A stretch of DNA of 35,994 bases from Candidatus Bathyarchaeota archaeon (GTDB lineage Archaea; Thermoproteota; Bathyarchaeia; Bathyarchaeales; Bathycorpusculaceae), in NCBI GenBank assembly GCA_026014685.1, contig JAOZHW010000003.1, positions 1 through 35,994 of the forward strand. The letters run 5' to 3'. The notes beneath the pieces are model-generated. The model saw only the letters and a program-made list of their open reading frames with translations. It was not told the origin of the DNA and searched no databases. A program made the position numbers and the translations under genes. Each line of letters starts with the position of its first letter. Position 1 is the stretch's first letter. Positions 1 to 35,994 of the stretch are shown in pieces.

Positions 1-1302
1 CCTCCCACGAATTATTTTTTCCCCAAACAACTTTTCAAGGTAGGGAACATAGATATTATCAACCGTTTTCTTCTTAAGCCTGACTCTCTCATCCACATTC
101 TTCAACCACAGGTTATGGCAATCTAACCCGCAATAACCCGTCGCTAAAACCTTCAAGACTTCGCTTAAATCGACAGAAAAGGGTTTATGCCAGCCCACAT
201 CGATAAAACGCTTATCGTAACATGGAACGTCAATCCTGATTGGAGAATCACGGGGATCAAAAAGTACATAAAACGACAAAATCGCAGGAAAATCAGCGAT
301 ACCAGCAACAACCCCTGCAGCCTCATCGAGCAAGCTTTTCCCCATATCTCGAATAGCATTTGGAAAATTCTTCCTAACGTAACTTTCTGGATGCATCTGG
401 AACTGCCGCAGATGCCTTTCTAAACGGGGCGAAGCACCCAAAAGCAGAGGCTTTGTATAACCTACACCCTTTGCATACCGCATAACAACCTGATAATCGG
501 GTCTAGAACGAGCCAACTCCTCAAAAATAAGCGCGACCACACCAACCTTGTCGCCATACTTCTGTTTGAACCGCTCAAACTTCGCAAGACCTAAAGCCGC
601 GTTATCAGCAACTTCCATAAAAAGAGGCAGTATCATTCGGGCGTCAGTGTCTTCGAGATCAGCTTCTTCGAGCGCTTTTCTGAAAATCAAATTTAACAAG
701 TAATCCCTGAAAGCAGTCGAGCGACTCTCCTTCGCAACCCCAACCAACATCACGCCATTCTGTTTACAAGCATCAAGCAACTGACGATAAACCCTGAAGT
801 AGTCAAGAAGAATCAAACGGTCTTCTTCAACCGTAGACTCCAGCGGCACATGTACTAAACGACCATACAGCGAACCATCAATCAAAATGGTTGAGCACCC
901 AAGCCCATTTTTTAGAGCATCTAAGGCAACCTGAAACTCCGCCATCTCCATCTTAACCGTGAGATACTGACGTTCGGCGACAGAACCACCTCTGGAGAAG
1001 AAAACGTCGCTCTCAAGCCATTTCTGCTGTAAACTACGACAAACACCCAAAGACCTCACAACATAAAACACCCCGCCCGTGGAAAGCAAATTAGAGTAAA
1101 CACTTGAATCCACAGCCAAAACATTAAGTTCACTTACTTGAGCCGCAAGCTCAGCAGGCCTATCGATAGAGTTCCATAATGATGGAAACTCGGAACTGAA
1201 CCGATCTTCCAAGGGATTTGGTGTTCCTTGAAATATCTTCGCTTTTACGGCTTCTTTTTTCCCTTCAATACAATTTCCAAACTCGCCGAGAAACTCGGGC
1301 AT
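1..1302 (-). CDS. nurA: NurA-domain 5'-3' nuclease, C-terminus cut by window edge
   Basis: Reading the minus strand from the ATG at 1302 gives 434 codons without a stop before the window edge, so the gene is nearly complete but lacks its end. The product looks like NurA, the nuclease that works with the HerA translocase in archaeal DNA end resection. Family-like blocks are VLAVDSSVY (Asp65, a metal-ligand candidate), ILIDGSLYG (Asp142), a VGVAKESRS block near residue 190 and a C-terminal block DPRDSPIRIDVP. An in-frame stop lies two codons before the ATG (TGA-GTG-ATG), so the start is ATG or the adjacent GTG, and GAGGT about 10 bases upstream acts as a ribosome site. No HerA, Mre11 or Rad50 gene is visible; they could lie to the left. 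Identification is from motifs and length. Confidence 0.83.
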   Translation of the reverse strand, partial: MPEFLGEFGNCIEGKKEAVKAKIFQGTPNPLEDRFSSEFPSLWNSIDRPAELAAQVSELNVLAVDSSVYSNLLSTGGVFYVVRSLGVCRSLQQKWLESDVFFSRGGSVAERQYLTVKMEMAEFQVALDALKNGLGCSTILIDGSLYGRLVHVPLESTVEEDRLILLDYFRVYRQLLDACKQNGVMLVGVAKESRSTAFRDYLLNLIFRKALEEADLEDTDARMILPLFMEVADNAALGLAKFERFKQKYGDKVGVVALIFEELARSRPDYQVVMRYAKGVGYTKPLLLGASPRLERHLRQFQMHPESYVRKNFPNAIRDMGKSLLDEAAGVVAGIADFPAILSFYVLFDPRDSPIRIDVPCYDKRFIDVGWHKPFSVDLSEVLKVLATGYCGLDCHNLWLKNVDERVRLKKKTVDNIYVPYLEKLFGEKIIRGR

Positions 1303-1425
1303 CACTCAAACCTCGTAGACAAGTTAACTGTAGATTGTTTCTTTCAAAATTTAAGATTTGCAGCATTAAAGGGAGAGAAAAAGAGGGAGGAAGATGCGAG
1401 AATGGGGGATTCGCCTCCACAAACG

Positions 1426-1434
1426 ATTATATAG
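1426..1434 (+). promoter_or_regulatory. TATA box for the NAD kinase gene
   Basis: ATTATATAG lies about 40 bases before the GTG start of the NAD kinase gene, in the 168-base gap between it and the divergent NurA gene. A start site near 1457 would leave a short leader carrying the GGTGA ribosome site at 1462. Position and sequence only. Confidence 0.45.
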
Positions 1435-1470
1435 ATTAAGGTAGCTCCCTAGTAACACAGCGGTGAAAAA

Positions 1471-2310
1471 GTGTATAAAAGCGTGGGGTTAGTCGCCCGA
1501 TACGATCAGCAGGCGGCGATTAAGCTGGCTGAACAGCTCGCAGAGTACCTCTCAAGTAAAGGTTTAGAGGTCTGCATCGAAGACTCCCTCGCGGGCAAAG
1601 TCACCGCCAAAAACCGCTTTGTCCCCCTAACCGAAATGAAAACCGACTTTATAGTGACCATCGGCGGCGACGGCACCATACTGCGAACCTCCATCTCAGC
1701 GCCTAAACCTGAACCGCCCATCTTAACCGTGAACATGGGTGTCCGCGGCTTTCTAACCGAAGTTGAACCTAAAGATGCCTGCGCAGCCCTAGACCGCATC
1801 TTGAAGGGTGATTTTAGAATTGAGAAATCGACAAAGATGGCTGTTTGGGCAGGCAAAGAACCCCTCCCCGACGCCCTAAACGACGTTGTGATTTCTACGG
1901 GGGAGCCATCAAAGATTCTGTATGCTGAAATCTGTAAAAACGGCAAACCCATCCTCAGATGCCAAGCCGACGGCTTAATCGTCAGCACCCAAACAGGCTC
2001 CACAGGTTACTCGCTGTCGGCAGGCGGACCCGTGCTCGACCAAGAAGTAGACGCGTTTGTTTTGACCCCGATTTGTTCATTAACCGTCTTTCACTCGCTT
2101 GTTTTTCCCACTGACGCGGTTTTAACGTTTAATGTGCTTCGTCCAGAGAAGATGCTGGTTATGATTGACGGCAACTTCCGCAGGTTCATAAACACCGAAG
2201 ACCTCATGGTCAAAGTCACCCGATCAGAGAACGCGACATCATTTATTCGGTTTGAAACCAACTTCTATGACCGCCTCCGCAACAGATTGCTCTTTAAGGG
2301 AACCGAATGA
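1471..2310 (+). CDS. nadK: NAD(+) kinase
   Basis: This 279-residue protein phosphorylates NAD to NADP in the cytoplasm using ATP or polyphosphate. The family signature GGDG is at residues 65-68 (TIGGDGTILRT). It is followed by NMGVRGFLTEV, the LNDVVIS block (the Asn-Asp/Glu pair of the NAD site) and a glycine-rich STQTGSTGYSLSAGGP segment, all in the family order and at normal length. The start is GTG at 1471, with GGTGA just upstream. The next gene overlaps the stop by four bases (ATGA), so nadK and nob1 are probably cotranslated. No key residue is missing. Confidence 0.95.
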   Translation: MYKSVGLVARYDQQAAIKLAEQLAEYLSSKGLEVCIEDSLAGKVTAKNRFVPLTEMKTDFIVTIGGDGTILRTSISAPKPEPPILTVNMGVRGFLTEVEPKDACAALDRILKGDFRIEKSTKMAVWAGKEPLPDALNDVVISTGEPSKILYAEICKNGKPILRCQADGLIVSTQTGSTGYSLSAGGPVLDQEVDAFVLTPICSLTVFHSLVFPTDAVLTFNVLRPEKMLVMIDGNFRRFINTEDLMVKVTRSENATSFIRFETNFYDRLRNRLLFKGTE

Positions 2311-2852
2311 GCGAAGAAAACGGTTTGGGCAGGCGTGTGGTTGTTTTGGATACGTCCGCGTTTGTAGCGGGGTATGATGCTTTCTCGGTGAACGCTGAGC
2401 AGGTTACAGTGCCCAAGGTTGAAGAAGAGATTCTGCGGAATTCTATGGTAAAGTTGCGGTTTCAGACGGCTGTAGAAAGCGGCAAAGTAAAAGTCAGAGC
2501 ACCCACAAAAGAATTTGAGCAAGCAGCGAAAGCGTCAGCATGCAAAGTTGGAGATGCGTATAAGCTCTCAGAAGCCGACATGCAACTGTTATCGCTAGCA
2601 TTGGAGCTAAAAAGTCAAGGATGCATACCCCAGATGGTAACCGACGACTACTCCATCCAAAACGTAGCTAAGCAGTTGGGAGTGGAGTTTGTAGCTCTTG
2701 CTACTTTTGGCATTAAGCGGCTATTGGAGTGGGTTCGCTACTGTCCCGCATGTCACAAGCAGTACCCCGCTGACAGCAAAATTCAAGAGTGCCAAATCTG
2801 CGGAACAGAACTCAAAAGGAAACCCCGCAGAAACAGCCTAAAACAAAAGTAA
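2307..2852 (+). CDS. nob1: Nob1-type rRNA maturation endonuclease (PIN domain plus zinc ribbon)
   Basis: This 181-residue protein has an N-terminal PIN domain with the acidic residues expected for the metal site (Asp15 in VVLDTSAFV, Asp91, Asp113 and Asp114 in VTDDYS). A C-terminal zinc ribbon follows with Cys146, Cys149, Cys162 and Cys165 (CPAC, then CQIC). The same order occurs in archaeal Nob1, which cleaves the 3' end of pre-16S rRNA during small-subunit maturation. The ATG overlaps the nadK stop. The 3' end overlaps the convergent DUF2070 gene by 15 bases. A VapC toxin is unlikely because of the zinc ribbon and the lack of an antitoxin gene. Confidence 0.92.
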   Translation: MSEENGLGRRVVVLDTSAFVAGYDAFSVNAEQVTVPKVEEEILRNSMVKLRFQTAVESGKVKVRAPTKEFEQAAKASACKVGDAYKLSEADMQLLSLALELKSQGCIPQMVTDDYSIQNVAKQLGVEFVALATFGIKRLLEWVRYCPACHKQYPADSKIQECQICGTELKRKPRRNSLKQK

Positions 2853-4643
2853 AAGCAGAACAAACAGCACACCCTCAACGCCGAACACGGGGGCAGCAGT
2901 CTTTTTGGCTTTAACCAACGCTTTGTCGACAAGGAGCGAAATCGAGTTCAGTCGTTCTTCGCCGATTACTCTGACTTTGGGAACAACGAATTGTTTAGAG
3001 CCTGCTTTCGCGGTTTCGAGGTTGGCGTCTGCTTCTTTTGCGGCTTGGTTGATGTAGTTGATGAGTGTGTCGTGGTTGATGGCTTCTCCGATTGGGTGGT
3101 ATCCCCGTATGCCCGTTACCAAGGCGCTGACTGCGTGGGTGTCGGTGGTGAAAACTTCTGCCTCCCCAAAGCCCTGTGTAGTTAGGGAGTTTTGGATTTT
3201 TTCTCTGAGATGCGGAACCATGTTGTTGCCGTCTATGACTATGTAGGCGGTTTTCTGTTTTTCCACCTCAACCACGATGGCTGTTATGCCGCCTGTGCCC
3301 ATGCCCTGTTTTTGGGTGAACTCTTGAGGAAAAACTGAGGCTGAACCCACCTTAAACGGCATTTTAGGCAAAGCAGACGCATTTTTTAGGCAAGCGACGG
3401 CTGCATGTTTCAACTCTTCCACATGTAATTCTGTGTCGTTTACGTCGTCGAGGCTGTTATGCGCATTAACCACAATCGCGTGTTTGAGGCCGTATTTTTT
3501 TGCTTCCTCGGCAACTAAGCGGCCCAGTTCTTGAGGCAAATCCTCAGTTGTTTTAGGCGCAAGCGAAAAAGACAAGAACACAGTTTCGCCGAATATTTGA
3601 CAGGATGCAATGGCAACGCCGTCGGTTGCTCTGACGAACGGCGAAGCCAAAGACGCTTCGGATGAAAACTTGGCTGCGGAGAGGACTTCTTTGATTATTT
3701 TGTGGTTTTGTGTCTGTGAAGCTAAATCGAGTTCATGCCCCAAGATGCCCAGCGGTGTGCAGGCGTTGGAGCCGTATTCTTTTTCGTAGTTTTGTTTTAG
3801 AAGTGATGGTAAGAGGCTGCTGCCGATGTTCTTAAATGGTCCAGGATGAACCAGTGGTACGATGACTGCGGCTTTGGGTTTGGCGGCGTCGAACTTGAGC
3901 AGGTTAACTTCGATGTCTGCGTCTTCGCCCATCTGTTCTAGGTGCTTCTCCAGCGGCTCATTCATGCTTGTAACCCAGTTAAGCAGAAACGCCCTAAACA
4001 GAGGCATAGCAGGCAACCCGTAGCTTTTTCCTAATTTGTCGATGGAACTTAAGAAGAGGTACACTGCGGAGTAGCTGATTATTGGAGCTAGTACTGCAAA
4101 GGGCAACACTTGCAGAGTGATTGTGTTTGAGATACCCTGCCAGAATACTATCAACGCCGCTATGCAGAGTGTGGGTTGGAGGAGTGCAGATAGGGCTTGG
4201 CGCCATCTTGGAGCCTCAGAAGTTGCAGTTACCACGATGACACGTAAGGTTAACACCGCCCCAAACCCCAGCAAGGTGAGCTTTATCCATAGGATGCCGC
4301 CGAAAAAGTACCCTAAACCTGCGCCTAATGCCATGAAAGCCAACCACAGAAGCCACCCGTAGAAGGACATCGCAGTGGTTCGTCTGATGATGAAGATGGG
4401 GTCGCGGCGGAGGATAACTTTGCAGGTTACTAAATCGGACAGAAAGGTTATTGTGAACAGGGCGATGCCCAGCAAAACCGCGTTAAGAGTTGGAGTTAAA
4501 GCATAAGCTGTTAGGGTTACGCCTGCTATGCAGATGGCTGCAACCATAAGCAGGGACCTTTCGTAGCTGGGCAAGGAGAACAGAGAGGCATAGTGCTTCT
4601 TTGCGTTGTCCATTGAGCTGTTTAAAGAAGGCTGGGCGCTCAT
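2838..4643 (-). CDS. DUF2070 family archaeal membrane protein
   Basis: This 601-residue protein has about seven hydrophobic segments within the first 220 residues, then a long soluble region, then one short hydrophobic stretch at the very C-terminus (VLFVLLLLLF). The soluble part has the conserved blocks VVPLVHPGPFKNIGSS and AIVVNAHNSLDD, which I recognise from the archaeal DUF2070 family. The conserved His and Asp residues suggest a metal or catalytic site, but no function is established. The ATG at 4643 has a TATA-like TTTTAATAG about 35 bases upstream. It converges on nob1. Family assignment is firm, role unknown. Confidence 0.85.
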   Translation of the reverse strand: MSAQPSLNSSMDNAKKHYASLFSLPSYERSLLMVAAICIAGVTLTAYALTPTLNAVLLGIALFTITFLSDLVTCKVILRRDPIFIIRRTTAMSFYGWLLWLAFMALGAGLGYFFGGILWIKLTLLGFGAVLTLRVIVVTATSEAPRWRQALSALLQPTLCIAALIVFWQGISNTITLQVLPFAVLAPIISYSAVYLFLSSIDKLGKSYGLPAMPLFRAFLLNWVTSMNEPLEKHLEQMGEDADIEVNLLKFDAAKPKAAVIVPLVHPGPFKNIGSSLLPSLLKQNYEKEYGSNACTPLGILGHELDLASQTQNHKIIKEVLSAAKFSSEASLASPFVRATDGVAIASCQIFGETVFLSFSLAPKTTEDLPQELGRLVAEEAKKYGLKHAIVVNAHNSLDDVNDTELHVEELKHAAVACLKNASALPKMPFKVGSASVFPQEFTQKQGMGTGGITAIVVEVEKQKTAYIVIDGNNMVPHLREKIQNSLTTQGFGEAEVFTTDTHAVSALVTGIRGYHPIGEAINHDTLINYINQAAKEADANLETAKAGSKQFVVPKVRVIGEERLNSISLLVDKALVKAKKTAAPVFGVEGVLFVLLLLLF

Positions 4644-4893
4644 TTTGTGTCTCTGCTAAGGAAGAGGACAGCCCTATTAAAATTTAGCTAACTCGACACA
4701 GTCACAGTTTGACACTAATTACATTATTTTCTATATCACAGAACCATCGACTGTGGGTTTTATCAGAAAAATATCAAAGCAAAAGCCCCAAACCAGCACT
4801 GTTGCCTCTTTAAACGCAGAATTCAACATGCCTAAAAGGAGATACTGTTTTATCCCAAGATGCCTAAGTATAGCACCCCGCGAAGTCTAAAAT
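4644..4893. other. Intergenic region between divergent genes
   Basis: This 250-base gap separates the divergent DUF2070 and Sm-like genes. I see a TATA-like TTTTAATAG for the minus gene and AT-rich stretches, but no structured RNA or coding signal. A 32-codon minus-strand reading frame lacks support. A short hairpin (CACAG/CTGTG) near 4738 is the only local symmetry. Confidence 0.4.
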
Positions 4894-5187
4894 ATGCCCG
4901 AACAAGACTTGCCCCCCTCAATCTTCCATATGTTGGAGCGAAATGTGGGCAAAAAAATCAGAGTAGTTCTGGACCCTGCTTACGGTTTTGAAGGCACCTT
5001 AGCCGCAGTTACACAGGAACCCTCAGGCATCTGGCTATCCGAAGCAGAAGCCATCGTCCTGCGTTCTACCATGGCGCAGCCTATTCCGCAGGTGGCCAGT
5101 CGCGAAGAGAGAAGCGAGTTGTTTTTGCACTTAAACAGTGTTCAAAGAATAGAAGTTCTGCATGCTGCCCAGCCGAGAGGCAGATAA
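4894..5187 (+). CDS. Small Sm/LSm-like protein of unknown function
   Basis: This 97-residue protein has the alternating pattern of a small beta-barrel. A helix-like start (HMLERNVGK) is followed by KIRVVLDPAYGFEGTLAAV, which resembles the Sm1 motif, then IWLSEAEAIVL, and after a variable loop LFLHLNSVQRIEVL, where an Sm2-type strand would lie. The classical Sm2 RG dipeptide is absent, so it may be a divergent RNA-binding Sm-like barrel. It stands alone, with Sec61-beta converging eight bases after its stop. The fold guess is inference. Confidence 0.6.
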   Translation: MPEQDLPPSIFHMLERNVGKKIRVVLDPAYGFEGTLAAVTQEPSGIWLSEAEAIVLRSTMAQPIPQVASREERSELFLHLNSVQRIEVLHAAQPRGR

Positions 5188-5194
5188 AAAAATT

Positions 5195-5365
5195 TTAGAG
5201 AAATGCGTTTGCTATAACGGAGACAACTATTAAGGCAACAGCTAAACCGACGAGGAGTTCGGGGCGGACTTTGATGCCTTCGGTTTCTTCTTCAAAGAAC
5301 CTCAACAGACCCGCACTTGCCGCGGGCATTGGGCCAGTATCGCGTTTCTTTTTCCTCATACCCAT
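5195..5365 (-). CDS. secG: Preprotein translocase subunit Sec61-beta (SecG-type), short gene
   Basis: A 56-codon minus-strand reading frame encodes a basic start (MGMRKKKRDTG), then PMPAASAGLLRFFEEE, a short linker GIKVRPEL and one C-terminal transmembrane helix (LLVGLAVALIVVSVIANAFL). This is the archaeal Sec61-beta pattern almost residue for residue: a cytosolic N-terminus with the AGLLRFFEEE signature and a tail-anchored helix. The protein is a small subunit of the SecYEG/Sec61 channel in the cytoplasmic membrane. The start could be ATG at 5365 or the in-frame ATG at 5359; neither has a clear ribosome site. A TATA-containing module at 5480-5508 lies about 115 bases upstream on the same strand. 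Confidence 0.93.
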   Translation of the reverse strand: MGMRKKKRDTGPMPAASAGLLRFFEEETEGIKVRPELLVGLAVALIVVSVIANAFL

Positions 5366-5479
5366 AGTTTGTCAATCCAATTCTAAGTGTATCATGGCTA
5401 GTGCCGTCTGAGCTAATTAATCTTGCGCCCGCCGTTATACAAATGCAAATCGAAGGATACGTTGGGAACCACGCGACGT

Positions 5480-5508
5480 CTCTGCTGAGAGGCCCCCTCC
5501 CTTATATA
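5480..5508 (-). promoter_or_regulatory. Promoter-like module, copy A (TATATAAGGGAG then GCAGAG)
   Basis: On the minus strand TATATAAG is followed after exactly 15 bases (GGAGGGGGCCTCTCA) by GCAGAG. The same arrangement with the same 15-base spacing occurs at 17421-17449 (+) and 29505-29533 (-). GCAGAG would fall at or near the transcription start. The next gene in this direction is Sec61-beta, leaving a leader of about 115 bases. Promoter function is inferred from the TATA box and the conserved spacing. Confidence 0.5.
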
Positions 5509-5558
5509 AAGCCGAACTTGCTATTCTCAGCTTCGAAAAAAAGGGTTTAAAAAATAGG

Positions 5559-6056
5559 TTATTGCTTGTCGTATTTCATGAATTCGTTGTTCATTATGCA
5601 GAGTTCTATGCCTGCCTGCTTGAACATCTCGATGGTGTCGGCGTCGGCGTGGTAGCGTTTCTCGCACACGACCCGTTTGATGCCTGCGTTGATTATCATC
5701 ATGGCACAGGTGCGGCACGGCGTCATCTTACAGAACAACGTAGCTCCCTCCAGAGGTATCCCAAACCTTGCAGCTTGAAGAATTGCGTTCTGTTCGGCAT
5801 GTAGGGTACGGACGCAGTGCTGGCTCACTTCGCCGTTCTCGTTGATCATTTTACGCATGTCATGTCCTGCTTCGTCACAGTGCGGTAACCCCGCGGGTGC
5901 ACCCACATAGCCTGTGGTCATGATGCGTTTGTCTTTCACGATGACGGCGCCGCATTTTCCGCGGTCACAGGTCGCGCGTGCAGCGACGGCTTCACATAAA
6001 TCTAAAAAGTAACGATCCCAATTTGGTCGAGATTTTTTAGTTTGTGGTTCTGCCAT
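5559..6056 (-). CDS. dCMP/cytidine deaminase family protein (ComE-like)
   Basis: From the ATG at 6056 the protein has 165 residues. It carries the zinc-dependent deaminase signature HAEQNAI (His86, catalytic Glu88) and PCRTC (Cys114, Cys117). An extra Cys/His-rich insert (CDRGKCGAVIV and LPHCDEAGHD) is typical of deoxycytidylate deaminases, which make dUMP for thymidylate synthesis. The reading frame extends to 6164, but a TATA box (ACAATTTATA, 6101-6110) puts transcription start near 6080, so the MAEPQ start is preferred. The Trm11-like gene ends 61 bases upstream on the same strand. A tRNA or other cytidine deaminase role is less likely given the dCMP-type insert. Confidence 0.87.
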   Translation of the reverse strand: MAEPQTKKSRPNWDRYFLDLCEAVAARATCDRGKCGAVIVKDKRIMTTGYVGAPAGLPHCDEAGHDMRKMINENGEVSQHCVRTLHAEQNAILQAARFGIPLEGATLFCKMTPCRTCAMMIINAGIKRVVCEKRYHADADTIEMFKQAGIELCIMNNEFMKYDKQ

Positions 6057-6100
6057 TATGGTGCCTTCGGATGGTTTTAGAATTAGTGCAGAAGGAGAGA

Positions 6101-6110
6101 TATAAATTGT
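6101..6110 (-). promoter_or_regulatory. TATA box for the dCMP deaminase gene
   Basis: On the minus strand ACAATTTATA precedes the deaminase ATG at 6056 by about 45 bases, predicting a start site near 6080. This is the main argument against the longer reading frame that begins at 6164. Confidence 0.45.
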
Positions 6111-6117
6111 ATCTGCG

Positions 6118-7413
6118 TTACTTTTGCAGTATGTGAATTTCTCTGCCGATTTTGTGGCGTTCATCCATCTCCACCAAGGAGCCTGAACCCATCAGTTTGC
6201 CATGGTTCGGTGCCTCCTCTGAGAACAAGTCGTCAGAAAAAACGTAAATCCGCTTGAAACCGACCTCTTTGATTTTATCCTCAATGGGCATGGTCACGGC
6301 TTCGTGGGAGCGGGTGCGAATGTAGGGCGTTACCAGAACCAACCGACCTTTAAAGCGTAGCACGCGGTAAGCTTCTTCGATGAAGCCGAAAAAGAGCGGT
6401 TCGAGTTTGGTGATGATTTTCTGTGCGTATGGCCCTGTAGGTACCTCGCGTAGTGCGGGGCCTAAATCGGGTTCCGAAACCATGCAATCCACGCTTTCCA
6501 ACCCCACCTTCTCAGCCAAGTGGCTAACATCACCCTGAACCACTCGGAAATCCGCTTCCGAAAGATTGTATTCGCGAGCAACCCACTCGAGGTTCTCAGT
6601 CGCAGCTTTCACACACCACGAATTAACATCAACACCCACCACCATAGCGCCTTCAAGAAGCGCCTCTTGGAGGATTGTGCCCACACCACAGAAGGAATCC
6701 AGCAAAGTTTTCTGGGATGTGCATCCTGAGAGGTTGACCATCATGCGTGCCAGTCGTGGAGGCATGCCGAAGATGGCGCGTTGGTTGGGTTTGTAGATGT
6801 CTCTTTTTTGGAACTCAAAGGGGTTGTGCACTGCGATTGTGTTGGCTATCCACGTTTGGGTTTTGCCTATGCAGAGCAGGACTTCGGCTTGGTTTTCAAC
6901 GAGTTTCTTTTTGAGGACTTCAACATGGCTTAGTTGTGCTTCGCTTCGGTCCTGCGAGGTGCCCATGAAACTGGATTTTTTGCCTTGAGCTGCCAGTTCG
7001 TCTTTTATGGCGCTGCCGACGTAGCGTTGGATGCGTCCGCCGACGGTTTTTAGGTTGTTGTCAGAGGTGTAGACGCTTATGCCAAACAGCAACTTGTCCG
7101 AGGCTTTTTTCATGCCTTCTAGCGCGGCGCTTTGGATTATGGTTTGGGCTACTTGTTTTTGAGCTGGTTTGTTTTTGTTTAAGAACGCCTCTTTCACGGT
7201 TTCAGAAGGCAAGGTGCCTTTTGCTTCAGTGATTTTTATGGTGCCGCCTAAGTCGTCGATTACTGATGGGTTTAGCGGGGTTGGGAAGGTTAGGGTGAAG
7301 AATTCGGTTGAGAAGTAGTCGATTTTGAATTCTATAGCTCTGGCTTTGAAGTACTCGGTTAGCTCTGCTAGGGATAGTGTCCAGTTTTTGCCCGAAATGA
7401 ATAAAGTTTGCAT
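6118..7413 (-). CDS. Trm11-like THUMP/SAM-dependent methyltransferase with altered catalytic motif
   Basis: This 431-residue protein has an N-terminal ferredoxin-like/THUMP-type half (about residues 1-190) and a C-terminal Rossmann methyltransferase domain. SAM motif I is LLDSFCGVGTILQEALLEGA, followed by the acidic strand end VVGVDVN. The layout matches archaeal Trm11/TrmG10 enzymes that methylate guanosine 10 of tRNA. The expected catalytic tetrapeptide DPPY/NPPY is replaced by SEPDLGP, so either the chemistry differs or it uses other residues. ATG at 7413 has little leader. The gene lies upstream of the deaminase on the same strand. RNA methylation is likely, but the substrate is uncertain. 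Confidence 0.75.
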   Translation of the reverse strand: MQTLFISGKNWTLSLAELTEYFKARAIEFKIDYFSTEFFTLTFPTPLNPSVIDDLGGTIKITEAKGTLPSETVKEAFLNKNKPAQKQVAQTIIQSAALEGMKKASDKLLFGISVYTSDNNLKTVGGRIQRYVGSAIKDELAAQGKKSSFMGTSQDRSEAQLSHVEVLKKKLVENQAEVLLCIGKTQTWIANTIAVHNPFEFQKRDIYKPNQRAIFGMPPRLARMMVNLSGCTSQKTLLDSFCGVGTILQEALLEGAMVVGVDVNSWCVKAATENLEWVAREYNLSEADFRVVQGDVSHLAEKVGLESVDCMVSEPDLGPALREVPTGPYAQKIITKLEPLFFGFIEEAYRVLRFKGRLVLVTPYIRTRSHEAVTMPIEDKIKEVGFKRIYVFSDDLFSEEAPNHGKLMGSGSLVEMDERHKIGREIHILQK

Positions 7414-7529
7414 TTAGAGGAATGAAAAGAAAAACTAACTATTTAAGTCAATGATTTGTAACAGCCACAACGGGAACTTGGGTTTACCATGGAAAAAGCA
7501 CGGTAGCATCGGTATTATTTGACAAATCG

Positions 7530-7539
7530 TTTAAATATA
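7530..7539 (+). promoter_or_regulatory. TATA box for the L10e gene
   Basis: TTTAAATATA lies 46 bases before the L10e ATG in the gap between divergent genes, predicting transcription start near 7560. It is one of the clearest archaeal TATA boxes in the window. Confidence 0.6.
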
Positions 7540-7575
7540 GCTGAACGTGTGAGTATGCTACGAAAGTGACATCGC

Positions 7576-8118
7576 ATGCACGCAAGAAACTATCGGCACG
7601 TTAAGAACCGCGCTTACACAAGAAAAGAATACGCAAGAGGTTTTCCACCCCCAAAGATCGTAAAGTTCACCATGGGGGACACAAAGACCCAGTTTGAAGT
7701 TGAAGGTCAACTTCTCGCAACCGAACGGGTTCAAATACGCCACTGCTCTCTTGAAGCAGCACGTGTAGCTACGAACCGTGTCTTGATGGATAAACTCATA
7801 AACGATTACTACATGGTAGTCCACCCATACCCACACATCATCCTAAGAGAAAACAAGATGATTTTCGGTGCTCACGCAGACCGTCTCCAGCAAGGTATGA
7901 GGCGCTCCTTCGGTGCAGCCGTCGGAACCGCCGCTAAAGTCGAGGTCGGTCAACCTATCATGACGGTGCGTGTAAAAGCCGGTAAAGAAGACATCGCAAA
8001 AGAGTCACTCAAACGTGGTAGTGCAAAGCTCCCTATAGCCTGCAAAATAGTTATCTCTAAGATCCAGCTACCTCCTAGCCAAACTGAGAAGGCCGAGCCG
8101 GAGACGGAGACAGCTTGA
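7576..8118 (+). CDS. rpl10e: Large ribosomal subunit protein L10e (uL16 family)
   Basis: This 180-residue protein is the archaeal/eukaryal L10e, which sits near the peptidyl-transferase centre and the tRNA sites of the 50S subunit. Recognisable blocks are ARNYRHVKNRAYTRKEYARG at the N-terminus, the VHPYPHIILRENKM stretch, and GMRRSFGAAVGTAAKVEVGQ. Length is normal apart from a short acidic tail rich in Glu and Thr (EKAEPETETA). AGTGA lies six bases before the ATG. The PEP synthase start codon overlaps its stop (TTGA), so the two are cotranscribed, an unusual partner for a ribosomal gene. Confidence 0.96.
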   Translation: MHARNYRHVKNRAYTRKEYARGFPPPKIVKFTMGDTKTQFEVEGQLLATERVQIRHCSLEAARVATNRVLMDKLINDYYMVVHPYPHIILRENKMIFGAHADRLQQGMRRSFGAAVGTAAKVEVGQPIMTVRVKAGKEDIAKESLKRGSAKLPIACKIVISKIQLPPSQTEKAEPETETA

Positions 8119-10538
8119 GCGCTAAAGAGAAAGAGCTTGTAATTTGGTTTGATAAATTAAGAAACACCGATGTTTCCATTGTTGGCGGCAAGAACGCCAG
8201 CCTTGGAGAAATGATCCATGCTGGGTTGCCTGTTCCTTTTGGTTTTGCAGTCACAGCCCACTCTTATGAACGCTACATTGTAGAAAAGAAGCTTAGCGAG
8301 CAAATCTACAAAATCATTGCTGAAACAGTTACTAACCCAAACGACCCCAAACAGTACGATGCTGCATCGAAGCTTATCCGTGAGCTCATGGAGAAAACTC
8401 CGATGCCTGAGGACATCGAAACCGAAATCAGAAGGTCATACGCTGAACTAAACAAGCGTTTCGCGTTAAAAGACACTTTTGTTGCGGTCCGTTCAAGTGC
8501 TACCGCAGAGGATCTTCCTGATGCGTCGTTTGCGGGTCAACAGGAAACTTATCTTAACGTGAAAGGCTCAGACGACTTAATCGACAAAGTTATCAAATGC
8601 TGGAGCAGTTTGTTTACTCCACGCGCTATCTTCTATCGAAACGAGAAAGGTTTCCCACACGAGAAAGTTTTCATCAGCGTCGGCGTCCAAAAGATGGTTA
8701 ACAGCCGCGCGGCAGGCGTTATGTTCACAATTAACCCAGTTACAGGTAACCGCGATGAAATTGTCATCGAGGGTAACTATGGTTTAGGCGAAACAGTCGT
8801 TTCAGGTGCAGTGAACCCCGACGACTTCGTCGTTGATAAGTATACAATGAAGATAAAGGAACGTCGCATCTCCCGGAAAACAGTCAAGTATGTCCGTGAT
8901 CCCAAAACAGGAAAAACCCTCCACCTTGATGTGCCTGAAGAAGAACAGACTGCCGTATGTATAACTGACACTGAAATTATGAAACTTGCTGAACTCGCTA
9001 AACGTATAGAGAAACACTACGGGAAACCCATGGATATCGAGTGGGCAATCGATCAAGACCTCGAGTTTCCTGATAATATGATGCTGGTTCAAGCTCGCCC
9101 AGAAACAATCTTTGGCACTAAGAACATGGAAGGAACGAAAATGGAAGAAACCAAAGCGCATGAAAACCTAAAAATCGCCGTTAGAGGCATCTCCGCAGGA
9201 AGAAGAGGGTATGGTGTAGGCAAAGCTGTTATTGTCCACAAGCCTGAAGATGCACTTCATGGTATGCATAAGGGCGACATATTAGTTACTGGAATGACTG
9301 ACCCTGATTTTGTTCCTTTCATGAAGATGGCATCTGCCATAGTCACCGACAAAGGCGGCATCACAAGCCATGCAGCCATCGTCAGCCGTGAACTAAACAT
9401 CCCCTGTGTCGTCGGCACCGAAAACGCCACCTCGGTCATGAAAAACGGCGTAGAATACACCGTGGATTCACGGAACGGCATCATCTACGAAGGCATACTT
9501 GAACAAGCAGTTGCGCCAGTTGCCGCAAACAACGGCGGAAAAGCCGTCCAAACAGCAGAATTCGCACCTGTTACCGCTACAAAAATTTACATGAACCTCG
9601 GCACACCCGAAATGATTGAGCAATACAAAGACCTGCCCTTTGAAGGCATAGGCTTGATGCGCACTGAATTTATCATGGCAAGCGCCATCGGCCAGCACCC
9701 CATGCTCTTCGTCGAAAACGGTGACAGCCAAACATTCATCGACATATTCGCTGAAAACGTGGCTAAAGTTGCCCGCGCAATCCAGCCTAAACCGGTGGTT
9801 GTGCGCTTAAGTGACTTCAAAACTAACGAGTACCGTGGGCTTAAAGGCGGCGAAAAGTATGAAATTAACGAAGAGAACCCCATGTTGGGTTGGAGAGGAT
9901 GCAGCCGCTACATCAGTAAATGGTACGAGAAAGCTTTCCGATTGGAATGTCAAGCCATCAAGAAATGCCGCACTGAATGGGGCCTCAAAAACGTCTACGT
10001 GATGCTTCCCATGGTTAGAACTTTGTGGGAAGCTAAAGCTGTGCTTGAACTCATGAAGGAAGAAGGTTTAGAACGAAACAAAGACTTCAAAATCTGGTTT
10101 ATGGCAGAAACCCCCGCCATCGCAATCATGGCTGACGAATTCAGCAAACTCGTCGACGGCTTCAGCATCGGCTCAAACGACATGACCCAAGGCGTACTCA
10201 TGATTGACCGTGACTCTGAGCGTCTCGGCCAGATGGGTTACTTTGACGAACGTGACCCCGCAGTTAAACGCATCATCGCTCACCTCATCAAAGTCGCTCA
10301 CGAAAACGGATGCACAGTCAGCATATGCGGTGAAGGTCCCTCAAATCTGCCCGATTTCGCTGAGTTCCTCGTCAGAGCAGGCATAGACAGCATTTCAGTT
10401 AACAACGACGCCGTAGTGAACACACGCCGAAACGTCGCCCAAGTTGAGCAGAAGATTATTCTGGAACGCCTAGCAGAGCAAGCTGCGTTGGCTCGTGGTC
10501 AGCCGCTCAAGAAGCCCGTTCCAGATTGGGAATGGTAA
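8115..10538 (+). CDS. ppsA: Phosphoenolpyruvate synthase (pyruvate, water dikinase)
   Basis: This 807-residue enzyme makes phosphoenolpyruvate from pyruvate and ATP, the entry to gluconeogenesis when acetyl-CoA is the carbon source. The N-terminal ATP-grasp domain starts with WFDKLRNTDVSIVGGKNASL and contains VAVRSSATAEDLPDASFAGQ. The swivelling phosphohistidine domain has GGITSHAAIVSRE with His419. The C-terminal TIM barrel has SIGSNDMTQ and CGEGPS with Cys738. The start is TTG at 8115, overlapping the L10e stop. Pyruvate phosphate dikinase is less likely because the N-terminal and C-terminal motifs match the PPS branch. Length is normal. Confidence 0.95.
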   Translation: MSAKEKELVIWFDKLRNTDVSIVGGKNASLGEMIHAGLPVPFGFAVTAHSYERYIVEKKLSEQIYKIIAETVTNPNDPKQYDAASKLIRELMEKTPMPEDIETEIRRSYAELNKRFALKDTFVAVRSSATAEDLPDASFAGQQETYLNVKGSDDLIDKVIKCWSSLFTPRAIFYRNEKGFPHEKVFISVGVQKMVNSRAAGVMFTINPVTGNRDEIVIEGNYGLGETVVSGAVNPDDFVVDKYTMKIKERRISRKTVKYVRDPKTGKTLHLDVPEEEQTAVCITDTEIMKLAELAKRIEKHYGKPMDIEWAIDQDLEFPDNMMLVQARPETIFGTKNMEGTKMEETKAHENLKIAVRGISAGRRGYGVGKAVIVHKPEDALHGMHKGDILVTGMTDPDFVPFMKMASAIVTDKGGITSHAAIVSRELNIPCVVGTENATSVMKNGVEYTVDSRNGIIYEGILEQAVAPVAANNGGKAVQTAEFAPVTATKIYMNLGTPEMIEQYKDLPFEGIGLMRTEFIMASAIGQHPMLFVENGDSQTFIDIFAENVAKVARAIQPKPVVVRLSDFKTNEYRGLKGGEKYEINEENPMLGWRGCSRYISKWYEKAFRLECQAIKKCRTEWGLKNVYVMLPMVRTLWEAKAVLELMKEEGLERNKDFKIWFMAETPAIAIMADEFSKLVDGFSIGSNDMTQGVLMIDRDSERLGQMGYFDERDPAVKRIIAHLIKVAHENGCTVSICGEGPSNLPDFAEFLVRAGIDSISVNNDAVVNTRRNVAQVEQKIILERLAEQAALARGQPLKKPVPDWEW

Positions 10539-10550
10539 ATCAGCTTCCGC

Positions 10551-10575
10551 TTTCTTTATTTTTTGTTTCTGTTTA
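10551..10575 (+). terminator. T-rich terminator after ppsA
   Basis: A pyrimidine stretch with a run of six T (TTTCTTTATTTTTTGTTTCT) lies 12 bases after the ppsA stop. Archaeal termination commonly occurs at such oligo-T tracts without a stem-loop. Confidence 0.4.
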
Positions 10576-10595
10576 CTTGTATTAGTGGATAGAAC

Positions 10596-11597
10596 ATGTC
10601 AGCCTTCGATTTCGAAGAACAAAGAATACGCCAAGAAATAGTCAGACTCGACGCTAAACGGGTTCTGCTGCAGATGCCTCAAGGCTTAAAACCCCAAGCA
10701 ACAATCATAGCCAAAATCGTTGAAGACTACGGTGCAACCCCCATAATTTCCTCTGACCCCTGCTACGGTGCCTGTGACATCGCGGAAGCCGACGCTGCAA
10801 GCTTAGGTGTGGATTTGATTTTACATTTCGGTCATGCACGGCTAGTTAAAGAGGAAAAGACGCCAACACTCTACATAGAAGCTTACGCCAACCTCCAAAT
10901 CGACACCGCCGTCGCTCAAGCCCTTCGTTTGCTTGGCGCGTATCGCAGTATCGGTTTAGTTACCTCGATTCAGCATGTGCAGGCGCTTGACACAGCCAAA
11001 CAGCTTCTAACCGAAGCAGGCAAAGTCGTCTTCGTCGGCGACGTAGGTCAGATGGGGTACGCGGGGCAGGTTATCGGCTGCAACTACAGCAACGCCACCG
11101 CCGTAGCACGACAGGTGGATGCGTTTCTCTTCGTTGGCGGCGGTATGTTCCACGCACTTGGCGTCGCGTTAGCCACCTCTAAGCCCACCGTAGTCGCTGA
11201 CCCCTATGACAACCGCGCCTACTCCACAACCGACGAAGCCCAACGCATCCTAAAACAGCGCTACGCAAGCATCCAGCAAGCCCAAAACGCCAAATCCATC
11301 GGTATTCTCGTCGGCTTAAAACCGGGGCAGAAACACCTCGATCAAGCCCTCAAAGTCAAGGCTTTAGCCGAGAACACGGGGCGGGCAGCGTACCTGTTGG
11401 CGGGCAGAGAAATCACCCCTGAAGGACTCATGGACTTTCCCAGTATCGAAGCCTACGTTAATACGGCTTGCCCAAGGATTTCGCTGGATGCCCCTGGCAA
11501 GTTCAGCAAGCCCATGTTGACGGTTAACGAGTTTATGGTGGTGTGCGGCGAAGTTTCATGGACGGATATGCTCAAAAAAGGCTTATTCGAAAACTAG
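10596..11597 (+). CDS. dph2: Diphthamide biosynthesis enzyme Dph2
   Basis: This 333-residue protein catalyses the first step of diphthamide formation on elongation factor 2, transferring the 3-amino-3-carboxypropyl group of SAM to a histidine. Archaeal Dph2 holds a 4Fe-4S cluster with three widely spaced cysteines. Here these are Cys56 or Cys60 (SDPCYGACD), Cys162 (GQVIGCNYSNA) and Cys292 (VNTACPRISLD). The N-terminal VLLQMPQGLKPQA block is also typical. It starts a run of translation and transcription genes, and the 3' end overlaps the following RNA methylase start. Nothing appears truncated. Confidence 0.94.
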   Translation: MSAFDFEEQRIRQEIVRLDAKRVLLQMPQGLKPQATIIAKIVEDYGATPIISSDPCYGACDIAEADAASLGVDLILHFGHARLVKEEKTPTLYIEAYANLQIDTAVAQALRLLGAYRSIGLVTSIQHVQALDTAKQLLTEAGKVVFVGDVGQMGYAGQVIGCNYSNATAVARQVDAFLFVGGGMFHALGVALATSKPTVVADPYDNRAYSTTDEAQRILKQRYASIQQAQNAKSIGILVGLKPGQKHLDQALKVKALAENTGRAAYLLAGREITPEGLMDFPSIEAYVNTACPRISLDAPGKFSKPMLTVNEFMVVCGEVSWTDMLKKGLFEN

Positions 11598-12247
11598 ACC
11601 TCGAACTTTTCCTAACTTCACTTAAGCCTCAGCCCAACCCCCAAGCAGCGTTAGAGCAATACACAACTTCTGAGCAGATAGCCGCAGACATGCTCTACCT
11701 CGCCGCCTACACCAACGGCGACATCGCAGGCAAGAAGGTGCTGGATTTGGGGTGCGGAACAGGCAGGTTGGGGTTGGGGGCGGCTTTTTTGGGTGCAGAA
11801 GAGGTTGTGGGTGTCGATGTTGATCCGCTGGCAATCCGTACCGCACGGGAGAATAGGACTAAGGCGGGGTTGACTTTTGAGCTGATAAACGGCGATATCA
11901 ACGCCATTGTGGGCAAGTTCGATACGGTTCTGCAGAATCCGCCGTTTGGCGTGCAAACCCGCGAGGCTGACCGCGCGTTTTTGGTGAAAGCCCTCGAAGT
12001 CGGCAACCACATCTACTCACTCCACAACCACCCCGAAGTCGATGAACGCCTCATCAAGATGCTCAAGTCCAGCGGGGGCATGGTGCAAGTGAAGCCCAAC
12101 AGCTTCTTAGAGCGGTTCATCGCTAAACACGGCGGCCAAGTGACGGCGGTTTATGCGATGTTGATGACTATTCCTAAGATGTTTGATTTCCATCGGAAGC
12201 TAAAGCACGATTTCGTCATAGATTTGTATGTGATCGCAAAACAGTAA
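11558..12247 (+). CDS. METTL5-like RNA methyltransferase (COG2263)
   Basis: From the ATG at 11558 the protein has 229 residues. It is a Rossmann methyltransferase with SAM motif I VLDLGCGTGRLGLGAAFLGA, an acidic motif VVGVDVDP and the adenine-methylase motif NPPFG. The N-terminal LEQYTTSEQIAADMLY is characteristic of the METTL5/COG2263 group, which in eukaryotes makes N6-methyladenosine in 18S rRNA. The start lies inside dph2 (about 40 bases of overlap in another frame), implying translational coupling; an upstream GTG at 11543 is possible. Residues after NPPFG (GVQTREADRAFL) match the family. The rRNA target is inferred from relatives. Confidence 0.85.
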   Translation: MDGYAQKRLIRKLDLELFLTSLKPQPNPQAALEQYTTSEQIAADMLYLAAYTNGDIAGKKVLDLGCGTGRLGLGAAFLGAEEVVGVDVDPLAIRTARENRTKAGLTFELINGDINAIVGKFDTVLQNPPFGVQTREADRAFLVKALEVGNHIYSLHNHPEVDERLIKMLKSSGGMVQVKPNSFLERFIAKHGGQVTAVYAMLMTIPKMFDFHRKLKHDFVIDLYVIAKQ

Positions 12248-12348
12248 TGTAAGGTTAGAGGGCTTTTTGGTTGACAGTTGTTTCTTTCTTCTTTATCAAA
12301 AGGTTTATTGCGGTGAGTGGAAACTAAACCTATGCACTTATCAAATTA

Positions 12349-12358
12349 GGCTTATAAA
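12349..12358 (+). promoter_or_regulatory. TATA box for the csl4-rpoL genes
   Basis: GGCTTATAAA lies 26-35 bases before the csl4 ATG at 12384, so the transcript would begin at or a few bases before the start codon: a leaderless or nearly leaderless mRNA. It supports the chosen csl4 start. Confidence 0.5.
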
Positions 12359-12383
12359 CTAACATGGAAATAGATGAAGAAAT

Positions 12384-12974
12384 ATGACCTTAAACGCTCC
12401 AGAACAACAAAAAAGCGGCAACCTCGTGATGCCCGGCGAACGATTAGGCGTCATCGAAGAGTTCATTCCTGACGCAGGAACATACGTCAAAGACGGCGTC
12501 ATCTACTCCAAAATCGTAGGCCGCTCCCTTCTCGACCTCCAAAATAGACGCGTCTCCGTTTACCCTGTAGCACCCAGCGCAGTCGTTCCCAAAATCGGAA
12601 CCGTCGTCATCGGACAAGTCGGCAACGCCCAATCAGACAACGTACTCGTCAAAATCTTCAAGATAGGCAAAAAGAAGATCAACGGAACATTCGGCGGCAT
12701 CCTACACGTCAGCGACGTCTCAGACCGCTACATCGACCAAATCAGCGACGCCGTCAAACCAGGCGACATTATCCGCGCCAAAGTCATCAGCGAAAAAAAC
12801 CAAATCTTCCACTTATCAACCAACGACAAAAACCTAGGCGTCATCGACGCGTTCTGCTCACGTGACGGTTTCTTGCTTGAGCAGCAACCACAGCGCTATG
12901 ACCTCCGATGCCCCAAATGCGGCAACGTTGAACGCCGCAGAATCGCTCCAGATTACGGTAAAGAACCAATATAG
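12384..12974 (+). CDS. csl4: Exosome complex RNA-binding protein Csl4
   Basis: This 196-residue protein is a cap subunit of the archaeal RNA exosome. The N-terminal domain (MPGERLGVIEEFIPDAGTYV) is followed by an S1 barrel (about residues 70-150, GTVVIGQVGNAQSDNVLVKI) and a C-terminal zinc-ribbon region. The ribbon looks incomplete: the first cysteine knuckle reads CSRDG instead of the usual CxxC, while the second is an intact CPKC. The ATG lies just after a TATA box. RpoL follows after 15 bases; the Dph2/methylase/Csl4/RpoL neighbourhood recurs in archaea, to my knowledge. Confidence 0.93.
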   Translation: MTLNAPEQQKSGNLVMPGERLGVIEEFIPDAGTYVKDGVIYSKIVGRSLLDLQNRRVSVYPVAPSAVVPKIGTVVIGQVGNAQSDNVLVKIFKIGKKKINGTFGGILHVSDVSDRYIDQISDAVKPGDIIRAKVISEKNQIFHLSTNDKNLGVIDAFCSRDGFLLEQQPQRYDLRCPKCGNVERRRIAPDYGKEPI

Positions 12975-12989
12975 AAAGAGGGAAAACAA

Positions 12990-13271
12990 GTGAAAGTTAA
13001 AGTACTAAAAAAAGAGGACAACGAGCTTAAAATCGAAATCGAAGGCAGCAGCCACGGCTTATGCAACCTCATCCAAAAACGCCTCCTAGAAGACAAACGT
13101 GTAGAATTCGCAGGCTACGATGTACCACACCCTTTGGCGTCGAACCCCATAATCTACATTCGTATGAAGGGTAGAACTGCACCCGAAGAGGCATTAATAG
13201 ACGCAGTTGCAAAGGTTCAAGAAGCCAACGAGGCTTTCGGCAAAGAATTAACTCACGCCCTCAAAGCCTAA
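12990..13271 (+). CDS. rpoL: DNA-directed RNA polymerase subunit L (Rpo11)
   Basis: This 93-residue protein matches archaeal Rpo11, the partner of Rpo3 in the assembly platform of RNA polymerase. The signature is HGLCNLIQKRLLEDKRVEFA followed by GYDVPHPLASNPIIYIRM. The start is GTG at 12990 with AGAGGG ten bases upstream. It is probably cotranscribed with csl4. A T-rich stretch after the stop (13278-13288) may end that transcript. Confidence 0.96.
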   Translation: MKVKVLKKEDNELKIEIEGSSHGLCNLIQKRLLEDKRVEFAGYDVPHPLASNPIIYIRMKGRTAPEEALIDAVAKVQEANEAFGKELTHALKA

Positions 13272-13277
13272 ACAGCA

Positions 13278-13289
13278 TTTTTCTTTTTA
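13278..13289 (+). terminator. T-rich terminator after rpoL
   Basis: TTTTTCTTTTTA follows the rpoL stop by a few bases, in the 69-base gap before the DUF99 gene. Composition only. Confidence 0.35.
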
Positions 13290-13340
13290 GGTATCCGTTT
13301 TTTAAGCAAACCCCACTTCTAATACTGTTAGGTAGCTTGC

Positions 13341-13922
13341 TTGAGCACACCCAAAGCTTTCCGAATCATAAAACCCGAAATTCGTGTTCTAGGTGTAGAC
13401 GACGGCAAATTCACACCCCACACACAAGGCAACTCCATGGTTGTCGGCGTAGTTTTTCGCGGCGGCACCTCCATAGACGGCGTAATGCACACTAAAATCG
13501 CAATCGACGGCTTAGACGCCACCGACAAAATCGCTGAGATGATAACTGCATCTCCGCATCGCCGTCAACTGCGGGTGGTTATGCTTTATGGGATAACGTT
13601 TGCAGGATTCAATTTGGTTGACATCCAAAAACTACACCACATCACAAAGTTACCCGTTATTGTGTTAACCCATGATAAACCCGACTTAAACGCCATCCAT
13701 GATGCACTCACACATTTGCCAAACATGGATGAACGGTGGCGAATCGTCCAGAACGCAGGCGAAATCCACCCCATCAGAAATAAAGGCGCCAAACTCTACA
13801 TGGGCTTAGCTGGAATCACCCTACAAGACGCCCAAAAAATCGTGAATTTAACCTCAACAACAGGCAGTTTCCCTGAACCCTTACGTGTAGCCCACTTGAT
13901 TGCTTCAGGAATAACCACTTAA
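13341..13922 (+). CDS. DUF99 family protein (endonuclease dU family)
   Basis: This 193-residue protein matches DUF99, an archaeal family distantly related to endonuclease V. Recognisable blocks are IKPEIRVLGVDDGKF at the N-terminus (acidic residues in the place of an RNase H-like active site), a VVGVVFRGG strand, VMLYGITFAGFNLVD, and LPVIVLTHDKPD. A member was reported to cut deoxyuridine-containing DNA, so a repair role is plausible but not shown here. The start is TTG at 13341 with GGTAG upstream. It lies between rpoL and TFS on the same strand. Confidence 0.85.
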   Translation: MSTPKAFRIIKPEIRVLGVDDGKFTPHTQGNSMVVGVVFRGGTSIDGVMHTKIAIDGLDATDKIAEMITASPHRRQLRVVMLYGITFAGFNLVDIQKLHHITKLPVIVLTHDKPDLNAIHDALTHLPNMDERWRIVQNAGEIHPIRNKGAKLYMGLAGITLQDAQKIVNLTSTTGSFPEPLRVAHLIASGITT

Positions 13923-13940
13923 GCGGGGGAGAGTTGGAAA

Positions 13941-13951
13941 AAGTATAAATG
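13941..13951 (+). promoter_or_regulatory. TATA box for the TFS gene
   Basis: AAGTATAAATG with a purine-rich BRE-like GGAAA before it lies 44 bases upstream of the TFS ATG, predicting a start near 13970. It overlaps the region just after the DUF99 stop. Confidence 0.5.
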
Positions 13952-13994
13952 CGACAACGCTAAGGAAATCCCCCCAAAGGGAAAGTGACGCGCT

Positions 13995-14348
13995 ATGGAA
14001 TTTTGCCCTAAATGCGGTTCCCGACTTGAACCAAAGAAATCCAAAAGCGGAAAAGAAGCAACGCTTGTTCTTGCCTGCCCAAAATGCGGCTACAAGAAAC
14101 CAGAAGCCCCAGAAAAAGTGGAGCCTAAAGTAGCTAAAGTCATCCAGCATAACCCTCAGCAATTCGTGGCTGTAATCGGCAAGGAAGAACAGAAACTCAG
14201 CACGCTGCCAACTGTACGCATCGAATGCCCCAAATGCGGCAACAACACCGCTTACGTGTGGCAAGTGCAGACCCGCGGCGCTGACGAGTCGTCAACTCAG
14301 TTTCTGCGCTGCACCAAATGCAACTATACGTTTAGAGAATACAGCTAA
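13995..14348 (+). CDS. tfs: Transcription factor S (TFS, TFIIS-like cleavage factor)
   Basis: This 117-residue protein stimulates RNA cleavage by backtracked RNA polymerase. It has two zinc ribbons: an N-terminal one (CPKCGSRL ... CPKCGYK) like RNA polymerase subunit Rpb9, and a C-terminal TFIIS ribbon (CPKCGNN ... CTKCNYTFREYS). The catalytic acidic pair is in RGADESSTQ between the C-terminal knuckles, so this is an active-type TFS. AGTGA lies before the ATG and a strong TATA box is at 13941. Length is normal. Confidence 0.95.
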   Translation: MEFCPKCGSRLEPKKSKSGKEATLVLACPKCGYKKPEAPEKVEPKVAKVIQHNPQQFVAVIGKEEQKLSTLPTVRIECPKCGNNTAYVWQVQTRGADESSTQFLRCTKCNYTFREYS

Positions 14349-14356
14349 ACAAACCC

Positions 14357-14369
14357 AATTTTTCCTTTT
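14357..14369 (+). terminator. T-rich terminator after TFS
   Basis: An AATTTTTCCTTTT tract begins nine bases after the TFS stop; a typical archaeal oligo-T terminator by composition. Confidence 0.35.
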
Positions 14370-14427
14370 CATAACCAATTTGTGCTAGCGGGCGCTTTTG
14401 CCATAGTGTTTTTTAAATCGGCAACGA

Positions 14428-15492
14428 ATGAGTTACGGTGTGTTCGGCTTGAAACAGGAACCTTCCCAGCTCAAAGCAACACGTTACAGTGGGTTTCTGA
14501 TTAAAGTTCTACCGCTTCTATCGTTCGCGGTGCCTCTAGCGGCGCTCTACCTACTAAACCCCTTGGACACTTACCTGAATGTTTCGGTTCAGGCGTCTTT
14601 TGAGTTGATGTGGAAAGGCAGAACTTTCCAAATGTTCTTTCTCTGGCTAATCGCCCTCGAGTTCATCCTAAGCTGGGACAACATCCAAACAAAACTCAAC
14701 CTACAAAACAAAACTAACATAGCCGTTTACGCTTTGGTGCTTTTGCTCCCCTCACTATATTTGGTTTTAGAGTTTGGGGGGTTAAACGCTGCCATAGCAG
14801 ACTTGTCCGCTCAAAGCGGAGTTGCATTCGCCAACTCTATGCCGCTTGCAGTTGAATACTTGGCGTTCGCGGCGCTTTTCTGTTTGGTTTCTTTTGTTGC
14901 TTTCGGCAAAAAAGGCTTAAGGAGCTTTGCTTTACCTGCCCTTTTCGCCATGCTGGTTGGCGTCCTCTACACAATCGACAACATCTATCCATATGGCGAA
15001 TTCACACCCTTCCAACTGCTAGTCCCCACAACGGCTTCGCTTGCCGCAGGCGTTTTAGGTCTAATGGGTTACACGGTTGTTTCAGGTTTTGAAGCCAGCA
15101 CAGGCATGCCTACATTGGACGTTTCAGGCGCTTTAGGTCAAGCCAAATTCGCCATCGCCTGGCCCTGCGCAGGCATAGAAAGCCTCCTCATCTTCACAGC
15201 AGTGGCACTGCTCTTTCTGAAGGGTATGAAGATTTCTTGGAAAGCCAAAATCGGCTTCTTCGCCCTCGGAGCCGCAGTAACTTATTTCATCAACGTTCTG
15301 CGCATAGTCACCATATTCACGATTGGCATGCAGCACGGTGTAAACTCGATCGAAGTGCAGAACTTCCACTTCTACTACGGTCCCCTCTACGCCATGACCT
15401 GGATAGTCGCCTATCCGCTGCTTATTTTGGGGTTAACGATGGCTTGGCAAAAGTTTAGGCGACATCCACCAGAACCGCTAAACCCTGCTTGA
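14428..15492 (+). CDS. Archaeosortase/exosortase family membrane protease
   Basis: This 354-residue protein is almost entirely hydrophobic, with about nine membrane segments. It carries the exosortase/archaeosortase triad in order: Cys247 in PCAGIESLL, Arg292 in NVLRIVTIF and His314 in FHFYYGPLYAM. Such enzymes cut C-terminal sorting signals of exported proteins and attach them to membrane lipid. No protein with a recognisable sorting tail was found in the window, so substrates lie elsewhere. The last 38 bases overlap the convergent GINS gene. The subfamily is not determined. Confidence 0.88.
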   Translation: MSYGVFGLKQEPSQLKATRYSGFLIKVLPLLSFAVPLAALYLLNPLDTYLNVSVQASFELMWKGRTFQMFFLWLIALEFILSWDNIQTKLNLQNKTNIAVYALVLLLPSLYLVLEFGGLNAAIADLSAQSGVAFANSMPLAVEYLAFAALFCLVSFVAFGKKGLRSFALPALFAMLVGVLYTIDNIYPYGEFTPFQLLVPTTASLAAGVLGLMGYTVVSGFEASTGMPTLDVSGALGQAKFAIAWPCAGIESLLIFTAVALLFLKGMKISWKAKIGFFALGAAVTYFINVLRIVTIFTIGMQHGVNSIEVQNFHFYYGPLYAMTWIVAYPLLILGLTMAWQKFRRHPPEPLNPA

Positions 15493-16075
15493 TGAGAATC
15501 TGCGCGTTTAATGCTGGCAGGGAAGCAACGTCTTCAGGTTGGAAGGGACCATAGGACTTCATGTCTGCGCCCATGATGGCTGGGATGGCTTTTGTGAAGC
15601 GCAGTGTTAAGCGTTTATGGGTTACGTGGGTGGGTGGTTTGAATTCGGGTTTGGGCGCTTCTGGTGTTTGTGTGATGGGTTTGGTTTGGATAACCGTTAC
15701 TGTAATAGGCGCTTGATGTCCCTGCATGAGGTTCTTGGCAAACTGTTCGTATGCAGAAGCAAAACCTACAAAGCTTTCACACATTTTTGCTTCCTCGTTT
15801 GCCAATAACTCAATCGGTGCTTTGTGTAATCGCGTGATGGTTTTGAGGATTTTTCTGTACCTTAAATCCAGCAGCTCCTTAAGCATCCGCTCCACGTTGT
15901 GGGCTTCATGTTCAAGCAGGCTACTTTTCACAGTTTTCTTTTCTGCTGGTTTACTGGCTTCTTCTTTGATATGCACTAAGTAATCTGCGATTTTTGCGTA
16001 AAAGTCAGGCGGCAACCCTCCAAGTGAGGGGTCCTCGATTTCTCGGCGCCACGCTGCATAAAGTTGCTCATACAT
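15455..16075 (-). CDS. Archaeal GINS subunit (Gins51/Gins15-like)
   Basis: This 206-residue protein has an N-terminal alpha-helical domain (MYEQLYAAWRREIEDPSLGG to about residue 130) and a small C-terminal beta domain (AIMGADMKSYGPFQPEDVAS, then LNAQILIKQGLAVLVDV). That A-then-B order is the Gins51/Sld5-Psf1 type. GINS joins MCM and GAN/Cdc45 in the archaeal replicative helicase. It starts at the base after the primase small subunit gene ends, and PriS-GINS linkage is well known in archaea. A proline/threonine-rich linker (residues about 132-150) joins the domains. It overlaps the archaeosortase 3' end. Confidence 0.88.
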   Translation of the reverse strand: MYEQLYAAWRREIEDPSLGGLPPDFYAKIADYLVHIKEEASKPAEKKTVKSSLLEHEAHNVERMLKELLDLRYRKILKTITRLHKAPIELLANEEAKMCESFVGFASAYEQFAKNLMQGHQAPITVTVIQTKPITQTPEAPKPEFKPPTHVTHKRLTLRFTKAIPAIMGADMKSYGPFQPEDVASLPALNAQILIKQGLAVLVDVA

Positions 16076-17311
16076 TTAGGGTACCACCTCAGCTCTACGT
16101 TTACAAATAAGCAAAACCGCCGCCGCAACTGGCAACTCTACGGTTTGGTTCTTGTATGGACCCAACGTTTCCCCACTCATCCTGAACTCTGGCGCGTCAG
16201 ACACCAACACTTTCACTTTGCCCTTTTTAAAAGCTACTGCCCCAGTAAAGGGGTCAAAAGTTTGCAAATCTTTAGGTTTGAACTCGACTTTTTTTAATCC
16301 AGTTTTGCCGTGCAGGGTGCCGTTCATGCGGATGAGTCGATGGATGTCGGTGGTGACGACGGTGTCGATTTTCGCTGCCTGCACTTCTCGGATGTGCTCG
16401 GCTAGTTTAAGCCAAGTTTGCACGCTTACACCTTGGATGCTTTCCCATCTACCCTCAGCGATGGCTCTTTTGATAATCGTGTCTTTTCTTTCCAGCAGAG
16501 CTTTATTTCTTAACCCGACCTCTTTAAGGTCATCTGCAGACGCAGTTTCTAGAAAAGTTTGCATGCCCACTTTTAAGCGTCTGTTCCAGCCATAATTGTG
16601 AAGATTAAACTTTTTAGATTGCTTCTTTCTGCGTCTAGCACCTTGCTCTTTGTCTTCTTTTTCTAAAACAGCCACACCCAACCCCGTCACATAGTCAACG
16701 ATTTCTTTGCGTGCCATCGCATCCAGCGACCGCACCACTTCGCTTTCGATGTGCACGTGATAGCCGCGGTGGCCCGAAAAGAACACTCGAACTTCATCTT
16801 GAGAAAACCCGAAATCCTTCTCAAGCATATCGAGCAGTTTGGCGACTTCGTCGCGGGCAGACGCTATGCAGAGGTCACAGGCCCAGATTTTTGTCTGAAA
16901 TTTAGTTCCTCCACAGCAGGGGCATTCTTCAGGCGTGATTCCTCTGCCCTCAAACCCGCATTTGGCGCAACGGAATTCGTCGTGGATTTTGTTGCAGCGG
17001 GTGGGGATGTGGTCGGCGTCTATGTCGAAAACTATGTCGCTGCCTATCCAGCCTTTTTTATCCATGTCAAAGTCTGGGTTCTCGTAGTAGGCACAGCTAT
17101 GGTAGACGTCTGAGGGAACGGTGTCGGCGAGGACGGCTCGGAAATTGGCGATCTGCTCGAAGCGGCGGTGGCGGACCATGAATTTGTCTTTGAAGGTGAG
17201 GTAGCCGAATTCGCGTTGATGCGGAAGGGGCGGCGCGGGGACAGCGTTGGCGGGGTCACGGTAGAATTCGCTAAACCTTTCGTATACGTATTCGCGAGAA
17301 TCTAACCCCAT
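16076..17311 (-). CDS. priS: DNA primase small (catalytic) subunit PriS
   Basis: This 411-residue protein is the catalytic subunit of the archaeal/eukaryal primase that lays RNA primers for replication. The catalytic Asp motif is DIVFDIDADH, and FSGHRGYHVHIES supplies the conserved Ser/His nucleotide-binding block. A cysteine-rich insert between them has CAKC, CPCC and CDLC pairs, consistent with a zinc knuckle that is larger than usual. The start is ATG at 17311; an upstream GGGAAAG may serve as a weak ribosome site. GINS follows with no gap, so the two form one operon. Length is within the family range. Confidence 0.95.
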   Translation of the reverse strand: MGLDSREYVYERFSEFYRDPANAVPAPPLPHQREFGYLTFKDKFMVRHRRFEQIANFRAVLADTVPSDVYHSCAYYENPDFDMDKKGWIGSDIVFDIDADHIPTRCNKIHDEFRCAKCGFEGRGITPEECPCCGGTKFQTKIWACDLCIASARDEVAKLLDMLEKDFGFSQDEVRVFFSGHRGYHVHIESEVVRSLDAMARKEIVDYVTGLGVAVLEKEDKEQGARRRKKQSKKFNLHNYGWNRRLKVGMQTFLETASADDLKEVGLRNKALLERKDTIIKRAIAEGRWESIQGVSVQTWLKLAEHIREVQAAKIDTVVTTDIHRLIRMNGTLHGKTGLKKVEFKPKDLQTFDPFTGAVAFKKGKVKVLVSDAPEFRMSGETLGPYKNQTVELPVAAAVLLICKRRAEVVP

Positions 17312-17420
17312 GAGCTTTCCCTGTTACTTTATGGTATTGTGGGTTTCAACCATTTAAACTATAACCGACGCCGCTCTAAACCGCTTTTTATTTACCCAAC
17401 TTCAACACGTTTTGATTCTT

Positions 17421-17449
17421 TATATAAGGGAGAGGAGGAGGCGGCAGAG
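17421..17449 (+). promoter_or_regulatory. Promoter-like module, copy B (TATATAAGGGAG then GCAGAG)
   Basis: TATATAAG is followed after 15 bases (GGAGAGGAGGAGGCG) by GCAGAG, the spacing seen in copies A and C. A transcript starting here would run into the hairpin at 17454-17495. Confidence 0.5.
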
Positions 17450-17453
17450 CAGC

Positions 17454-17495
17454 GGTGTGTCCTCGTGGTTAAGTATACGGAAGCGTATGCACACC
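17454..17495 (+). ncRNA. Candidate small structured RNA downstream of module B
   Basis: GGTGTG (17454-17459) pairs with CACACC (17490-17495). Inside, TATACG (17474-17479) pairs with CGTATG (17484-17489; one G-U pair) around a GAAG loop, leaving a 14-base bulge on the left side only. The fold would begin about five bases after the conserved GCAGAG. The full extent of any transcript is unknown. The class is not recognised: it lacks a T-arm for tRNA and clear C/D or ACA boxes. Confidence 0.3.
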
Positions 17496-17620
17496 TAAAT
17501 ATGGGAGTATTCACCAAGAAACCCCTTCCCAAAATGCCCCAGCAAGTAAACCCGCTCTCACAACGCAAAAACAAACACGTCTGCAACCAAAAAGCACAAA
17601 CCCATAGATTAACTGCAAAA

Positions 17621-17630
17621 GCTTATAACT
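17621..17630 (+). promoter_or_regulatory. TATA box for the TIM-barrel-like gene
   Basis: GCTTATAACT lies about 50 bases before the TTG start at 17679, with a GGTGA ribosome site at 17667-17671 in the leader. The strong ribosome site decides the unusual TTG start. Confidence 0.45.
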
Positions 17631-17678
17631 CGCTAAGCCAATTCCATACAAAAAGATACAAACAATGGTGAATTAAAC

Positions 17679-18581
17679 TTGAAATTCGGCGTATTTCTCT
17701 ATCAACCCGAGCCTGTTGAAGGCGTCGATTACAACTTTTACCGCCAAAAATCAGAATCAGGTATAGTCGGTAAAGCAAACCCCCAAATGTACACTAACAT
17801 CGCCGTTTTCGGCGACAACAACATGGCAGCACAACGCCCAGACTGGGTATCTGTAAGCTCCTTTGGTCCAGCTCTGCGCACAAACAAGCGCTTCAACCTC
17901 CGCTGGGACGTCGTCTGCATGACTAACCCAGAAGCACGGGAATACAACCTAAAAATCATCAAAGAAAGCGCCAGACTAACCCCAGGCATAAGCATCAGCA
18001 GCCAACACTTCGCAGACCAAGGCTTCTGCACCTGCCCAAGATGCATAGAGCAGCAACGTAAAAGCGGTTTAAGCTGGGTAGAATGGAGAGCAAAAACCGT
18101 CACTGACTTTTTAGCGGAAGTTAAAGAAATCGTCAGCGGCAAACCGCTCTTCGTTAACTGTTTACCTGACCCCTTGATGGGTAAAGTACGCTTTGGCTAC
18201 GACTTCGAAGCTATGGCACAATACGCCGACTACTTCGTCATCCCCATGTTCAGCAAAGCATACCCAACACCCTGGTACTGGGAAACCATCGCAAGAGGCT
18301 TCAAGAGTCAACTAAAGAAACCAGTCTTCGTCAACTTCTACGTTCGCGGCCCCAACGAAACCTGGGACACCGTTGCACCAACCAAGCAGATTATGACTGT
18401 TGCAACCCGCGTGGCAAGACAAGGCGTAGACGGTATCATCTTCTTGGCAGAGAAAGCGGAGTACATCCAGAAGTTCCAGAAAGAAGCCGCAGCTGACAAA
18501 GAAACCCGCGAGTTCCTCAAAGACCACGGCGGCGACGAAGTTTTAGACCTCTTTGCACGCTGGGAAGCACTCTACAAATAG
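17679..18581 (+). CDS. Conserved hypothetical protein, TIM-barrel glycosidase-like
   Basis: This 300-residue soluble protein has no signal peptide. Regularly spaced strand-like segments (KFGVFLYQPEP, WVSVSSFGP, WDVVCMTNPEAREY, PLFVNCLPDP, DYFVIPMFS, KPVFVNFYVRGP, VDGIIFLAEKAEY) and aromatic residues at strand ends suggest a TIM barrel like putative family-10-type glycosidases. The FCTCPRCIEQQ stretch after SISSQHFADQG has the look of the WxCxC segment seen in such barrels and could bind metal. Catalytic acids cannot be assigned with confidence. TTG start with GGTGA upstream and its own TATA box. A sugar-related role is a guess. Confidence 0.55.
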   Translation: MKFGVFLYQPEPVEGVDYNFYRQKSESGIVGKANPQMYTNIAVFGDNNMAAQRPDWVSVSSFGPALRTNKRFNLRWDVVCMTNPEAREYNLKIIKESARLTPGISISSQHFADQGFCTCPRCIEQQRKSGLSWVEWRAKTVTDFLAEVKEIVSGKPLFVNCLPDPLMGKVRFGYDFEAMAQYADYFVIPMFSKAYPTPWYWETIARGFKSQLKKPVFVNFYVRGPNETWDTVAPTKQIMTVATRVARQGVDGIIFLAEKAEYIQKFQKEAAADKETREFLKDHGGDEVLDLFARWEALYK

Positions 18582-18613
18582 GGAATTTCTCCCTTTCCAT
18601 TTTTGTTTTTCTT
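18581..18613 (+). terminator. Hairpin plus T-tract terminator
   Basis: A small GGGA/TCCC hairpin begins at the last base of the stop codon and is followed by a T-rich run (TTTTTGTTTTTCTT). It separates this gene from the convergent GNAT gene. Confidence 0.4.
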
Positions 18614-18671
18614 GTAACTGATTCAGGTTAGCGTCGTCTAAATCAGTTTCTAAGGGTCCTTTTTTTACCGT

Positions 18672-19853
18672 CTACCATAAAAATGGAAGTTTTAGGATGT
18701 TGTTTGTGATTTTGCCAATTCTTTGTCGTACAGGCAAAACATAGGAGTTTTGGAGAATTTTTAGACTTACAATTGGGGTGGCGCTCTTTGATATTATGAT
18801 TCTTCTTCGCGGTACTACTGTTGGCTTCCATCGGGCATGAAACGGAAGATTCGTCATAAAATCAATCTGCTTAATTTCGCTCTTATTAAAAACCTCGCGG
18901 ATAACTTCATTATTTAAGAAAACGCCTGGGTACAGCTTTTTGTAAGAATTACAAAAAGAAGTTTTACTGAAAAATGCTGTATCCTTGTATTCATACCAAA
19001 AACTATAGGCGATTTTTTTGCCTGCAATTTCTAAAAAGGCAACATTCCAGCTAAAACCTTGATCTAAAGGTGTGTTTGATGCAGCCGTTAATAATTCAAA
19101 AAGACCTTCATCTTTCATCAAACCTTTATCATTGCGGTAGTCTTGCTTCCAACTTGTTTTTTCAATCTCCAGTATGTATCTGGATATTTCATTAAAGTTG
19201 TCTTTTCCAGTTTTATAAATAACCTTCCATTCGCCTAGCAATGACATTTTTCGCTCGATTGCTCTGAAGGATTTTCTAAAATGATGACCTCTTGCTTTTT
19301 CATATTCAGTCCATGTTCCTATGAGCGGGAGGACGGCATGGCCTTCTGAAGGCGCAAAAATGTAATGATTTCCGAGTTTATCATTTGCCTTTTTCAAAGA
19401 CTCCCAATTCACCGTACTTGTAGGCATAGTGAAATCTATGATGTTACATCCAGCTTTCTTGAACAAGAAATCAGTTATTAAATGTATAAATTCGTCTCGG
19501 TATTCGTCTTCAACAAGGAAATCGGAGTCAAAATCTCGCCCCGTGAGGAACTTTGCACTTCGAAGTATTTTCCCCTTACAAATGGATAGTGGGGCAATTC
19601 CAATTATTTTTTCAGAAATAAAACCAATCAAGATGAGTGGCTCTTCTTTTAATTTTTTTGCCGAGCCATAAAACTGTTCGATAAAACTGTAAAGGTAGTA
19701 CGGGTTTTCACTGTTGCGGATTATAAAGTCATTTAACTGTTCTTTTATCTGGTTTACTTCTTCAATACTTTTGAGAACACGGATAAAACAAGTTTCAGCT
19801 GAAGCTAGCAAATCGGTTGTAACTGTCATCATCTTTTCGAGCGCAGTTACCAT
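18672..19853 (-). CDS. GNAT/FemAB-like acyltransferase (Acetyltransf_6 type)
   Basis: This 393-residue protein resembles the CelD/BcsL-type double-GNAT fold. The core has LPLIGTWTEYEKARGHHFRKSFRAIERK (quoted in parts: GTWTEYEKARGHHFRK, then SFRAIERKM), the arginine-rich helix typical of the family, and later AFLEIAGKKIAYSFWYEY and VFLNNEVIREVFNKSEI. Relatives transfer acyl or aminoacyl groups to surface polysaccharide or cell-wall precursors. The gene is clearly richer in A+T, with more Lys, Ile, Asn and Phe codons than its neighbours, suggesting transfer. AAAGGT lies about ten bases before the ATG; a second start at residue 8 is possible. The substrate is unknown. Confidence 0.7.
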   Translation of the reverse strand: MVTALEKMMTVTTDLLASAETCFIRVLKSIEEVNQIKEQLNDFIIRNSENPYYLYSFIEQFYGSAKKLKEEPLILIGFISEKIIGIAPLSICKGKILRSAKFLTGRDFDSDFLVEDEYRDEFIHLITDFLFKKAGCNIIDFTMPTSTVNWESLKKANDKLGNHYIFAPSEGHAVLPLIGTWTEYEKARGHHFRKSFRAIERKMSLLGEWKVIYKTGKDNFNEISRYILEIEKTSWKQDYRNDKGLMKDEGLFELLTAASNTPLDQGFSWNVAFLEIAGKKIAYSFWYEYKDTAFFSKTSFCNSYKKLYPGVFLNNEVIREVFNKSEIKQIDFMTNLPFHARWKPTVVPRRRIIISKSATPIVSLKILQNSYVLPVRQRIGKITNNILKLPFLW

Positions 19854-20007
19854 GTTTACTAAACCTTTCTCAATTATGACGTTGTAATAAAAAAACGTTT
19901 TACAAAAGATCTAATTATTGTAACCTTATAACTGGTCTATATATTGTTCGTCTGTAAAACTTTTCCTAAAAATAACCCCGTCCTATACCTTACAATTTTT
20001 ACGTAAA

Positions 20008-20024
20008 CGTTATATTTTGTTCCA
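20008..20024 (+). promoter_or_regulatory. Promoter of the first radical SAM gene
   Basis: CGTTATAT (20008-20015) with GTTCCA (20019-20024) lies 53 bases before the GTG start at 20061. The same CGTTATAT/GTTCCA pair lies before the second radical SAM gene at 21514-21529, so the promoter looks duplicated with the gene. Confidence 0.45.
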
Positions 20025-20060
20025 CCGTTGTATCCATTCACTACATCAGGGCGTATACAC

Positions 20061-21446
20061 GTGAAAGTTACCCTCGTCAACCCCCCTTATCCCCCCAACG
20101 CACATTCACATCCCCCATTCATCCCACTGGGCATAGCTTACCTTGGCGCAGTGGCTGAACGGGAAGGACACCAAGTCAACGTTATCGACTGCCAAGCTGA
20201 ACGCCTCACCGTTGAAGCGTTCCGTCAACGCATAAGCAAAGAGCAACCTGACATTGTCGGTGTAACTTCAACTACTCTGCTCTACAACCAAGCTAAACAG
20301 ATAATGGAAGCCGCCAAACAGGAACACCCCAACGCTACAACCATGATCGGCGGCAGCCACGTAACTTTTTGGGATGAAAACGCCCTCAACGAGTGTCCAA
20401 GCATAGACGTCATCGTCCGCCGAGAAGGCGAGTTGACTTTTATGGAGCTTCTGCAGAGGCTGCAATCTAAAAAGGATTTCTCAGGCGTGTTAGGTACCAC
20501 TTTCCGTGGCGCAGACGGTAAAATCGTGCGCAACGAAGACCGACCTTTCCTAATGGACCTTGACTCGTTGCCTTCTCCAGCGTATCACTTGTTGCCGATT
20601 GATGCGTTTCACCGTATGGGCAAAACCATCTTTCCACTGGTCACTAGCCGCGGCTGCGTTCAGTGGTGTGACTTCTGTAGCACAGTTCGCATGTTCGGTC
20701 GAGGATACCGCGTCCGTAACCCCCACAAAGTCGTAGACGAAATGGAAATGCTCCACAACAAGTACGGAGAAAGCCAATTTACATTCTACGACGACGCATT
20801 CACCATAAACCGCAACCACACAATCGCCATGTGCCAAGACATCTTGGACCGTAAGCTAAAAGTCGAGTGGGACTGTGAAACCCGTGTTGACGCAGTCGAT
20901 AAAGAACTGTTGGAAATTATGCATAAAGCGGGTTGCATTACGGTTTGGTTCGGTGTCGAATCTGGTTCAACAAAAATCCTTGAGAAGATGCATAAGAAAA
21001 TTAACCGTGAACAAGTCAAAGATGCCTTTAAGATGGCGCAGAAAGCAGGCATGATGACCATTGCCTCTGCAGTCATCGGTTTCCCTGGTGAAACAGAGGA
21101 AACCGCGTGGGAAACCATCAACTTTATCAATTCACTTAACCCTGACGACATAGGCTGCTACATCGCCACACCATACCCGGGCACCCCCATGTATGAGGAA
21201 GTGGTGAAAAACGGTTGGCTTCGCGTAACTGACTTCAACAAATACGACACCGCAACCCCGACCTTCGAAACCCCACAGTTAAGCATGGAGCGCCTCAGAG
21301 AAATCAAGTACAAAGCTCATCAGAAATTCTATCTTCGCCCAAGCTACGTGTTCAAGATGATGCGCCGAGGCGGAACATACGGCCGCTCAGGACTCAAAAC
21401 TTCTGCAGCTTACGCTTTGCGTGCGATGCACATAAAACTCTCCTAA
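20061..21446 (+). CDS. B12-binding radical SAM protein, tandem copy 1
   Basis: From the GTG at 20061 the protein has 461 residues. The N-terminal half is a cobalamin-binding Rossmann domain (VTLVNPPYPP, HPPFIPLGIAYLG, GGSHVTFW, DVIVRREGE). The radical SAM domain follows with the cluster motif CxxxCxxC (Cys199, Cys203, Cys206; GCVQWCDFCS), then FYDDAFTINR, and GVESGS and IGFPGET in the barrel. The GTG start aligns with the ATG of copy 2 and begins with the conserved KVTLVNPPYPP; the frame is open 11 codons further. Such enzymes methylate or join unactivated carbons. In archaea this class includes tetraether-lipid ring synthases, but I cannot assign the substrate. The lipid idea is inference. 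Confidence 0.85.
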   Translation: MKVTLVNPPYPPNAHSHPPFIPLGIAYLGAVAEREGHQVNVIDCQAERLTVEAFRQRISKEQPDIVGVTSTTLLYNQAKQIMEAAKQEHPNATTMIGGSHVTFWDENALNECPSIDVIVRREGELTFMELLQRLQSKKDFSGVLGTTFRGADGKIVRNEDRPFLMDLDSLPSPAYHLLPIDAFHRMGKTIFPLVTSRGCVQWCDFCSTVRMFGRGYRVRNPHKVVDEMEMLHNKYGESQFTFYDDAFTINRNHTIAMCQDILDRKLKVEWDCETRVDAVDKELLEIMHKAGCITVWFGVESGSTKILEKMHKKINREQVKDAFKMAQKAGMMTIASAVIGFPGETEETAWETINFINSLNPDDIGCYIATPYPGTPMYEEVVKNGWLRVTDFNKYDTATPTFETPQLSMERLREIKYKAHQKFYLRPSYVFKMMRRGGTYGRSGLKTSAAYALRAMHIKLS

Positions 21447-21450
21447 ACCC

Positions 21451-21470
21451 TTTTCTTGGCTTTATTTTTC
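21451..21470 (+). terminator. T-rich terminator after radical SAM copy 1
   Basis: TTTTCTTGGCTTTATTTTTC follows the stop by four bases and precedes an independent promoter for copy 2, so the tandem genes may be separate transcripts. Confidence 0.35.
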
Positions 21471-21513
21471 ATCTAAAATGTTAACGCAGCTTTTTTTGTT
21501 CTGTTTAAGAAAG

Positions 21514-21529
21514 CGTTATATGGGTTCCA
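21514..21529 (+). promoter_or_regulatory. Promoter of the second radical SAM gene
   Basis: CGTTATAT (21514-21521) and GTTCCA (21524-21529) lie 48 bases before the ATG at 21562 and match the promoter of copy 1 with one base difference in spacing. Confidence 0.45.
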
Positions 21530-21561
21530 ACATTTAGAAATCCCGTCAAGGCTAACCCAAC

Positions 21562-22944
21562 ATGAAAATAACTCTAGTTAACCCGCCATACCCGCCAAGC
21601 GTCCACTCCCATCCACCTTTCATACCGCTCGGCATCGGTTATTTGGGTGCTGTCGCTGAAAAAGCAGGGCACCAAGTCACAGTCATCGACTGCCAAGCCG
21701 AAAGACTCACTTACGAAACCTTCCGAACCCGCATCGCCCAGACACCCTCAGACGTCATCGGCGCAACCGCCACCACGTTGCTCTATAAATCCGCCATGAA
21801 CATACTCACTATCGCTAAAGAGGTGCAGCCTAACTCAGTCACGATTCTTGGCGGTTCGCATGGAACTTTCTGGGATGAAAACGCCCTCAAAGAGTATCCC
21901 GCCCTGGATGTTGTGGTGCGGCGGGAAGGCGAAGAGACTCTGCTGGAACTTGCAGAAAAACTCGAAAACCACCGTGAACTCAAGGGTGTCTTGGGCATAA
22001 CTTACCGCGACGGTGAGCGAATCGCCCGCAACCCCGACCGTCCATTCATAGAGGACTTGGATAGTTTGCCTTTTCCAGCGCATCATCTTATGCCGATAGA
22101 GAAACTCAAACACAACGGCAAAATCCTCATTCCACTAGTAAGCAGCCGCGGTTGCGTGTATTGGTGTGACTTCTGCAGTACAGTGCGCATGTTTGGGCGT
22201 GGATATCGCATGCGTAGCGCCAAGAACGTGGTTGACGAAATGCAGTTTGTGCACGAAAAATATGGCGTTGACCAAGTTACATTCTACGATGACGCATTCA
22301 GCGTCGACCGCACTCGTGTGCTCAAGATATGTGAGGAACTTCACAACCGCAAGCTCAAGCTGATTTGGGACTGCGGCACACGCGTAGACATGGTAGACCG
22401 CGAACTCATGAAAACCATGAAAGATGCAGGTTGCATCGCGGTTTGGATGGGTGTAGAGTCAGGTTCCGAAGCAGTTCTAGGCGCCATGAACAAAAGCATA
22501 AAACTCGAGCAAACACGCAAAGCATTCAAAACAGCTCACGAAGTCGGCTTAATGACCATCGCAAACGTCGTCTTAGGATTCCCTGGCGAAACTGAAGAAA
22601 CCGCTAAACAGACCATCCGCTTCGTTCAGCAACTAAACCCCGAAGATGTGGGTTTCTACATTGCTACACCTTATCCGGGAACACCGATGTATGATCAGGT
22701 AGTGAAAAACGGTTGGTTACGTGTGAATGATTTTGACCGTTTTGACACCGCTGGACCCACCTTTGAAACGCCACAGTTAAGCATGACAAAAATCGCGGAA
22801 CTCAGGTACAAGGCGTATCAGCAATTCTATCTGCGTCCAGGTTACGTGTTGCATATGATGCGACTGGGCGGAACATACGGCAAGTCCGCAGTGAAAACTT
22901 CAGGCGCCTATCTACTGCGCGCTCTCCACTTGAAGTACTGGTAG
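21562..22944 (+). CDS. B12-binding radical SAM protein, tandem copy 2
   Basis: This 460-residue paralogue of the preceding gene aligns with it over its whole length with few gaps and a clear majority of identical residues. It has the same layout: an N-terminal cobalamin-binding domain (ITLVNPPYPP, HPPFIPLGIGYLG, GGSHGTFW), then the radical SAM cluster Cys198, Cys202, Cys205 (GCVYWCDFCS), FYDDAFSVDR, GVESGSEAVL, and ATPYPGTPMYDQV near the end. Both end in a shared GYVLHMMRLGGTYGKS-type tail. Two copies kept side by side suggest successive or alternative reactions on related substrates. The 3' end overlaps the convergent DUF1616 gene by 33 bases. Confidence 0.86.
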   Translation: MKITLVNPPYPPSVHSHPPFIPLGIGYLGAVAEKAGHQVTVIDCQAERLTYETFRTRIAQTPSDVIGATATTLLYKSAMNILTIAKEVQPNSVTILGGSHGTFWDENALKEYPALDVVVRREGEETLLELAEKLENHRELKGVLGITYRDGERIARNPDRPFIEDLDSLPFPAHHLMPIEKLKHNGKILIPLVSSRGCVYWCDFCSTVRMFGRGYRMRSAKNVVDEMQFVHEKYGVDQVTFYDDAFSVDRTRVLKICEELHNRKLKLIWDCGTRVDMVDRELMKTMKDAGCIAVWMGVESGSEAVLGAMNKSIKLEQTRKAFKTAHEVGLMTIANVVLGFPGETEETAKQTIRFVQQLNPEDVGFYIATPYPGTPMYDQVVKNGWLRVNDFDRFDTAGPTFETPQLSMTKIAELRYKAYQQFYLRPGYVLHMMRLGGTYGKSAVKTSGAYLLRALHLKYW

Positions 22945-23313
22945 TTTTTCGCTGCGTTTTCTCAGGTACGCCACAGCGGCGAGCACCAGTACTGCTACTG
23001 CAAGCGATATGGTGATGGAGAGAAAGTTTATTCCGATGGGTGATAGTCCCAAGAATAAACCGATTAAACCTGCTAAACCGAAACTTAAGGCTACAGAGAG
23101 CACAAAGCTTTCGATTACGTCAAGCTTGTTTTTGCCTTGGAATAATATGTTAACTAAGCAGTACCCTGGCAGGAAAACTATGAAAACAAAGCCAAGGACA
23201 AATCTGACGCCGACTAAAGCGGAGTCTCCTGGGATAAGGTAAGTGGCGAGTAGTGTTAAAACGGTGAATCCGAAGACGAGTTCTAACCATCTTAGCGGTT
23301 TCAGGGTGAGCAC
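22912..23313 (-). CDS. DUF1616 family membrane protein, short form
   Basis: From the GTG at 23313 the protein has 133 residues with four membrane segments. The signature FVLGFVFIVFLPGYCLVNIL followed by FQGKNKLDVIESFVLSVALSFG matches DUF1616, a family of archaeal membrane proteins of unknown function. Family members often continue into a longer soluble part; this one ends after the fourth helix (AYLRKRSEKLPVLQVESAQ). The frame is open upstream into the end of mtrH, and no ribosome site is clear, so the start is uncertain. It follows the corrinoid-MtrH operon after 44 bases and may be read with it. Confidence 0.65.
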   Translation of the reverse strand: MLTLKPLRWLELVFGFTVLTLLATYLIPGDSALVGVRFVLGFVFIVFLPGYCLVNILFQGKNKLDVIESFVLSVALSFGLAGLIGLFLGLSPIGINFLSITISLAVAVLVLAAVAYLRKRSEKLPVLQVESAQ

Positions 23314-23357
23314 TTTTTTAGATTTTATTTTAAACAAAGAAAAATAAAGGGAGGAGT

Positions 23358-24269
23358 TTACATGAACGCCTTGTAGATTGGGTGAGTTTCTTCGAGTGGT
23401 CTTGTTCCGAGATCTGCTGCGGCTGATGCGATGTATGTGTCTGTGATTGCTGCGGCTGGGAAGACCCATTCTGCTTGTTCAGCTGGACCGATCATGAGCC
23501 AGTTTGCGCCTGCCATCTGCATGATGGTGTTTGTTGAGCAAACTGTTCCTTTGCGGAATTCTTTGGCGATGTTTGCTTTAACCCAACCCATGGTTGTGAC
23601 AACGTTGCCGCTGCCTAATCCGACTGGGTGACCATACTTTTCTTTCATGATGGGTATGGCTCTGACGGATGTGCCCATGTCTGGTTCGAATGCGGGGATG
23701 GCTGTGTCGATGAGTGGTTTGGTGATTCCGCCTTTTTCGGCTAATGCTAAGGCTTCTACGATAACCTTCATTTTGCCTTCAAGGGTTGTGTCTTTTGGAT
23801 CGTCAGCTAGAACAATGGACATTTTGATGCCGCTTTCTTTTAGGTTTGCAAGTTCAGCGTCTGTTACGCCTTTGTAGACTGAGTTGTAGAGGCATCTGTC
23901 TGTTAAGCCCATTTTCTTTGCCAAGTTGGCGGCTGCCATACGTGTTTTGGGGCTCATTGCGTCGAGCATGAGTGGTGCGTCAGTGTGTTTCGGGACGAAG
24001 TCGATGTATTTTTCGAATGCTGTTTCAGTTGTGCCGACAATGTCTAGTGCGAACTTTACGCCGGTGATGTCGCTTTGGGTTTGGCATCGGTTGATGATGT
24101 CTTCTGCAGCTTTGGCGTCAAAGATGCCTTTGTTGGCGTCTTGGACCATTTTTTGGCCGAGCCAGAAGATGGAGCCGATTAGAAAAGTCGGGGTCTCGCC
24201 TGGTTGACCGCCAATTTTGATGTTCCCAATCTCGTATATTTTTTGTGGAGTGTTGAATTTAAAGGACAT
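23358..24269 (-). CDS. mtrH: MtrH-like methyltransferase, corrinoid-linked copy
   Basis: This 303-residue TIM-barrel protein matches subunit H of methyl-tetrahydromethanopterin:coenzyme M methyltransferase. MtrH moves the methyl group between tetrahydromethanopterin and a corrinoid. Typical blocks are KFNTPQKIYEIGNIKIGGQPGE, given here as TPQKIYEIG and IGGQPGE; FLIGSIFWLGQKMV; DIVGTTETAFEKYIDF; LDAMSPKTRM; and GLGSGNVVTTMGWVKAN. No genes for MtrA-G are nearby; instead a short corrinoid protein lies 20 bases upstream in the same operon. The likely role is moving methyl groups from a corrinoid to the pterin carrier (or back) outside methanogenesis. A close paralogue is at 34493. Confidence 0.9.
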   Translation of the reverse strand: MSFKFNTPQKIYEIGNIKIGGQPGETPTFLIGSIFWLGQKMVQDANKGIFDAKAAEDIINRCQTQSDITGVKFALDIVGTTETAFEKYIDFVPKHTDAPLMLDAMSPKTRMAAANLAKKMGLTDRCLYNSVYKGVTDAELANLKESGIKMSIVLADDPKDTTLEGKMKVIVEALALAEKGGITKPLIDTAIPAFEPDMGTSVRAIPIMKEKYGHPVGLGSGNVVTTMGWVKANIAKEFRKGTVCSTNTIMQMAGANWLMIGPAEQAEWVFPAAAITDTYIASAAADLGTRPLEETHPIYKAFM

Positions 24270-24289
24270 TTTTTACACTTCTGATGGAA

Positions 24290-24715
24290 TTATTTCTTGA
24301 GTGCTTTCTTTGCAAGTTCAGGAGCTTCTTCCTTGTTCTTGCCGAAGAGTGCACCGAATGCGTCTGCGTCTTCTTTCTTGACTGCTGCTCCGCCCATGAT
24401 GATGCCGACTTTGTCTTTGAGGCCTGCTGCTTTGAGAAGTTCGTCTAGTTTTGCGAGGTTGTTCTTTGCTGGGACAGTGTTGACTGAGAGTGCGATGAGG
24501 TTTGCGTTGTTTTCTTTGACTTTGTCAACGAAAACTTGTGGTGCAACACTTTTGCCTGCGTCAATGGTTTTGAAGCCTGCACGTTTTAGACTGCGTCTGA
24601 CTGCTTCTTTTGCTGTGTCATGCATGTCTGGTTCGATGTTGCCGATAACGACAATGCCTAAGGGATTCTCTGGTTCTGGTGGTTCTTTTTCCATCATAGA
24701 TTTAAGCCACGACAT
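24290..24715 (-). CDS. Short corrinoid (B12-binding) methyl-carrier protein
   Basis: From the ATG at 24715 this protein has 141 residues and is a single cobalamin-binding Rossmann domain. The base-off/His-on motif reads D30-M-H32-D-T-A, with His32 as the predicted cobalt ligand; the usual glycine of DxHxxG is alanine. The later SVNTVP and IMGGAA segments match the nucleotide-loop sites of the family. The roughly 80-residue N-terminal helical cap of MtaC/MtmC-type carriers is missing. AAAAGGTG is well spaced before this ATG; a GTG nine bases earlier overlaps that ribosome site and is less likely. MtrH follows after 20 bases. It probably carries the methyl group for MtrH. The methyl donor enzyme is not in the window. 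Confidence 0.87.
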   Translation of the reverse strand: MSWLKSMMEKEPPEPENPLGIVVIGNIEPDMHDTAKEAVRRSLKRAGFKTIDAGKSVAPQVFVDKVKENNANLIALSVNTVPAKNNLAKLDELLKAAGLKDKVGIIMGGAAVKKEDADAFGALFGKNKEEAPELAKKALKK

Positions 24716-24750
24716 ATTAAACACCTTTTCCTTTTTGGTTGATACTCTGG

Positions 24751-24763
24751 GCTTTTATACTCG
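24751..24763 (-). promoter_or_regulatory. TATA box for the corrinoid-mtrH operon
   Basis: CGAGTATAAAAGC on the minus strand lies about 40 bases before the corrinoid ATG, predicting a start near 24735. It is a near-consensus archaeal TATA box. The divergent membrane-protein gene begins 59 bases away. Confidence 0.55.
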
Positions 24764-24821
24764 AAATCCATATTTAACCTTTTACTCACAAATCCAAAGT
24801 ATGCATATTAAGGGAAAGTAA

Positions 24822-27188
24822 ATGCATCAAGCAAACAAAACTCACATCGTGCTGTTGTTAATCTTTACTTTCTCGTTTTGTTACCGTTTACTTCTGATGT
24901 TTAGGGAAGGTTTTCCGCCTGGTGCAGATATAGGGTTGCATAATAGCGTCATCTACTCTATCACTGGGTCTGGTCCAGCGGATTTCTTCTACAACTACTA
25001 TCATATCGGCGGCGGAGTTTCGCTTACTTTCCCAGGCTACCACATTTTCACCTCAAGCGTAATGCTGCTAACAGGCATGACTGGCGCCTATGAATATGTG
25101 GCTCACGCGTTGGTTGTGGCTTTATTTTCTTCGCTTACCGTACTATGCGCCTTTTTGTTGACTAAGAAAATCTGGTCTACCTCCGCAGCCTGCATCGTTG
25201 CGGTGCTTGTGGCTATTTCGCGGTTTGACATCGAGATGATTATGTGGGCAGGATACCCAAACGTCATCACTCTCATGCTGATTCCTCTGACTTTTTACTT
25301 GTACCTGCAAAGAGAACGCTTCTCAAAATTGCCTTTCATCGCTTCAACCTCAATTTTGGTGGGCTCACTATTCCTGACGCATTCACTTAGTGTGGGAATC
25401 TTTGGCGCGATAACGGTTGCAACTTTGCTGATCGTTTTGGTTGCCCCAAAAACTTTGGCGACAACAAGAAAAACCGCGTTCTACTGGATTCTGCCAATCG
25501 CGTTGGGCGCAGTTTTAGTTTTGCCCTTTCTCGCTCAGGCTGTGCCCGCATACTTAAGCGACAACGCATATCTCAGTGGTTCCTCTGGCTCAAGCGTTAT
25601 TGGAAGCGCCACCATCTCAGCACGGGTTCTGCCGCTCTCCATAGTGATACCGCTTTTCGGTTTGATTCCTGCGTTTATAATTCTCTCTAAAAAGTTCTAC
25701 GATAGATGGCTGGCTCTTCCCGCGTTTTTGTTGTGTGTGTGGGTTTTTGTCTGCTTAGTTTTCACCCAAGGATACTTGGTGAGGATTCCTTTTGATTACA
25801 ATCGGTTTCTGTACTTTTTGGTTCTGCCGCTAATAATGTTCACAGGTGTCCTGATTGATTACGGCTCGGAAACCTTCGCCAAAATAATCGACACATACCG
25901 CTCGTTTACTCAACGCGCCCCCAGAGTGTCGCATCTGAGGCTCTATCGTTTTTCTTTGAACCTTACAAGAAAGAATCTCTATTCAGCGTTTGTTCTGTTT
26001 TTCCTTCTTTTTTCGTTCGTCGCTATACCTATTTTTATGACTCCGTCCTCTACAAATGTTGGTCTGTCGATTCAGAGTTTCTATCAAACCATGAACACAA
26101 AGGGTTGGGAGGCGCTACAGTGGGCTAAATCGAACACTGCCTCAAACGCGGTATTCGTAGCTGACGCCGAGTATGGTTGGTGGTTTGGGGGGTTTGCTCA
26201 GCGTCCCACGTTAAGTGGAGTTGACCCCCAGTATTTGTCGCTTAACCGCGAAGTTGACAACGCCACTTTTGCAAGAAACCTTCTGGACACCGATTACATA
26301 ATTGACAATGGGTATGTACAGGTCAGGGAAGATGGCGGGTATCTTGGGCGACATAACCCAGAGTTTTTAGCGAAAATCAGAAACGAATACTATCCTTATC
26401 CGTTTTTTAACTTTGACAACGACGAAATTGAAATTATGCTTCAGAATGGAACTGACACCCAAATAGTGTATTTGTCAGATGTGCCAGTCAAGGATATGCA
26501 TATGGAGAGTACACTGAACTCCCAATCCATAGTGGTAACGCATGGAAATGGCTTGTTCAACTACACACAGAAAGTAACTGTTTACGCGCAATCGGCTATG
26601 GCTAACCTGACTGTAACCTTAACCGCCACCGACCCAAACGTTGCTTTTGTCTCTTTGCGATACAGTCTTCATACTAAGAGCTCCATTGCCCCTGTCATAG
26701 GTGCCGACAATTCAAACTTGGGGTTAGTCGATACGGGCATGAAAACCTTGGGGCAACTAAGTTTCATTAATCCGCAGTCGCGACCCGACTACATAATGCC
26801 CTCTGATGCAAGCAAGGATTATTCGCCAGTGCAGTTGAAGTACACTCTGGATTTGCAAACTAAGGTGGAGTTCAGTTTCTACATGGGCACTTATCAATAC
26901 ACAGATGAAGAATACGCTCAAACAGGCTCTGGAGAATTAACGTTTGAAGAACTGGTAACCCAAAACGCCCAAGCACAACTAAACAAACTTCAACAGCTAC
27001 CTGCCAATGGGCAATCGGACTTTGCAATCTTCGATTATCAAAAGGAGCTTGTTGCTCGCTCGGTTTCCTACGTTATTCTTTTCAACAACCCTGAGCATCT
27101 TCCACGGTTCGTCGATGACCCCCTCTTTAGCCTTGTATTTATTAACGAAGAAGTGGCAATCTTTAAGGTAAATAGCAACCTCGCTTAG
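24822..27188 (+). CDS. Large GT-C-like membrane protein, copy 1
   Basis: This 788-residue protein has about 11-12 membrane segments in the first 400 residues and a soluble C-terminal half. An acidic loop after the first helix (FPPGADIGLHNSVIY) is placed as in GT-C glycosyltransferases, which use lipid-linked sugars outside the membrane. Just after the last helix DAEYGWWFGGFAQRPTLSG lies where oligosaccharyltransferases carry WWDYG, though the match is not canonical. AAGGGA before the ATG gives a good start. The next gene begins 15 bases after its stop and shares the layout. A role in surface glycan or glycoprotein assembly is inferred; the exact reaction is unknown. Confidence 0.6.
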   Translation: MHQANKTHIVLLLIFTFSFCYRLLLMFREGFPPGADIGLHNSVIYSITGSGPADFFYNYYHIGGGVSLTFPGYHIFTSSVMLLTGMTGAYEYVAHALVVALFSSLTVLCAFLLTKKIWSTSAACIVAVLVAISRFDIEMIMWAGYPNVITLMLIPLTFYLYLQRERFSKLPFIASTSILVGSLFLTHSLSVGIFGAITVATLLIVLVAPKTLATTRKTAFYWILPIALGAVLVLPFLAQAVPAYLSDNAYLSGSSGSSVIGSATISARVLPLSIVIPLFGLIPAFIILSKKFYDRWLALPAFLLCVWVFVCLVFTQGYLVRIPFDYNRFLYFLVLPLIMFTGVLIDYGSETFAKIIDTYRSFTQRAPRVSHLRLYRFSLNLTRKNLYSAFVLFFLLFSFVAIPIFMTPSSTNVGLSIQSFYQTMNTKGWEALQWAKSNTASNAVFVADAEYGWWFGGFAQRPTLSGVDPQYLSLNREVDNATFARNLLDTDYIIDNGYVQVREDGGYLGRHNPEFLAKIRNEYYPYPFFNFDNDEIEIMLQNGTDTQIVYLSDVPVKDMHMESTLNSQSIVVTHGNGLFNYTQKVTVYAQSAMANLTVTLTATDPNVAFVSLRYSLHTKSSIAPVIGADNSNLGLVDTGMKTLGQLSFINPQSRPDYIMPSDASKDYSPVQLKYTLDLQTKVEFSFYMGTYQYTDEEYAQTGSGELTFEELVTQNAQAQLNKLQQLPANGQSDFAIFDYQKELVARSVSYVILFNNPEHLPRFVDDPLFSLVFINEEVAIFKVNSNLA

Positions 27189-27202
27189 GGTGAAGTAGAC
27201 GC

Positions 27203-29491
27203 TTGCTAGATGCATTGCAGAACAAGAAGCAACTTGAAGTAGGCTTCATAGCGGTTTTCTCAGCCATCATCCTAAGCCTATTCTACGCAGTCATCTCCAT
27301 GAACGGCGTAGTTTTAGGCAACGACCCCGCAGTGCACCTCGAAAAAGCCCAGATTTTCCTCAACACCCAGCAGATTTCTCTCGCAAACTTGGGGTGGACG
27401 CCTCCACTCTACCAGATTGTGCTGGCTATGATTATTTCCATAAGCGGCTCAGTGGATATGGCTCAATACATTGTGATGCTTCGGATTTTAACGGTGGTGG
27501 TTAATTGGCTGCTCTTTATGTCTGTGTATTTGCTGGGCAGCAAGTTTTTCGGCAGAAAAGTCGGCGCCACAGCTGCCATTCTGTTGCTGCTGTGTTTCCC
27601 AGTTTTTGAAGCTAACCAGTTTGGCGGGTACACCACAGTTTTGGCGTTAGCGTTCATGTTTTTGGTGCTTCTTTATACGCCTCTGGCTATGGATAAGTTG
27701 GGGTACGTGGTGGTTGCGTTTTTTGCAGCCTTCGGCCTTGTCTTGTCGCATCAATTGGCGGCGTTCCTCGCAGCCTTCATCATGCCTCCAGTACTCCTGT
27801 TTATGCTCATCAAGTCTCGGGGCAAAAACCTCAAAGTAGTCGTCGCCTTAGCATTAGGCGGCGGCATAGCGTTTTTCCTCTACTACTTCCAAGCCATGTT
27901 CGCTTACCTTGACCTCGTAATCGAATACGTGTTCTTCGCCATCAAAACCTACGCCTACCAAATCCCCGCCGTGAGCTTCGGCTCGTTTATGACAAACTTT
28001 GGCTTCATCTTTTTCTTGGGGCTCGCAGGCGTGGGAGTCTCGTTTTATCTGCTTAAAAAACAGAAAAAATCCCTCTACTGGCTCATTTTGATTCTTAGCT
28101 TGTTTGTGCCTTTCTTCTTTTCCCAGTCCTACCTCGTCGGCTTCTACATGCCCTTCGCGTGGTTCATCTACTACATCACAACGCCCCTTGTGGTCTTGGC
28201 TGCAGTTACCGTAGTGTTTTTGGCGAATAAAACGCAGGTTTTCTACATTAATCACAGAGCCGCGTTTAGGCGCAACTGGGTGAAAGTCGTTTCGATTCTG
28301 TTAATAGTTGGTCTCTCCGCGGTTGTTGTTGTGCGCGTCGACACCGTTTATGGCAGAATCATGGAAGCCAGCGTCTACTACTCCACCACTGACCTAAAAG
28401 CCTTCGACGCAGGCGTCTGGCTAAAAACACATTACCCCGCCCCGATGAATGTGGTAACGACAGCGGTTCCAGGTTTCTGGTTCCAAGAGTTCTCAGGCAA
28501 AAACGTGACGGCACAGACGGAGTTGGCGGTGCAGCGTATGGAGATGGCGGAGGCTGTGTTGACTTTGGCTTACGAATTGGAGCATACACAAACTATGCTT
28601 AAGGCTTACCAAGCAAAAGGCGATACGCTTAACGAGTTCTATGTGTCTATGGATGAAATTTGGAGCAGAGTTTCGTATAGTTCAGGAAGCGGGGACTTCC
28701 TCTACTACACCTTAAACGGCGTACACCGTGAGTATCCACTTTCTCAATTAAGCAAAGAAATCACTTTCAACGATGCCTCTTTACCTATGAGCATAACGTT
28801 TGTTTTCAGCAACGACGATGTAGTTTTAACTAAAACCATAATCGCCGAAAACGACAGCTACAAATTCAACGTCAACTGGACACTCACCCCAATAAAGAGC
28901 CAAATCCAAAACGCCAGCCTATACCTCACAACACTTTTCGATTTACAGTACAAGTTCGAAAAAGCCGACGTGCCTGGCGTAATGGATTGGGTTAACCCCT
29001 ACGATGCACCAAAAGAAATCACCCAAAGCGACACAACATGGACGGTAGCATTCTTCAACGGCACCGACCTATCTGAGAAGTACATTGGCCTCTACGATGA
29101 AACCAACCAGATAGGATACGCCTTCCAATTCAACGAGGTGCCCGCATGGGGAAACATTGGCTCTGGAGCTAACAGACAGATTGACGCGGTAAGGTTCCAG
29201 TACAACTTTGGCGACTTAACTCCAAACCAGACAGTTTCTGCCTCCTACGACACCCTAACGTTGTCCAAAAGCAGCTACCCCACACTTAACCGCGACAAAC
29301 TACAAGGTCTATTCAGTTACCACACGTCCGTCACGGTTAAACCCCGCGACTTCAGCAGCTACATCAGAGAAAACAACATCGGCTTCATCGTCTATGACCG
29401 CAACCAACTTGACACACAGATGATTCACAGCAAAATGCTCCAGCAAGTCTACTCTAACGACCGATACGTTATCTTTAAAATCCTAACATAA
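27203..29491 (+). CDS. Large GT-C-like membrane protein, copy 2
   Basis: This 762-residue protein has about 10-12 membrane segments up to residue 385 and a beta-rich soluble C-terminal region. Its first extracytoplasmic loop has VVLGNDPAVHLEKAQ, acidic as in GT-C enzymes and parallel to the preceding gene. The segment VVTTAVPGFWFQEFSGKNVT follows the last helix where copy 1 has EYGWW, so the catalytic-looking motif is not kept. Several N-x-S/T sequons lie in the soluble part. The start is TTG at 27203, supported by GGGTGA nine bases upstream. With copy 1 it forms an operon, possibly a two-subunit enzyme or two transferases. Confidence 0.58.
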   Translation: MLDALQNKKQLEVGFIAVFSAIILSLFYAVISMNGVVLGNDPAVHLEKAQIFLNTQQISLANLGWTPPLYQIVLAMIISISGSVDMAQYIVMLRILTVVVNWLLFMSVYLLGSKFFGRKVGATAAILLLLCFPVFEANQFGGYTTVLALAFMFLVLLYTPLAMDKLGYVVVAFFAAFGLVLSHQLAAFLAAFIMPPVLLFMLIKSRGKNLKVVVALALGGGIAFFLYYFQAMFAYLDLVIEYVFFAIKTYAYQIPAVSFGSFMTNFGFIFFLGLAGVGVSFYLLKKQKKSLYWLILILSLFVPFFFSQSYLVGFYMPFAWFIYYITTPLVVLAAVTVVFLANKTQVFYINHRAAFRRNWVKVVSILLIVGLSAVVVVRVDTVYGRIMEASVYYSTTDLKAFDAGVWLKTHYPAPMNVVTTAVPGFWFQEFSGKNVTAQTELAVQRMEMAEAVLTLAYELEHTQTMLKAYQAKGDTLNEFYVSMDEIWSRVSYSSGSGDFLYYTLNGVHREYPLSQLSKEITFNDASLPMSITFVFSNDDVVLTKTIIAENDSYKFNVNWTLTPIKSQIQNASLYLTTLFDLQYKFEKADVPGVMDWVNPYDAPKEITQSDTTWTVAFFNGTDLSEKYIGLYDETNQIGYAFQFNEVPAWGNIGSGANRQIDAVRFQYNFGDLTPNQTVSASYDTLTLSKSSYPTLNRDKLQGLFSYHTSVTVKPRDFSSYIRENNIGFIVYDRNQLDTQMIHSKMLQQVYSNDRYVIFKILT

Positions 29492-29504
29492 CCCGCACTT
29501 GTTG

Positions 29505-29533
29505 CTCTGCCACTGACCCCCCTCCCTTATATA
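29505..29533 (-). promoter_or_regulatory. Promoter-like module, copy C (TATATAAGGGAG then GCAGAG)
   Basis: On the minus strand TATATAAG is followed after exactly 15 bases (GGAGGGGGGTCAGTG) by GCAGAG. A transcript in this direction would run antisense into the end of the GT-C-like gene. Read the other way, the TATA stretch could serve the CooC gene at 29723, but it is about 190 bases away. Confidence 0.45.
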
Positions 29534-29593
29534 TAGAACAAAACTTCCGTTTCGCTAAAGTGCCTCTCTGCCACACGGTGTCTGCTGTGTTTC

Positions 29594-29605
29594 CTTGAAT
29601 TCAAG
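29594..29605. promoter_or_regulatory. 12-base palindrome upstream of the CooC-like gene
   Basis: CTTGAATTCAAG is a perfect palindrome about 120 bases before the cooC-like start, in an otherwise non-coding gap. It could be an operator. The arms CTTGAA and TTCAAG reappear in the structured element at 33849-33873. Confidence 0.25.
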
Positions 29606-29722
29606 TATAAGGCAACCAAAAACGGATGCTTCTCTGCACAAACACGCAATAATCAAAAAACCTTCTGTGATAAGAAACGTAAATTAATTCGGCACGTGAT
29701 TTCTCTTTAGTTTGTGATTGTT

Positions 29723-30502
29723 ATGAAAGTCGCTGTTGCAGGTAAAGGTGGAGTAGGTAAAACCCTCATCGCAGGCGGATTAGCCAGAGGCTTCGCCGAG
29801 AGAAATTTGAAAACTATCGCTATTGATGCGGATTCTTCGCCGAATCTGGGTTTAACTCTGGGGCTTTCAGCTGAAGAAACCCGCAAAATAGTGCCCATTT
29901 CAGAAAATAAGCCGCTTGTAGAGTCAAAAACAAGCACAGGCTATTCACATATCTACAACCTAAACTTCTCAGTAGACGATATAGTCAAACAATACTCCGT
30001 ACCAACCCCGCTTGGCGCAAACCTCATAGTCATGGGCACCGTGCAATCGATGGGCGCAGGCTGCATGTGTGCACCAACCGCTGTTATCCGAGCTCTGCTT
30101 AGGCATCTTGTGGTGGAGCGCAACGAAGCCGTAGTTTTGGACCTTGAAGCAGGCGTTGAACACATCGGGAGAGGTACAGCAAGACAAGTCGACCATCTCT
30201 TAATCGTTGCAGACTCTAACTTGAAGTCGCTGGAAATCGCCAAACACATCCACGACCTCGCCTCAGCAGCAGGCATGAAAAACCTCCACTTAATCGGCAA
30301 CCGAGTAATGAACGACACCCAAAAACAAGCTATTCAAGATTTTGCAGACCAAAACGGTATCAGCGTTCTTGCTTATGTTCCGTGGGATCAAAAAGTCATC
30401 GAGTCCGACATGTTGGGGGTGACTCCGCTTAAGAACAAAGAAATCGAAGCGGTTCAAGTTATCGATAAAATCTGTGAGAGTCTTCTTAGTAAACCCTCTT
30501 AA
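29723..30502 (+). CDS. cooC: CooC-type nickel-insertion ATPase
   Basis: This 259-residue protein is a SIMIBI-class ATPase with the deviant Walker A GKGGVGKT (signature Lys) at the N-terminus, AIDADSSPN at switch I and VLDLEAGVEH at Walker B. The C114-M-C116 motif (GCMCAPTAVIRAL) is the metal-binding pair by which CooC dimers hold nickel or zinc. CooC matures the nickel-iron-sulfur cluster of CO dehydrogenase, using ATP. ATG at 29723 is preferred to the GTG nine bases earlier because the fold starts at KVAVAGKGG. A NikR-type regulator gene converges on it 14 bases away. A related ATPase is at 35616. The target enzyme is not in the window. Confidence 0.88.
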   Translation: MKVAVAGKGGVGKTLIAGGLARGFAERNLKTIAIDADSSPNLGLTLGLSAEETRKIVPISENKPLVESKTSTGYSHIYNLNFSVDDIVKQYSVPTPLGANLIVMGTVQSMGAGCMCAPTAVIRALLRHLVVERNEAVVLDLEAGVEHIGRGTARQVDHLLIVADSNLKSLEIAKHIHDLASAAGMKNLHLIGNRVMNDTQKQAIQDFADQNGISVLAYVPWDQKVIESDMLGVTPLKNKEIEAVQVIDKICESLLSKPS

Positions 30503-30517
30503 TTTTCTTATTTTTGT
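30503..30517 (+). terminator. T-rich terminator between cooC and nikR
   Basis: TTTTCTTATTTTTGT fills the gap between the two convergent genes and could end the cooC transcript. Confidence 0.35.
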
Positions 30518-30906
30518 TAGAGCAGGGTAACTTTTACTTCAGCTACTTGTCGGTTAGTTTTTAAAGTTTTTATGAATTCTTTGATGGTCTGACAGTCGCC
30601 TTTTGCTACGATTACTTCTATGCAGATTCCTTCTTCGATGTGGGTGTGCAGAAAAGTTAAGACTACGTTGTTGAAGTGGTGTTGGCTATCCGTGGTTTGT
30701 CCGCTGGTTCGGTGGCCTTTTTGGTAGATTATGGTTATGGTGGCGGTTATGTTTCCTTTGAGTTCTTCTATGCGTTTGGCTTCGGAGAGGTATGCTCTTA
30801 GGGCTTGGCGGACGATTTCGGAGCGGTTTGCGTAGCCTTGTTCTTTTATGTAGGTGTCGATTTTTTCTATGAGGGGTTTTGGGATGGATAGGCTGATGAT
30901 GCTCAT
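30517..30906 (-). CDS. nikR: NikR-type nickel-responsive repressor
   Basis: This 129-residue protein has an N-terminal ribbon-helix-helix DNA-binding domain (SLSIPKPLIEKIDTYIKE, then NRSEIVRQALRAYL) and a C-terminal ACT-like domain. The four nickel ligands of NikR are present at the same numbers as in the Escherichia coli protein: His76, His87, His89 and Cys95 (QHHF, HTHIEEGIC). It should bind DNA when nickel is high and repress nickel uptake. The divergent ZIP transporter gene and the symmetrical AT-rich sites between them point to that target and to autoregulation. ATG at 30906. Confidence 0.92.
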   Translation of the reverse strand: MSIISLSIPKPLIEKIDTYIKEQGYANRSEIVRQALRAYLSEAKRIEELKGNITATITIIYQKGHRTSGQTTDSQHHFNNVVLTFLHTHIEEGICIEVIVAKGDCQTIKEFIKTLKTNRQVAEVKVTLL

Positions 30907-30914
30907 TTTGGGTC

Positions 30915-30976
30915 TTATTAAGATTGGTGCTTTAGAAATATAAGGTTTTATTAAGATTTTAGTAACTTTTTAATAA
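30915..30976. promoter_or_regulatory. Putative NikR operator between nikR and the ZIP gene
   Basis: TTATTAAGATT occurs twice as a direct repeat (30915-30925 and 30948-30958), 33 bases or about three helical turns apart. TTATTAA (30948-30954) and TTAATAA (30970-30976) form an inverted repeat with a 15-base gap, close to the 16-base gap of the E. coli NikR site. The minus-strand TATA sequence for nikR (about 30935-30945) lies between the direct repeats, and the plus-strand TTTTTAATAA overlaps the right arm, so binding would block both promoters. Inferred from symmetry only. Confidence 0.5.
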
Positions 30977-31007
30977 CTGTCTTGTGTTAAACGACCCCTT
31001 GATCACC

Positions 31008-31754
31008 ATGATCGAATGGGCACTAACCATCCTAAGCGTCATAGCAGTCAGCGCAATAGCCCTCGGCGGCATATCCTTCCTGTGGGTATCAGAAACAAAA
31101 CTCAAAAAAGCCTTCATATACCTCGTCAGCTTCGCCGCAGGCGGCCTATTAGGCGACGTATTCCTCCACCTCCTCCCAGAAGCCATCGAAACAGGCTTCG
31201 AAACCACAACCGGCCTCATAATCCTAACAGGCATCCTCTCATCATTTGCAGTAGAACGCTTCCTCCAATGGCGCCACTGCCACATACCCACTTCAGGCGA
31301 ACACCCCCACTCCTTTGCCTACATGAACCTCTTTGGCGACAGCGTCCACAACCTCATCGACGGCTTAATCATCGGCGCCAGCTACTTAGCCAGCATACCC
31401 CTCGGAATAGCCACCACAATCGCGGTTATTTTCCATGAGATACCTCAGGAAATGGGGGACTTTGGCGTGCTTGTCTACGGAGGTTTTAGTAAAAAGAAAG
31501 CGGTGTTCTTTAACTTTCTAACAGCTTTGACTGCTGTTGTAGGTGCAATAATTGCGCTTGCTTTGGGTTCGGTCATTGAAGGGTTTGTTCCGCTTTTGAT
31601 TCCTTTTGCAGCAGGCAACTTTATCTACATTGCAGGGTCAGATTTGATTCCAGAGTTGCGCAAGGATAAGCCTGAACCCAAAAAATCCGCCTTCCAACTA
31701 GCTGCTTTAGTGTTGGGGATTGTTCCGATGATTCTTTTGCTCTTTTTAGAGTAA
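31008..31754 (+). CDS. ZIP family divalent metal transporter
   Basis: From the ATG at 31008 the protein has 248 residues and about eight membrane helices. It carries the ZIP binuclear metal motifs: HNLIDGLIIGAS in helix 4 and FHEIPQEMGDFGVLVYGG in helix 5. A His-bearing loop (WRHCHIPTSGEHPHSF) between helices 3 and 4 could bind metal. ZIP proteins import zinc, iron or nickel. The divergent NikR gene suggests nickel. A TATA-like TTTTTAATAA at 30967 would start transcription near 31000, favouring this ATG over the GTG at 30984. The 3' end converges with the beta-lactamase-fold gene, nine bases apart. Confidence 0.9.
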   Translation: MIEWALTILSVIAVSAIALGGISFLWVSETKLKKAFIYLVSFAAGGLLGDVFLHLLPEAIETGFETTTGLIILTGILSSFAVERFLQWRHCHIPTSGEHPHSFAYMNLFGDSVHNLIDGLIIGASYLASIPLGIATTIAVIFHEIPQEMGDFGVLVYGGFSKKKAVFFNFLTALTAVVGAIIALALGSVIEGFVPLLIPFAAGNFIYIAGSDLIPELRKDKPEPKKSAFQLAALVLGIVPMILLLFLE

Positions 31755-31763
31755 CCAAGTGCA

Positions 31764-32714
31764 CTAGAGTAAATACCGGTTGCCAACACTGTTTGATACG
31801 AATGTGTCTTGAAATTCTTGGTGAATGCGGTGAAGTGCACGCCACCCTGTGCAATGCGAAGGCACAATCATTTTTGGGCTGAACTGCTTTAGCATCTCAA
31901 CAGTGGGCTCGATTCTTTTCTCAAATTCTTTGCCCGCAAGATGGAAGCCCCCCAGCACAGCATAAACCTCTTTGACTCCCACTATCTGTTGAGCATACTT
32001 TAGTGTGTTGATGATGCCTGCGTGGGCACAGCCAGAAATAACCACCAACCCCTTGCTTTTTACGTTGAAAACTATGGCGCGCTCATCTGCAATAAGCGGG
32101 TCAGGCTGCCATGTGCCCTTGCTGAAAATTTGGCTGTTAGTTAGGCCTTTTTCAAATTCTACTGTTCGGGGGATTTCTCCGGTTACGCAAGCAAGGTCTG
32201 AGGCAATCAGTAGGGGGTTTGTTGTGTTGATGATTTTTGAATGCGCCTTAGCTGTTTTTGGGAATGGTGGGTACTGGTGGATTTCTCCTTTAGAGCCTTT
32301 GGTTCCTCGGCGCTTAAACATGTCCTCATGGGTCACAAGCGGCAGGTCTTCTTTGTTGATTGTTTTGAGGGCTGAGTTTAAGCCTCCGAAGTGGTCATAG
32401 TGCCCGTGAGAAAGCACCACGTAGTCGACCTCGCCTAAATCTAACCCCATCCGCTTGGCATTCTCCACAACCCCCTCTGGACTTATGCCTGTGTCGAAAA
32501 GGATAGAATGCACTTTTTTATCGCTAAAGACTCTGATGAGCATCGAGAAACCATGCTCCGCAAACGGCATCTCTGAGCGCGACCGCCCCGCCCACTGCCA
32601 AAGCGACTGCACTTCCGTTCGATTGCTGCTGGAAAGAAAATCAACCGTGTTATCCATTAAAGAAGTTATCTCTAATTTTTTTGCCTCTTTTAGCTTGACC
32701 GTTGCAGCCGCCAA
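31764..32714 (-). CDS. COG1237 metallo-beta-lactamase-fold protein
   Basis: This 316-residue protein has the metallo-beta-lactamase motifs LSHGHYDHFGG, GCAHAGIINT, LGGFHLAGKEF and PSHCTGWRALH, and a beginning (LEITSLMDNTVDF) typical of COG1237. A methanogen member of that group is the 7,8-dihydropterin-6-methyl-4-aminobenzene-5'-phosphate synthase of methanopterin biosynthesis, so a pterin role would suit the nearby MtrH genes; other members are uncharacterised hydrolases. The start is TTG at 32714, 12 bases after the Lrp-type gene stop, with GAGGCGG as ribosome site; ATG at residue 20 is possible but would cut the first strand. It is in an operon with the regulator. Confidence 0.82.
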   Translation of the reverse strand: MAAATVKLKEAKKLEITSLMDNTVDFLSSSNRTEVQSLWQWAGRSRSEMPFAEHGFSMLIRVFSDKKVHSILFDTGISPEGVVENAKRMGLDLGEVDYVVLSHGHYDHFGGLNSALKTINKEDLPLVTHEDMFKRRGTKGSKGEIHQYPPFPKTAKAHSKIINTTNPLLIASDLACVTGEIPRTVEFEKGLTNSQIFSKGTWQPDPLIADERAIVFNVKSKGLVVISGCAHAGIINTLKYAQQIVGVKEVYAVLGGFHLAGKEFEKRIEPTVEMLKQFSPKMIVPSHCTGWRALHRIHQEFQDTFVSNSVGNRYLL

Positions 32715-32726
32715 ATCCGCCGCCTC

Positions 32727-33296
32727 TTATAGGGTGCCTCGGTAATGCACGGTGGAGGGGCAACCGACGCATTTTTTTGCCTCGTACCTTGCGCATGTGC
32801 AGCAGTCGACTTTGCAGGGTGCTTTGTCTTTGCCTTTGTGGGTTAGGTATTCTCTGATTTGCAGGAATTGTGAGAATTCGTTTTGGCTTATGGGGTAGAA
32901 TTCTGATCGGCGGATGCCTGGGCTGCTTCTGAGGGAGCATTTTTCTACGGATATGCTGTCGAGTGTGTCTTGGTTTTCAGCTATGACCAATGCGATGAGG
33001 TTGTATCCGCCTATGGTTTTGAAGAAGTGGACTACGCGGGGGCAGTCGCGGAATCGGTTCATGATGTCTTGCATGGCTTTGGAGTCTTCCATTTCTAGCA
33101 GTATCATGGCGGGTGTGAGTCCGAAGGCGGTGGGGTTGATTAGGGCTTGGTTTTTTATGGCGCCGCTTTGTACGAGTTTGTTGAGTCTTTTTTTGATGCC
33201 CATGCTGGTGAAGCCTGTGATTTTTTCGAGGTCTTTTAGGGTTGTGCGGGCGTCTTTTTGGAGTTGGCTGATTATTTTTCGGTCTATTTCGTCCAT
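32727..33296 (-). CDS. Lrp/AsnC-family regulator with C-terminal cysteine cluster
   Basis: This 189-residue protein has the Lrp winged helix (MDEIDRKIISQLQKDARTTL, then ITGFTSMGIKKRLNKLVQSG) and an alpha/beta effector-like domain (residues about 65-140). A tail then adds six cysteines at 161, 165, 166, 168, 176 and 179 (CKVDCCTCARYEAKKCVGC). Ordinary Lrp proteins end near residue 150 without it. The spacing suggests an iron-sulfur cluster or zinc site, so it may sense redox state or metal. It lies upstream of the COG1237 gene in an operon and diverges from the NifX-like gene across two palindromes. Confidence 0.85.
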   Translation of the reverse strand: MDEIDRKIISQLQKDARTTLKDLEKITGFTSMGIKKRLNKLVQSGAIKNQALINPTAFGLTPAMILLEMEDSKAMQDIMNRFRDCPRVVHFFKTIGGYNLIALVIAENQDTLDSISVEKCSLRSSPGIRRSEFYPISQNEFSQFLQIREYLTHKGKDKAPCKVDCCTCARYEAKKCVGCPSTVHYRGTL

Positions 33297-33312
33297 TTTG
33301 AATTCACTTATG

Positions 33313-33359
33313 TGTTTATTTTCTAAACATAAACTATTAATATGGTTTACTGATTAAAC
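33313..33359. promoter_or_regulatory. Paired palindromes, putative Lrp-type operator
   Basis: TGTTTA-N5-TAAACA (33313-33329) and GTTTA-N5-TAAAC (33345-33359) share the core GTTTA-N5-TAAAC, with centres 31 bases apart, about three helical turns. They lie in the 93-base gap between the divergent regulator and NifX-like genes, flanking a TATA-like TATTAATATG. The symmetry suits dimers of the adjacent regulator. The protein match is inferred. Confidence 0.55.
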
Positions 33360-33389
33360 AGTCAGCATCTAACAAAAAAGGCGATAATC

Positions 33390-33776
33390 GTGACCCAAAA
33401 AATCGTAATACCCGTAGAAGACCAAAACGGATTAGACTCAAAAGTAGCCTCCCACTTCGGCAAAGCACCCTACTTCGCATCCATCGACCTAAACGGACGC
33501 GGCCAAATCATCGAAACAAAAATCGACCCAAACACAGGAGAACACCTCGGCGGCACAGGCCACCCACACGAAAACCTGCTCGCACTAAAACCCACCGTAA
33601 TCATAGCCTGCGCTATGGGACCAGGCGGGCTGCACAGTTTTCAGAATGCGGGAATAATGGTGCTAAAAGCACACGGCAGCACCGTCAGCGAGGTAATTGC
33701 TAACTTTAAAGAGGGCAAACTGACGCCATTAACTGGCGGTTGCCCACATGCACACGAACACCACCACACCCACTAA
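33390..33776 (+). CDS. NifX/NifB-C-like dinitrogenase-cofactor family protein with His-rich tail
   Basis: This 128-residue protein matches the NifX/NafY/NifB C-terminal family (PF02579), small cofactor-binding carriers common in anaerobes without nitrogenase. Typical blocks are KIVIPVEDQNGLDSKVASHF and GKAPYFASIDL at the N-terminus, and IIACAMGPGGLHSFQNAGI in the middle. The last 11 residues CPHAHEHHHTH are very rich in histidine and could bind nickel or zinc. The start is GTG at 33390 with AAAGGCGAT upstream. It diverges from the Lrp-type regulator across paired palindromes. Probably a metal or cofactor carrier. Confidence 0.83.
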   Translation: MTQKIVIPVEDQNGLDSKVASHFGKAPYFASIDLNGRGQIIETKIDPNTGEHLGGTGHPHENLLALKPTVIIACAMGPGGLHSFQNAGIMVLKAHGSTVSEVIANFKEGKLTPLTGGCPHAHEHHHTH

Positions 33777-33790
33777 GCGGCAAATTATGG

Positions 33791-33891
33791 GCTGAATGGT
33801 CTCTGGCGAGCAAATTAACACCAAAAGGGCAGCAGCTGCCCGCCTATACTTGAAGTAATCCCCAAAATTCAAGCACTCGCCAGAACCCAGC
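33791..33891 (+). ncRNA. Candidate structured RNA element between NifX-like and flavodoxin genes
   Basis: The outer stem is GCTG/CAGC (33791-33794 with 33888-33891), GGT/ACC (33798-33800 with 33885-33887) and TCTGGCGAG/CTCGCCAGA (33802-33810 with 33876-33884), a 16-pair stem with small bulges on the left only. Inside are two hairpins: GGGCAGC/GCTGCCC (33827-33841) and CTTGAA/TTCAAG (33849-33854 with 33868-33873). Most of the gap between the genes is used by this fold. It ends 54 bases before the flavodoxin GTG and may act as a 5' leader element, a processed small RNA, or the remnant of a small inverted-repeat element. Confidence 0.45.
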
Positions 33892-33945
33892 ACACCTCAA
33901 CCCAAAAAAGCAACTCAATGAATTAGATTGTGGGAGTTGTTTAGC

Positions 33946-34482
33946 GTGAAAACTGCACTTATCGTTTATTGGTCTAAAACTGGCAATACAGAAAAAGTCG
34001 CCAAAGCCATCGAAGTGGGTCTAACCGAGGCAGGTTTGCAGGTTACCGTAAAGAAGCCTGAAGAAGCCGAGGCGTTAGACTTCTTTGATTATGACTTGGT
34101 CTGTGTCGGCTGTCCCTCGTATTCTTGGCATCCCCCCGAACCTGTCACTAACTTTTTGAAGAAAAAATTTGCCGAGTACCGCCAAAACGGTAAAATCAAG
34201 CCCTCAGCCCCAAAAGTGCCAGGCAAAAACGCGCTGATCTTTGTAACTTACTCTGGGCCTCACACTGGAATCGCTGAGGCAACCCCTGTGGGCAAGGACA
34301 TAGGGCAGTATTTCGAGCATTTGGGTTTCACTGTACTTGATGAATGGTACGTTTTAAGTGAATTCCACGGTTCCCTTGAACATAGCACGCAGGGTCGATT
34401 GGGCGACGTGAGGGGTATGCCTACAGCGGAACAGTTGCAGGTTATCAAAGACGATTCAAGGCGTATTGCATGCCTCATCTAG
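33946..34482 (+). CDS. Flavodoxin family protein
   Basis: From the GTG at 33946 the protein has 178 residues. It has the flavodoxin fold with the FMN phosphate loop SKTGNT near the N-terminus (TALIVYWSKTGNTEKVAKAI). Further flavin-site segments are CVGCPSYSWHPPEPV and IFVTYSGPHTG. Flavodoxins carry one or two electrons and replace ferredoxin in some anaerobes; a flavodoxin-like NAD(P)H quinone reductase cannot be excluded. GGGAG nine bases upstream supports this start over the TTG at 33928. It follows the structured element at 33791-33891. It likely serves the surrounding C1/metal genes, by context only. Confidence 0.83.
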   Translation: MKTALIVYWSKTGNTEKVAKAIEVGLTEAGLQVTVKKPEEAEALDFFDYDLVCVGCPSYSWHPPEPVTNFLKKKFAEYRQNGKIKPSAPKVPGKNALIFVTYSGPHTGIAEATPVGKDIGQYFEHLGFTVLDEWYVLSEFHGSLEHSTQGRLGDVRGMPTAEQLQVIKDDSRRIACLI

Positions 34483-34492
34483 TTTACTCTGG

Positions 34493-35404
34493 TTATAGGA
34501 ATGCTTTGTAGATGGGGTGGGTTTCTTCTATGGGGCGTGTGCCGAGGTCAGCGGCTGCTGAAGCAATGTACACGTCGGTTACGGCGGCGGCTGGAAAAAC
34601 CCACTCTGCCTGCTCCGCTGGACCAAACATAACGTAGTTTGCGCCTGCCATCTGCATGATGGTGTTTGTTGCGGTGACGGTTCCTTTGCGGAATTCTTTG
34701 GCGATGTTTGCTTTAACCCAACCCATGGTTGTGACAACGTTGCCGCTGCCTAAGCCCACAGGGCTGCCAAACTTTTCTCTCATAACTGCTAACGCTCTGA
34801 CGGCTGTACCCATGTCTGGCTGGAACGCTGGAATGGCTGTGTCGATTAACGGTTTAGTTATGCCTGCTTTTTCCGATAATGCAAGGGCTTCTTGGAGAAT
34901 AGCTATTTTTCCTTCTACGCTGTTGTCTTTGGGGTTGTTGGCTAACACGATGGCGGATTCTATGCCGCTTTCTTTTAGGTTTGCAAGTTCAGATTCCGTG
35001 ACGCCCTTGTAAACCGAGTTGTAAATGCATCTACCTGAAAGACCCCTCTTCTTAACCAACCTAGCCGCCCCCATACGAGCATTAGGACTCATCGCATCCA
35101 AAACCAGTGGGGCATCGCTATGTTTGGCTACAAAATCGATGTATCTTTCAAAGGCAACTTCGGTTGTGCCAACGATGTCAAAACCAAAGGGGATGCCTGT
35201 TATGTCGCTTTGGGTTTGCATCGTGTTGACTATTTTTTCAGCTTCTTTTTCATCGAAAACGCCACTGTTTGGGTCTGTCACGATTTTTTGACCCAGCCAA
35301 AATATGGAGCCTACCAGAAAAGTTGCAAGCTCGCCAGGTTGTCCGCCGACTTTTACCTTGCCGATGCTGTAGACTTTTTGGGGTGTGTTAAAAATAAACG
35401 ACAA
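34493..35404 (-). CDS. mtrH: MtrH-like methyltransferase, second copy
   Basis: This 303-residue paralogue of the gene at 23358 aligns with it without gaps; by hand count about 70 residues differ, so roughly three quarters are identical. It keeps the same blocks: TPQKVYSIG, VGGQPGE, FLVGSIFWLGQKIV, DIVGTTEVAFERYIDF, LDAMSPNARM and GLGSGNVVTTMGWVKAN. It has no corrinoid gene beside it; the flavodoxin converges on it and a CooC-like gene diverges from it. The start is TTG at 35404, well supported by AGGAGG at 35412-35417. It may use the carrier encoded at 24290 or another corrinoid elsewhere. Confidence 0.9.
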   Translation of the reverse strand: MSFIFNTPQKVYSIGKVKVGGQPGELATFLVGSIFWLGQKIVTDPNSGVFDEKEAEKIVNTMQTQSDITGIPFGFDIVGTTEVAFERYIDFVAKHSDAPLVLDAMSPNARMGAARLVKKRGLSGRCIYNSVYKGVTESELANLKESGIESAIVLANNPKDNSVEGKIAILQEALALSEKAGITKPLIDTAIPAFQPDMGTAVRALAVMREKFGSPVGLGSGNVVTTMGWVKANIAKEFRKGTVTATNTIMQMAGANYVMFGPAEQAEWVFPAAAVTDVYIASAAADLGTRPIEETHPIYKAFL

Positions 35405-35556
35405 CTCATTGCCTCCTAATTTAATTGTTATTTAAACTGCTTTTAAGCTCTGCCCAAGTTAACCGCTACAACTCAATTCTTGGGTGCCTGCTGAGTTCAG
35501 CGAATCACTGTTTGATGATTGGAGGCATGAAAAAAATGCGGGTTTTAAACCATAGA

Positions 35557-35565
35557 CAATATATG
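35557..35565 (+). promoter_or_regulatory. TATA box for the second CooC-like gene
   Basis: CAATATATG lies about 55 bases before the ATG at 35616; a start near 35587 would include the GAGGT ribosome site at 35602. Confidence 0.45.
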
Positions 35566-35615
35566 CGAGCTTTCGCTAGTGAAGTTTGATTAAGACTCTT
35601 TGAGGTTTGTTTGGT

Positions 35616-35994
35616 ATGAAAACTCTTGTTACTATCGGTCGTGGCGGAACAGGCAAATCCAGCTTCACCGCCCTTATGGCTAAAGCATTCATAGAAACAA
35701 AACAATCCCCCATACTCCTAGTTGACGCTGACCCAGACCAAAACCTAGCCGAAATGCTAGGCATTGACCTCAAAGAAGCAGGCAAATCCACAATCGCAGA
35801 CCTAATCGTAAGCACCTTTATCGAGAGCGGCGGAACCACCGTCGGCGTCCCCCCAGCGCAGCGCATTGAAGCCCGCATCTGGGAAAAAGGTCTCTACGAA
35901 AGCCCACACTTTGATTTTATGGCTGTCGGCAACAAATGGGTCGAAGGCTGCTACTGCATGCCCAACACTGCATTAAAAGGCGCACTTAGTAACT
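35616..35994 (+). CDS. CooC/AcsF-like ATPase, 3' end outside the window
   Basis: The first 126 codons are in the window. The P-loop reads GRGGTGKSS: the second residue, the signature lysine of MinD/CooC ATPases (GKGGVGKT), is arginine here. Other CooC features are intact: LLVDADPDQNLAEMLG, a PPAQRIEAR segment, and C112-Y-C114 (EGCYCMPNTALKGAL), matching the CxC nickel site of the gene at 29723. It therefore looks like a divergent maturation ATPase for a nickel or iron-sulfur enzyme. GAGGT before the ATG and a TATA box at 35557 support the start. It diverges from the second mtrH. Confidence 0.85.
   Translation, partial: MKTLVTIGRGGTGKSSFTALMAKAFIETKQSPILLVDADPDQNLAEMLGIDLKEAGKSTIADLIVSTFIESGGTTVGVPPAQRIEARIWEKGLYESPHFDFMAVGNKWVEGCYCMPNTALKGALSN

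Follow-up and report, generated by a model that had tools for sequence, protein, structure and literature searches.

A structured RNA family of Bathyarchaeia with a divergent member between NifX-like and flavodoxin genes, and the family's possible antisense role at the starts of surface-protein mRNAs

The element between the NifX-like and flavodoxin genes

Near the end of the window, by which we mean the whole stretch of 35,994 nucleotides that was analysed, a NifX-like gene (33390..33776, plus strand; PF02579 Nitro_FeMo-Co, E = 3e-15) is followed by a flavodoxin gene (33928..34482, plus strand; PF00258, E = 8e-11), for which a GTG start at 33946 is likelier than the start at 33928. The element discussed here lies directly downstream of the NifX-like gene, 12 nt after its stop codon and about 50 nt before the flavodoxin gene. 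It occupies 33789..33896 on the plus strand, with a match to our covariance model (R1) and the fold z-score as evidence for the element; its natural ends come from comparison with relatives and are slightly wider than the 33791-33891 of the initial annotation.

All pairings described in that annotation, an outer stem and two hairpins, are present in the sequence. The bulged 5' arm of the basal stem (GGGCTG-AAT-GGT-C-TCTGGCGAG, 33789..33810, plus strand) is conserved in 108 distinct copies, and the 3' arm (CTCGCCAGA-ACC-CAGC-ACA-CC, 33876..33896, plus strand) is likewise conserved and covarying. GCTG at 33791-33794 pairs with CAGC at 33888-33891, GGT at 33798-33800 with ACC at 33885-33887, and TCTGGCGAG at 33802-33810 with CTCGCCAGA at 33876-33884. 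The statement that all bulges are on the left is correct for AAT and C, but a 3-nt ACA bulge appears on the right as well once the two outermost G-C pairs are included. The stem encloses hairpin P3 (GGGCAG-CAG-CTGCCC, 33827..33841, plus strand), found in both the MFE and the centroid fold and kept in shortened form in the related genome G018, and hairpin P4 with its C-rich loop (CTTGAA-GTAATCCCCAAAA-TTCAAG, 33849..33873, plus strand), found in the MFE fold and also kept in G018.

The fold is genuine and clearly exceeds chance expectation, as had been supposed from its symmetry. The minimum free energy of 33789-33896 is -37.2 kcal/mol (z = -4.1, p = 0.002, 1000 dinucleotide shuffles), and the outer arms by themselves pair better than 99.9% of shuffles (p = 0.001). 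The z-score is -2.9 when some 20 nt of flanking sequence are included at either end.

When the genus was searched at the DNA level, an orthologous copy turned up in the same NifX-flavodoxin gap of G018, at 86% identity, along with arm fragments in other genomes, three related copies in G017 among them; some of these three lie before flavodoxin genes and one before a different gene. Two species thus share the NifX-flavodoxin placement of the window-type copy, and a third has related copies. The orthologous operons of G021, where the gap is short, and of L032 have no element between the two genes. In G008 and G007 (L241, L243) an OsmC-like gene, not the element, stands between the NifX-like and flavodoxin genes, at the place that corresponds to 33777-33945 of the window.

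A structured RNA family and its covariation

The initial annotation had proposed a covariance search in related genomes and a search for other copies in the same genome, and both kinds of search found further copies. Our covariance model, built from 49 copies, has matches in 44 of 257 genomes of Bathyarchaeia, the class in which named near relatives place the window's genome. Of these 44, 37 belong to the window's own family and 7 to one genus of a second family in the same order. The remaining 213 have no covariance match at E <= 0.01. The window's genome has 13 matches at E <= 1, of which 11, the window copy included, reach E <= 1.5e-6. Related Bathyarchaeia carry up to about 50 copies per genome, and copy numbers from the 257-genome search are to be read as "at least". 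Whole-element DNA searches return mostly arm fragments; pattern and covariance searches were required. In G060, the left-arm pattern with up to 2 mismatches gives 41 matches against 1 for the reversed-pattern control, and a slightly altered pattern with 3 mismatches gives 50 against 7.

Members are mostly 90-110 nt long and combine a bulged basal stem with an apical hairpin and a pyrimidine tract that is for the most part unpaired. Among the copies of relatives the arms are conserved (GGGCTGARTGGGCTCTGG ... CCAGAGCCYCAGCAAACC) and the interior is variable. They occur in same-orientation arrays with a typical spacing of 3-5 kb. The consensus of G000 and G018 is a three-way junction made of a 14-bp bulged basal stem and the hairpins P3 and P4. 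In the window copy the layout is the same but the hairpins differ: the basal stem and the junction are kept, and P4 with its C-rich loop occupies the place of the pyrimidine tract, which is present in most other copies and absent here. R1 scored the window copy at 43 bits (E = 1.5e-6 when three genomes, its own included, are searched), a score that is not independent, since this copy was among the sequences used to build the model. We class the window copy as a divergent member of this conserved family of structured RNAs.

Compensatory changes preserve the stem. A MAFFT alignment made without fitting to the structure shows two-sided changes at 6 of the 15 pairs (15 cells against 3.2 in shuffled alignments). 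Among 108 distinct model-aligned copies the count is 12 of the 15 (89 cells against 18.1, a level reached in 0 of 500 shuffles); this alignment is biased to the structure, its arms are nearly without gaps, and the signal collapses when the structure is slid along it. The initial annotation had named a missing stem or missing compensatory changes in close relatives as evidence that would speak against the fold, and the relatives checked gave no such evidence. On the sense strand, G-U cells exceed A-C cells (63 against 32, counts that are not independent), which mildly favours an RNA read from the sense strand. In some copies the pyrimidine tract seemed well suited to form a pseudoknot with an upstream purine-rich segment; this idea failed a partner-swap test (t = -1.2) and was rejected.

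Rfam 15, at its curated gathering threshold, matches neither the window nor the eight further loci searched, which hold other copies; at a relaxed threshold it gives only a chance-level match outside the element. In the literature on archaeal integrons, Bathyarchaeota riboswitches and Bathyarchaeia PQQ proteins or small RNAs we found nothing that describes the element. As judged by sequence comparison, this is a new structured RNA family without an Rfam match.

Position behind secreted PQQ genes and complementarity to their starts

In 95 of 108 copies the nearest upstream gene is on the same strand, mostly at a fixed short distance, and the downstream genes vary. A constant 5'-leader position before related genes, as would be typical of a riboswitch, is therefore not seen across the 108 copies. 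For main-type copies the stop codon lies 36-102 nt upstream, and for NifX-type copies 9-12 nt. The upstream proteins fall largely (86 of 92) into one homologous cluster; four others are NifX-like and two are singletons. The cluster consists of secreted proteins of roughly 820-1020 aa with a C-terminal hydrophobic segment and a basic tail, and those scanned have PQQ beta-propeller and weak Ig-like matches. The expansion of the PQQ proteins in Bathyarchaeia has been described, and they have been proposed to take part in lignin-related extracellular redox chemistry (PMC11697101); the terms "noncoding" and "intergenic" are absent from the text of that article.

Most copies have a run of at least five T between the stop codon and the element. 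The 17 element-less PQQ genes of G000 that we inspected have a T-rich tract after the stop codon too, hence the tract looks like a terminator and the element like an extra module beyond it. Archaeal U-tract terminators are cleaved by aCPSF1/FttA (PMC8716108, PMC7515710), and the PQQ genes likewise have a U-tract after the stop, with or without the element. Given that the element lies beyond this tract and is absent from many PQQ genes, it is not the terminator itself.

Some twelve copies lack an intact secreted-protein gene immediately upstream. Some of these orphans are preceded by AT-rich, TATA-like sequence and hence may be stand-alone RNA genes. The orphan copies L130, L168, L177 and L148:6356-6459 are located behind divergently transcribed regulator genes. 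In L142-L146, units of PQQ gene and element are interspersed with regulator genes of opposite orientation, one of which is of AsnC type by Pfam.

The pyrimidine tract, whose core is predicted to be 84% unpaired, resembles in its reverse complement a ribosome-binding site followed by a start codon (TTAAGGAGAAAAGAAAAATGAAAACC in G000), and the PQQ genes of G000 begin in much the same way. In G062 and G060, GGAGAGA is found both in the PQQ starts and in the complement of the tract, and in G140, which belongs to the other family, the shared sequences resemble GAAGG(TG)AAAAAATGAAAAAAC. Predicted duplexes are stronger with own-genome PQQ starts than with control starts in G000 (-23.3 against -17.0 kcal/mol) and in G140 (-21.8 against -15.2 kcal/mol), and the same is true of G062 starts with G062/G060 elements (-23.5 against -17.7 kcal/mol). 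Elements of the same genome group outpair those of the other two groups in 6 of 6 comparisons (p <= 0.001), and no pairing is seen with the opposite strand. The longest perfect complements are 20-22 nt at PQQ starts and at most 16 in controls. Start codons were chosen by rule in all of this, and a few are wrong.

It could be asked whether the Shine-Dalgarno (SD) sequence is sufficient to produce such a contrast. When control genes are matched for SD and AUG the contrast holds in G140 (p = 1e-4) and is not significant in G000 and G062, with 5 and 4 such controls respectively. Among all AAGGAGA-N4-8-ATG sites of G000, 8 PQQ starts scored -16.1 and 34 others -12.4 (p = 1.5e-4); PQQ sites were assigned from gene positions here, and true starts may be lacking at many of the 34. 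A genome scan with 23-mers returned ten sites, namely six elements, three PQQ starts and one ferredoxin-like gene.

The window copy behaves differently. It pairs in an ordinary way with the flavodoxin start (17 of 58 controls do better), its pairing with the NifX start does not exceed the average, and three short genome stretches linked to it by DNA search are in or at coding regions and include no convincing target. Complementarity to a trans-encoded ribosome-binding site and start, of the kind known for sRNA162 of Methanosarcina mazei, is thus found for PQQ-type copies in three genomes and not for the window copy.

Elements also pair less with their own upstream gene than with its sisters in three of four genomes tested, one of them marginal (permutation p with row and column effects removed: G062 0.012, G140 0.005, G000 0.056; combined p = 3e-4). 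There is no sparing of the own gene in G060 (p = 0.48), where some start codons were mis-picked. PQQ genes without a paired element are the stronger targets in G000 (-24.3 against -19.0) and in G062 (-25.2 against -20.7). This pattern suggests that each element may damp the paralogs of its host gene.

Possible mechanism and alternatives

In our opinion the family would, somewhat probably, consist of 3'-end-encoded antisense RNAs that repress the translation of paralogous surface-protein mRNAs in trans, with the window copy as a divergent, tract-less member. The RNA could arise by read-through followed by 3'-end cleavage, or be transcribed from a start of its own; as the U-tract precedes the element, either read-through or an own promoter would be needed. 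The pyrimidine tract would then pair with the Shine-Dalgarno/AUG region of paralogous PQQ mRNAs and repress their translation, and, with weaker pairing to the host gene, expression of one surface protein would damp its sisters. We are more doubtful about the further step, that a typical element silences paralog starts and spares its own gene to the extent of near mutually exclusive expression of the PQQ/beta-propeller proteins, which would amount to an RNA-based exclusion system in archaea.

Part of the evidence would also fit a cis-acting 3'-UTR structure of PQQ mRNAs, with a role in stability, protein binding or 3'-end processing, which was duplicated together with the gene family; the start complementarity would then be incidental, as ribosome-binding sites are rich in purines and the tract consists of pyrimidines. 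The single homologous cluster upstream, the fixed orientation and position, and the weaker contrast in the two genomes with few SD-matched controls agree with this explanation. We nevertheless regard it as unlikely, for the complementarity tracks genome-specific changes of the starts (GGAGAAAAG, GGAGAGA, GAAGGTG) and persists at constant SD, many PQQ genes of G000 have the T-rich tract without the element, and orphan and NifX-type copies occur. Considerably less probable, in our judgement, is a DNA element: an attC-like or MITE-like site, active in recombination or mobile, would mark the ends of genes and promote the shuffling of cassettes for surface proteins. Units of gene and element in same-orientation arrays, a palindrome that is bulged and imperfect and varies in its interior, the existence of orphans, and presence or absence at the NifX locus would suit such a site, and archaeal integron attC sites (PMC9668308) share with the element the bulged imperfect palindrome, the variable tip and the place behind genes in same-orientation arrays. 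Unlike attC, the element has an antisense tract against mRNA starts and lacks the RYYYAAC/GTTRRRY core boxes, which were not seen in the alignment (by inspection its ends are GGGCTG...CAGCAAACC). An integron integrase above the TIGR02249 cut-off was found in 0 of 14 genomes, with only general tyrosine recombinases below it, and an attC site was rejected on these grounds. Nor would a DNA site be expected to show sense-strand complementarity to mRNA starts. G-U cells outnumber A-C cells, and no viral contig with a copy was found.

The initial annotation had offered three suggestions: a small RNA, a leader of the flavodoxin mRNA and a small non-autonomous inverted repeat. The small RNA is the best supported of these, given the strong stem covariation of the family. 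As to the inverted repeat, further copies do exist and are dispersed, yet nearly all are on the sense strand, in one orientation and at a set spacing from the genes of a single family that precede them; a mobile inverted repeat is weakly supported. The flavodoxin leader fails as a general rule, given the varying downstream genes. For the window copy alone it may hold, as such copies precede flavodoxin genes in three genomes; a leader riboswitch is not supported. An intercistronic leader, processing or stability element that sets flavodoxin expression relative to NifX is possible for this copy, and we hold it only tentatively: the close spacing to both genes, the retention in G018 and the related copies of G017 speak for it, and the element-less operons of G021 and L032, the ordinary pairing with the flavodoxin start and the one G017 copy before a different gene speak against it.

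The proposed antisense repression is closest, by analogy, to Methanosarcina mazei sRNA162, in which an unstructured linker is reported to cover the ribosome-binding site of an mRNA encoded in trans (PMC3510493). In both, an unstructured segment of an archaeal RNA faces such a site, by prediction in the present family. The likeness drawn is one of mechanism: sRNA162 is single-copy and has other targets, whereas the present family is multicopy, stands behind the genes of the putatively targeted paralogs and has a conserved bulged basal stem. Small RNAs repress paralogous members among the variant surface proteins of Giardia (PMC3937270); this is a functional analogy only, as Giardia is a eukaryote and uses an Argonaute/microRNA pathway. 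PQQ proteins are among the most expanded families of these genomes. Our analysis adds a structured RNA family with a sequence-level pairing prediction from an abundant uncultured archaeal class and, if trans-repression is true, a multicopy RNA network that controls archaeal surface proteins.

Two minor observations concern what the tracts could pair with. A site on the minus strand of G000 (G000:C11:83023-83040, AAGGAGAAAAGAAGAATG) equals the best PQQ start in the strength of its pairing with G000/G018 elements. Elements of G140 (L179, L186, L188 and others) contain a sense-like AAAATGAAAAAT stretch that could pair internally with the antisense tract and so hide it.
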